Below, piece after piece: positions 1 to 64,000 of a stretch of DNA of 64,000 nucleotides. The notes below the pieces were generated by a model, which had not been told where the DNA came from, did no database searches, and worked only from the letters and a program-made list of their open reading frames with translations. Both the position numbers and the translations under genes were made by a program. The first letter of the stretch is position 1. Each line of letters starts with the position of its first letter. Location: the NCBI RefSeq assembly GCF_963678975.1, contig NC_089274.1, positions 26,909,053 through 26,973,052 on the forward strand, in the 5' to 3' direction. This DNA is from Dysidea avara (Eukaryota > Porifera > Demospongiae > Dictyoceratida > Dysideidae).

Positions 1-551
1 ATCCCAACTGTCAAAACTCTTATACCTGATTGTGGATTCAACGAATGACTGATTCATAGTGCTTGCATGAAGGATTTTAATAGCTACAGTGGCTATGTTC
101 TCTCATCATTTCACTGTTTATGAAGCTCACCAAACAAGTGTTGGAATATCTTAAAATTTCCTTTACGTAGGTGTGGCAAATTTCAAGGATATCAATTGTT
201 ATTGGTGGTAAGTGCAAACCAAAAAAATTTGGATTTTAATCAGCTTCATGTCCTGGGATTGGTTAGGTAAACGTGTGTGTCTCTGTGTGGAAAGCATTAC
301 ACGGCGCTGTCGCAAATTGACACCAGTAAAGATAAATGGTACACAGAGGAGGTAGCATGCATTGTACATACTGTGGTATACAAAAGGCACCTGTAGGCCT
401 GAAGTGACATTGAACAGTCAAAAAACAAGCCTAAAATGCAGGAAATATTGCTTGCACAGTCAATGCTCTGGGAGGTAAGGAATTTGTGTAAAACATGTGA
501 AATTTGGTACACATAGCTTCAACCATTGGTGAGTTACAATGCTCTAAATAC
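1..551. repeat. dispersed repeat, parts of copies shared with 13.9 and 61-62 kb
   Basis: No gene seen. Bases about 340-450 resemble 13970-14100 and 61225-61330; all three hold a stretch close to CGAACAGT..AAATCAAGCC. Bases about 465-551 resemble 62550-62636. The block therefore belongs to the same dispersed element family as the TIR-flanked element at 62071-62704, with a younger MITE inserted at 552. Confidence 0.55.
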
Positions 552-967
552 TTAACCCATTAACGGCCACAGCCGCCATATGGCAGCATGGCATTATAGC
601 TTACTCATACAATAAACTTTAGCCTCGCTATAACTTGTAAAACGCATTTCATAGCAAGATGCGCTAGTACTGAAACGGACACGCCCATAGAGGTCCCATT
701 TCTGGGATAACTGTATCTTTCCTGGACTAGTGCGTGTTTGTTATGTAATAGCGTAAAGTGTAACCTGTTATAGTAGCTTAATAGGCGAATTAAATCATTC
801 TTTGAATTAAGAACTAGTAGCTGATAACAAAGAAAGTGTTATACATTGATGGAGACAGGTAAAGCCGACAGTCGGCTGCTTAGTAGTTCTGTGTACTGGA
901 CAGTTAGTATGATGCGATTTGGCAATTCGGCCAGGGATCCCAGAGAATTTGGCCATCAATTGGTTAA
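552..967. mobile_element. TTAA-flanked MITE, copy 1 (piggyBac-type target site)
   Basis: TTAA stands at both ends (552-555 and 964-967). The inner ends are imperfect inverted repeats (CCCATTAACGGCC on the left against CCAATTGATGGCC, read inward from the right). About 300 internal bases match a second copy at 52960-53645, including a shared CCGCCATATGGCAGCATGGC. The flanks rejoin to match uninterrupted sequence at 62620-62690, which acts as an empty site. No transposase ORF. The piggyBac link rests only on the TTAA target and the termini. Confidence 0.75.
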
Positions 968-1051
968 AACCGCGGTACTTTTAAATAGGCAGTGAGCTTG
1001 GTTTTCCCACATGTAGTGCATGCATTACATGTAGTAATGCTTTACACACAG

Positions 1052-3315
1052 GAATGACTGGTAATAATGATTTGGACAATGCTGTGTTGGGAGGATCTTC
1101 TGATTACTTGGATGACTTAGCCAGTAACGTGTACAAAGCTTGGTTTGCCAAGGATGATGAGAAGGTTATTAAATTAATTTGTGTGCTTTGTACGTAAATT
1201 TTAGTATAGCTTGCTGAGCTCAAAGAGAAGACTGTACCTCAGATGTTTGGTGTCCTTCAGAAGCATGTGAAGAATGGACACTTCATTGGATCTGAGGTTG
1301 GTATCCTGTACATGTTAGGGCTGTGCTGATCACCATCTTTACCTATTTGACTGTGTTATTGATATTTTATAAGTACGCTGTAATACCTAACCCACTCATT
1401 GCCATAACTGCATCACATTGTAAATGCTTTGTAACTTCTGCTAGTAGCCACTGCACTTATCCTGTTGTTTTCATGCTCTTATAAGTATATAGGAACATAC
1501 TATTGTGGGTAGTATGTTATCGCATACCTTTTGATGGTCAACAATAAACATTGTATACCGTAGAGTTGGGTTGTTAAGTGCATGTGCTTATAATTTTCAG
1601 AGAAAACTTTTGTAAAAAATCATACTATCTGTTATACTCATACACCTAATAAAATTATGGTGTGCTTAACACGAAATCACTATGTTGTAATAGCTAATAG
1701 TTTGTGCTGGTCACCACGCCAATGTGTAAGGATATTTGACTCCATTTCTGGGTGAAATCCTTCATGATAAACAAGAATATCGCAATCCAGAAGACTGATT
1801 TGCTGTTTGCATAGTGAAGGGAGACCTCAAGGGAGACGTAAGCGCTCAAGTGGACAAATTTTCTAGCACTTCCAGTTTTTCTTCCCCTATGTAGCTTTGT
1901 TGCGTGTTGAGCCTCGCATTTGACCATGCACGCTTATCAGCCAGGTTGATCACAAGATATGTGTATGCGCTTAGCAAGTAATAATTATGCGCTTAATAGA
2001 TGCATGTGCTTAACAACCCAACTCTGCAGTATTCAAAATAATGAATATCAGTTATACCTTTGAAGTATTGGCTCTGCTTGTCTTGTCCAAAAGCCTGCTA
2101 GAGCCCCTCAAATAACGTGGGCTCAGCTACCCATTATGAATTACCTCAGGTGCAACCTTCCTAAGCATTTTAATTTGATACAGAAAGAGCGAGATACAGA
2201 GTCCAGAAAGTAAACTTACAGCTAGGTTGTTGCCTTCTTTTGGCCTTGCATTTTCTTGTTGAATAAGCAACCACACTAAACTGTACAGTAACTAGTAACC
2301 CTGCTGTAAGTTTGTAGTAACCTTACTTAGACTACAACAAGTTTGATACTGAAATTTGATTGGCTGAAAATGTGGTCTCTAAATCCCGTAGTACCACACT
2401 CATGTCCTATAGTGACTACGATACGAAACATGGCAATTACATGCCTGTATCATTGGCAAGACATGGGCATTTAAATGGATAGTAACAGCCATACTGAATT
2501 AGAGGGAGGTGTAATGGGCTGGTCAACTCTAGCTACATTAATTTCTTGTTTACAGGCAGCCGCAAAAGGTACAACAATGAGTTGTAGTCCATTTAGTTAT
2601 ACTTTGAAACATAACAACCTGTAACATTGGCAATGTATGGGTGTTTAAATGGATACAACAGCTAGGCGGAGGTGTAGATGGCTTGTTTCTACTAATTGAT
2701 GATACACGTTTCATTTACAAGCAGCAGTCAACTCAAGGTACAATAACGGGCTGAAGTCTAAATAAGTTAAATGTCAAGAACCAATGGTTCTTGATGTCTA
2801 ACTATTGTTTAGTGACATAAAAGAAAACTATGCGTAAAATTTTCTGGTAGTATGTAGATACTCACATTAAATTTTGCACCGGACATGAACTTGACCAGTT
2901 GGCATATATTTGCTACATGAACATGTGCTTATTTTTGTGTGCATAAATACAAGACTCAAGTGTTTACAATATATGCATGTCTGAGGATGTTAGGCAGAGC
3001 AATGCATACAGCACCTTGCATTTGCTGAATAAAAATCATGTACTAGTGTATTTGTGTAACATTATAGTGTAAAATTTAATTGATTTTGGAGTAAGCTACT
3101 ATGTTTTGCGTAGTCAATCTTATAACAATATTTGTTTGTTTTTTTAGAAACTTTCATGGGTGGACATTCAAGGATATTGCCTGTTGGACAACTTAGCAAC
3201 TAGGCTTGGTATCAGTCTGGCTGACTACCCTGAGCTCCAGAAACTTCATGATGATGTAGCTGCTCTACCAAACATTAAGAAGTGGTTGGAGACTAGGCCA
3301 AAGACTGAAAATTAG
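1052..3315 (+). CDS. sigma-class glutathione S-transferase, 3' exons (partial at left edge)
   Basis: Three exons continue one reading frame: 1052-1164, 1210-1296 and 3148-3315 (stop TAG). They encode most of the all-helical C-terminal GST domain. The last exon holds the N-capping box LSWVDI and ends PNIKKWLETRPKTEN, a typical GST C-terminus. Exon sizes of 113 and 168 nt match the complete gene at 19274-35997. The middle exon is 87 nt against 96 there, three codons shorter. The first intron is only 45 nt (GT..AG). Exons 1-2, with the catalytic tyrosine and the G-site, are not found between 1 and 1051, so they lie left of the window or are lost. Predicted role: cytosolic glutathione conjugation or ligand binding. 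Confidence 0.85.
1558..2029. mobile_element. TA-flanked MITE (pogo/mariner-like)
   Basis: Inverted termini C(C/T)G(T/C)AGAGTTGGGTTGTTAAG lie just inside TA dinucleotides at 1556-1557 and 2030-2031. The 472-bp interior has only a 77-codon minus ORF that I do not recognise. It sits in the last intron of the partial GST gene. Confidence 0.7.
2412..2763. repeat. diverged tandem duplication, ~170-bp unit, two copies
   Basis: Two successive stretches share the order TTGGCAA..ATGGG..TTTAAATGGATA, then GGAGGTGTA, then TTTACA(G/A)GCAGC, then AAGGTACAA. Intronic in the partial GST gene. Function unknown. Confidence 0.6.
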
Positions 3316-3426
3316 ACAGACAGCTTCATCTTTAGCAGACAGAAATTTTTAATTATCATTGTAGTTGTTTGTGCTGACATTGCATTAGATTTGTATGGAC
3401 TAATACAACAATGTGATTTTCTTGAA

Positions 3427-4220
3427 CAGGGGCGTAGCCAGGATTTTTTGAAGGGGGGTTCCAGCACCAGCATTGAGATACTAGAAGCAGGGGTCTGGGG
3501 GCGCAGCCCCCAGCCGCTGAGAGACTTTCAATATTTTAATAAATCAAAACTCAGTAAATTGCTATATTTTATGCAAAAAGTACATTAATTATGATGCATT
3601 AAGTGCCCCTGGGATGAAGGTAGTACTAGATAAAGTCACCTAGTGGAAACAGACAGTATAACACATATAGTAATCTGTAAGTGATGGTTATATCTCACTG
3701 TGGTATAGGAGCCATGAATCCACTGATACAAATGACAATCAAAACAATATAGCTATACAAATATGCATAGCATGAATTCATTTTGCATAACACAAGTGAT
3801 AAATTACTGGAGCTCTATATCTTTAAACACTGCACACCAAAGCTATAGCAGTATAAGGTCATGTTTTGCATTTAATGTTGGAATGTCTGAAAAACTTCAT
3901 ATGGACATGGATATTTACATGCATGTTCTATTAGAGTATACCTGACTGCTTTATTAGAGTATATACTTGACTGCTCTATTAGAGTATATCGATCTTTTTA
4001 ACAAGTTTTGAAGAGGGCTCATGTTACCTCTGTAAATCCTTCCCTGAGAGATGAATGTAAGTTTTATCAATTGTTGTGCTGTGCCATTACACTATATTGC
4101 TCACTCATGTTGTCCTGCCACACTAAATGGTGTGTTAGGATCCTGCTTGCAGAAGTCTAAATTTTACAGGGGGGTTCCTGAACCCCCCGGAACCCCCCCC
4201 CCCCCCTCCCTACGCCCCTG
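3427..4220. mobile_element. hAT-like non-autonomous element, 5-bp target duplication
   Basis: The left end CAGGGGCGTAGCCAGG and the right end TACGCCCCTG are inverted. TTGAA is duplicated at 3422-3426 and 4221-4225. The interior has the 'GGGTCTGGGGGC' core and three copies of the dispersed CTCTATTAGAG-type motif at about 3925-3990. No transposase. Confidence 0.75.
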
Positions 4221-4880
4221 TTGAATATGTGTTGAACAAGATCTTGTCATAAATGATTGTTAGTGTTTCTATAGAGCAACAAGAGGCCAGTAGTAGAGGC
4301 ATTGGTCTGGCTATATTATATATATATATACTGTTGATTTGGCAAGTGAACATTAATAAGAATGGGCGTTGTGTGTGTATAGTAGCAGTTCATACAAGTA
4401 AAGTATTCTGAGGGGCAAATCTATTATTTAATTCCTTACACTTAATGATTATAGCTATGTGTAAGAGTTAAATGTTATGAGGCAGTCTATGATACAAGCA
4501 GTGAAAATAAACAATTGATCAAGAGTCTGGTTTCTGGTCATTTTTTTCATGGAAAACTGTAAACTTTTAAGTGATCCCTACTATACTATGTCAAATATAG
4601 TGGACCAGTACAAGATGAATATGTGCAAAATAGGCAGGTAGCAGGGATATATGAATATGTGAAAGTGTAGGCAGGTAGCTACACTTTTCACAAAAAAATT
4701 GAACCATTTTTGAACTTTGATACTAACTTCTATATGATTGCATGTAATTGTCACTACATTTTGATGTAAAGATCAGTAAAAGAGTCATTTTATTGCAAGG
4801 TATCTTTTGCAAGTTAGTCTCATATTTTCTCGCCAGCTGATGCATATGTAGTTATCAAAGTGGTTTTGTGCCACATGAAG

Positions 4881-5714
4881 CAGAGCCGTAGCCAGGCTTT
4901 TATCTGGGTAGGTTCTTTTAGAAGAAAAGTGGACCTTTTTATATGAAATGATTCTGATTATATTATGGTGTATGCACCCAGCATGCGAAAACTAGGGGGT
5001 CTGGGGGCATGCCCCCCCAGGAAATTTTTTGAAAATAGATACTACAAGGTTGAATTTAGTGGCATTTCAGTCAATAAAAATAACAATTTTTAAAGTAAGC
5101 TGAAGATCAGCTGTATGGATAATATCTGGAAAAATATCTCTACTGCTACTGTAATTATACCATCTGCACATGCATGTGTCTAAATATAATATATTGGAAT
5201 GTCATAGTGAATAAGAATGGGAAAGATTGAGCACTCTGCCGTGATCAACAGGGGCAGTGGAGCAGAATAAAGGATGTCTTAAACAATGAATTTACACATT
5301 AATTGCATGGAGTTGAAACATGGATGTTATTCATGGGCTCTGTATGGAGGGGCTTGTCCACCAAAATCTTATATTTTAATGAAAGTTCGGTTTAGACAAT
5401 GTACATGCAAATTAAGTAGCTTTTAAAAGAAAATGTAATTGTGACTGTACTATTAGAGTGATTGTTCTATTAGAGTGGTTGACTGCTCTATTAGAGTATC
5501 TCGATCTTGCATTGGATTTACTGACTGAGTTACTCGGAGCACTTAATTTAGCTTTTTAATTTAGTGGTATCTAGTAAACTGTAGCTAATGGACTTTTGCT
5601 CCTGAAAATGGATTTGTATACTAAAATTGTGGACCTTTTTACTGAAATTGTGGACCTTTTTTCCAAGAGGACGGTTCTTCAGAACCCCCCGAACCCCCCC
5701 TGGCTACGGGCCTG
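4881..5714. mobile_element. hAT-like non-autonomous element, 5-bp target duplication
   Basis: The left end CAGAGCCGTAGCCAGG and the right end CCTGGCTACGGGCCTG are inverted. TGAAG is duplicated at 4876-4880 and 5715-5719. The interior has the GGGGGCATGCCCCC palindromic core (about 5000-5020) and three TATTAGAG-type motifs (5448-5505). Same family as 3427-4220. Confidence 0.75.
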
Positions 5715-5949
5715 TGAAGTGCTCATCATCTAGAGTATATATGTAGCTCAAAAATAAAGCTTCCAACTGCCATTGTTTGTCTTCTAAAGAGCACTGAAGG
5801 TGTTGATATAGAGCAAAAACTTGAGCTACATTCCTGCCAAAATCCCAAAACCACAATTCCTGGCCATGACAACTTCTTAGTGCCACCTTTTGATATACTT
5901 GATCATATGTCACAGGTATTGGCAACATTTACTCACTGATCTGTGTATG

Positions 5950-6150
5950 TACTGTATCGCCTAAATATTTCGAGGGGGGAAATCTCTGCAGTTTTGGGAG
6001 TTACCAGCGAAAATTTTATCCTTAGAATTCCATAATAAAATTATTGAAAAAAATTATAGTCTAATACATTTTGGAAGTACAAATCTGCGATTTTTAGCAA
6101 CATTGCTCAACCTCGAAAAATCTTCCCCTCTAAATGTTTTGGCTATACAC
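5950..6150. repeat. dispersed repeat (TATAGTCTAATAC family), copy 1
   Basis: Resembles 17530-17690 (inverted) and 52821-52960 plus 53642-53690. The copies share ATTATAGTCTAATACATT, then GCAAATC..CGA, then TTAGCA(A/G)CATTGCT and CAACCTC. This copy lacks the MITE found in the 52-kb copy and so serves as its empty-site reference. Confidence 0.6.
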
Positions 6151-6267
6151 TACTCCTGCATTCATATTGATCATTTAACTACTTCACCATGAAGTTTATT
6201 GCAAGTGTCTATGTCTTTATCTTCAAGACCACTATGTAAAGAAATCCTCATCTGCATAGGTGTATAA

Positions 6268-7513
6268 ATGCTATATGGTGTGTTAGTTGCCAAAGTACAT
6301 GTAATTGAGTTCCAGAAACGTGGATTACCACACTGCCATTTACTTATTCATCTGCGACATGAGGATAAATTAAGACATAGACATGACATTGATAAGTTAA
6401 TATCTGCCGAGATTCCAAATCCAATTACACAACCAGATTTATATAATATTGTTAGGAACTGTATGATACATGGTCCATGTGGGCATTTGAGACCGGATTC
6501 TGTATGTATGGATGGTGGTGTATGCACAAAGAATTATCCCAAGGACTTCTGTGCAAATACAATGGAATCAGTTGATGGATACCCTAAGTACAGACGCAGA
6601 GATAATGGTGCAACTGTGAAGGTGCATAATGTTGGTGTGGACAATCGTTGGGTGGTTCCTTACAATCCCTGGCTATTACAGAAGTATGGAGCTCACATTA
6701 ATGTGGAGGCTTGCATGTCAATAAAATCTGTCAAGTATTTATACAAGTATATATACAAAGGACATGACTGCATCAAGTTAGAGCTTGCAGAGACACTCAA
6801 TCATGACGAAATCCGCACATTTCTAGATGCAAGATATGTAAGTGCACCTGAAGCAGCTTGGAGGCTATTTGAATTTCCAATGCACCACCAGTCTCACACC
6901 ATTGTACGATTAGCTATCCACCTACAGGATCAACAGAATGTGTATTTTACTCAAGGCCAAGTTGAGACAGCCCTCATTAATGCCAGCAAACGTGACACTC
7001 ATCTCACTGCGTGGTTCAAGTTGAACGAGACAGATGTTGATGCACGTCACTTGCTGTACAGTGATATACCATCACATTTCACTTTTGATAGTACATCTCG
7101 CAAGTGGAAAAAACGTTGCAAGGGAGGTGATAAAGTCATCAGCAGAATTTATGCAGTCTCTCCAAGTGAAGGAGAGAGGTATTATTTACGAATTGTGCTG
7201 CTGCACACTCCTGGAGCTAGGAGTTATAATGATTTGCTGCGGGTTGGTGATAGGGAATGTGAGTCATTTAAGGAAGTGTGCCATTTACTTGGTTTGCTAA
7301 AGAATGATGCTCAGTGGCACAAAACTCTAGATGAAGCATCATCCTTTCAAATGCCGTACTAACTCAGAAGAATGTTTGTAACTATACTGACTCATTGTGA
7401 TCCAGCAAATCCAATTGAACTATGGAGTGATCATAAGACAAGCCTTGCTGAGGATTATCTACAGCGTCAACCATTTGATGATGCAATACAACTATCTGGG
7501 AAATAGGTTCATT
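6268..7513 (+). pseudogene. Helitron Rep (HUH) domain relic
   Basis: The frame opens with an internal segment (VHVIEFQKRGLPHCHLLIHL) carrying the HUH motif H22-C-H24, as in Helitron replication initiators. A cysteine-rich stretch follows (about residues 66-95). Next is the tyrosine-rich KYLYKYIYKGHD at about 156-167, where the nicking tyrosines lie in this family. The N-terminal part of a full Helitron protein is absent. The ORF stops at a TAA at 7360-7362, but the same frame goes on with recognisable sequence (LRRMFVTILTHCDPANPIELW) to a second stop near 7504. So there is one nonsense change, then truncation. Known role: rolling-circle transposition. This copy cannot make a full protein. Confidence 0.85.
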
Positions 7514-7523
7514 ACTCGCACAC

Positions 7524-9006
7524 ACTGGTAAATGTCTCTCTGACTATGGCATTCCTTTGCCTACATATAACTGCAATGCAGATAATAGTGTTGATGGAGA
7601 TGTGTCTCAAGTTGCAAATGCTTTACATAACCTGCTCAACCCCCAGCAAAATGAAGTTGCTGATGCAATAATTTATGCAGTTAATTCACATGATAGACAT
7701 ACACCTAAAGTATTCTATTTGGATGGACCAGGTAGAAGTGGCAAGACTTTTACCTACAATTACTTGGCAACAGCAATGCATGCAAAAGGCCACAAAGTGT
7801 TAACAGCTGTATGGACTGGCATTGCTGCTACACTGCTAAGTTGTGGACGAACTGTACACAGTTTGTTCAAACTGCCAGTCCCTTTACTTGACACCAGCTG
7901 TTGCAACATTACACCAACTTCTAATTATGCTGCAATGTTAAGGGAAGTTTCACTTTTCATAGTAGATGAAGCATCAATGGTGCCCCTACATGCTTTCAAT
8001 GCCATAGACAGATTATTACGTGATATCACTGGAATTGACATTATGTTTGGAGGTAAAGTATTTTTATGGGGAGGAGATTTCAGACAAGTATTACCAGTAG
8101 TGCAACATGCTCATCCAATTGCAATCATAGAGAAATGTATTAAGAGACCTGTCAATTGGTCATCTGTCACCAAGTTTCATCTCACCACAAACATGAGGGT
8201 GAATTGTGATGAAGTAGAGTTCTCTGTGCTGAAGTTGGGTAATAATGAATTTACAATGAAAAGTGATCAGCCATTTGAAGGATGTATTGCAATGCCTGAT
8301 AGATGTGTAACCAATTCAGTGGTGACATCAGTATTTGGTGATGTATTTGACAAAAACACTTCGTGTGATATTGTGCCCAACTAATGATGAATCATTGAGG
8401 TTGAATGAAGCCATACTGCATTGTATTCCAGGAGATGCAAGAATTTATTTTAGCTCTGATGACATCTTAACCGATGATGATGAGGAGAGGGCACAATATC
8501 CAATTGAATTCCTGAACAGTTTGACACCATCAGGAATGCCACCCCATAGGCTGTCACTTAAAGTTGGTGCAGTTGTGATGCTACTGCAGAACCTCAATTT
8601 ACATGAGGGACTGTGTAATGGCACACGCCTATTGGTAATCCATCTACATGAGAATTGCATTGATGCTGCAATCCTAACTGGAACTGCAGTCAACAGCAGA
8701 GTGTTGATACCACGCATACAACTTGCACCATCAGACAGTGACATGCCATTTGTCTTAACCAGATGTCAATTCCCATTGTGCTTATCTTATTCTATGACAA
8801 TCAATAAGGCACAGGGACAAACGTTTGGGAAAGTTGGAATTTATATGGAGAGACCATGTTTTGCACATGGACAGTTATATGTGGCATTTTCGAGAGCCCG
8901 TCGTTTTGCAGATGTTTTTGTGCAAATTGTAGAATCTACACAACAAGGAAGACACCGAGGTACAACTTATACAAGGAACATTGTATATAATCAGATTCTT
9001 TGTTGA
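7524..9006 (+). pseudogene. Helitron Pif1-like helicase relic, frameshifted
   Basis: SF1 helicase motifs appear in order. Walker A is GPGRSGKT (G57-T64 of the 275-codon ORF), Walker B is LFIVDEASM, and motif III-like GGDFRQVLPVV follows. After a one-base frame change near 8355-8365, the second frame (to 9006) has LCPTNDESLRLNEAIL and the motif V/VI region TINKAQGQTFGKVGIYM with QLYVAFSRARR. Together these are the two halves of a Pif1-type helicase as fused to Helitron Rep. The frame enters from upstream through GKCLSDYGIPLP (about 7525), while the join to the Rep part is deleted or out of frame. Walker A has RS where GT is usual. Confidence 0.85.
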
Positions 9007-9149
9007 TTGATGTTACTGAAGTTCATATTATAGCTACTGTGGATGTGTGTGTATTTTTCATATGCAATGTAATGATTAATTAATGTGTTGCATTAGTCTG
9101 AATGAATGAGTAATGATTGAGTGTATATAAATGAAGCACATTTGTGTGT

Positions 9150-9208
9150 GTCCCACATACAATATACAGAAAGCATTAGTAATGCGCATTTTGCGTGGGT
9201 GCAACTAG
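9150..9208 (+). mobile_element. possible Helitron 3' terminus
   Basis: A short hairpin (GCATTA-G-TAATGC, then GCGCA-TTT-TGCGT) is followed by CTAG at 9205-9208 and then T. This fits the subterminal hairpin plus CTRR end of Helitrons inserted between A and T. Only the proximity to the helicase supports it. Confidence 0.35.
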
Positions 9209-9762
9209 TATAACACTGTTTACAGTATTCAGAAATTTGGAATTTCTAGCTCAGAAATATTTATCACCCAAAACCCAGCCTCATGCACTTTTCCTTCATA
9301 ATTATATACACCTTGGCAGCAGTATTGGTTAGGCATAACCAAGCCTGTAAATACCTTCATAGTGATCCCCAAACACTGTGAAAAAAGCTCAGAATAATAA
9401 GGTGTATAACAGTCTTATTATGTTAGTATTGGAATGAATTAGTACAGTATATATTAATAGATTAGGACTTTACTATAACAAGCTTATTGAATACATTTAA
9501 GATGGTCATATATTAGAGATTAAATCGCTAGTATAGTGCGGTGTATTATCAGACTATACTAAGCCTATTTCAACCATATATTGGCTACTATACTACTGTA
9601 CTTTTTTACTTTCCTATAATCTGTGGCTACCTTAATTAAATAATTTCTATAATTATATTTTTAATGAATTTAAGTCTGTAAATATGTTAAAACCACAATA
9701 GGTACAGCTAGTAAATCAATGTCTCCTTGGCCATGACAGTATCAAATCAATTTCTTCATTTT
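9209..9762. other. no gene seen
   Basis: AT-rich sequence with no recognised coding or repeat structure. Confidence 0.5.
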
Positions 9763-11008
9763 TCAGTCTTTATCCAACTGCAGCAGGTAAGACAGTAAAT
9801 ACAATTCACAAGTTCCATTACAAATTACCTGTATTATCATCATTATGTAGAACTCTGACAATCTGTTAGTTGTCTGGTAGAACTGTCCCACAGCTCTAAT
9901 ACAAAGATGGTAAATATAATGTTTATTCTGGACAATCGTTGGACTTACAGTTTGTAAAAAACTGGACCTTGTCTGGAAACCTAGCATTACCATGTAGAAC
10001 GGCGGCTAGGTCCCACAACTCTATTAAAGATGGTAAATATAATGCGTATACTGAACAATCATTGTACTTACAGTTTGTAACAATCTTTTAAAACTGAGAC
10101 CGACAATCCATGTACAACTAAGACAAGTCTGATAAGACCAGGTCTCACAACCCTAAACGGAGGCAAACATAATTCATATTCTGGATTACTTGGTGTACTT
10201 ACAGGTGTTATCAGTGAGTCTAACCAGACATAAAACGACCACTTAGTATGTGACTTTGTTGGGCTAACGTGTTACGTAAGCTCACAAGAAGCATCTGATA
10301 CACTGATAACCAAGTCCAAGAATCTTGTAATCACTAAGTACAACTGAAACAAGACTAAATATAATATAATTTGCATACTCTCAGTGAACTTACTTTTGTT
10401 AGCAATACGAGCATGGTCAGTGAAATAAGGACAAACAAGATGGAACAGGTACTTGAAAGCACTCAACTCATTTACAGTGCCAGACGAGGTAGCAGCCGTC
10501 AGCTGTTGATAAAAAGTAGTGAAAAACATGAAGAAATGAGACCGGTTCCCAAAAGAAATGAGACCAATTTCCACAAACCTAAACGAAGGTAAATATAAAT
10601 TGTATACTGGACACTCTCAGTGTACTTACTTACAGATGTTAGCAATACGAAGAATCTCCTAGAATCGAGACCAAGTCTGTAATTCCTACCCTATTGAAAA
10701 GAAAATGAATAAAAACACAATCAGGCTTAATGCACTTACAGCTGTAAGTAATTAGAAGATGACGTTGAACAACTCCGTGAAAAAAGAACCAAAATGTCCA
10801 CACATGGTCGCTACCAGATTCTTTAACGGAAGCAGCTGCCATTGAAGGAAACTAACACTGCAGATGTTGTACACTGACAGCCTGTAGAACCAAGAGGTTC
10901 GACAAGAAACTGTACCTCTGAAGAGATAATATACAAAATCATAAGAGCAGACCATGCATACTCTTACCGTTGATGGCTGATGAACTGTGTCCACTCGTCA
11001 TCCGCCAT
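9763..11008 (-). other. tandem array of exon-like units with homologous micro-introns
   Basis: On the minus strand six GT..AG intervals of 49-55 nt are similar to one another: 10691-10739, 10579-10633, 10344-10393, 10153-10202, 10021-10071 and 9896-9948. Most begin GTAAGTACA or similar, pass through CAGTATA/CAGAATA and TTATATTTACC, and end TTTAG/ATAG/TCAG. A further GT..AG interval (10918-10967) follows a short ATG exon at 10968-11008 (reads MADDEWTQFISHQ). The intervening exon-like pieces are 57, 185, 141, 81, 72 and about 130 nt. They share starts like GTTGTGRGACCTGG and ends like TATTGCTAACA/ATTGTTACAAACT. I could not join them into one long open frame: several carry stops in one phase though each is open in another. 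It may be a real small-exon gene, a non-coding transcript or a decayed tandem duplication. Product not recognised. Confidence 0.5.
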
Positions 11009-11149
11009 AAGCTGAGATAACAGGATATAAAACATGTAATACGTACACACCAACACCAAAGTTGAATCATTTGCAGGCCATTGTCATACAATACACAATA
11101 AACAATTTAATACGGCTAAACCTATCGTACAAGCTATCATTTTAGTCTA

Positions 11150-11440
11150 ATACCTACTCATCTAGAGCTGTTTTTGATGGCTGCCATTGAAGGAATTGTC
11201 CACTTGGCCACGCCACTTCACCACTACCGTGACAGGCCAGCAGGGACAAGCAGGGATGTACAGTTGTGGTCCATAACTATCATCGTGGCTCATTGGACGA
11301 TGGCGCCGATCGCGCACACTCTCTCCGCGAGATACACCGTCCGAGGACACCACCATATCACTCACATTTACAACCTATGATACAACAATAGCGACAAAGA
11401 TGGCGACTTAATTGCATCTAATACGCATGCGCACACCACT
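11150..11440 (-). promoter_or_regulatory. putative promoter and first exon of the minus-strand array
   Basis: This is a locally GC/CpG-rich island in AT-rich surroundings. ACGCATGCGCA (11423-11433) matches the NRF-1 palindrome and AAAGATGGCG (11395-11404) resembles a YY1-type start-site element. A 67-codon minus ORF (11162-11365; its caller start may not be ATG) could be a first exon. It shares TTCCTTCAATGGCAGC with the exon-like piece at 10740-10917. Confidence 0.4.
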
Positions 11441-12470
11441 GACCCCTTCAATTTTAGACAAGCATTACTACGAAGTTTTGCAGGTGTGCTAACTGTGCAA
11501 GAAAATCTAGATTTGTATGACTCTTAGATTGAATAATTAATTTTTCTGGTATTATATGCTTTGCCATATGAAAATGTGTGCGTATGAAATTATCACAACA
11601 AACTGAAGCTAGTTAGCTAGATATAGTGATTAACAGAAGTGTAGCTATTTATTGTAAAATCATCATGACTTTGTTTGGTACAGTAAAAAAATCTTAAGTC
11701 ACATGGGATGGTGATAATGAGATGGTGAAGCTAAAAATAAGACAATAATGAGATCTGATGGTGAAGCTAAAAAGTTATCACATTTAGTTAAGTAAACAAA
11801 GCCATACAAAGAATGTGTATTAAACTAAAGTATAATCTGTTTCCCATAATATAAGATGGGGTTTATGCTAAAGTATAAGATAGTTAGTATAATGCAAGAC
11901 TATACTGAGATTATTTGTATAGTTTAAGCCATTAGATATACCATCTTATATTCCTCTTTTTTCACAGTGAAACCCTTCTGACAAGTTTCTGTGCATGAAT
12001 TATTCTTCAAAATTTCTACTTATAACTTCAGCTAAGCATATCTCAACAGGTTATGAGCTTGATTTCTTCACTGACTTTGGCCAAAGATGCACCTATTCAC
12101 CAACTGCAGCAGCTACAATGCGTGTTATTGGACCTACTTTTCTCCTCCTTTGTGTCCCATTTCTTTCTCCACTACCATGTAGTTGATTCACGGTAACTCA
12201 TGACATGGCTTCAGTATTAGTGTGACTAGATCGACAACAGAAATGCTTCTCATACTGTTCTTTGTTTGTAATGCTGTATATCAGATGGAACATAGCTGAA
12301 GCAAAATGGCCACTTCTACAGTACATAGTCCTCACTGGCAATAAGTTCAGTTTATCAATTCAACTCCCTAATGCAAAATATCCCTATATCAAGTAAATTG
12401 GCTATAATGGTGAGTTATATAGATCGCGATATGTTTTGATATTTGGTGTCCTAGCCATGTGCTTTTAACT
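11441..12470. other. no gene seen
   Basis: AT-rich. Two nearby partial direct repeats (GATGGTGAAGCTAAAAA at about 11718 and 11757). The 63-codon plus ORF near 11995 has no recognisable features. Confidence 0.5.
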
Positions 12471-12620
12471 TATAACTAGGGGGGGTCTGGAGGCATGCTC
12501 CCCCCAGGAGATTTTTGAAAATTATACCCTCTGAGATGGAATCTGAGAGTGATATTTCATCACAATTTTACTTGACTATTGTATTAGAGGTGACTGCTCT
12601 ATTGGAGTATCTCAATCATG
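12471..12620. repeat. internal fragment of the hAT-like GGGGGCATGC family
   Basis: Has GGGGGTCTGGAGGCATGCTC..CAGGAGATTTTTGAAAAT, then GACTGCTCTATTGGAGTATC. This is the same order of parts as inside 4881-5714. Terminal inverted repeats were not found. Confidence 0.6.
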
Positions 12621-13959
12621 GTAAGCTTTTGGCTAACAAAGTTGCTATTGTCCAACATTTATTAGAATAGCTATACTGTTACTGAATATTTGCCTGACAC
12701 AGTGCTGTATATTTGGTGACTAGAGTATCTTGATTTTGATGTTTATATATGGGCCAGGGTTTCCATCTACCCTCCTGCTGAACTATTATTTTATACAGCA
12801 GTTCTGCACAGTATATATATACACGTATATGTGCACTCAAATATATACAATCATGATAATAGCTAGACAGCTAGGATCTTAGAATGCAGTTCCCTTGAAA
12901 ATGCTGACAAACTCTGAATACTGAAAGGTTTATACATTTAACAGATTTTGGTGTGTAGCTATATAGCTGTTTAGACAACAATCAAAGAAAAATTACTGTT
13001 TGTGTTAAAGAAATTTATTTGATTAGCCACTGTCACTCATATATGCACAGTTAGTGGTGTACTTTTATACAGCTATTTGATTTGGAGCATGTAGGCTGGC
13101 CATTGGAAGTCTTGGGAATACAGCATTTATAAGGTACCATAGACATTGGTAACATTGTGTACAGCTAAAAGTCACAAATGGAAGGATCACTGGATGAGAT
13201 TTTCATGACATATATAGCACAATTGTTATAAAATTTTTGGAAGGGGATCAAGAGCCCCCCCTCCCCTTAATTCAACACTGGTTGAAATGATAATGGATAA
13301 AGGTGACATTTTTGTTGTAACACCGAACATGCTTTGATAGGGTATTTGAATGTTCCGCAGAGTATTGTAACAATCAATCTATTTTGTGATTGTTGCTGAC
13401 TGTACTGAGTATCACTCACAAAATGAGTATTACTCACAAAATTGGAATTGCTGTCTTATTGAGGATGCCGCTGAGAAGGCTAAAAAAAACTGTACATGAA
13501 GGGAGTTAACCATACCCTGTCAAAGGGAGAAAAGCCCCAGACCCAGGGGTGACTTAATCCTCCAGCAACATGCATGCATATGCAGCCAGGCATACATACC
13601 GATATGTTACTAAGTATGGCATATTTATCATGTTGTATTTATAACTCATCAGAGGAAGGGACTGTATACATGCAACATATGAAGCCATCACTATCACTAT
13701 AGTATAACAGATAAATGTTCAATTTTATTTTCATGTTTGCACATGCATCAGCACTGTAGATTTGCATGTAGCTAGCCATGTACGTATATGCAGTTCCTCC
13801 ATTAGCTATTTATGAATGAAGACAAAATAATAATAATGTTGTTTGAGGTTATATGTTATACAGGTAGAGCATATCCACATAATAGTTTGATGCATTGCAT
13901 GACAGTAAACAGTATTGACCATATGATAGACACACTAACTGTTACACACTCAGCTACAC
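12621..13959. other. no gene seen
   Basis: AT-rich intergenic sequence. The GGGGATCAAGAGCCCCCCC stretch near 13245 may be the end of another hAT-like element. Confidence 0.4.
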
Positions 13960-14200
13960 ACACTTCCATTGTATGTATGTACTGTACAGTATGCCACAGG
14001 CAACGTACTGTCTGGCTGAAGTGATGTCGAACAGTAAAAAAATCAAGCCTGTAGCCTTATAGCCATTGTCAAGTTACGCTTGTCTAAAGACACCAGTATA
14101 ATTTATTTATACTGAAAATGTTTTTTTAAATTATTGGAAGCATTTCAGGTCATCATACTGAGGCACTTTTGTACCTCACCGATGTTGCCAAGGCAGCATG
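13960..14200. repeat. dispersed repeat shared with 61225-61440
   Basis: Shares GTCGAACAGT-AAAAAAATCAAGCC, GAGTTAC(A/G)CTTGTCT and GC(A/G)TTTCAGGTCA with 61225-61440 in the same orientation and order, and partly with 340-450. Confidence 0.6.
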
Positions 14201-15140
14201 AAGGTATTGTGCTGCTGGTTTCTGGTCAATTTTGATCCATGATCCAGTACTACTGTACTGTATGATATATATATGTATCTACAAATGTGCAATTTAATAT
14301 ATATACTACAAACTTAAGTTTCCTTAAATTATACTGCATGTATACACAGTAAATTCAAATGGGTTAATTCAACCTCCATGGGTAAATTTCAACTACAGAA
14401 ATTTTGGGCCATTTTTGGTTAAAATGACCATCTAAAGGTGGGATAGGCATTTGAACTAAATCAGTCAAAATAACTAGGAAAGTCAATGATTGTTGTTGAA
14501 CTAACATATTTGGTAATTTCAGTGTGTATTGTCAGATCTATATGGTAAAGTATAGATGATGGCCAGCTAAACGGTTAAATTTACATTGGTACAATGGTTG
14601 TTATAACATATTTTGTGGTTAATACTGTTACACCCCACAATCAAAAGTGAACATGGAGAACATAGGTTTTATATACAATTTGAATACTCTAATAATGCAC
14701 CAGGAGCTATGTTTAAAGTATATTAAGACTGATGCAGTATGTAACAATTATCACCAATATGTGTAATAGATATATTAATGTATGTTATTACTAATGATGA
14801 CTGACTCGTAATTAATGAAAACAAAATAAACAAATATTGTGTGACAACACTGACAAGAGTTAATTTTACAACAGAAGGTTAAAATGACCATGATGGTAAG
14901 ATTATTAGTTAGAGTCTGAAAAGACTATGGGACATCTGCGTAATATGACCGTACTAGCTATATCTTACAAAGTTAACATAAACAAGTACATCCTAGGGTC
15001 ATTACTACCAAAAAATCGGTCATTTGAATTACTGGTAAAACATGCAACGGGTCATTTGTACCCATTTGAATTTACAGTGTAGCTTTGTTAACATTAATAA
15101 TATTATGCTGAGGTGGAAACATTTCAACCAAAACATTATG
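14201..15140. other. no gene seen
   Basis: AT-rich. A few diffuse 'GGGTCATTTG / AAAATGACC' repeats near 14420 and 14880-15060. Nothing coding recognised. Confidence 0.4.
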
Positions 15141-15148
15141 TTTGTACC

Positions 15149-15537
15149 CAGTGGCGTAGCTATCCCAGAAGGATTGGATGGGCACCACTGTATGTGTACA
15201 AGCTGCAACAATTAGCATGCGAAGCATGCTGCAGCTATAGGGGGGTCTGGGGGCATGCCACCCTAGGAAATTTTGAAAATTACATGCTGAGGCTCAATTT
15301 GGTGGCCTTTTGCAGCTAAAATTTGTCATCTCTAGTAGGACACTAGCTGTACGAACATTTTGTTTGCATAATAATTATTATTAGTCACGTATATAGCTGT
15401 AGGAGGCTTCATATTGCACCTCGTATCGCACAATTAGATATAGCTAGCTACGTACGGTGAGTACCTGAGTTGGTAGTGCACTGGAACTGATTGGTTGGGC
15501 CTGTGCCCTACCAGTACCCACCTTAGCTACGCCACTG
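15149..15537. mobile_element. hAT-type MITE with 8-bp target duplication
   Basis: The left end CAGTGGCGTAGCTA and the right end TAGCTACGCCACTG are exact inverted repeats. TTTGTACC is duplicated at 15141-15148 and 15538-15545, the 8 bp typical of hAT. The interior includes GGGGGTCTGGGGGCATGCCA. Confidence 0.88.
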
Positions 15538-16009
15538 TTTGTACCTAAAACTGAAAGTATCTACCATGTTTAGCCACAAAGAGATATTTTTGAATTAATG
15601 GATTTTCTAATTATAAAGCACTGTGAAAACTATTGTAGCACTTGGAGGTGCTAACATTACATATACTTTTTGACTGAACTAAATAATCAAAAATTAGCAC
15701 TTTGGTGCTACCATTTAACAGTGCACAATCTTTGGTGGATGTTTGGAGGAAGCATTGCAGAGATTGTCTTTTTAGAGTAGTTGACGGTTCTATCAGAGTA
15801 TTTTCTTAGATACTCCACCTATTATAGTTTTACGGATACATTCATTATTACTATAATATCATATATTTCAATACAAGCATGTTATCAGTACATTACAAAA
15901 AAAACAAACAAACAAAAACCCTGCAATCTTGTGCAGAAAATTATGTTTGCCATCAACTGTTCTTCTATAGGGGTTATATAAAAGTTACAGTCAGTGGGCA
16001 GCATTATAT
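15538..16009. other. no gene seen (downstream of the decarboxylase)
   Basis: AT-rich. A TATCAGAGTA motif variant near 15790. Holds the 3' flank of the minus-strand decarboxylase gene. Confidence 0.4.
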
Positions 16010-17338
16010 TTATTCAGGTACAGTAGCAAGTTTGGAATTGACCAATACCTTAGTTGCAGTGGGGCCTGGTTTACCACCATGAAAGTCAAACTTCAATTCC
16101 ACACCAGGTCGGAAAATTAGGCAATGTGTAGAGCCACCAAAGTGAAACATACCTAACTGTTGACCTTTCTTCACCCACTGTCCTTCAGTAACAGTAATAT
16201 CACAGGAGGATACTTCAACCATTCCAATAGCTACAAAGCACATCAACCCTATGTATGGATTATCTGCTTCAATGGCGATTATGGCTCTGGTCTGCACTTC
16301 AGCAAGGTAACCTTGATCAAAATGATCTTTTATCAGTGGCTCAGAATAGTAGGTGCCATCTTGAACATATGCTTTAACAATTTTACCATTTACTGGACTG
16401 TGCCATCGGTGATAGTAATAGATATCAAGAAAGCCTTGGTATACAGTTCCTCCAACAAATCTGTCAGCAAGTGGTTCATTTGCTAGCATAAACTTCAAGT
16501 TATAAGGCTGGCCTTTTATCCAAAATTTGCCATGCTTTGAAGCATTTCTTTCTACTCTCAATGGTGCTGATTCGCATGCATTGACAATAACTTTGTCATC
16601 ATCTGGATGCGCAATAGGACGGGCGTTAGGTCGAGCTTGTCTGGTAAAGAAATCATCCCATGAGGTGAAACCATAGTGTGGCTTACTTGGGTCACATACA
16701 AATTGCTCTTCAAAGTTTCCTCCCATCTTTTCTATGCATTGGTTGCTTAGCCATCCATCAGTCGTCAGAACATAACATGATGAAGGTGACATTAGAAACT
16801 TTGCCCAAGTATTTAGGATTTTCTTAAGATGAAAATTTACTGTCGTGTTTAAAAATGCAGCGTACCCACCAGTTGTGCCTGCTTGCTTATATAATATTGC
16901 GTACATTGATACAACTACAGAAGGACCATCTGGATTGTATTCTGGAGCTTGTAACAAGATATTGTTCATTAGTTGAAGCATATGGTGGTAATTTCTAACC
17001 TCGGATTGGCTGGTTTGAGACCTCTTAGTTGTTGGGGTCTCAGTAAACATTTCATTGAAGAACATGGTAAGCTCTGCACTACTTTCTATGGCATCTTTGA
17101 AGCTTTGAACAACTGGATTCAGTGGTTCTGGCTGCGCCTTACCATCAACTTCTTTTATTTGCTTTTGCAACCATCGGTCTAAAATGGCTTGATCAGAAGG
17201 CAGCCACCTGCCTACACAATACGGCATACTGCGGTTGTCGATCGCCACCTCGTTCTTGTCTGTGCGAGCTGGTGTGTCATGATCTCCAGTGGGTCTTGTA
17301 GGAAAGATACAGCAGCAGTTTAGAAAGCGGCTTGCCAT
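16010..17338 (-). CDS. PsiD-like pyruvoyl-dependent decarboxylase (phosphatidylserine decarboxylase superfamily)
   Basis: Intronless 442-codon gene. The frame extends 23 codons further upstream, but the first ATG is at 17336-17338 (MASRFLNCCC), which I chose. An N-terminal helical region (about 45-190) is followed by the PSD-like catalytic part: GFTSWDDFFTRQARPNARPI (223-242), PDDDKVIVNACES (245-257), YYYHRWHSPVNG (307-318, H310/H313) and FHFGGST (398-404). By analogy with PSD enzymes, S403 in GGS would be the self-cleavage serine that becomes the pyruvoyl group. Motif order and length match the PsiD branch (fungal L-tryptophan decarboxylase type) better than membrane PSD. No transmembrane segment is evident. 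Substrate is inferred only: an aromatic amino acid or phosphatidylserine. Confidence 0.87.
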   Translation of the reverse strand: MASRFLNCCCIFPTRPTGDHDTPARTDKNEVAIDNRSMPYCVGRWLPSDQAILDRWLQKQIKEVDGKAQPEPLNPVVQSFKDAIESSAELTMFFNEMFTETPTTKRSQTSQSEVRNYHHMLQLMNNILLQAPEYNPDGPSVVVSMYAILYKQAGTTGGYAAFLNTTVNFHLKKILNTWAKFLMSPSSCYVLTTDGWLSNQCIEKMGGNFEEQFVCDPSKPHYGFTSWDDFFTRQARPNARPIAHPDDDKVIVNACESAPLRVERNASKHGKFWIKGQPYNLKFMLANEPLADRFVGGTVYQGFLDIYYYHRWHSPVNGKIVKAYVQDGTYYSEPLIKDHFDQGYLAEVQTRAIIAIEADNPYIGLMCFVAIGMVEVSSCDITVTEGQWVKKGQQLGMFHFGGSTHCLIFRPGVELKFDFHGGKPGPTATKVLVNSKLATVPE

Positions 17339-17526
17339 TACGAACTTGCTGTAGAGAGATTCAGCACTCCAGAGAAAACTGAACTTTGTTGAGTAAGGTA
17401 TGCACACCCTCTAATGTCTCCACAATCATGTGACCGAGGGCATGTGACTTTTCGTACCCAGACCTGTTTGCGCATTAGCGCGAGCCCGGCTGAGCACGAG
17501 ACTAATTTCCGCCTAGAGGAGCAGCA
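17339..17526 (-). promoter_or_regulatory. upstream region of the decarboxylase gene
   Basis: More CpG-containing than its surroundings (for example TTTGCGCATTAGCGCGAGCC at about 17467). No TATA box is clear. Likely holds the 5' UTR and promoter. Confidence 0.35.
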
Positions 17527-17700
17527 ATGTTGCTAAAAAAAATTTTTTTCTCGGATTTGCCAACACTCCCAAAATGTATTAGACTATATGGAGGTATAAA
17601 TATTTCAGGGATAAAATTTTCGCTGGTAACTGACCCACAAAACCGCGAAATCAGCGAAAATGTTTCCTCCTCGAAATACTATTTCCCGGGGTTAGGGCAC
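17527..17700. repeat. dispersed repeat (TATAGTCTAATAC family), inverted copy
   Basis: The reverse complement of this stretch resembles 5950-6150: GCTAAAAA..TTTGC, ATTAGACTATA, GGGATAAAATTTTCGCTGGTAACT and CGAAATA. A short (TTA)n run follows at about 17715-17738. Confidence 0.55.
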
Positions 17701-18009
17701 GAGACTATTCTATATTATTATTATTATTATTATATATTATAATGTGCAGAACCTCAAAAGGAGTGTGTGGCACAACATTACAAGTGGGTGAGTTGTGGGA
17801 AAGGGGAGTGTGACATATTACAAAACAGTTCGTACATACAGTCATGTTATTATAAGTGTTCTTTTGAAGTGATCTAGAGTTGGAGAGTTAATGGTTATAT
17901 AATCTATGGTTCTACTCTAGGTCCTACCATAGATAATAACAGGAAACAACAAAGTATAAGTACAAAGAAAGGAGAAGAAAAAAAGCAATAAGAGTCACTG
18001 CTTAATTAA

Positions 18010-18360
18010 TGGAAGTCTTGACTCTACTTGAATCTCGACTTGAATGAGGTCAACTGGTGCTGATCCTAAAGAGTGGTCAAAGGACCCCTTTGAGGATCTA
18101 GAACCCATAGATAATAGACACCCCTACCTATGGTCCTACCTACCGGTACGTCGAATTCACAACAAAGGTCACGTGCCGCCTGCCTCGCCTGCATGTACCC
18201 CCCCGGGGGGGTCGCCCACGCATACTACTAAATTGTGTACGAGAGTCCCAATATTTAAGTATTTCAAACGTATTTCTCTATTATTTCAATAAATATTTCA
18301 TGTATTTATAATTGGATTTCTCAGATAGTGTACGAGAGTCCCAAGACGTTGACGACCCCT
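18010..18360. repeat. low-complexity GC block with duplicated 17-mer
   Basis: GTGTACGAGAGTCCCAA occurs near 18235 and again near 18328. CCCCCCCGGGGGGG (about 18200) is a small palindrome. An 82-codon plus ORF covers part of it but shows no domain. Origin unknown. Confidence 0.4.
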
Positions 18361-18369
18361 CGCCCCCCC

Positions 18370-18683
18370 CACTACTGGAGATTTTGTCCATGAAAATCCA
18401 ATGGTCACCCTGTGAAATGTAAAGTTTTCATTAGGTGGCACCAATGAAATTTTATTTTCATAGCATTTTCATAAGAAAATTTAATGAAAACCCAATGAAG
18501 AATTACCACTGAAAACTCTGTGCAACTGCTTTTCATGGAATTTTCATTGGTTTTTCATTAAATTTTCCTATGAAAATGCTATAAAAATAAAATTTCATTG
18601 GTGCCACCCAATGAAAACTTGACTTTTCATAGGGTGAACATTTTTTTAAAATTGGATTTTCATGGACAAAATCTCCAGTAGTG
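18370..18683. mobile_element. foldback MITE with CACTA termini
   Basis: The first and last 33 bases are exact inverted repeats starting CACTACTGGAGATTTTGTCC. Most of the 314 bp folds back on itself, for example CCAATGAAATTTTATTTTCA against its complement near 18590. The CACTA start and CC-like flanks suggest an EnSpm/CACTA relative. No ORF. Confidence 0.8.
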
Positions 18684-18689
18684 CCGGTT

Positions 18690-19040
18690 CAGCCCCTCCT
18701 CTAAAGGAACAGACGAGATTTTAGTCGAAGCTGGTGTATAGATGGACGATGACAAATTTTTTAAACCAAGTGCTGTCACCCGGCCAAGATCAAACTTTTT
18801 TGCAGTAAGGAGCATTGATGTATGGAACAATTTACCAGAGAATGTGATTGCAGCCCAATCTATCAACAGTTTTAAAAACCTACTGGATCAACACTTCTCC
18901 TCACAAATGTTTACTATCGATCATGACTGGTAGCTAATTTAAATTATGTTTGATTTTATTTTGCTAGCTATAGAATAGGATCATATACAGGCATTGCCTA
19001 TGTATCCTAAATCACTAATACTAATAATACTAATGATAGC
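18690..19040 (+). mobile_element. LINE reverse-transcriptase C-terminus and 3' tail, truncated
   Basis: The 63-codon frame at 18742-18933 (stop TAG) reads FFAVRSIDVWNNLPENVIAA and SINSFKNLLDQHF. This is the well-known C-terminal signature of many non-LTR retrotransposon polymerases (W-N-x-LP, then S-x-x-x-F-K). A short 3' UTR follows, ending in an (ACTAAT)-like microsatellite at about 19010-19036, as at LINE 3' ends. The 5' part is missing, as expected from 5' truncation. Confidence 0.8.
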
Positions 19041-19079
19041 TACATGTCTACAGCAATCAATTAATGCTTACTTTATTAC

Positions 19080-19273
19080 GAATGACGGCCATTGAAGAGT
19101 AGTCTCACGTGGCCAGACTCTACTCTTAGCGCGGCGCTTACAGTAACGGTTTAGGGTTCGGTTTAGAACACTCGATTCAACGGGCCGGAACTTCAGTGAA
19201 GGTTATCCAACGGTTATCAGAGCATCACGCGAAAAAAAGGAGCTAAACGGCGAGAGTGGTGACGAGAGATAAC
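19080..19273 (+). promoter_or_regulatory. promoter/5' UTR of the complete GST gene
   Basis: AAGAGTAGTCT and AGACTCTACTCTT are inverted around TCACGTGGCC (CACGTG E-box, about 19106). Moderately CpG-rich stretches follow (GCGCGGCGCT). It lies immediately before the ATG at 19274. Confidence 0.4.
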
Positions 19274-22200
19274 ATGACTTCCTACAAGCTCTACTACTTT
19301 AATGCTCGTGGAGCTGTTGAACCCATTCGCATAATATTCGCTCAGGCTGACGTGAATTATGAAGACATTCGATTCGAAGGGGAAGATTGGACACACAAAT
19401 TCAAACCAGGTACACGTACGTTACGTAAAAGACACACTGGTTGGAGGCTGTCTCTACAGCTTAGTAATGTTTGCATTTCAGTTCAGTCAACGGCACGATT
19501 TCAAAAAAATTTACTTACACTTGTGATATTCTGCATCTATAAAGCGGCATAGTTATGTCTGGTGCAGAAATATCTTTACTGTAGAACAACTGTTCCACTA
19601 GCTATACATTGTGAAGTTTTCCTTGAAATCAGCCGACTGAACATCACAATTATTAGGGCTAAAACGAATCAGTAGCTATTTAGTTAGTCAAGAACGAATA
19701 ATAGAATATTCTATATTTAGTGTAATACTGAAATACAGTGTATATGTGTTATTTCTTATTACTTGTATTCAATTGTAAAACATCATTAAAATTTAACCTC
19801 AGTAGGCAGCTTTTGAAATGAAGTAAAAGTGTCTGATGATGCCGGTAGCCACTAGAGGTGTACCGATAAGGATTTTTCAGTTGTATCGATATCCGATTAA
19901 TTTGTACCTAAAAGGGCTGATACTGAATTATATACCGATTAAATTATTGTATATGTAAAGTGTAAATCATAGAACTACAGGTGTAACTACTGCATGATGT
20001 ATTATTCTAATGATTTGTAGCATTGAGAAAAGAGAAGTGATGTAACTTTGCTATATTGTACAACTACCTATGGTGGTGTGGCCTCTTATTACACAACCCA
20101 GACAATTAGGTACCACAAATATTTTAATACATGCTCCCTTGTCTGGATTATTCTCTGTTTTGATTAGTTACCAAGATGGCTGTTATACACAGTGATCACT
20201 TTAGTTTTCCTGTAGCATATTGAAATTAGCCATTGGGATTACGAACCTAATAAAATTTACTGATTTAATCGGAATTCCGCATATCTGCTGACACGGTAAG
20301 TTCAAGAAACCCACTAAAAATTGGCTTAGGAAACATGGTGTCTGTTTATATAGGCCTACAGAAACTAGAACACAGCTATTCTAAACTAAGTTACTCACGC
20401 GGCACTTTATCGAAGCGGCTCTCCTTAACTTTTGTCTTTAAACTGAATGGCCCGCTCAAGGGCAACAACTTTTTGTACAATTCCCTCGAATTACAGAAGT
20501 ACTGTTCATATACACAATGTTCCAGACTGATTTTTGTGTTTAGACTAATTAGTTTAAGGTGAATTCCCATAGTCTTGGTAACAGGTGAATCCCACAATAC
20601 ATTACGCATTGGGAAAAATGACGAACCGGGTTCAGAAACAGTGCTGGGCCCACGTATCCGCTGCAGCTACAGTCTTGAAAATAAGGTGGAGTATTCCTTA
20701 GAGGTATGTGAGTAATTAGCAGACCGTTTTTTGTTGGTATCACTATCACTACGTAATCTTGTGGGTGCTTCGAAAATCACTGTATTTTTACACCATTTTA
20801 AGCATTTTACGTACTTTTGGGGGCATGTCCCTTTCAATATTAATGTATTGATTATTAACCAAATAAATTCAATATGGTGCAGTTTTTTATTCTTAAAGTG
20901 TAGCTAACAGCTACTGCTCTGGGTAAGAATATTTTAACACTAATAGCAGTATACTCACACACGCAGTCGTATGGCTTCTCATAACTTTCTGTTTGTTTGT
21001 AGTGAGCAAAAAGGTTTTTCATAGCTGGCCATGCAAACTAATCGATTCATAGAGCATTTGTGCCCATTATTACTGAATATGGAAGGCATGTCGGCAACCG
21101 ATCTGATCACCCTCGCGATCACCAATCCGATTATTGGTACATCTCTAGTCCAGTGTCTGATGTTGGTGAGGTTGTAGAGACTGACAAAGATTCCTCATTA
21201 CTAGTGTCCGCCATCTTTACTGTAATTTTGATGTTTCAAATTACAATAATTGCTTCGAACGAATTTGAATCAAATGCAAATTCGAATATTCGGTATATTC
21301 ATTTTAGCCCTAACAATTATATCCCTTTATTGCACATAGTTGTGGATTCATGCATTGTCTTCCCAGTACTAATTGTGTTTGTGGCCTAGCTCGGCTACTG
21401 TTCTCAACTGCCCATGGATTTTCACTGACTGCCACTCTCATGCATGATACACCGGGGGGTCCGCAACTCCGAAAAATCCTGTATGAGATTTCAAATCTTT
21501 GCGATTTTTCAAGATTCAAGCAAAATATGGCAAAATTTCAGGGCATTAAAATCTTCGGTATCTGGAATGTTATCATCACATGATACATAGTGTACAGAAA
21601 TACATGGAATCCCTTTTCGAGTAGCATATGTAACGCTGCAAATATGGAAGTATACAGGAAATGTACAGAACCTGGCAACAATTTTCCGGAGATTGCAACA
21701 AGATTTCAAGAGGGCTGTATGAGATATCAAGACCCCTCGTGATACACTTACAACTATGATCAAGATGAATTAATTTTCAGGAGAGTTCAGATTTTGCCTT
21801 GATTGCTTGTTTTCATATCTATAATTGATATCTTGATCTGAAAAATCTTTTGAATGTTTATTGGTCACCATATGTGCTGGCATCTTGATAGCTTACTGAT
21901 AAATTGAGAAGTGTTACTGAGGCTTTGTTAATAATGTTGTATTCAATAATTAATGAACATAAGATGGTTATAAGAGTGTAGATTGTAGTACAGGCCCCTA
22001 CACTTTTCTAAAACTATACCAAAAACACTACATAAATCCAGGTAGCTGCTACAAGGAGTAACAATAATTGTGCAGCTGATTTTTTGTCAGTATCCAAGAG
22101 ATATTGAGTACTGGAGGGGCTCCCCTTGACTTGAGATTATTATCAACTTTGCAATAGGTCAGGTTTGAATCCATCTGGTGGCACAGTTTATATATATATA

Positions 22201-25200
22201 TAGCAAATTATATTTTTATCCATACTGTTTTGTGTACAGTTTTTAAAACTGAGTTACTAGCCAGTTTTTAAAACTGAGTTACTAGCTTAGGTACAAACCT
22301 TCAGTGAGTATCTCCTACACTAGTGCCTTTAATGCGCTGTAAATCAATTATAGCAGTAATACTTTAAGTTAGCATTAAGTCTAAAGTCTTGTCTTGTCTC
22401 GTTACGCTGTTTGGTGTTAGTCCCATATGTACAAGCTCAGTTTCTTCAGCTTTTATCTGCAGCTATTGTTAGGGACCCACTAATTATGCCCTATTATGCT
22501 TTTGAGCTGTGCTCAAACATTTTTGTCTATTATGCCCAAAGTTCTGCTCGACATTTATGCCTCAATTCCCATGTTTTGCTGATAAATGTGCACTTTATGG
22601 GGTAAATAATAAGTGACTGAAGTACATGAAGAGACCATAAATCTTGCTGGTCAAAATGCATTTCAGAGAAAAGATCTAGCTGTGCTATTGTAGTATACAC
22701 CATGGTATTGTTGTCATCAAAACACTTCCTTAAGCCTTAATGATTATTGTGATTGGGTGGTGGGTGGTGGCACTCTGAGTACTCTACTGCTATGGCCTTG
22801 CATGGAGTCAGTGTCAGTAGATTAAAGCAAAATTGGTTTTGAAACAAATAGAATTACGTTAATATAATTTTGCAGAGTAGAATTAAGGCAATTATAGTTA
22901 AGCATTGTTTTTTCACAGAACTCAAAAGTAAATGTTATCTTTAGATTGCCACACCTTGATTAGAGACTGTATAAACATCCTTTTAAAAAGATGTGCTTCC
23001 TTTTAGGTTGTTGTGTAGAACTACAATACTTTGCGATCAACGAATTAATTGTAGGTGCCCTTGTAAAGATTAAGGGGATCAACTGCTTTACTTTTTGTAA
23101 GGGATATTAATTTTTGTTTTTCCATCCCTACCTAACAACTATAGTATGTTCACGTTGAGCTGAATCCTGAAAAACAGCTAAAAATTAAAAGTGTATTATT
23201 TTTTTCTCAACAGAATTAACATTTCAGCCAACCAGATGCTTATTGGTAACAGCAAAGATGTCACCAACAGACATGTACAGTTTGGCTCCATTACAAGTTC
23301 GGGAAAGGGCTTTAATGGACACTGTACTTATATGGCTTCCCCATAGGAAATGTATTGTGAAAATTTTGATTGGTCATAAATATCATGTCAAACAATTGAA
23401 CAAAAATATTTTGAAATATTTTTAGCGGGTCAAGCAGTACAACAAATGAGCCAAATTTCAAGATCGTGTGTAATTGCATCCATGAGTTATTAAATGTTTT
23501 TGAGGATTCAGCTCAACGTGAACATACTATATGTGTATATGCTTGCATAACTATGTGATATATAACACAACAAATTAGTTCACTCACTACATTTATATAG
23601 ATACTCCATTTGGGAGGGTGCCAGTGCTAGAAGTGGATGGTATTAAGTTAGCTGGAATGGTCAATATACTGAGATATTTGGGAGTGAAGTTTGGTAAGTC
23701 ATGACTTGTGTGTACAACTATACAAGGTAAAACTATAAAGAATTATTCTGGCAAGTATACTCACTTGGCCAACATCTGTTAATAGGATGAAACATTTGTA
23801 TATTAGTCAGAATTTTAAGAATTGCTAAATCAAATATAGTAAAATGGCTGCAGTGATTTTGTTGTTTAAAAGTATTTAATGGTGACATCCAGGGAATAAT
23901 AGACTCTACAAAATAATAGTATGATTTTCAGAACTAAGGTGCAAATATTACTTGCATTGTAATAAATTCTCTTGGAGACTTCTCTCAAACACTGCTAGCG
24001 AAAAACCAGACTTGAAGAGATCAAGTATTCTAATAGAGCATTCATACCCTAATTAAGCAGTCACTCAAGTGTAATGCAACTATTCTATTAGTGTATATAT
24101 ACATATCTCTTAAGCTGCAATTGGCCTTTACAGTTACAGAAGAACACATGTAATTTGCTGTATTTTAGGAATCAATACCCACAAAATAATATTAGAGAAT
24201 ACAGTGCTCCCTCAATTATCTGCACACTTGCTTATCCGGACAGTAGAAATGACTGCTCTATTAGAGTATTTGAGCAGGGCTCTGTATATACGTATCCAAA
24301 CTTTTTGATTATCTGAACATGTCTTGGTCCCAAGGGGGTTGGATAATCAAGGGAGCACTGTAATGGGTGAAGAAAATAGAATTGCTAAAAAGAATAATAG
24401 GGAGCCATTAAAGCATATTCCACTTGTAGCTAATGACGTTAACATGTCAGCATTGTTATAAGTAATGACCCTGCAGGTCGATTTACATTTGATATCACAA
24501 TTTTATGCCAGCCTGCCTATATCAAAGGTCAGACATAGCAACAAAATTGTAAGTAAGGAAACCAAGAAGGTGGTAAGTAGTTGATAGAATTTGTATAGTG
24601 TGGAGTCTAAGGACATGTCCTTACTAGAAATTTTTGAGAAATTGGCCTTCTAAATTGGTAACAATTTTATTTGAAATTGCATTTGAATATTATTTGAGTC
24701 TGCGACCACTCTATTAAAGTATCTTGACCTTACAAAGTAGTGGGGCAACGCCCGTCTATATGAAGGTGGAGGATACCACTGGCTACATGTTTCACTCATT
24801 TTACACCAATTTATCCCTTCAGAGCATCCACTGTACAGTAGCCAACAGGTGAATTTCCCACCACCATTTTAGATAGTTTTTAACTTGAGGTTGACTGTAT
24901 TTGGTGAACTCCAATTGGGGTTGTGGGCAGGGGTGAAAAGGAGGGCAAGACTTTGTTTACAAAATAGGAAATTATGGGCCATTCAGGTATCAAAACTGGC
25001 TAAAATGAAAGAAATTTACAGTATAGCCATCCCCATAGCTCTACAAATCCCCAGGCTGCTTGTACAACTTGTCACTGTGCTTAAAGCAAACCACTCAAAC
25101 CTTGACAGTGAAATTTGATATTGTATTCATGTAGCTTTGTGTTCTTGTTGAAAAATCAAACCTGTTATCATAGGCATTAAGACCGGTTTCCCAGATCCAT

Positions 25201-28200
25201 TCACAATTAGCTAATAATTACTAAAAAGTACATGTCACATTCCACTACTTCAGCTGTTACTACATAAACTATTGAAAGTCATATCATCCTCTGAACACAA
25301 AGCTTATTAATAATTGACTAAATCATTTTAGCATTATAAATGTTCTGTGGCATTAGAGAATTGTTTTCTGTAGTGTTGCCACGATATATCGATACTATTG
25401 ATATAACAAGGTGGTGATATGATATGATATACCAATCAGTTATATCGATGGATGCATGATGGTTGCACGATGGTTGCACAATAGTGGCGCCGTTTAGTGT
25501 AATGATGTGGGGGAGGCCAGACATATGGTATTTGGCATTTAATTAAGTTATGTGTTGATGGTGTAGTGTGGTAAACAAGCCAACTCCAAAGTAAACTGGG
25601 AGGTTTTAAGGTTTCTATGTAGTGCCAGCCACTTGTCTCAACTGTAAAGCAGTAGCAAAATGCATTTAAAACCTGATAAGCAGGAGTAACTTTTGCTTGT
25701 GGTATATATTTAAACTTACAATGAATATGTTTGTCTTGCAAATGTTATAGTTAGTTCTATATCGTGATATATACCACTTTAGCGTGGGCGTTCAAAGGCG
25801 CCACTCGGTGTTTAACTCGCATATTGCCCGGGCAATATCATGGGAAAGCGGTTTACCAATGACTTTGATACCCAGCCAGTTCAAAGAATCGATGCGCTTT
25901 GACTCGTTATATTGAGCGACATAGAGCTTTGTATTGTGGGACTCGGTTTTATAGAGGTTGCTAAGCTTAGTACATAGGCTAAGATAGAGTAGTTGGTTGT
26001 TACTAAAGGATAATGAAGGCACAAAATAATTGTTTGGGCGATTGTGGATGCGTATTTCTACCCACCGCGTATCAACCTTTGAACAGACCATGGAACAGCA
26101 AAGCTACTACTGCTACGTTGAAATAGGTTAGTAACTTACAGTTCTAAGTACTTAACTTAATATAATAACTTACTTACTGTCCCAATAGCGAAGTTAGTTG
26201 GCTTAACTTAGTACAAAAATGATAACAATATAAACTCCATCCCACAATCGCAAGTTTTCTAACATTGCGTGTTGAAGCATAGTAACGTATTAATGACGTT
26301 TTAACGTATGGACAACGTTTTGATGGCTATTAGCCCACGCTATTGAAACCACAATCGATCTTCAGATGCTACTGTATAAAACAAATGGGATGAGTTCTCA
26401 TTAGTTTTTTCACCTATTAGGTGAGTGCGTCCCAAGTGATATATATCACTTGTACCATGGCTGCTTGGGATTTTGCTGACATATACACCCGCAGCCCTCG
26501 GGCCTGCGGCCCTCGTGCTTTGGGTGTATATATCAGCAAAATCCCTCGCAGCCATGGTATAACTATTACATATATGTTCATATCGTGATATAAACCTTGG
26601 TGATATATGATATAGAGTTTTTCTATATCGTGGCAGCACTAGTTTACTGCCACCACACCATTAAATATGGCCAGCAATAGACACGACGAATAGTGACTGA
26701 ACTTAAAACTGGAGTGCAGGAAATCTTACTATGGTTATAGTGTCCTTAGCCTCATTGGAGCCACTCCAGCTAGACAACCATATGCTGCATATCCAATGGT
26801 TTTTCCTAAGGCTGCATAATCTTTAACTTGTTTGAGATTTCAAGGAGGTGCCTTTCAATGTTGACAAATTAACCAGTCTATAATTTATGCTGATAATCTT
26901 GACTGCTCTATTAGAGTATTTTAATGCCATGTGACTGCTCTATCAAAGTGTTGCAATTATTTTAAAAGAAGGATCCAGCAATGGTCCTAGGAAGCATTTC
27001 TACATGAGGACCTTGTTGTTGTTCCTTTTTCTGCTTTCCAATCCCATCCCGTTTGATTTGTACTATTAAGGAGCTAAAAACACAAGGGATGAGCCTATAT
27101 TTGACATTTATTAAGTACTGAATTTATTTAAGTATTGTTTTGTGTGACACAGGGATGGCTGGTAAAGATGAGCTGGCCAATGCAGTTTTGGGGGGAGCAT
27201 CAGACTACATATCAGACATTGCTGCCATTCTGTCTAAAATGTTCTTTTCTAAAGATGATGAAAAGGTATAAATTTGTACCATTACTTGATAGTGATACAC
27301 ATTTAGGCCAAGATGATTCCTGAGTTTCAGGAGAAGACTGCTCCAACAATGTTGAATATTCTTCAGAAACATATCAAAAGTGGTCATTTTATTGGATCAG
27401 ATGTGAGTATATATGCATGGAACATAACTATACAACTATCTCAATAAGTGCCATCCCCTTATGTATGTGTAACCATAAAGAAAGCATACTGTGGAATAGC
27501 CACCTAGATTAAGTGGCCACATTCTTATATAGTGGCCACTGCCATACCATATGATAAGCAGTTAGTAGCTTGTTTACCCAACAATTTGTCCACACAATCA
27601 ACAATTGACACCTTCCTTTCAGTGAATACTCTATAATCTATCTGGTTTCATTGCCTGGAATATAGTGGTAGGCAGGAGCATCTGTATAATGTAATTATCT
27701 TTTATAACAGTCATAGTCACTACAATACTGCTGACCATCTAACAAGTATGCCTGTATTTATAGCATCACTCAACACTTGGCCTTAAAGTACTTGGCTACA
27801 CATCGTGCTTTATTAGCATCTTAGCAGGGCACTTCATGCCTTCATGCTTTATTATCTATATAGCACTCATGGCAATGTTTTATGTAAGGGTTAAAGCACT
27901 GCCATGAGTACTATATGCCAAATATAGCACGTAAAAGAGTGGGTGAGAGACAAATATAGCGCGAGGCGAATCCGAATGTTACATTACGTCTTGAGACCGC
28001 TCTTTGAGTGATAGCTATATCTGATGTATAGCATGAACCTAGGCAGTGTTTTCACTGTTATAGAACTTTAGGTATAAGATACACAAAACAATTAGAAACT
28101 CATGGATACTGATTATCCTCAGTAGAATAGGCATTTTTGTACATGTTGCATTCTTGTTTGAGTCCTTCATAATGAAAAGCTCCGTTTATGTCAGCAAAAC

Positions 28201-31200
28201 ATAACAACCACAAGCAACCATCATCAAACTGTTCAAGTGTGTCTATTACACTTACTGGTTGGGTTGACTAGTCAGCCAGCGCAACACAGGCTAGACTGGC
28301 TTGGTTGATTGGTTGTACTGGCCATAATGGATGATTTATCACTCAAAGCAGGCTATTAGTAGGGCTGGGCGGTATTGAAATTTCACTATCACGATATATA
28401 TCATGCGACAATATTACTAATTATCACGATATTTTTTCAGATGCTTTACTATGAAACTACACCTACCTACACAAGTGATATAACCTGCAGCAACATGAAT
28501 AGATGTGCAAAAATTAGAAGTACATGGCATTAACCATTTATTGAACTATACATGGAGTTATAGACATTAGCTAGACCTACAATTAAGCATGGAGAGGATG
28601 TGTCTTACACACCCAAGTGCATGACACAAATTCAGGAGTTCTACAGATTCCCATGCATGACTAAATGACTGCTAACTATAGCAACAAAAGCCCATTCACC
28701 CTTACACATTTTATTATCTATAATGCCACAATGTGCAGAAATATTCTTTCCTCAATAAAAACTGATCCAAAAATAAAGTCCTTTCAGTAGCTACTTTCAT
28801 ATTCGCATGAATGCTCTATAGAGTTACTTGATTGCTCTATTAGAGTATAGGACAGGTGACTGCTCTATTAGAGTATCTCGATCTTTCCTGGAAAAGACAT
28901 TATCACGATATTGTGATTACCGCGGTGTTCTCCAATAATATTCGTATTAGCTAACTACTGTAAACGTAGTGCTGCTGTTCAGCTCCAAGAATTTTTGACA
29001 ATACTGATATCAATTGTTACATCAGAATATCGCACGATATAACCGAGATACCGCCTACCCCTAGCTATTAGCCTGCAAATAGGCCTGGCAGTTTTATAAC
29101 TACCTGATATAGAACTGTGGCCTATTAAAAGGTTCCGTAACCGCATTCTGTATGGCTATTATAGAACCATTTTTTGCTCTACGCAAAATTCGTTATCGTA
29201 TGAATAAGACCTGAAATTTCTGGTCCAAAATGGACCATCATACACAGTTAGGATTTACTGTAAATGAATGGTGTAGATAGACTAACTCTGAAACTCTAAT
29301 TAGGAAAGAAACACCATTAATTTTTCATCTGGATAAGCTTTGGTCCCCTTATTTTTGTTGTAGGTAATATTGATCTAATCCAAAACAGCCAAGCTGTAAA
29401 AAAAGTGTGTGGCCCTCAGAAAGGCTATGGTGAAAAAAGATGTGAAATCCAAGGTGGCGGCCAAGAAATGGCTGTGATGGTAGGTTAATGGTAAAAAATT
29501 TAATAATGACAATTCAGGTGAATTTTTGTGCCGCTTCACAAAATTTACCTAAATTGTCATTATTAAAATTTTTACCATTAACCTACCATCACAGCCATTT
29601 CTTGGCCGCCACCTTGGATTTCACATCTTTTTTCACCATAGCCTTTCTGAGGGCCGCACACTTTTTTTACAGCTTGGCTGTTTTGGATTAGATTTCATTT
29701 CTTTTTGTATTTGTATACCCCAAAGCCGGCCTATGGCCAGCTTTGGGACTTTTTTAACCTATGTTTTTTTCTTTACTACAGGAAGAAGAAAAGATGAAGT
29801 AGATGTACTTTAAATATTTTATCAGTAAATGTACAAATTATATATACTGTATAATACATATGTGACCGGATTTGCGAAAAGGGGTCTTCCACACACATCC
29901 AATTTGCCAACTTTGACAATTGATAACTTCAGATTGGAAAGAGCTACTGCCTTGAATTTTGGACAGTGGTGAGCACCACTATAGCTGAATACGTGGTGAA
30001 ATGTTCAGGTTAATATGTTACTTGAACACTGAGTTATGGTCTCCAACGGTTACGGAATTGGATGTGTGTGGAAGACCCCTTTTCGCAAATCCGGTCACAT
30101 AATATTATATTGATTACAGAAATCTCCATGGTGGTTTCTTTGTAACTGAACACTCTACAAGGTGACTTCTTCTAATTGCTCTCTCTACAGGGTGAATTGT
30201 TTGTAGCTGAACGATCTACAAGGTAACTTCTTCTAGCTGATCTCTCTACAGGGTGATGTGTTTGTAGCTGAATTCTGTATAGGTGATTTGTTTGCAGCTA
30301 AGCTCTTTACAGAATGGTTTCTTTGTAGCTGAACTCTCTAAAAGGTAACTTCTTCTAACTGATCTTTCTACAGGGCAATTTGTTTCTGGCAGAATTTTCT
30401 ACAGGGTGATTTCTTTGCAGCTGAACTCTCTACATGGTGGTTTCTTTGTAGCTGAACTCTCTACAAGGTAATTTCTTCTAGCTGATCTCTCTACAGGGAG
30501 ATTTGTTTGTAGCTGAACTATCTACAAGGTAACTTCTTATAGCTGATCTCTCTACAGGGTGATTTGTTCGTAGTTGAATTCTGTACAGGTGATTTGTTTG
30601 CAGCTGAGCTCTTTACAAAATGGTTTCTTTGTAGCTGAACTTTCTCCAAGGTAACTTCTTCTAACTGATCTTTCTACAGGGTGATTTGTTTGTAGCTGAA
30701 CTATCTACAAGGTAATTTCTTCTAGCTGATCTCTCTACAGGGTGATTTGTTTGTAGCTGAATTCTGTACAAGTGATTTGTTTGCAGCTGAGCTCTTTACA
30801 GAATGGTTTCTTTGTAGCTGAACTCTCTACAGGGTAATTTGTTTGTAGCTGAAATCCCTACAAGGTAACTTCTTCTAGCTGATCTTTCTACAGGGCGATT
30901 TGTTTGTAGCTGAGTTCTCTACAGGGTGTTTGTTTGCAGCTGAATTCTCTACATGGTGGTTTCTTTATAGCTGAACTCTCTACAAGGTGACTTCTTCTAG
31001 CTGATCTCTCTACAGGGTGATTTGTTTGTAGCTGAACTCCCTACAGGTGATTTGTTTGTAGCTGAACTCTCTACAAGGCGATACTTCTAGGTGATCTCTC
31101 TACAGGATTCCTTGTTTCTAACTGAACTCTCAACAGGGTGATCTGCTCATAGCTGAACTTTCTACTGGGTGATTTGTTTGCAGCTGAACTCTCTAAATGG

Positions 31201-34200
31201 TGGTTTCTTTGTAGTTGAACTCTCTACAACGTGACTTCTTCTAACTGAACTCTCTACAAGGTGACTTGTTTCTAGCTGATCTCTCTACAGGGTGACTTGT
31301 TTCTAGCTGAACTCTCTACAGGTGATTTGTTTGTAGCTGAACTCTCTACATGGTGGTTTCGTTGTAGCTGAACTCTCTACAAGGTAACTTCTTCTAGCTG
31401 ATCTTTTTACACTGCATATTTGTTTGTAGCTGAGTTCTCTACAGGGTGATTTGTTTGTAGCTGAACTCTCTACATGGGAGTTTCATTGTAGCTGAACTCT
31501 CTACAATGTGACTTCTTCTAGCTGAACTCTCTACAGGGTGACTTGTTTCTAGCTGAACTCTCTATAGGTGATTTGTTTGCAGCTGAACTCTCTACATGGT
31601 GGTTTCTTTGTAGCTGAACTCTCTACAAGGTAGCTTCTTCTAGCCGATCTTTCTACAAGGTGATTGAGTTTTTTGCAGCTGAACTCTTCACATGGTGGTT
31701 GCTTTGTAGCTGAACTCTCTAAAAGGTGACTTCTTCTAGCTGAACTCTCTACAGAATGATTTGTTTGCAGCTGAACTCTTTACGTGGTAGTTTCTTTGTA
31801 GCTGAACTCTCTACAATGTGACTTCTTCTAGCTGAACTCTCTACAGGGTGACTTGTTTTTAGCTGATCTCTCTACAAGGTGACTTGTTTCTAGCTGAACT
31901 CTCTACGGGTGATTTGTTTGCAGCTGAACTCTCTACATGGTGGTTTCTTTGTAGCTGAACTCTCTACAAGGTAACTTCTTCTAGCTGATCTTTCTACAGG
32001 GTGATTTGTTTGTAGCTGAATTCTCTACAGGGTGATTTATTTGCAGCTTAACTCTCTACAAGGTGACTTCTTCTAGCTGAACTCTCAACAGAGTGATTGA
32101 TTTTTTTTGCAGCTGAACTCTCTACATGGTGGTTTCTTTGTAACTGAACTCTCTACAGGGTGATTTGTTTGTAGCTGAACTCTCTACAGGGTGATTTGTT
32201 TGTAGCTGAACTCTCTACAGGGTGATCTGTTCATAGCTGAACTCCCTATAAGGTAACTTCTTCTAGCTAATCTTTCTACAGGGCGATTTGTTTGTAGCTG
32301 AGTTCTCTACAGGGTGATTTGTTTGCAGCTGAACTCTACTTGGTAGTTTCTTTGTAGCTCTACAATGTGACTTTTTCTAGCTGAACTCTCTACAAGGTGA
32401 CTTGTTTCTAGCTGATCTCTCTACAGGGTGACTTGTTTGTAGCTTAACTCTCTACAGGTGATTTGTTTGTAGCTGAACTCTCTACAGGGTGATTTGTTTG
32501 TAGCTGAACTCTCTACAGGGTGATCTGTTCATAGCTGAACTCCCTATAAGGTAACTTCTTCTAGCTAATCTTTCTACAGGGCGATTTGTTTGTAGCTGAG
32601 TTCTCTACAGGGTGATTTGTTTGCAGCTGAACTCTACTTGGTAGTTTCTTTGTAGCTCTACAATGTGACTTTTTCTAGCTGAACTCTCTACAAGGTGACT
32701 TGTTTCTAGCTGATCTCTCTACAGGGTGACTTGTTTGTAGCTTAACTCTCTACAGGTAATTTGTTTGCAGCTGAACTCTCTACATGATGGTTTCTTTGTA
32801 GCTGAACTCTCTACAAGGTAATTTCTTCTAGCTGATCTCTCTACAGGCCGATTTGTTTGTAGCTAAACTCTCTACATGATGGTTTCTTTGTAGCTGAACT
32901 CTCTACAAGGTGATTTCTTCTATAGCTGATCTTTCTACAGGGTGATTTGTTTGTAGTTGAACTCTCTACATGATAGTTTCTTTGTAGCTGAACTCTCTAC
33001 AAGGTGATTTTTTCTATAGCTGATCTTTCTACAGGGTGATTTGTTTGTACCTGAACTATCTACATGATGGTTTCTTTGTAGCTGAACTCTCTACAAGGTA
33101 ACTTCTTCTAGCTGATCTCTCTACAGGACAATTTGTTTGTACCTGAACTCTCACATGATTGCTTCTTTGAAGCTGAACTCTCTACAAGGTGATTTCTTCT
33201 AGCTGATCTTTCTACAGGGTGATTTGTTTGTAGCAGAACTCTCTACAAGGAAACTTCTTCTAGCTGATCTCTCTACAGGGAGATTTGTTTGTAGCTGAAC
33301 TCTCTATACATGATTTGTTTGCAGCTGAATTCTCTACATGATGGTTTCTTTGTAGCTGAACTCTCTACAAGGTAACTTCTTCTAGCTGATCTCTTTACAG
33401 GGTGAATTGTTTGTAGCTGAATGATCTACAAGGTAACTTCTTCTAACTGATCTCTCTACAGGGTGATTTGTCTGTAGCTGAACTCTCTACAAGGAAACCT
33501 CTTTTAACTGAGCTCTGTACAGGGTGAATTGTTTGTAGCTGAACTATCTACAAGGTAACTTCTTCTAGCTGATCTCTCTACAGGATGATTTGTTTGTAGC
33601 TGAACTATCTACAAGGTAACTTCTTCTAGCTGATCTCTCTACAGGGTGATTTGTTTGTAGCTGAATTCTGTATAGGTGATTTGTTTGCAGCTGAGCTCTT
33701 TACAGAATGGTTTCTTTGTAGCTGAACTCTCTACAAGGTAACTTCTTCTAGCTGATGTATCTACAGGGTCACTAGTTTGTAGCTGAATTCTCTACATGGT
33801 GGTTTCTTTGTAACTGAACTATCTATAAGGTGACATCTTCTAGCTGATCTTTCAACAGGGTGATTTGTTTGTAACTGAACTCTCTACAAGAAAACTTCTT
33901 CTAACTGATGTCTGAACAGGGTGAATTGTTTGTAGCTGAACTCTCTACAGGGTGATTTGTTTGTAGCTGATCTCTATACAGGTTACTTATTTCTAACTGA
34001 TCTCTTGAATTCTGTTCAGGGTGACTGCTCTATTAGGATGACTGCTCTATTAGAGTATCTCGATCTCGCACTTGCTACACCAAGTTGGATTTCGTGTTAT
34101 AACTCCGTGGCTTTAAGTCTGATTTTTCTACACCATTGAAGAGCCTTTCTAAGATGATAACTCCATCTGTACAGCGATTTTCAAAGCATTACCCCAAGTA

Positions 34201-35997
34201 GTTTATTTGGTAGGCGTGGCAAGCATAATAATAATAATAATAAAAATTAGCTAATCTCGATTGCGTAATTGTTACACACTGTTGATTTTTCGCTGTATCT
34301 TCCTGGTTTTTAGCTCGATTTCTTTCAAACCACAAAAGGTTTGAGGTTCAATAGTTAACCTATTCACCCACTGATTTTCAGCTTCTTCCCATACGCGGTT
34401 TACCCTGTAGGCGTGACAACATATTGGTGTTATTTTTCCTGCATAATCGCTCATAACTCTTTGCCTGTTTATGGTATTCCAGCCAAAGTTGGTACAGAGA
34501 TGCGCCTTTATACCCCCTTCTGTGTGCCAAATTTCAGGGCAATCGGATAACGCGTTCGCGTTTTATAGCAGTTTTTGTAAGTGTGCGAAAAGAGGAAGAA
34601 AAATAAGAAGAAAAAAAAAACGAAGAAACTAAGCCAATTTTTGAAGTCGCATATCTCAGGAATGCCTGAAGCGATTTCGCTCAAATGTGGAATGTGGAGT
34701 ACTGAAGTTGGAGGGAATGTACACAGCAAAATTTGTCTTGTTTCATTAAGGCAGCACAGAGCTACGGAGGTGCGAAAATTGCGTTTTCTTTCTTCCTGTC
34801 ATTATACTCACGGGGTTGCGCGCCGGCTTCTTGGGCCGAACGACACACTACCGTGTGTCTTGATATAAATCTTCATTACACATGCAAAACTGTATAGACA
34901 GTAATTTCCTATCATTGCAACAAAACTCATCTAAACCAATTCAGCAGAAAAAGTATCTTCTGCCATGAGTATTGATATTTCAACACTTGTAACGTTATGT
35001 TATAGTTAACTGCCACGCTTGTGTACATAAAATACAGCACAAGGAAGCGTGTCGAGAGGCTAATACAGCATGAAGTGAAGCCGAGTGCTGTATTTGCCTT
35101 GAGACACCCCCGGGTGCCATATTTTTGTACACACAAGCATAGGAAGTGCTTTAAGTGTTTTATTGTACTTCCTGGTCATCTTGCTCGGAGCGATTTTCCT
35201 TAGTACCCAAATCACTTCAGTTTCAGTGATCAGACCATCAGTGAATTATCAAATAATCTATTTGTAGTCGTAGAAAGAACTGGTAGGATTAGTTTAGTGA
35301 TTTACAATGTCTTGCACTTGATCAATCATGGGGTTGTTTTCGTAATATTCCTCGCGCTGTGTAGCTGTACTGTATTTGCCCTAGCATACTGTATTTGCCT
35401 AATTCCCCAATTAGTTGCCACATAACTGTACTGTATGACTCATACAGTACAGTTATGCAGCTAATCGGTATAATATAGAAAATGCAACACGTGGCAGCAC
35501 TTTGATCCTCCCATGCAAAATACAATGAATCACATTGTGGCACTTTCCATGCATAGACAACGGTATAAATTCCAGGATCAATGTTAATTCACCAAATATG
35601 GTAGTTAGTGGTGTTTGCCTTTTGCTGCCTACTTTTTGTCAGTTGCCAACCTACCTTTTCTGTCATTGGTCATTGTTTTTTTTTGTGCCAGAGATTTGGG
35701 GCAATTGATATATTAGAGTATTTAATTTATTTCTTTTGGTGATCAATTTTTAGTCCATGATACTGTACTGTGTTAGTTGATATTTGATAACTAAGTCTTG
35801 TATAATTGTATGTTCTACTGCTCATATAGACCTTGTCCTGGGTGGATATTCATGCTTTCTGTATATGTGATAACATGACTAGATACTTTGGTATCAAGTT
35901 AGCAGATTATCCAGAACTCCAAAAGCTTTGTGATGGTGTAGCTGCTCAACCAAACATCAAGAAGTGGTTGGAGACAAGACCAGATACCCACCATTAG
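19274..35997 (+). CDS. sigma-class glutathione S-transferase, complete, 5 exons, 201 aa
   Basis: Exons are 19274-19409, 23601-23693, 27153-27265, 27307-27402 and 35830-35997 (stop TAG). All junctions are GT..AG and all phases agree. ATG 19274 (MTSYKLYYFNARG) is preferred over an upstream in-frame non-ATG because the family starts there. The thioredoxin-like N-domain has the candidate catalytic Tyr8 and cis-proline P53 in TPFGRVPVLEVDG. The helical C-domain has LSWVDI (N-capping box) and ends PNIKKWLETRPDTHH. In the G-site the usual Gln-Ser before the 'ILRYL' helix reads Gly64-Met65, so glutathione binding may be altered. Intron 3 is only 41 nt, while introns 1, 2 and 4 are 4.2, 3.5 and 8.4 kb and packed with transposons. 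Predicted cytosolic. Close relatives act as GSTs, prostaglandin D synthases or crystallins; which applies is unknown. Confidence 0.9.
19654..21312. mobile_element. hAT element, non-autonomous, 8-bp target duplication
   Basis: The left end TAGGGCTAAAACGAATC and the right end ATTCATTTTAGCCCTA are inverted. ACAATTAT is duplicated exactly at 19646-19653 and 21313-21320. It carries a second inserted element (19853-21147). No hAT transposase frame recognised. Lies in GST intron 1. Confidence 0.88.
19853..21147. mobile_element. hAT-like element nested in the one at 19654
   Basis: The left end TAGAGGTGTACCGATA and the right end TATTGGTACATCTCTA are inverted repeats. The flanking octamers (GTAGCCAC and GTCCAGTG) do not match, so the target duplication has decayed or the ends are slightly off. 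Short unrecognised ORFs only. Confidence 0.7.
21321..23139. other. GST intron 1, no further gene seen
   Basis: Contains a 24-bp perfect tandem duplication near 22241-22288 (units TTTTTAAAACTGAGTTACTA..). A GGGGG/TGATACAC inverted pair at about 21447 and 21738 may be an old MITE. Nothing coding recognised. Confidence 0.45.
23140..23531. mobile_element. TA-flanked MITE with 29-bp inverted termini
   Basis: TATAGTATGTTCACGTTGAG at the left is matched inverted at the right (CTCAACGTGAACATACTATA). About 390 bp, no transposase. It ends 70 bp before GST exon 2. Confidence 0.82.
24202..24360. mobile_element. pogo/Tigger-like MITE, 159 bp
   Basis: CAGTGCTCCCTCAATTATC at the left and GGATAATCAAGGGAGCACTG at the right are inverted, flanked by TA on both sides (24200-24201 and 24361-24362). 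A GACTGCTCTATTAGAGTATT motif sits inside. Confidence 0.85.
24850..25140. repeat. dispersed repeat, inverted copy of part of 62120-62520
   Basis: CATTTTAGATAGTTTTTAA..GGGCCATTCAGG..TTGGCTAAAATGAAAG..TTTACAG parallels the reverse complement of 62130-62515. The termini of the 62-kb element are not visible here. Confidence 0.6.
25371..26641. mobile_element. hAT-like element, 1271 bp, 8-bp target duplication (7/8)
   Basis: The left end TAGTGTTGCCACGATATA and the right end TATATCGTGGCAGCACTA are inverted. Flanks GTTTTCTG (25363-25370) and GTTTACTG (26642-26649) match at 7 of 8. Minus-strand frames inside (25436-25741, 25792-26091, 26340-26639) are not recognised. GST intron 2. Confidence 0.78.
28360..29063. 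mobile_element. hAT MITE, 704 bp, exact 8-bp target duplication
   Basis: The left end TAGGGCTGGGCGGTAT and the right end ATACCGCCTACCCCTA are inverted. GCTATTAG is duplicated exactly at 28352-28359 and 29064-29071. The interior has two TATTAGAG motifs (28829-28885). GST intron 4. Confidence 0.9.
28829..28885 (+). repeat. dispersed CTCTATTAGAG motif (representative pair)
   Basis: Reads TTGATTGCTCTATTAGAGTA, then GTGACTGCTCTATTAGAGTA, then TCTCGATCTT. CTCTA-T-TAGAG is an odd-length palindrome. Comparable motifs occur, singly or in close pairs, near 3930, 5448, 12590, 24040, 24250, 24705, 26900, 34020, 40355, 41550, 42122, 54716, 55210, 56905, 58137, 62845 and 63560, in both orientations. Confidence 0.8.
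29373..29693. mobile_element. foldback element, ~145-bp near-perfect arms
   Basis: The left arm starts ATCTAATCCAAAACAGCC and the right arm ends GGCTGTTTTGGATTAGAT. The arms match almost base for base (for example GTGTGTGGCCC against GGGCCGCACAC), with a ~25-bp loop near 29519-29545. No ORF expected. GST intron 4. Confidence 0.85.
29716..29752. repeat. short hairpin
   Basis: CCCAAAGCCGGCC-TAT-GGCCAGCTTTGGG, nearly perfect arms. Lies beside the foldback element and may be a remnant of another. Confidence 0.6.
29861..30099. mobile_element. mariner-type MITE, 239 bp, ~45-bp perfect inverted termini
   Basis: TGTGACCGGATTTGCGAAAA continues inward for about 45 bases identical in inverted orientation at the right end. 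TA lies outside both ends (29859-29860 and 30100-30101). Its end is shared by sequence at 40127 and by the element at 62071-62704. It ends about 15 bp before the minisatellite. Confidence 0.9.
30115..34018. repeat. minisatellite array, ~31-bp unit, ~3.9 kb
   Basis: Roughly 125 units of the type GGTGATTTGTTTGTAGCTGA + ACTCTCTACA. At least three variants alternate: 'GGTGATTTG..', 'TGGTGGTTTCTTTG..' and 'AGGTAACTTCTTCTAGCTGA..'. This gives a higher-order pattern. A block at 32221-32460 is repeated almost exactly at 32519-32758 (offset 298 bp). It ends in two CTCTATTAGAG-type motifs (34020-34066). It lies wholly within intron 4 of the complete GST gene. Confidence 0.95.
34060..34870. repeat. unclassified repeat-like block after the minisatellite
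   Basis: Non-coding, GC-richer than its neighbours. Includes an (AGAAAAA)-type purine run (34593-34625) and a terminal hairpin GACACAC-TACC-GTGTGTC (about 34842-34860). Several phrases look like an interspersed repeat, but no second copy exists in this window. Confidence 0.4.
35421..35457. repeat. 37-bp palindrome
   Basis: CATAACTGTACTGTATGA-C-TCATACAGTACAGTTATG, perfect 18-bp arms around one base. The similarity extends a further ~10 bp with mismatches (TTAGTTGC / GCAGCTAA). 370 bp before the last GST exon. Confidence 0.85.
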
Positions 35998-37323
35998 CAG
36001 TGTGTCTGATAAAAGTGACTGTTTGAAGTTGATTTGAACAAAAAATTACAAATTTGCAGCTGTACAAAATGCATAATCAAATTGAGGAATTTCATTAAAA
36101 TTAATATCAATCGTACATTTTAAGTGTAGCATGTACTGATAACCAGATTAGGTATTGGAATGATTAACCTATTCAGCCTTAACGTTTTTGTGTATCTATT
36201 AAATCAGAAGCATGTGAATGATTAGTAGATATGGATGTGCATGTTCATAATTTTAAATAGCAGCTGCATGCTCAAACTGTAACTAAACTAGGGTAGCATT
36301 GGCAAGCTCCTAGCCTAATTATACAAGCCTGTGGGAGCTCTGCAATTGCATAAACACCTTTAACATATATTGTTTCTGTACTCGCTATTATTTTCCACTC
36401 TGAGGAGGTGATATATATATATACCAATCATATCTATGACTTGTTTTATACAATTCTTACTGGCTCACTATAGCTAGTAACCCTACATTTGAATTTTTAC
36501 TTTATGAAACCTTTGAAAATCAGCTCGCATAAGGGTCCTTAGGAGCAGAAAATGGTGCAAAAGCAGCCTATTGTAATATGGGATTGTGTATAACAGTAAT
36601 CTCAGTACATTCATCATAGTCCTTCCACAATGCATATGGAACTTCTCTCTAATGGATACTAATCTGAGATCCAGACTTCACAGTGTTTTTTCAGACATGT
36701 GCTGGCACACTATCAGGACAATGAGAAGTTGGGTAGATACCAACCTAGACATAAAATTTCCTTTCCTGCATGGCATGGTTTTCTGCCATCTCAACTCTTT
36801 ATTTTTTCAGGCATTGGTCTTAGAATCCGAATATTCTTCAGATTACGAATTAAAATTTTATTCTTTAAGAATTTTCCATATTATATTACCAGTACTCAAA
36901 AACGGACAGAATCAGTTTGATTACTATACTATGAAAAGCCCTTCACATACATGTATGTCTTTAAAAGATGATGAAGTACAGTTTTAAAATGATAGCAGCT
37001 TTCAGCAGGCTTTTTTAGATTAAATGTGTAATTCTCAAATATTTAACAAATGACTAATATTTCTTAACGAATACGAATATTCATACTATTCGTTTCAGCC
37101 TTAGTCATAATAATAGCTTTCCATGTGAAGCATAAAGTATTAATTGGCCAGGCCAGCACGAGCTATATCAACACCAGTATCACCCATTAGCTGACTGTTA
37201 TGTCCTATATTGTACACATGGTTTATCACATAACATAACATGCAAGACAAGTCAATCATTTTGAAATCATCATCAACAAAACTTCTATAATTTGATAAGT
37301 TTCAGGTTATATGCCTATAGTGT
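35998..37323. other. GST 3' flank, no further gene seen
   Basis: AT-rich. The 133-codon plus ORF at 36586-36987 has no recognisable domain. Bases about 36820-36900 and 37065-37110 carry GAATATTC/CGAAT stretches like the ends of the hAT element at 19654, so an old hAT relic is possible. Confidence 0.4.
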
Positions 37324-39120
37324 CTACATAATAGCTCGCTTCCATAGAGATGAGATGACATCTATATTTGGTTGTAATGTGCTGAGAGATAGCAGCATAG
37401 TCTCAAGCTTAAAACTTCCAACAGTGAACAACTTTCTATTTGGAAATCTTTCACTCAACATTTGCTTGATATTAGCTAGAACACATACTTGGAAAATAGA
37501 ATGAGCAATAACGTGCATTGTTGACAACTGAGGAGAGTTGGATATTAAACTAGAAATTCCTTCTGTTGTCACTGATCTCACAGACAGCACCACATGTTCC
37601 AGTTCACCATGAGCTGATACTTCATTCATAAAAGCATCAGGAATATCAGTTGAATCTGACAGTACATATAACTGCTGTAAATGACACTGCACATTGGTCT
37701 GTTCTAATGACAGTGAAGTTGAAGAGTTCCTTGAAGTATAGTTAACATGCCTTAGCTTCAAACAATGGGAGGTGATGTTCTGTACAATACTAGATCCCAA
37801 TTCCATCCAGTTCAACTTAAGGTAAGTCACTGCTGGAAAGTGACTTAGCAGTAACACATCTTGTTCAACATAGTCGTCACAGTCGGGACAATACTCTGCA
37901 GATGGTTCGAATTGTAATGCTTGTAGGTGTACACACTTTTGGAACATGGAGATCAGACATTGGTTGTATACATCATCATCTCGCAATGGTCCTATCAAAC
38001 ACAACTCCATTGCCAGATGGGTCAGGTTCAAGTTGCTCAATACCTCCCATAACTGCAACTGATCTTCAACTTGTGCAACTTGTATTCCCAACAGGTTCAG
38101 TCCTTGTAAGTTGTTACAACAAGTGGCAATAGCACGTAAACCTTGTAAGCTGTTCAGACTTATGGCAGACAACCCAAGTCTGTGCAGATTTGGACACATT
38201 CGTGCAACTTGCTCTAATTGGTCAGATTGAAATGTGTCATCACCAGAAAAATCAATATCAGTCACAAATCTAAGGATACCGATGTTATAGTTTACTCGAT
38301 CTGTACAAACAAAATCCCCAGGATGCCATATGTCTGTCTTGTATACTGCTTTACTGCCATGACTACACTCTGTCATAATTAGATGATAACTATCTTCCAT
38401 TCCAAACAGTTGACTAGCATCCAACAGTGGAAGTGTGGCTGTCTGACCAAACTGCAACTGAAACACTGGTAGAGCTAGAAAGAGATTCATTGGAATTTTT
38501 AAACCATCATAGACTCTAACACAACCAGTTCGACCAGCTGGAAAATTAGCATGCCAAAGTGTCCATGCACTGAGAAGACTGTCTGCAAATGTGTAGTTAC
38601 AAATAATATTCAAATTTTCTGGCACAAACCCTTTCTTTATCCAATCTTTCAAGAATTCATCCAGTTCTATATTGTGACGATCATTGTACTGTACTCGAAT
38701 GGTCACATCTGATAGGCTATCACTTAGCAACAGTAACTCACTCATGTCTGTGCTCCATCCAATATCTAGCCTCTGCAATCCCTCCATGCGTGTCACAGCC
38801 ATCTTAAACATTGCAGGTTGTAACCCACAAGGCACACTTAGCGTTGTGACGTGATTACAGTACTGCGAGATAATTGCGGGTGCTGGAGAGGGCACGTGAT
38901 CCGGGAATGACAACGTTTCTATGTATCTTCCACATGACTTCAAAACCTTGACGACGGATTGTTCTTCATCAAACGACCAGCAAAACTCTCTCCACAGTGA
39001 TGGTGTTTCCATAATGCTTCGAAACTTACATGAAACCAACCACAAACTCACTCTGTCACGTGTACTGGTTACAAAGGTCAGTAAATACATCAACAACTCG
39101 ACGGGAAGAAATGGTAACAT
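37324..39120 (-). CDS. F-box / leucine-rich-repeat protein 1, intronless, 598 aa
   Basis: An open frame extends 16 codons further upstream, but the first ATG is at 39118-39120 (MLPFLPVELLMYLL). This aligns with the start of the paralogue at 48753-50540, so I used it. The N-terminus (about residues 3-47) is an F-box: LPVELLMYLLTFV then DRVSLWLVSCKFRSI and SLWREFCW. The rest has irregular leucine-rich repeats, for example CPNLHRLGLSAISLNSLQGL and CCNNLQGLNLLGI. In this family the F-box binds Skp1 of an SCF ubiquitin ligase and the repeats bind the substrate. No signal peptide or membrane segment seen. Two CACGTGGT sites lie just upstream (about 39165-39190). Convergent with the complete GST gene. 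Confidence 0.85.
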   Translation of the reverse strand: MLPFLPVELLMYLLTFVTSTRDRVSLWLVSCKFRSIMETPSLWREFCWSFDEEQSVVKVLKSCGRYIETLSFPDHVPSPAPAIISQYCNHVTTLSVPCGLQPAMFKMAVTRMEGLQRLDIGWSTDMSELLLLSDSLSDVTIRVQYNDRHNIELDEFLKDWIKKGFVPENLNIICNYTFADSLLSAWTLWHANFPAGRTGCVRVYDGLKIPMNLFLALPVFQLQFGQTATLPLLDASQLFGMEDSYHLIMTECSHGSKAVYKTDIWHPGDFVCTDRVNYNIGILRFVTDIDFSGDDTFQSDQLEQVARMCPNLHRLGLSAISLNSLQGLRAIATCCNNLQGLNLLGIQVAQVEDQLQLWEVLSNLNLTHLAMELCLIGPLRDDDVYNQCLISMFQKCVHLQALQFEPSAEYCPDCDDYVEQDVLLLSHFPAVTYLKLNWMELGSSIVQNITSHCLKLRHVNYTSRNSSTSLSLEQTNVQCHLQQLYVLSDSTDIPDAFMNEVSAHGELEHVVLSVRSVTTEGISSLISNSPQLSTMHVIAHSIFQVCVLANIKQMLSERFPNRKLFTVGSFKLETMLLSLSTLQPNIDVISSLWKRAIM

Positions 39121-40932
39121 GCTGACAAACTGGTCACGATTGCAAACCTTCACCCCCGCTGTGAACACGTGGTCTCAAGATCACGTGGTATTTTATTGCT
39201 ATTAAAATTTCCCGGGTTTGTCAGTATACCAATGATGTAGACGCAGGATTAGATTAGAGCGTTCAGTACGAACTGTTTAGTAGTAGGGTTCCTCCTAAAT
39301 GACGGGTGCTGCCTAATATAAAATGCCACCTTTAAAAATTATGTGGATTAACTGAAAGATACATATTATTAAACAATTGTACATTAAATTTTAGTGGTAA
39401 AGCACCAAATTTGGTACAGAGGTAGAGGATCACCTTACAAAAAAAATCTGGATATCATGTGGGCCAATGCAGACCACGCCCCCTCTGATAGGTTCCGCCC
39501 ACTCAATGGAAAATGACAAACTGAACATGAACTCTACCATATGATAATTAGGCCACTCCAAGAAAATTCATTGTTTTCCATTTCCCGCCCGCATGCAGAT
39601 TCTCTTCCCGCATGGTAATTCATTATTGCTGTCAACTGAACATTTTGTTCATTATTATCCTGTGATTGCATAGCAGTAACTAGTTTAGCATTCAGAAAGC
39701 CCATTTAGCTTTTCACTGTTCAGGTTCTTAGTTTAAATATTTCTACTGTATTCTTACCTGTAAGTTAGTTATGAATTTCAAAAATTAGTGGAAATATCTA
39801 TAATGAATAATGAACCACCCACCAGCATGTATTTTTGAGGTCAATGAAATGGGAAAAAAGGAATTTTCTTGTAGCGGCCTTACACTAATTTATCTATTTT
39901 GGTAGAACAGACATGGCCAAAACTGGCAAAACACACTTTGTGTGTAGCATCTCTACTGAGAACACTGCTGTGACAGTATAACCATGAGCAACTGCGTTAT
40001 TAGACTATCATCATTAATGTGAACTTATCTGATGTTTTATGAGTCATGTGGATGCTCTCATATACTTTAACTATTTAAGAAGTGTTAAAGGTAAGAACAC
40101 ATACTGTGCATCATAGGGAATATGTGACCAGATTTGCAAAAAGGCACACAAAATTTGACCCATTTTTTTAAACTTAACTTTTTTTAATATTTGCATATAA
40201 TTACCTGAAATTTTCCACAAGTGCAGTTAACGTATTTGGCTGCAGTTTGAAACTAAGAACAAGTTAATCAGTATAAGGAGTCAAGTGTTACATCATTTTG
40301 ATTGCTGGCATGTAAAATGTGTGGTACCTTATGAGCTAAGTGACTGTCACATTGCCTGACTGCTTTATTAGAGTATCTGGCCAAAATCATAATTCAGAAG
40401 CACAACACTTATAGCATTTTTCAGAACAATGCTATAAGTGTTACTATCATGTGAGAAACTATTATTTAACTACATGTAAGATAAAGTTTAAAATGTGTTC
40501 TAGATTCCAGAAACCTGAAGTTTTAATTTCTTAATGTTTCTAGTGTGTAAAATCCAAATCAGTATGCCTTGGGTAAGATTTGCTTGCACAGTATGCAGTT
40601 TACATACCAATGCTAACAGTACTTCGCTAAATCAATAGTGTATAAACATATCACTTCCATGTGTTACTCTGCATGCTTTCACATACGCTCCTTTTCAAAC
40701 TACCGTTGAGGTAAAATCTATCTATTATTGCCCATTGTTAAATACAATATAGTTCCCCAAGTCATTCAAATACTTACCAATGCATGAAGTTCCACTGTAG
40801 TAAATTTGAAAGATCAATTTACAATGTACATACTTTGCCTAAACTTCTAAACGTCATAAACTATTAAATCACAGTTAGAATATTCTACTCGCAGTCAATA
40901 TATCAGCAATGACACAGTTATATCCATATAGT
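39121..40932. other. no gene seen
   Basis: AT-rich. Bases 40127-40170 resemble the end of the mariner-type MITE at 29861 (TATGTGACCAGATTTGCAAA), with no partner end found. A TTTATTAGAGTATC motif lies near 40360. Confidence 0.45.
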
Positions 40933-41769
40933 TCAATGCTCAGTCTTGGGTCTTGTCTCCAACCACTTCTTAATGTTTGGTTGAGCAGCTACATCATCAT
41001 GAAGTTTCTGGAGCTCAGGGTAGTCAGCCAGGTTAATTCCAAAAAACCTGCTCAGGTTGTCCATCAACAAATAACCCTGAATATCTGCCCAGGACAGTGT
41101 CTATGAACAAAACACAAATGTAATGAAGTACACACACGCATAAATAAATAAATAGAAAATAGCAACTGCTGTCTCTTCTGTTAACATTCATGTTACCACT
41201 GACATCATCTTGAGCTTGACAGGAACAAGCAATAAATTAACAATGGGCCATATATACAAGTCATGAGTTCCAACTACAACATATGTGCTTGTCATACCAG
41301 ACAACATAACACAAAGGTTATGTTGGCAAGTAGTTTCACATTGCTCCAAAGTCTCATACACAAATGCAGACCAACATACTTTAAGAGTGCTACAAATAGA
41401 ACAGAGCCAGTAAAGGGATCAGGTTTGCAAAACTAAGCAGTGACATTCAAGCATAGGTATAGCAATAGGGGGAGAGGCTACTGCTAGAGCTCCTCCACTA
41501 TTATTTTAGAGGGGGCACTTAGTCTCTCCACTTTGTAAGATTGAGATACTCTAATAGAGCAGTCAGCAGTAATGATTTACTCCAATAAAACATTCAGATG
41601 TATTTCCAATTTAAACTCAGTCAAATGTTACCAAATTCAATTTGAAAAGGGTAATTTTTCAAAATTTCCTTTTGGATGCACCACTTGCAAATTCTAACAG
41701 AAATTCATGTTTATCATGTTTATAAAACATTGTGTTCCATTTTACTAGTAATGTACTGCATAATTCTAA

Positions 41770-41880
41770 TGTTGGATTATACAGAGGTGACTTAATAATC
41801 CAACCACCTCTTTAATCCAGCAAAAATTTATGGCTCCCACTGAGCATCGGATTAGAGAGGTTTGTTTCACTGTAGATTGA
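41770..41880. mobile_element. possible Tigger-like MITE
   Basis: TACAGAGGTGACTTAATAAT at the left and CGGATTAGAGAGG..CACTGTAG at the right are imperfectly inverted. The termini recall pogo/Tigger ends. Weak. Confidence 0.4.
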
Positions 41881-42329
41881 AGTGTACAGAACTTGGGTTG
41901 CAATTGTAATATTTAGGACAGAGTAAGAGTAACTAGCCAACACACTCCTTAATGATCTATTGCGAAGTGATCATATTAACCATACCTCTTGTTGGTAGCA
42001 AGATGAAAAGAAGGCATAGAAAGACAACACCCCTTAAAAAATATTACATAAAGGCCAGTTGTCAGGCCCACTCAAGATACACTGATAAAGTAGTCACCCT
42101 AATACCAACAGCCACGTTCAATATTCTAATAGAACAGTCACACATGCATATCATAGCTATGTACTATAACTAAACAAACTCGTGTATTTATATCCAAGCA
42201 ATAAAAACTAGTAAAACAAGAAATATAAATTACAACATTGAACATTGCATTAAAATGTGTGCAGAAAATCTGTTCACCAATTAGTTGGTACTATTATGGA
42301 GTAGATATAGAGGCAGAGGAAAGTGAAGA

Positions 42330-42670
42330 GGTTGGGATAGGGGGGTGGGAGGCTCAAAATTATTTGAATTGACACTATATGGAAGCTGTTATGGCCACTC
42401 AGCATCCTACTTTTAGGAGGGTCTGGGGGCATGTACCCCCTCCTCCCAAATTTTTTTTTAAATAGGTGCTACGAATCTGGTAGCACTTGTTGCAAAAGTG
42501 TTATCAATTAAAATCTTTCAGGTACAACATATATACCATGAATCCTACCCTATATGATATGTAGCTGCCATTTGGAAACCACAATGATATTTAATCACGG
42601 ATACACTTGTGACATCACACAAGGTAGTTAAAGTTGGGGGGTGGGGGTGGTGCACCCGCCGCCACTGAGC
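42330..42670. repeat. hAT-like family fragment (GGGTCTGGGGGCATG core)
   Basis: AGGGTCTGGGGGCATGTACC at about 42418, then AAATTTTTTTTTAAATAG. The end CCGCCGCCACTG near 42657-42668 resembles a right terminus. The left end was not identified. Confidence 0.45.
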
Positions 42671-43009
42671 TTTATGGACCCCAATTTGTGTGGTATTGAA
42701 TGTCTCAAATTTTAAAGTTTCATTTAAACGATTGTACCATATATTTGTCTGTTTTGTTTTGTGTCTTTGTAGCTACTGTCAAAAGCAGTTCTTTGAACTT
42801 TTTACATGTCTAACTAGACGACGTTGATTGTGTCTTTAATTGCCAGTCATGCTATCTCTCAAGTTGTAATGTCTAACAAGGGAACTTCAGTGTATTTGCT
42901 GTACATGACAAGGCAACTCATACTACTTCAGCCCACCATATTTTTGTTGGATTCTGCTGATCTTGGTGAGCACTATTTAGAATTCGATTTGAATCCATAG
43001 TCACTATAA

Positions 43010-44190
43010 TGTCAATGAAGAGAGCTGTCACTCCAAGAAAGCAGAAAGTTATTGTAGAGAGGAAAAGGCCTGCAAACTTTACACCACCTAACTCTAGTAA
43101 GAAACAAAAAGGATCAGAATGAAGACACTGTTGAAGAAATTTACCAAGTATGTGAGGAAGCAATTATAGAATACTCTGCCACTAACAAAGGAGAAGAGGC
43201 AGTATTTTGTGAAGGCCAATGTAATGTATGGATACATTGAAAGTGCAGTGGACTAACATCAAAGCTATTTGATATAATCAGTACCAAGTCAGAAGAACCG
43301 CTCCGCTGTTGCTATTGCATGGTTACACAACAAATAAAAGAGATCAATGCCTTGAAGAGCCTTGCGGAATCTTTAACTGCAAAAATGCTACTCTCGTGTA
43401 ATCTTTAACTGCTAAATTGACTAGTTCAGAACCTAGTACTGTTGAGAACAGCACAACTCTTAATACATCAAGATCTAAGGATACTAAGCACCCTTGTACT
43501 TCTAGTACTTCCAAGCCTCCTCAGGAAATGCCTAATAAAATGTTTAATGTTGTTGTTTATGGAATTAATGAGTCCCAGTCGAAAACTTCTAGAGCCGCCA
43601 GACAGAAGCAAGACATGGAAGCCGTGCTAACTGTTTTCTCCAAAATTGATTCTGCTCTTTCTAAATCGTCTATCTGTGATCTCCACCGTCTTCGTAAGTA
43701 AATTTAATGTCTCTAGCCCAAAGCTCAGACTGTTACTAGTAAAGTTGCTACGTTCCTTTGGTGCAACATCAGTACCTATCCAAAAGATTGTTGACACCAA
43801 AAGATATCGTAACAAAGCCTTACATGACCAGTGAGGAAAGAGCAATTGAGTCAGTATTTCTAAAAACAAGATGGGAAGTAGCCCACAATGGAACAAACAG
43901 GAAGAGTGGTAAACTGAAAGGAAATGAAATTTACATTAATAAGGAGGTAAAATAGATAAGTCTAATGGATCATATGTAATGAACAAAGTAACATCAAATC
44001 AGACTTCCTCTCCTGCAATGGACATCCCACGTCCTGACCAAATGTCTTGACTAAGAACATAAGTATAAAATTTTAATATTTGTAAGTTCATGTGACTATA
44101 AGCTGTGTGACTATAAGCTGTGGGCACATGTTGCCCGTAGACCTTTAATGCAGGCAAAGAGCATTAAAATTAAAATAAATAAATAATAAA
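43010..44190 (+). mobile_element. LINE ORF1 relic (PHD-like finger plus ORF1 core) with 3' tail
   Basis: At 43190-43325 one frame gives a Cys/His-rich stretch (FCEGQCNVWIH, then KCSGL, then RCCYC) like the PHD-type finger of some LINE ORF1 proteins, with a TGA at 43238-43240. At 43417-43700 a frame reads NVVVYGINESQSKT and SICDLHRL. After frame changes come LLVKLLRSFGATSVPI, RYRNKA, then TSEERAIESVFLKTRWEV and GNEIYINKE. These are ORF1-core signatures of CR1/L2-like LINEs. No ORF2 follows: after a short UTR the sequence ends in ATTAAAATTAAAATAAATAA (about 44164), a LINE-style 3' tail. Several frameshifts and stops. Confidence 0.7.
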
Positions 44191-44879
44191 CTGATTTCCC
44201 CACTAATCATTAAAAGAAAGAATGGTGCCAGATACACAATTACATAACAGAAGTGCACCCCTAATACAAATGGCTAGTAAGCCAAGTAATTTAATTTTGG
44301 CTATGGTTCTCCTGTGACGCTTACAAAGAACAACACAAAATTGCTAGAATCAATGCATTATTTCAACTGTCGCATACGTGGTATGAAAATTACAGATGAT
44401 TCCCAAAGACAATATGCAAAGCCATGACATGCCGCCCAAAACTCAACACTATTCATTGCAAGTGAAAAGGAACAGGGAACAAAGAAGGACAAAGGTAAAT
44501 CTATTATAACACATTGCACTTACCATGGTATACTTATGCTACTTTGAAGGTATCAGCTATGTAGTGGTTACATAGTTAAGTCAGTAATTAGGAAACTCCA
44601 TTGAAGTTTTGTAGAAACTCATTGGAAGTTTGGATGAATGTGTCTGGGCTTGATATAACTAAATGTCAAGTTATTGTGAAGGAAAAGTGAGTCTGGTTTA
44701 TGGTTGATATGGCAAAAATGCAAGCTTTCATGATCTCTACTTTACAGTACTACCATATATACTGTATGATACAAACCTCAGATCCAATGATGTGTCCATT
44801 TTTAATGTTCTTCTGAAGGACCTTCAACATGTCTGGACCAGTTTTCTCTTTGAACTCAGCTGCTAATTTCGCCTGCAGT

Positions 44880-47299
44880 ATAGAATAACAAGTTGACATA
44901 ATAGTTAGCAAATACGTATTTACAAAGATTAGTAACCTCAACTGCACACAAAAAAAATCTGAAATATTTCCTTGATGTCTGAGATTATACTGCACCTATC
45001 AATACTATTTCACACCTTTTCAAACATACTTCATATAACAACTTTAAACAGGCTGTAGGACCAGGTGTCCTATACAGACCTTCAGCACTTGTGCTGTAAA
45101 GTCCTATCTGCCCCCTCCTGGACACAGTGGGGGAAATGGTGGGGATTAGACTTTTTTTTTTAAAATATCAAATTCTCCACCCATGGGGGCATGACTAGTG
45201 GTCAAATCCCTGTGTAACATGACCACTACAATACACTTTAGAAAATGATATGCATAATATGCTTTGATCTTTGGAGGATAACGAGCTCTTTAAAATCCAT
45301 TAAGAGACTTGCTAGCAGGTTTATAAAATGTTTAGAAACCTGCTAGCAGAAAGACCTCACGTATCACAAATCTCACTTTCAATCATTGATTTGCAATGCT
45401 CCCTTCAAGCATATTCAGGCTGATAGCCTGCAGCGGGTGACCAGCAACATGTGGTTAACCACTCTATTCATTCTATAGGCATGCTTAAAAGAATTCGATT
45501 ATGGGAGGTACAATATAAATGTTGTAAGTACATTTTTTTACAATGAACGGAGAGAAGTCCCAGAAAATTCTGTTTAGTGCCCATCTGTTTCTAAAGTGTT
45601 TTAAGGCTGTTTTCGTTTTCTATTAAACTATGGATGGACTTTATTAAGCCTAAATGGGTAAGCTTCCTTGTAGAAACATTATTTTGCACTATGTGTAATG
45701 TGGGTGGGGTCCATATTCGAAATCATGCCTGCTACTGACCTACTGTGGTGCCACTGAAGGCACAACTTGTGACAACTCGTTCCCATTGTATAAATCCACA
45801 CAAGCTGCTTATTTTCCTCAAGAGTCCTTCCAAAAACAGGTTTCGCTTGTGAATGTATCTCCAGTTACCAAAGTTTAACTGTGGGTTTTGTTTTATTTAG
45901 ATAATCAGCAGTGTTTTCTATATGGCTATAAGAGGTGATTATAGTGTGGTTTTTATATATTCAAAAAGTGTTAGTTGGTTTAATTGGTTAGAGTTATCAG
46001 CTTTGGTATAATATGTACTGAGCTTCCAACTTAGCCATTTAGCAAACTGTAGTCTTTTGGTAATTTACAGTCTCGTAACACAGCTATAGTATATTCACCC
46101 ACTTTTGTCTATGAATGTAAAATCTGTATCAGTTACCTTCTGATATGACCCCATGCTGTGGGTTATGTGTTGGCATTATTTTGTAGCTAGCTATAGATCA
46201 GTCTTCATAACCCAGCAGATCTATAAATAAGTGGACTATCACAACAGCAAATTCAGAAAGTCCATAAATGCAAATATAGTTGCACTTTGCTAAGGATTGT
46301 CAGTGGACTAGCTAATAGCTACTAGTACCCTTCACTGCATTTTGCTTTTCAGTACACTTTATTGGTGTTAAGGCTAACAAAGTGTCACTAGGCTAAGGAG
46401 CATGCATATAATAACTGTGACGTTCAACACCACTACTACTAACTAAGCTATACTGACATGTTTCTTCCTCACAGATTTAGCTGATTAGAGCATGGCTAAG
46501 AGGAGCTGATGCATTATAGTATATAGCTAGCTGTATCACAATTAATCTAAATGCTTTGTAGCTACAAATGAAAAGGTTATCATGCATGCATGATAGTTAC
46601 TCAATTATAAATATTGGGGAAAAGTAAAAATTAATGATATAAAGTGATATTATTTTCCACTAAAAAACTGCTAAAAAATGCTCTCAGATTCACCTTTAGA
46701 GGGCCTAATTTTCAAATTTCCTGTGGGGGGCATGTCCCCAGACCCCCCTAAGTTGGCATGCTTCGCATGCTAGTGTATGTGCTTTGCACACTAACATAGT
46801 CAAGACCTATTATTCCAAATGACCATGAATACTACATGAATCTTAGGTCTTGTGAGAAGGATTAGTATCTTCTAATGTCTGCTATGTCCCTGTCCAGCTT
46901 AGCCCCCCCCCCCTCAAAAAATCCTAGATCCTTCCCTCCTGATATAATATATTATACAATTACTGAACTGCAACATAATATTAAATTTTTTCAAGCACTT
47001 ATGCAAAGGAGTATACTAGTGACATTACACTGTTTCCAGTCCAAAACAGAGTCCAAGGAAAGCACATCTATGCCAGATTAGTTCACCTGATAATGGCCCA
47101 TGCATGACATTATTAACAACCTCCCCATAATATAGAGTTGAGGGGGCTCAACAATAAGCTTCTGTATATAATTAAAACATTTTAACCACCCTGCATGTTT
47201 GATAAGGTATGTTCTTCAATCTCTTATCATTCATAATATCGTCATCTGGCTCTGTTACTTCAGCCCTTCTCTTCACTTAATAGCTTGCTGCTCTTTTTT
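44880..47299. other. no gene seen
   Basis: AT-rich. Bases 46680-46780 hold an inverted copy of the hAT-like core (CATGTCCCCAGACCCCCC, then GCATGCTTCGCATGC). C-rich and A-rich ends near 46905-46925 may belong to it. No GST exon 1-3 or other coding region recognised. Confidence 0.4.
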
Positions 47300-47647
47300 T
47301 TATTTCTTCGAAAAATGATGGGTAAGCCATGTAGTTGGATGATGACGTGACCGAGTATAGTTGAGCGACTTCACTGGAGCAAATGAATCCAGATACTTAA
47401 GCAAAGTCCCCTTAAAATGACCACATATCATCAGCAGGATAGGGGCATTATGCAATGATTCTCTACCGGACATGTACACTTTTATTCCACTTCTAAGATA
47501 ACGGTGGTCACTCCACTGATTGAATTGTGTTAAAGCACTGATAAAATGAGGGGAGGTAAGAACATGATCGATAAGGGTAGCTGTGCATGAGGTCAGTCTT
47601 ATGAGAATTAAGGATCCTTTACATGTTGTTGAAACTGAATACTTCAC
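47300..47647 (-). mobile_element. LINE endonuclease C-terminal fragment
   Basis: A 115-codon frame with TATLIDHVLTSP, then QWSDHRYL. This is the C-terminal signature of LINE APE-type endonucleases (S/T-x-x-x-IDH-x-x-T, later SDHxx). An inactive fragment with no flanking polymerase seen. Confidence 0.6.
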
Positions 47648-48261
47648 CTCAGAAATTCAGTAAAAAATTAAAGTCAACCACGAAAATGAGCGATTTGTAA
47701 CAACAGCATGCATAAACATTAATTTCTGCTAAACGCTAGTTGAAGGAGAGCTGTAAACTGCATGCAATGGCTACTAGTTGTAATATAATCTATAGCTAAT
47801 TACAGGATTTCTCATTCATATATATGATTCATATCGCATAATGGAGACAAATATTTGACACATATACCCAGCCTGCATGGGAGATAACTTGTAGCATTGA
47901 AATGGAGTCACAAACATCGGATATCCAAGAAGGGTATTTGGAGACTACCAGGTTTAAAAATTGTTATATAGCTATATAATATTATTATGTTGTTATCACC
48001 CTACACAGATATAGTAACAATAAAAAATTTGCCAAAACAGCTTTATTGACTGCAAATATCCTGATAAGTTGGTATACAATAAATTAATTTCGGTGATTAT
48101 TACTGTGGTGGAGTCAAAGATAATTAATTATATTGATTAAGTCATTAATTCTGTAGAGTATAGTTAGGTGTGTCTTGTGTTCTAAGTGGCATAGGCATTT
48201 AGGGGAAGGGTGGTGGAAACGAGCCCCAAAACAAGTTTTGGGGGAGTAACTCACAGACTGA

Positions 48262-48430
48262 TATTATTATTATTATTATTATTAGCATAATGGATACACG
48301 TACAAGAGTACAATAAAATGTTATTAGGCTGTAAGCCTTTGTTCATATCCATGGCCTGTACTGTCCCAGTACTTGTCAAGCTTTGCCTTGAATTAGCATT
48401 ATAGCCTTGACATTTCATCTTAAATTCTGT
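48262..48430 (-). repeat. (ATT)n run with possible LINE 3' end
   Basis: (ATT) repeats at 48262-48284. The adjacent stretch read on the minus strand ends in CTAATAATAATAAT, as a LINE 3' terminus would. No coding support. Confidence 0.4.
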
Positions 48431-48752
48431 TTGTTACTTTAATTGTTTTTCATTGCTTTATTGTATCTGTTTGGTTCCCAGAAGCTGTAGCCACTTTAGC
48501 TTTCATAATGTTTGAGTTTGAAAGTTTACATTACCGTGACAATGCATGCATGTTTATATCCATGTGCACTGAAGAGTCCAATACATACTTAAACCTTACA
48601 ATAGCGTTTAATGGAGAGGGTATGTAAGAATGAGTAAATTATACACCATCTTATTATATTGTTGCATGCAATATGTCGATCAATTATTATGTAGACAGGT
48701 CAATCATTTCACAAATTTATAGTCAAAACATTTCCAGCAATAATAACAATTG

Positions 48753-50540
48753 TTAGATATGCCACAGAGATGATGTGACATCTATATTATGCTGTAATAC
48801 GCTACGAGAAAGTATAGAACTTCCAAACATAAAACTTCCAACAATGAACAACTTTCTATTATAAAATCTTTTTTTCAGGATGATCCCGGTATCATGCAGG
48901 TAACCTGAATGAACAAAAACATGAAGTGTTGACAACTGGGAAGAGTTGGCTATCAATGTAGCAATTCCATCTCTTGTCACTGAACTCACAGACAACACCA
49001 CATGCTCCAGTTCACCGTGAGTTGATACTTCATTCATAAATGTGTTAGGAATATCAGTTAAATCTGAATCTATAAACAACTGATGTAAACAACACTGCAT
49101 ATTGGTCTGATCTAATGACAAAGGAAATACAGAGTTTCTTGAGGTATAACTGAGATACCTTAGATTTGCACAACTAGAGATTATATTCTGTACCAAGTTA
49201 GACCCAAATTCCATCCAATCCAGCCTACAATAAGTTAGTGATGGAAAGTGACCTAACAGTAACACATCCTGATCACTATATTCGTCACAGTTGGGACAAT
49301 ACTCTATGCCTGCTGGTGGTTCTACCTGCAATGCTTGTAGGTATACACATTTCTGGAACATAGAGATCAGACATTGTTTGTACGTATCATGCAATGGTAC
49401 TATCAAACATAACTCCACTGCTAGATGGGTCAGCTTCAGGTTGCTCAATATCTCCCATAATTGCAACTGATCTTCAACTTGTGCAACTTGTATTCCCAAC
49501 AGGTTCAGTCCTTGTAAGTTGGTACAATAAGTGGCAATAGCACGTAAACCCTGCAAGTTGTTCAGACTTATGGCAGACAACCCAAGTCTCTGCAGATTAG
49601 GACACATTAGTGCAACTTGCCCCAGTTGGTCAGATTGAAATAGGTCATCACCAGAGAAATCAATATCAGTCACAAATCTGAGGATATCAACATTACAGCT
49701 GACTTGATCTCTATAAACAATGTCCCCGGGATACCACATGTCCGTCTTGTACATTGCTTTGCTGCCATCACTACACTCTGTCAAAATTAGACTATAATTT
49801 CCTCTAGTTCTAAATAACTTGCTAGCATCTAATATTGGAAGTGTGGCTCTCTGACCAAAGTTTAATTGGAAAGTTGGTAATGCTGGGAAGAGATTCAATG
49901 GAGGCTTAAAGCTATCATAGACCTTAACACAACCAGTTTTACCAATTGGAGAATTACAATTCCAACTTGCCCATGCAGTGAGAAGAGTTTCTACATAGGT
50001 GTGGTTACAAATAATATTCACACTTTCAGGTTTAAACCCCTTGTTTATCCAATCATGTAAGAAAGCATCTAGCTCTAGATTACGATGATCATTATCCTGC
50101 ACTCGAATGGTCACATCTGATAGGGTATCACTTAGCGACAGCAATTCTCTCATGTCTGTGCTCCATCCAACATCTAGCCTCTGCAGTTCTGCCATGTGTC
50201 TCACAGCTTTCTTTAACATTGCAGGTTGTAACACACAAGTTGGCATACTTAGTGTTGTGATGCGATTACAGTACCGCGAAAAAACGTCTGGTGCTGTATG
50301 GGGCACGTGATCAGGAAAGGACAACATTTTGATGTAATTTCCACGTGACTTCAAGATACTGGCGATGATTTGTTCTTCGTGAGACTTATAAGAAGGCCAA
50401 CTAAACTCTCTCCACAGTGATGGTGTGTCCATAACACTTCGAAGCTTACGTGAAACCATCCATAACCTCACCCTGTCACGTGTACTAGTCACAAAAGTCA
50501 GCAAATACATCAACAACTCGACGGGAAGAGAATGTAACAT
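48753..50540 (-). CDS. F-box / leucine-rich-repeat protein 2, intronless, 595 aa
   Basis: Starts MLHSLPVELLMYLLTFVTST (ATG 50538-50540). The F-box covers about residues 4-45 (DRVRLWMVSRKLRSV, SLWREFSW). It is colinear with F-box gene 1 over its whole length, with shared stretches such as NLQGLNLLGIQVAQVEDQLQ and LEHVVLSVSSVT, and a leucine-rich-repeat body. Differences are spread along the protein, including small indels (EYCPNCDEYSDQDV against EYCPDCDDYVEQDV). Expected to act as an SCF substrate receptor. Its start lies 120 bp from the start of the oppositely oriented GST pseudogene, so the two probably shared a bidirectional promoter. Confidence 0.86.
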   Translation of the reverse strand: MLHSLPVELLMYLLTFVTSTRDRVRLWMVSRKLRSVMDTPSLWREFSWPSYKSHEEQIIASILKSRGNYIKMLSFPDHVPHTAPDVFSRYCNRITTLSMPTCVLQPAMLKKAVRHMAELQRLDVGWSTDMRELLSLSDTLSDVTIRVQDNDHRNLELDAFLHDWINKGFKPESVNIICNHTYVETLLTAWASWNCNSPIGKTGCVKVYDSFKPPLNLFPALPTFQLNFGQRATLPILDASKLFRTRGNYSLILTECSDGSKAMYKTDMWYPGDIVYRDQVSCNVDILRFVTDIDFSGDDLFQSDQLGQVALMCPNLQRLGLSAISLNNLQGLRAIATYCTNLQGLNLLGIQVAQVEDQLQLWEILSNLKLTHLAVELCLIVPLHDTYKQCLISMFQKCVYLQALQVEPPAGIEYCPNCDEYSDQDVLLLGHFPSLTYCRLDWMEFGSNLVQNIISSCANLRYLSYTSRNSVFPLSLDQTNMQCCLHQLFIDSDLTDIPNTFMNEVSTHGELEHVVLSVSSVTRDGIATLIANSSQLSTLHVFVHSGYLHDTGIILKKRFYNRKLFIVGSFMFGSSILSRSVLQHNIDVTSSLWHI

Positions 50541-50659
50541 AATCTAAGTTAACAAAACAACGACCGTTCATAGTCTAATAACAAATCATATGATAGTACA
50601 ACCATAGATGACCCAACCTTCGCACATTATTTTAAGCGCCTATTCAATTAATTCAGTGC
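50541..50659. promoter_or_regulatory. 119-bp divergent intergenic region (F-box 2 / GST pseudogene)
   Basis: Lies between two outward-facing start codons (50540 minus, 50660 plus). Contains a TCATATGA palindrome (about 50587). Inferred bidirectional promoter; no specific factor site is certain. Confidence 0.4.
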
Positions 50660-50823
50660 ATGGCTTCTTACAAGTTAACGCATGAGGAGGTGCTGAACCT
50701 GCTCGTATTATCTTTGCGCAAGTTGATGTGAAGTACGATCGAGGATATCAGATTTGAAAGCGACCAGTGGAAGAACGAATACAAGGACAGTAAGTACCCT
50801 ATCTGTGTTATCGTGTAGTAAAG

Positions 50824-51311
50824 CAGGGGCGGATCCAGGAGTTGACAAGGGGAGGGGCACAAACAGGCTAAGTAGTTGGTGGTTAGCTAGGGAGAGCCAT
50901 ATTCTCTTGTTAGTTGCTGCATTTTTGAAACAGCAAAATATTCACCTCTTAGCAGTGTCTCACTGTTGATTTTTGTCATTTTGGCCTTTGCAGATGGTTG
51001 TGAAGTCTTAAAAGCTGTTTAAAAGGCTCTGAATGTCTTAACCAACATCAACACGATAATTAATTTTAGAGGCGCTTAGTACGCACGAAGGTGCTGGATG
51101 ACAATTTCACAGTTAGTTCGACTTTGTTTTACTTTGGTTTCAGGTAAATTTGTAATAAATGCTAGTAAAATGTGCATATTTTCATGAGTTTTATAAACTG
51201 ATCTATAAAATTTAGTATTTTAATCAGACTCAGAAGTATGGCTGGCTCCTCCACAAGGTGAGGAAGGGGGGGGGCATTTGCCCCAAATGCCCCATCCTGG
51301 ATCCGCCATTG
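50824..51311. mobile_element. hAT-like element, 488 bp, 5-bp target duplication
   Basis: CAGGGGCGGATCCAGGA at the left and TCCTGGATCCGCCATTG at the right are inverted. TAAAG is duplicated at 50819-50823 and 51312-51316. It sits in intron 1 of the GST pseudogene, 28 bp before exon 2. Confidence 0.85.
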
Positions 51312-51437
51312 TAAAGGTGTTGTGTTCCGCTGACTGCAGAAGTTGCCTTTTGGAATGCTCCAGTTTTGGAAGCGATGATTGCAGGAAGTATCAACATTCT
51401 CAGATACTTGGGCAACAAGTTCGGTGAGAAGTAGTTA

Positions 51438-52397
51438 AGGTAAATGAGGGTATTTCCGGACACCCTTTGATAAAATCGCTCTACAATTGCACTCACAACG
51501 AGTTAAGACAAACTCTAGGAATCGTTGTAAAGCCTATCTTATGGTGCATCTGCAGTACAAATTTCGTTTCGATACAATCAACTGCTGAGGAGTTATGAAC
51601 TGAAATTTAACAGCGTGTAAAAATGTAACATGCGGCTAATTCCGGACACTTCGAATAACAAGCAAGTAGAACTTTCCACAGGTTATCAATCCTCTTTTAC
51701 AAGTATGGAGACTAAAGTACCATTCATCTGCAGCTGATAAATCAAGTAGAAAGTTCTTACCATTTGGGTGAAAGCAGCAGTGCGTATTTTTAAAAGTTTA
51801 TGTAATTCGCTTTGTATTTCAGCCGAACATCTGCTGAAAAATCGACTGCCACTCCGCCTGTGCTTCATGGATTCTTATGATTTTTGGTATGCAATTAGCC
51901 AAGGGCAGTCGATTTTTCAGCAGATGTTCGGCTGAAATACATAAAATTTACTTGGTGGTATCTTAATTTACTTAATTTACTTGGTGGTACATAAAATATG
52001 TACATAAATACATAAGATACCACCAATTTATGTACATAAATACATAAAATTTACTTGGTGGTATCTTAATTTACTTGGTGGTATCTTAAATTTGATGTTC
52101 GGCTGATAAAATCAGCCGAACATCAAATTTACTTGGTGGTATCTTTCTATAAATCTTTGAAAAGTGAAAATATGAGCTTGGACTGACTGGTTCGATTAAC
52201 ATACTCAAAGTTTCTGAACAAAATTACCAGTGGTTGTGCTACAAATTCGTGTTAAACTTCGCGCTGGAATAATGGATTCGCTAGGCCATAGGACACTGCA
52301 TTAGCATACCAAATTATAGGCCCAGGGATTCTACCATTGTTGAGAACGATCTAAGTGTCCGGAATTAGCAGCTGTCCAGAATTACCCGCACTTACCT
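51438..52397. mobile_element. TA-flanked DNA transposon, non-autonomous, 960 bp
   Basis: AGGTAAATGAGGGTATTTCC at the left and GGTAAGTGCGGGTAATTCTG (reverse complement of the right end) match at most positions, next to TA at 51436-51437 and 52398-52399. The 'TCCGGACA' phrase recurs in both halves. It starts 14 bp after the donor of pseudogene exon 2 and contains the palindrome cluster at 51.82-52.15 kb. Confidence 0.75.
51821..52145. repeat. palindrome and direct-repeat cluster
   Basis: A 35-bp arm (ATTTCAGCCGAACATCTGCT..) is perfectly inverted ~55 bp on (to 51939). Next come repeated units TTTACTTGGTGGTATCTTAA and TACATAAATACATAA, partly inverted. A second palindrome, GATGTTCGGCTGAT-AAA-ATCAGCCGAACATC, lies near 52096-52126. 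It reuses the same GATGTTCGGCTGA word. Confidence 0.85.
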
Positions 52398-52820
52398 TAC
52401 TGATATAATTGCCTGTATGTCTTGTTATTCCTGGTATAACCAGTTAACATGAATGCTGCAACTTGGTGGTATGTTTTTGAAGCAAAATCAAATAAGCTTA
52501 GTCAAATAAGCATTGAAGTCAGTGTTGTGTAATGTTTGTCATTGTCAGTTAGAGGCAAGAGCAGTGACTTTACTGACAAATATTGTAGTCACAGTGAGAG
52601 AAAAGCTAGCTGATATAATATTCACTAGAATAATTACATGTGACCAAAATGTGGCCTTCTAATGTACTGTAAGTTAGGTAATACCAGTTGGCACTGAGAT
52701 GCCTAGAAAATATTTATGCTCAGAAATTATTTAGAGTATAAGCAACACATAAGAGAAAATTTTGCTGCCAGATATCAAGATTACGGGATAAACAGCAATA
52801 ATTTTATCATTGAATCACCC

Positions 52821-52910
52821 ATTATAGTCTAATACATTATAGTCTAATACATTATAGTCTAATACATTATAGTCTAATACATTATAGTCTAATACATTAT
52901 AGTCTAATAT
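52821..52910. repeat. 15-bp tandem repeat, six copies
   Basis: Unit ATTATAGTCTAATAC, six near-perfect copies. The unit occurs once in the related repeat at 5950-6150, so it expanded inside this copy. Confidence 0.93.
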
Positions 52911-52959
52911 GCTTTGGAATTGTTTGCAAATCCACGAAAAATAATTTTAGCAGCATTGC

Positions 52960-53645
52960 TTAACCCATTAACAGCGGTAGCCGCCATATGGCAGCATGGC
53001 AGTATAAATCACGCAGGAAATGAAATCTAACTTTGCTATAAACTGTTTAGTGTGTGTAATAGTGAGATGCGCTAGTGCTAAAGTGGACACGCCCATAGGG
53101 GTCCCGTTTCTGGGATAACCGGATCCTTCCCGGACTAGTGCACGTTTGTTATGTAATAGTGTAAAGTGTAACCTTGTGTAATAAGCGAATTAAATTGTTC
53201 TTTGAGTTGAAAACAAGTAGTTAATAACAAAGAAAGTGTTATACACTGATGGAGACAGGTAAAGTCAGCAGTTGATTGCTTTATCCCAGACGTGGCATGA
53301 TGGTTGTGAGTGCAGATATGCATGCGCAACAACAAAAATGGGACAAATCATGAAGAAACCATCTGTGGAATGGATCGCACTATAAGTAAACTGTATAGAA
53401 TAGTCTTTGTACATAGTTAGTTGGGATTCCGTTGCTGGTTTTTACCAATGTTTAGACTTTGCCGAGTAATAACTTCATTGTGGTTAGTATTATGTAAACA
53501 AACAACACAATTGAGTTCCTTGTTTCATAGTGAGTATTTAGATGTATGGTTACTAAGTAGTTCTGTGTATGGTAAGGGTAATATGATGCAACTCGGCAAT
53601 TCGGCTAGTAGTTGCCAGGATTTCAGCTGGCAATGAGTTAATTAA
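52960..53645. mobile_element. TTAA-flanked MITE, copy 2
   Basis: Left TTAA at 52960-52963, followed by CCCATTAACAGCGG. The right end reads inward CTCATTGCCAGCTG next to TTAATTAA (53638-53645). The interior matches copy 1 (552-967) and then continues ~300 bp further. Removing the element and one TTAA restores a sequence colinear with 5950-6150. Confidence 0.78.
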
Positions 53646-56600
53646 CCTCAAAAATATTGCCCCTCAGGCTATACGGTAGATCAATGTGTAGAATTATACT
53701 TTGTTTGAAAATTAAGCATGGTAGATCATTTGCATGACATTTTGCATTACAAGCTTGTGGGTTGCAAGCTGAGGCGCAAGCTGAGGTGCAAGTAAGCTTG
53801 CAAGCTCATGATCAGGAGGCAAATGTGGGTTCCATGGATCCTTGGTTGTTTTTTGGCTGAAGCATTTTACATTTGGCAAAGTTTATCACTAACATGGATC
53901 ACTTATTGCATAAGTTAAAATTGGTGCTTAATCTACTCAGATTACCTGTACTTGTTACAAAGGAACTGGTTTGAGTCTTGAATTGGATCTCCAGCCCTTC
54001 AAGCATGTTAATGACCTCTAGAAATAGCCAATGTGTTGATTTTTAAATAAGTAGAATTGTAGTAAAACAGGACTGGAATGGGAACAGCCAATGAAAAATA
54101 TTTGATATACGTAAGTCATCATGTAAATATACAGGTTTTATACCAAATGCTTGTTTGAAGCATAGTTGGATCCTTCCAGTATAAATACTCTAGCTGACAA
54201 GAGCATTTTAAAAAAATAATAACCATCCCACCAGGGACCCGCAAGGAAACTATTGAAAGTCTGTGAATTTGATGTGTAGAATAGATCATATCGACTAGCT
54301 AACTTTCAACACTGAAACTTGGATTTGAAAGAGTTAATTAACTATTAAAGATAAACAAGTATTCTGGTTAAATTACAGTCCCTTAAGTTTGGGAAGCTGC
54401 ACTTGCAGCCTCAGGATAATAAGTCATGACAAGAGTTCATAATATATATATATATATATTATGTACTCTTGGTCATGAGGAATGCAGCAGCTACAGTATG
54501 TTTGTTGGGCTGGAGTGGCTCCAACAAGCAATGCAGAGGACAGGATGATAGAAATAGTTACGGGTCAAGCCTTCTCTGCATGCAGCCTGACAAGCATACT
54601 GTTGCACACTCCATCATTCGGTTTGACACTAGTCTATATTTAGCTAATCTATACTCACTATATAGTTCATCAAATTCAGGGGCTTCAAGCAAGTCATTGG
54701 TAACAATAAAGGTTGTGACTGCTCTATTAAAGTATTTTAGTAGAGTGACATCTTTATTAGAGTGTTTCAATCCCTTAACGGCAACATTGACGTCCATTAG
54801 TTCTTCCTGTTTCCATCCCGACTCCTACTCACCCTTGACTTTCAGTTCTTAACTATTCTAGCTGCTTTGATAAGGCTTATTGGCTAACCTTAGAGTATTA
54901 CCCCTTTTACAAATGTCTAGATTTCTCCGTACTGTTTGAATTAGCAGACAAAGTAAGACACAGTGTCTGAACAAAACTTTAACTTTAGTAAAACTTGTCC
55001 AGACTTGAGTATTTTTACCTTTAACAACTGTCAAGCACAGTAGGGGGCCCAGGGCCAATTTAAGAATTTGGACCCCTATAGCTGATATAATAGCTAGGTA
55101 ATTCCTTTACTAGGGCATGCCCTCCCAGGAAGATTTTGAAAATTAGACCCTCCAAGATTGAATATGAGAGTGATTTCTTAATATCACACTATAATATTAA
55201 ATACTGTTGTATTAGAGTGACTGCTCTATTAGGATACTCAAGCTTGCATAACAAACATTGGTAATACTAATGGTGGTTTGCTATTAAATTGCAGTTGGTG
55301 AAATTTAATTTGACAAAATGCTTTCACAGAAAAATTGGTGGTGCACCATTACATGTGATGTTGTACTAAGCTGACAGAAGGAAATAGTGTGCATGATGAA
55401 TCCTTCTGTTCTGTAATGCTGATCTTATGGATTCAGTCACTGCATGCATCAATCTGGATGGGTCAATCGCTTTCATGATTGAAAATGGGTTGGGTCATCC
55501 CACTTTAAAAGTCCTGCTGCAGCCTAGTTTATTTTGTGGGCCACGCCCACTTAAACCCAATGACTGTGCATGAGTCCATGTCTGTTGCAAAGCCTACATA
55601 GAGCCACACCCATTAAGTGAGAACAAGTTCTATTCTAGTCTAGTCGTACACCAAGCAGCTTCTGTCGTGAGCCATACCTATTTGCATGCATGGAACCACG
55701 CTCATTTACCAGTAAGGTAGTATCCATGAAGCCACATTTGGTTTGTCAAAATCTACCTCAAAGTTAGTCCATTTTCAATAAGCAACCAAGGAATCTAATT
55801 AAATTCAAGGAATCTAATTAAATTTATGACTTCAGTGGATTTTAACCGTGAAGCCATGTTTTCCAATGACTCCAATGGGTATTTTAGCCCTCTCTTTCTA
55901 CACATGTTACTTGGGCATAATTCACAGTATTGGTGACTGCTAGGAAACTTTATAAACTTTAAGGGGTACTCTTTAAGCCAGTCCATGTTGGTGGTTCATA
56001 CCACAAATCATTGCATTAATATGTAGCAGTATATATTATTGCTCACATATATTATCATTTGTGGGCGTAATCTAGAAAGCAGGGAAGACAAAGGCTAGAC
56101 CAGTAAGGAAGGTTACCAGAAACAATAGTACAAAGAAAACATCAATTACAATCTCTAAACTGTAAGACTTTATGGTTAGATAAAGGCAAACACCACTATC
56201 AACGCTATCACACATGAAAACTAGGTTTACTCTGTTGGTGAAGCAATACATCACTTGTTAATGGCTACAAGGCCAGAAATCATTCAAACTCTTCACCACT
56301 AAGTGCCTACCTCACTAAAGAGCTCTCCTCTAGCCTGTTTTAACTGCTAAAGACAACCTGTGCACAAATGATGTCATAATTAACAGGTCACTAGTATTGC
56401 TGCATATTATCTTCATTTGTAGTCCCAGTACTATTCAACAAGGATCAATTAGTAGAGTGGTTCCAGAAGCTTCTGAAAACCTGTATCACTAATTACCACA
56501 CCAAAGTATATGGGATTAACAGCTAATCAATAGTGATGTCAAAATACATTGGAGCCTATGGAAAACAGGCTTTCATAGTTAACTTTAAGTACTCCAGTAA

Positions 56601-57600
56601 AGCCATACAAGAAGCCAAAAAGTGCACTGCATACTTTAGTCTTATTGAAAATGGCTACTGCTATATATTTAAAAAGCTTGGACACAAGGTATGAAAATAA
56701 TATTGACGAATTTTAAATATGGCAGTTTGGTGACGAATCACCAATTCGCCAAAATTTAGTTTACTGCCAGTTATACGGCATTTTATAGTAAGCTCTCTGC
56801 CAAATGTATTCCACCTAGGAAACTTTTGCACACTATACTCTTCTATGCTAGACTGATTTTAATAGTTTGTTAGAGTAGATACTATAACTGAATATTTGCC
56901 TGACTGCTGTATTAAGGTGACTGTTCTATTAGATTGTCTCGATCTTGATGTAAAAGTTACAAGTGCCTTATAAGATATATTACAAGTAATGGTTTGCTGC
57001 ACCTGTAAATATACTCACTATTTATTGGGATTGCTGGCTAATAGATGGTATCTCTTACTGAGACTTCCTGTGTCTTTGGCTCTACAAGGAATATTTACAC
57101 TGTTGTACATTCATTTTTTGTATATGTGGATAATGTAGTTATAGGGCAGCTATGGTGAGGCCCCTGGAGGCCCTCTTAGGGCCCATTACAAAGTAAGGCC
57201 CAGGAAAATATGCCCACCCTGTTAGCGACCCTAGTCAATTGCAAACCTGATAATATGCATTTTGTCTGGGTGAACAGTGAGCACAGGATGTACATACGGT
57301 ACCGCTCAAATGCTACATCATCTCGCGAGAGTATGAGTGATTAAAAAACTCACTAATTAAAGAGCGTGACACCTATTTTGCTCACGAGTGTTTGTCCCAT
57401 TTTGTTTGGGATGAATACTTGCAAGCAAAACGGGTACCACACCTTTTAATTAGCAAAATTTTTAATTACTCATATTCGCGAGACAACGTTGCATTTGAGC
57501 TGTACCATGCATACGTACAGTCAAAATGGAACATGATCAGACAAACACCAATTTTGGTCAGATAATGTCAGATGTGTGTGTGTGACCATTATTCCATCAT
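53646..57600. other. intron 2 of the GST pseudogene, no gene seen
   Basis: Contains (AT)n near 54450, hAT-like core fragments at 55110-55250 and CTCTATTAGAG-type motifs near 54716, 55210 and 56905. The 127-codon plus ORF at 54469-54852 overlaps these repeats and is not protein-like. Bases 57295-57520 hold an inverted pair (ACGGTACCGCTCAAATGC / GCATTTGAGCTGTACC), probably a MITE of ~225 bp. Confidence 0.5.
57297..57517. mobile_element. probable MITE, inverted termini
   Basis: GGTACCGCTCAAATGCTACA at the left mirrors GCATTTGAGCTGTACC at the right. Inner AAACTCACTAATTAAA and TTTAATTAGCAAAATTT, and TCTCGCGAGA-like ends, also fold back. No ORF. Confidence 0.6.
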
Positions 57601-58413
57601 TCAACAGGAATGGCTGGCAAGGATGCACTGGCTGATGCTGTGTTAGGAGGAGGATCAGTGACATTAGTGCTCAACTCCTTAAAATCTATTTGCCAAGGAT
57701 GATGAAAAGGTGAACATTATGCTAATTTTCTTGTTATTGGACACTAATACTGTTTTAGGCTATGCACCGTATGTATAGCAATTCTTCATGGGTAAAATTT
57801 TAATGAATCATCACTGTCCAAAGAGGGAAATTTTCACAGTTAAATGTTGATTTGTGAAATTGTGAAAATTTCCTCCACTACAGCATTATATTGTCTATTG
57901 ATACAAAGCACAAGCAGCATAGCAAGATCACTTTTTCATTGGGTTCTTGTCAACTAAATGACAAAAAGAATTAGTAAAAGCAGTCTGATTGTACAAGATT
58001 ATCTCAGTATACTCTATATCTGAGGACAATGTTTGTGATAAGCTTCTGAAATTTAATTGGTTACAATTATTTTTTGATTACATTTTTTTCCTAATTTACT
58101 TGAAAATGTAACTGAGTGTTTTATTTGAGTGCATAACTGCTCTATTAGAGTATCTTAATCTTTAAAAGTGGAGGCTCTTGTTGCATATAGCGTATAGTAT
58201 ATTATTTTCACGGAGTAACTCGCATTTCAAATATCCCAACAGTTAGGACAGACTACTTTGTGTACAGTTTGAGTTTACTGATCCTTATAGCTGATTAATC
58301 AGCTTTTTCTGTATTGCAGGCAAAGTGGCAACTGAGTTCAAGAGAAAACTGGTCCAGACATGTTGAAGGTCCTTCAGAAGAATGTTAAAAATGGACACAT
58401 CATTGGGTCTAAG

Positions 58414-59252
58414 GTTTGTATCATACAGTGTGGTAGTGCTGTATAGTACAAAGATAATGAATATTTGCATTCTACCAAATACATAAATATTGACCAAAAA
58501 AACAGTATCACTTCTCCTTCATGATGACTTAGCGTTATTGATTAGGTATATATCAAATGTGCCTTCAAGCATCCAAAAATGCTTCTGATGAGTTTCTATA
58601 CAGAAACTCTAATGGAAGTTTTCATCCTGGCACTACATAACTAGCCAATTGCTTCAGACAATTGTAATCCAATAATGACTAATGCTATGTGCTTGATTTT
58701 TTTAGCAGTTAATGTTTGCTTTGGTCCAACATGCACCTTTGGTGTACCACATGTAGTTGGCAGAGTACGTGGATCATGGACATACCTTTGTACTGCTTTT
58801 TACATGTCACGTTTCTTTTTGCAACACATTGTCACTGATAGCATGTCAATGGCTTTGTGCTTTGTCAGCTATCACATTGGAAGAAAAGTGGGAATCATTT
58901 TATACCACACTGAAATAGTTGAAGCATAGATAAATATTCCTAATGGATTGAAAACATCCATTAAATTTATCTATCTTAGTTATGGTGCACCAATATACTA
59001 AGAAATTTGTTGAAATGTGCTGTCAGACTGTTTGGCTTTTCTCTTTCTTGTTTGAAGGTGTGCATGGATATACTTTTTACATTGTTTAGTGTTGTGTTGT
59101 GTACTGAACAAGACCACTGTGGACGTTAGAGGAATTACTGTTTGTGACAGGTGGATACTGGCAGTATGCATCAGCGAATATTTCAGCAACATTATAAGCC
59201 AACTTCACATCACAACCATAGAATGCATGATATATACATATATATCCAAGTA
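58414..59252. other. intron 4 of the GST pseudogene, no gene seen
   Basis: The first ~40 bases are homologous to the matching intron of the inverted GST copy. The 84-codon plus ORF at 58675-58929 is not recognised. Confidence 0.4.
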
Positions 59253-59537
59253 CACAAAAAATGTTTGGAATTTTCATCTAGAGTAGGGACCATAGCACAT
59301 TGATAAAACATACTGAAACAAGTTGGAGTAGTCCATGATATTAAATCACAGTAAAACAATAAGAAGTGTTATATCCCTACTGTGCTCAAGGTACCATAAC
59401 GGAAATGCACAGTAGGGATAAACACTTCTTATTGTTTTACTGTGATTTAATATCATGCACTACTCTAGCTTGTTTCAATACTTTTTATCGATGTACGTTG
59501 GTCCCTACTCTAGTTGAAAATTCCAAATTTTTTTTGT
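59253..59537. mobile_element. foldback element, ~130-bp arms
   Basis: The left arm has TTTGGAATTTTCATCTAGAG and GTAGGGACCATAGCACATTG. The right arm repeats these in inverted order. The centre is GTGCTCAAGGTACCATAACG. Long near-perfect hairpin, no ORF. Confidence 0.85.
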
Positions 59538-59696
59538 TTACTTGTTTGTTAACTTTTTTTTGTAAATAATTGGGGCAAGCCTGAGTGAGCCCCACACTAG
59601 CAAGAAGTTTCATATGGTGAACCATGTATGATCAAAAGCGGAGAAAAACAATTGCTAATTAAAATTCAACAACACTTACAGAAGAATCACAGTATA

Positions 59697-59850
59697 GTTT
59701 ACTGACACTCCAAATAAGGCTCATACGGTCAACCATTACACGAACAATAATCGGCGTGGTTTACTGACACTCCAAATAAGGCTCGTACGGTCAACCATTG
59801 CACAAACAATAATTGGCGTGGTTTACTGACACTCCAAACAACGCTTGTAC
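59697..59850. repeat. 62-bp tandem repeat, ~2.5 copies
   Basis: GTTTACTGACACTCCAAATA recurs at 59697, 59759 and (with changes) 59821. The unit ends AATAATNGGCGTG. Confidence 0.85.
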
Positions 59851-60139
59851 CTTGTGTCATTAAATGATATGCCAGTGTCATATTATCAATAAAATGGAAC
59901 AAGAAGAAAGATTACTGAAGACAACGGAGGGAGCAATATAGAGCATGAAGAATTTGGGAAACCCCTGAACAGAGACAGCAAAGATTAGCCAGGCGCAGAA
60001 TATGGCAGACGAGGATATGCCGCACGAGGATATGCCGCATTAACCATTGAGGAATGCCATACAGGTAAAATAACAAGAAGTGGTACATACATTATTTAGC
60101 TATACATATTATCTAGATACAACTACAGGCTACACATAC

Positions 60140-60300
60140 TATAATTAAGGGAAAGGGGGATTGTCATCAATATCAGTACCCTGAAGTGTCCAATACCTCA
60201 GGATCATCCTGGCATTGTTCATCCATAAAGCAACAGAAAGTTGTTGGAGCAGATTCTACCTTGCTAGCTTAGTAGGAACACCACTACGGGGGGTGGTATG
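60140..60300 (-). pseudogene. unrecognised exon-like coding relic, copy 1
   Basis: The minus frame reads VPTKLAR, a stop, then NLLQQLSVALWMNNARMILR and YWTLQGTDIDDNPPFP. A second copy at 60850-61010 is alike. The matching codon is a stop there too (TGA against TAG here), where tryptophan (TGG) would fit an ancestor. Family not recognised. Confidence 0.45.
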
Positions 60301-60578
60301 GTCAACAATTGTCTGTACAGGTTGAAAGTGACAACGATTTGGAATCAACTGAACAATCTCACTTGTCAGCAGAAACTAACTCTGTTAGTACGACCATCAC
60401 CTTCACCACCTGCAGACAAAATAGTGATATTAATATTTTAATTGTAACTTTATGTAAGTTAATATTTGATGCTATTCAACATCATCATGTTTCGTCATAA
60501 AATCATTACTAGCTAGCTACAGATCAAAAAAAAATAAAAATCTGAAATCACAACTATTTGAATCTTACTGTAACTTAC

Positions 60579-60721
60579 CCTGTCAACTTCACACTTTATA
60601 GCCATGAAATCCTTACCTTCATCATACATCAGGCTCGCCCCATGATGCTTAAGCATCTGTCTAGTTGTTATGATTGGTGAACCCATGTATACTGCATCTG
60701 AAATGGTGCCACGTGCTCCAG
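60579..60721 (-). other. unrecognised candidate exon
   Basis: A minus-strand frame open for the whole 143 nt between an AG (60722-60723) and a consensus donor GTAAGT (60573-60578). It reads GARGTISDAVYMGSPIITTR, QMLKHHGASLMYDE and KDFMAIKCEVDR. It looks protein-coding in composition. It lies between the two exon relics at 60140 and 60850 in the same orientation, so all may be one broken gene or transposon. Not recognised. Confidence 0.4.
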
Positions 60722-60849
60722 CTATATCAATTATCGTATGAAAAGGTTATTTTTGTTTTTGCAGAAAAGTTAATTTTTTTAACAGAATGGCTAGCAAACA
60801 CAAAAAAGCAAAATTAATTCTACTACTACAATTACACTACTATACTACT

Positions 60850-61010
60850 ACTAACTAAGGGTAAAGGGGATTATCATCATCAGACCCCTGTAGAGCCCAA
60901 TATCTGAGGATCATTCTAGTATTGTTAGTCCATAAGGCAACGGACAGTTGCTGGAGGAGATTTTTTCATGCTAACTTGGGAGGAACGCCACCACGGGTGG
61001 TGGTATGTCT
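60850..61010 (-). pseudogene. unrecognised exon-like coding relic, copy 2
   Basis: The minus frame reads GGVPPKLA, a stop (TGA), then KNLLQQLSVALWTNNTRMIL and RYWALQGSDDDNPLYP with its own stop. Paralogous to 60140-60300. Confidence 0.45.
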
Positions 61011-61224
61011 GCAAAATGAAGTATCCATTACGCTTCATTGTTGGCTATGTTCAACCCATTATACAGTAGTACGAATCAAGAACTGTTTGAAAAGTACCTC
61101 TGCAATCAAAATAACCACTATAAAAATATGGACGATTTCCATTTCAAAGGGAAGCCATCACATGCTACCGCCAAATCGACACTTTTTGCTGTCAGCAAAG
61201 ATGAATAGGACACTGGTAAGTCCA

Positions 61225-61440
61225 TGAAGAATTTTACATACTGCGGTATACCAAAAGCCACCTCTTGGGCCTAAACAACGTCGAACAGTGAAAAAATCAA
61301 GCCCGTAAGCCTTAGCAGTTATCGAGTTACACTTGTCTGAAGGTATCAGTCAGTAGAAAATTCCATTAAATAAATTATTTTTAAAATTCCGTAGCAACTT
61401 GTTGAAAGCGTTTCAGGTCAACCTGAAAGCTTAGTTTTAC
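61225..61440. repeat. dispersed repeat shared with 13960-14200
   Basis: See the copies at 340 and 13960. Here it reads ACTGCGGTATACCAAAAGCC, GTCGAACAGTGAAAAAATCA, then GCGTTTCAGGTCA. Confidence 0.6.
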
Positions 61441-62070
61441 CTAACCAGAAGAATGAAGAAGAAAATTGGAAAATTGAGGCTGGGAAAATTAAGGCTGGTT
61501 TTTGGGTGATGTCATTTTGTGGGCCATGCCTACTCCTTTGAGGTCCCTACTATACAGTACTATTGTACTGTATGGTATATATAAATCTTATGCTGATGTC
61601 ATGTTCAATTTGAGCAAATCAATTGCACAAAGTAACGCCTCTTTTCTCTCATATCAAAACAATGGAAATGGGGGGCACATCGAAACAATGGATATCTATA
61701 GTTAGTCTATTGCACTCTACCTAGCTGCTACAAGTGGTGTAAACAACAGTAAAGAACCAAGGATCCAGGCTGCACTTTCTGTTTTTTTTGAGTTTTTCTT
61801 TCTTTCGGGAAATTTGTGCAATCACTATGAAACATGCACTGTATTTCACTTTTAAACCTGAATTTTATGATGCTGTTGTTTACTACTTTCCAGTGTCCCT
61901 ATATACCCACCAATTAGTGTGTAGGTGGTACTAACTCAGCTGTACATAACGAACATGATACAAGAAACAAAATGTTTCACTTGTAGAGGACTATATGGCA
62001 CACAGTACCTATAAGTGAATCTTGCAAATCTGATTCTTTCACTTGTTTTCTGATTGCAGCACTTAAAATA

Positions 62071-62704
62071 TGTGACTGGATCTGTGAAAACCGTTCTTAT
62101 CGCCCAAGACAAGAAGTTTGATTTTTTTTTTTTACACAAACACAAAGCTTAATGAATGTGCTATCAAATTTCACTGTGACAGTCGACCAGAGTGAAGTGG
62201 TCTGCTTTTGCTGGCTGCTTTTTAAAAGTACAGTGGTGAGCCGTACGAGTGGTCTGGAGTCTTGATGGAGCCCTGGCCAACTAGGAGATGGCTGTGTGTG
62301 GCTGTACAGCTCCGTGGTGTTGGACAATGACCTGTGCTGTAAATTTCCTTTCATTTTAGCCAATTCTGAGCCCTGAATGGCCAATAACTTGGCCTAATTC
62401 ATCCCAACACGTTCCTTTTCAATTTTTGAACACCATTCTGCCTGCCTTCCAGGGCCCCCGCCTCCCACCCTTCTGGAGCTTGCCTGATACAGGTTTAAAA
62501 ACTATCTAAAATGGCGGGAAACTTGGCTGTTGGCTACTTCATCACTAGATGATCTGGAAGGTAAGAAATTGGTGTGAAACGTGTGAAAATTTGGTATGCG
62601 TAGCTACCACCACTGGCCAGCTACAACACTCTGAATATTTAAAACCGACGTTTCTCAATACTTTTAAATGGGCAATAAGACCAGTTTTCCCAGAGACAGT
62701 CACA
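62071..62704. mobile_element. TA-flanked DNA transposon, non-autonomous, 634 bp
   Basis: The left end TGTGACTGGATCTGTGAAAA and the reverse complement of the right end (TGTGACTGTCTCTGGGAAAA) are terminal inverted repeats next to TA (62069-62070 and 62705-62706). The ends match the MITE at 29861, so it belongs to the same mariner-type family. The interior supplies the uninterrupted counterpart of the MITE insertion at 552. Confidence 0.82.
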
Positions 62705-62771
62705 TATGTAGCTAGTATGTATAGAAATGTGAAACTACTTGCTAAGTGCTACCAACATGACAAACACTTAT

Positions 62772-63068
62772 CAGGGGCGGATCCAGGGGGGGTTCAAAGG
62801 GTTCCATGGAACCCCTTTTTGAAAGAGCCTCTCTTACTAGAGATACTCTAATAGAGCAGTCACAGTAGTCTTTTGAGGAGCAGTGTAGCAAGCTATGTAT
62901 ACAGTTATAAATAAGGAAATGTAGCTGGTGAGGGCATCTATGGTGAGTGGCAGCTATTGCAGGTGATGACTTTTTTTTTTCTTTTTTTTTTGGTCTTCAA
63001 CTTACAGCTAGGCTGAAGTTGCAATTCCAAAATGGAACCCCCTTTTTAAAAGTCTGGTTCTGCCCCTG
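62772..63068. mobile_element. hAT-like element, 297 bp, 5-bp target duplication
   Basis: CAGGGGCGGATCCAGGGGG at the left and GGTTCTGCCCCTG at the right are inverted. CTTAT is duplicated at 62767-62771 and 63069-63073. An inverted ATACTCTAATAGAGCAGTCA motif lies inside. 155 bp before pseudogene exon 5. Confidence 0.83.
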
Positions 63069-63390
63069 CTTATCAACTATATAGCTATTTGTGTCTAGGT
63101 TGCTAAAATATGTTATCCACAAACATGGTGTTATTGTCTAATATTAACAGAAGACGATTCATATTTATTTGGATTTTATACCTGTATGTGTACTATTTTT
63201 GTTGTTGTTGTTTTGCACTTAGACACTGTCCTGGACAGATATTCAGGCTTACATCTTGTTGGACAATCTGAACAGATATGTTGGAATGAACCTGGCTGAC
63301 TACCCTGTGCTCCAGAAACTTCATGATGATGTAGCTGCTCAACCAAACATTAAGAAGTGGTTGGAGACAAGACCCAAGACTGAGCATTAA

Positions 63391-64000
63391 ACTATGGACT
63401 ACTTTACCAATAACTGTGACACTACTAAACTGCTAGTAAAATATTGTGTCTTGGTAGTTATTAAAAACTGTTTGTTTTTCTTCCAATGACTGTTGCAAGT
63501 AATGATATAGTAAATTGACAAGTTTCTTAAGTAGTGAAGTCCCCCCAATACATGACTGGTTTATTAGAGTAGCTCAGGCTTGTATGAAAAGGTAGATCCC
63601 ACACCACCTCAGGGAGTGAAGAATTAAATGTTATAGTGCTTCCTCTACTTGGACCCTTACAATCAAGCAAACCTGTAACAAGATCAAGCCAGCTATGGTC
63701 TCTAGTCAGTGTATTAAACCAAAATGCTAAGATTCAGGCCTACTGGATGGTCACAAGCAACAACGTTTTGGATTGTAAACCACCAATTATTTCATATCAA
63801 TATTTACGTAACCCACACCTTTGAAACATGTACCTTTTATAATAATACCTCCAACCGTCAAATGACACTTTCTGACTTATCAATGTATGAACACTTTATC
63901 TCTTGTGGATTTAGTTTTGCATATAAAATATGCATTTTTAATAAAATACTGATGTGTTGTCTTGTAGGGGGTTGCTAATTAATAAAAATGGTAAGGTGAG
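63391..64000. other. 3' flank of the GST pseudogene, no gene seen
   Basis: AT-rich, with a GGTTTATTAGAGTAGCTCAG motif near 63560. No coding signal recognised. Confidence 0.4.

Follow-up and report, generated by a model that had tools for sequence, protein, structure and literature searches.

The nearest known case to the locus described here is Tgm-Express1, a soybean CACTA element whose captured gene fragments are spliced as extra exons (according to the part of PMC1947982 drawn on here), a precedent for exons and introns as the cargo of such an element. The Pack-TYPE and Pack-CACTA elements of plants also combine a non-autonomous DNA transposon with gene-like cargo (as excerpted from PMC8903248). 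CACTA/EnSpm elements in general have ends starting with CACT, a 3-bp target site duplication and subterminal repeats (in the excerpt of PMC8978399 used). Introners are many similar short introns that are spread by DNA transposition (likewise from an excerpt, PMC9860276).

In this study we analysed a window of 64,000 nucleotides from the sponge Dysidea avara (the whole stretch of contig NC_089274.1 from position 26,909,053 to 26,973,052, forward strand). A first-pass annotation had described a tract of tandem exon-like units with similar short introns at positions 9763 to 11008, but overlooked the transposon of about 200 copies that encloses it. The tract is the interior of one copy of an inverted-repeat, CACTA/EnSpm-type transposon, the outline of which is as follows.

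9374..11969, minus strand: non-autonomous CACTA/EnSpm-type DNA transposon, 2,596 bp, holding the whole tract (similarity limits, inverted ends, 3-bp flank repeats)
11956..11969, minus strand: left terminal inverted repeat CACTGTGAAAAAAG (the 29-nt left end matches 1,075 genome places when up to 3 mismatches are allowed)
9374..9387, plus strand: right terminal inverted repeat CACTGTGAAAAAAG (the 29-nt right end matches 201 genome places when up to 3 mismatches are allowed)
9371..9373, no strand: target site duplication AAA, 3 bp, one side (flank comparison)
11970..11972, no strand: target site duplication AAA, 3 bp, other side (flank comparison)

In this element, as in Tgm-Express1, CACTA-type ends enclose gene-like pieces with exons and introns. 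Tgm-Express1 differs in carrying five fragments from known host genes, with splicing demonstrated by RT-PCR (in the same part of PMC1947982), whereas the sponge element has an internally duplicated tract, about 200 copies and introns predicted from sequence alone. Pack-TYPE and Pack-CACTA elements contain recognisable host coding DNA (again within the PMC8903248 excerpt), and none was recognised here. Unlike CACTA/EnSpm elements in general, this element has no internal transposase, and its ends start with CACTG. It also differs from introners, as the mobile unit is a 2.6-kb element that does not begin or end at intron borders.

The limits of the element were found by comparing its copies. There are at least 42 genome matches to the tract, 41 of them besides the window at 93-98% identity (with 40 of 269 candidates scored), and in most of 20 aligned loci similarity stops at 9374 and 11969, exactly or within a few bases. 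The CACTGTGAAAAAAG inverted repeats sit at both of these limits and begin with CACT(A/G), as the terminal inverted repeats of CACTA/EnSpm transposons do. An identical 3-bp flank repeat was seen in 28 of 28 copies with both ends paired and a 4-bp repeat in none of them; the end pairs were picked by hand, and among these copies are a nested pair (L027) and a 337-bp miniature (L038). Outside this comparison are L022, L025, L028 and L034, where one end was not found, L044, which is a partial sequence, L001, L002, L003 and L006, which repeat copies already represented by the window, L009, L010 and L011, and also L004, L005, L007 and L008. Taken together, the inverted ends and the constant 3-bp flank repeat are hallmarks of CACTA/EnSpm elements. 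The subterminal repeat AGTATAGT, counted together with its complement, has one occurrence in the left 350 nt, three in the right 350 nt and none mid-element, which are small numbers counted without a shuffle control.

Several copies depart from this plan. At L027 (3989-9140) one copy is nested within another and both have a 3-bp flank repeat of their own, and the miniature at L038 (4164-4500) has left-type sequence at both ends and the flank repeat AAG. Four copies (L029, L031, L033 and L035) carry an extra 250-280 nt at a common site near element position 1700; this insert, with inverted arms seen by eye in L029, is a nested miniature element. It marks a subfamily in which identity to the window copy falls to about 83-86% over the left part. 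Elsewhere in the window, inspection of the open reading frames by eye shows long frames resembling a Helitron replicase/helicase (6268-9006, plus strand), a 466-aa frame without introns resembling phosphatidylserine decarboxylase (16010-17410, minus strand) and two similar long intronless frames resembling F-box/leucine-rich-repeat proteins (37324-39174 and 48753-50543, minus strand).

Within the element we find eight intron-like intervals, of which five are related to one another.

10918..10967, minus strand: intron-like interval 1, GTAAGA..CAG, 50 nt, with no clear relationship to introns 3-7 (splice-form scan, pairwise alignment)
10691..10739, minus strand: intron-like interval 2, GTAAGT..TAG, 49 nt, with no clear relationship to introns 3-7 (splice-form scan, pairwise alignment)
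10579..10629, minus strand: intron-like interval 3, one of the related five, 51 nt, or 55 nt with an alternative donor at 10633 (alignment; 201 genome copies)
10344..10393, minus strand: intron-like interval 4, one of the related five, 50 nt (alignment)
10153..10202, minus strand: intron-like interval 5, one of the related five, 50 nt (alignment)
10021..10071, minus strand: intron-like interval 6, one of the related five, 51 nt (alignment)
9896..9948, minus strand: intron-like interval 7, one of the related five, 53 nt (alignment; 206 genome copies)
9778..9828, minus strand: intron-like interval 8, GTAATT..CAG, 51 nt, with a weak donor and no clear relationship (splice-form scan, pairwise alignment)

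The six GT..AG intervals of 49-55 nt of the first-pass annotation are all present on the minus strand, and the pieces between them, which it put at 57 to 185 nt, measure 57 or 61, 185, 141, 81 and 72 nt. Its statement that all six are mutually similar holds for introns 3-7, which align among themselves with z 2.5-8.4 against shuffles that keep the splice ends, but not for the interval 10739-10691, which reaches only z 0.6-1.5 against these five. The intervals 10967-10918 and 9828-9778 do not exceed z 2.2 against any other. Across the five related introns every one of the 8 splice columns is invariant, compared with 14 of 41 other columns (Fisher p 0.0007, in an end-to-end alignment that somewhat favours invariant edges), and the bases ahead of the AG differ in both length and sequence. 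Using a rule of a GTRAGW donor followed 45-60 nt on by a pyrimidine-rich YAG acceptor, we find a suitable acceptor for 9 of 10 donors on the element's gene strand and for none of 3 on the opposite strand, while 1,000 dinucleotide shuffles gave a mean of 0.75 pairs with a maximum of 4, and 224 overlapping background windows gave at most 3. Two of the nine donors are alternatives for one intron, another (10148) lies within an exon-like piece, and the five related introns have a common origin, so the independent evidence is less than a count of nine implies. Donor hexamers are kept in 91-100% of 34 aligned copies against a mean of 88% for 92 further hexamers matched in composition, a comparison in which L004, L005 and L010 are nearly identical, as are L007 and L011 (by match position and identity); this is at most suggestive of selection on donor sites among the copies.

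The related introns alternate with exon-like pieces, of which the last three form tandem units.

10072..10152, minus strand: exon-like piece e5, 81 nt, opening the last three tandem units (alignment)
9949..10020, minus strand: exon-like piece e6, 72 nt (alignment)
9829..9895, minus strand: exon-like piece e7, 67 nt (alignment; at least 170 genome matches to a 29-nt word)

These three pieces share 54-59% identity with one another and introns 3-7 share 59-83% (gaps included), so that the introns are the more similar part of the units. The refuting observation named in the first-pass annotation, introns no more alike than the exons, was therefore not seen. The start and end words said to be shared by the flanking exons are visible at the exon edges, but firm likeness over the whole exon is confined to the pair e5-e7 (interior z 4.9). 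The two remaining pairs reach interior z 2.6 and 2.7, nearly level with the unrelated pairs e1-e7 (2.6) and e2-e7 (2.5). Duplication of an exon-plus-intron unit, the simpler of the two options first put forward, is therefore the better one from these alignments: it has good support in the introns and exon edges and only moderate support over whole exons, being less firm across the last three. Each complete tract among the compared loci has five unit matches. The exceptions are L027 with ten, because it holds two elements, L028, which has lost one donor in a deletion, L034 and L038, which are without the tract, and L044 with its partial sequence. The presence of five units in every complete tract indicates that the duplications are older than the spread of these copies.

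Genome-wide counts were made with 29-nt words at up to 3 mismatches over 550.8 Mb in 108 contigs, and reversed-pattern controls gave no match for any of the five words. The right end has 201 matches, intron 3 has 201 and intron 7 has 206; the word from exon 7 has at least 170, a lower bound because most copies differ from the pattern by one base. The element is thus present about 200 times, with about one copy each of introns 3 and 7 per element. The left end is found 1,075 times. This surplus of left ends consists at least partly of miniature copies, since L038 has left-type sequence at both of its ends. A genome-wide search with the intron had been suggested as the way to tell introners from tandem duplication, and the introns do match about 200 places, but nearly all of those checked are copies of one transposon. 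For 64 intron-7 places on contigs C1-C4, drawn from 100 of the 206 genome places, another family landmark lies within 4 kb in 62. The remaining two, C1:44824600 and C4:21276518, have no listed landmark within that distance; the latter has a family exon-3 match 7.2 kb away on the same strand. An intron profile run over 310 kb gave 151 matches within elements and 6 outside, the best of these at E 1.8 and none significant. The introns have spread with the transposon, and there is no sign of their own movement as introns.

The tract shows no coding signal. The remark that its frames do not join cleanly is borne out: over all splice choices the longest ORF is 85 aa, a length that 6 of 40 shuffles reach or exceed (shuffle range 43-143). 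Changes among the copies are spread evenly over codon positions 1/2/3, with distinct changes of 21/22/25 in the longest exon frame and 23/25/20, 8/5/6 and 30/31/33 in three others, and variant cells of 33/81/43, 68/67/47, 12/13/13 and 76/52/59, without an excess at position 3. Exon-like pieces are conserved at 0.9635, slightly less than intron interiors at 0.973 (rest of the element 0.943), which gives no sign of exon protection. The product was rightly called unrecognised, as nine pieces of the tract have no Pfam match over the cut-off; the one match listed is DBD_Tnp_Mut at E 0.091, below its cut-off, with nothing else up to E 1. Rfam gave no match at E 0.1 or better over 9300-12050. One further feature of the element is its composition upstream of the tract.

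11170..11369, minus strand: GC-rich island, 54% GC, 12 CpG in 200 nt (composition)

This island (11369-11170) looks promoter-like or first-exon-like and may point to captured gene DNA.

We favour, with a probability of roughly 0.6, the explanation that the tract is the cargo of a non-autonomous CACTA/EnSpm-type transposon, namely a captured and decayed fragment of a multi-exon gene whose unit was duplicated before the element amplified. A piece of such a gene, probably from the host, would have been captured as genomic DNA, and its introns would once have been spliced. The unit of an exon and a short intron would then have been duplicated several times. After this, the element would have spread by cut-and-paste to about 200 places, carrying the introns along, moved in trans by a transposase encoded at another place in the genome. 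A host source gene was not found among the genome matches listed, where element copies fill the list. A joined-exon pattern, searched for spliced DNA copies, matched 5 genome places, all with 2 mismatches (control 0); two of them, L042 and L043, were rejected because they resemble the element over 12-17 nt only, and no spliced DNA copy was seen among these. Finding neither a host source nor an autonomous partner tied to these ends counts against this explanation, as do two further observations. The greater likeness of introns 3-7 than of the exons is unusual for a duplicated coding exon, and the exons are slightly less conserved among copies than the intron interiors. The tract is nevertheless probably a captured gene fragment, and less probably one of the following two alternatives.

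The first of these is that the tract was never a host gene and derives from a gene of the parent element itself, for a transposase or accessory protein, of which it is what internal deletion left. Non-autonomous elements often arise in this way. The genome contains many Transposase_21 reading frames (101 matches, 100 over the cut-off), which also makes a transposase source within the genome plausible, but none of these matches could be tied to the element's ends. Against this origin, the Pfam search of the nine pieces found no domain over the cut-off, and no transposase was found inside an element with these ends. Among 100 exact left ends listed, two have a Transposase_21 match within -12 to +20 kb; in one the copy ends before the match, and in the other the match lies outside the left end. 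We consider an own-gene origin unlikely. None of the candidate autonomous partners compared fits: L034 shares only the first 355 nt, L039-L041 lack inverted CACT ends with matching 3-bp flanks over the stretches searched, and in L044 the Transposase_21 match adjoins the left end of the copy but is outside it and belongs to a different transposon. By eye, one reading frame of L034 looks like a Gypsy-type reverse transcriptase, and L044 has broken Transposase_21-type frames at 5601-1703 (reverse strand 1-3899), directly beside the left end of the copy.

Secondly, the tract could be a diverged non-coding tandem repeat in which the GT..AG ends are coincidental and nothing was ever spliced. The lack of a coding signal, with a best ORF within reach of shuffled sequence, is in keeping with this, as is the result for spliced copies at L042 and L043, and five related units amount to one coincidence. 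It is harder to reconcile with the unrelated intron-like intervals of near-equal length that adjoin the related five, with nine donor-acceptor pairs where the other strand has none and no shuffle exceeds four, and with splice columns that stay invariant while the bases ahead of the AG vary. A non-coding repeat therefore seems quite doubtful to us. It is improbable, though conceivable from the sequence, that the element holds an active promoter together with a non-coding mini-gene that is spliced and whose exon-plus-intron units multiplied by tandem duplication. If so, each of the roughly 200 insertions would seed an exon/intron array, giving exon and intron gain without an introner.

The bolder suggestion of the first-pass annotation, that the 50-nt introns are themselves mobile introners inserted singly here and in genes elsewhere, is very improbable: it would account for introns that are more alike than the intervening exons and for the two places without a listed landmark, but about one intron copy per element and 62 of 64 places beside landmarks argue against it, as do the non-significant profile matches outside elements and a likeness that reaches the edges of the exons. 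Introners are marked by similar introns that lie in many unrelated genes and not within any larger repeat, a pattern not found here.

What appeared to be a candidate for spreading introns becomes a dispersed CACTA-type family with gene-like cargo. The locus demonstrates that a set of related introns within one element can mimic introners when a single window is considered. If the introns are still spliced, the roughly 200 copies would be ready-made exon/intron insertions and a natural test bed for the gain of exons and introns.
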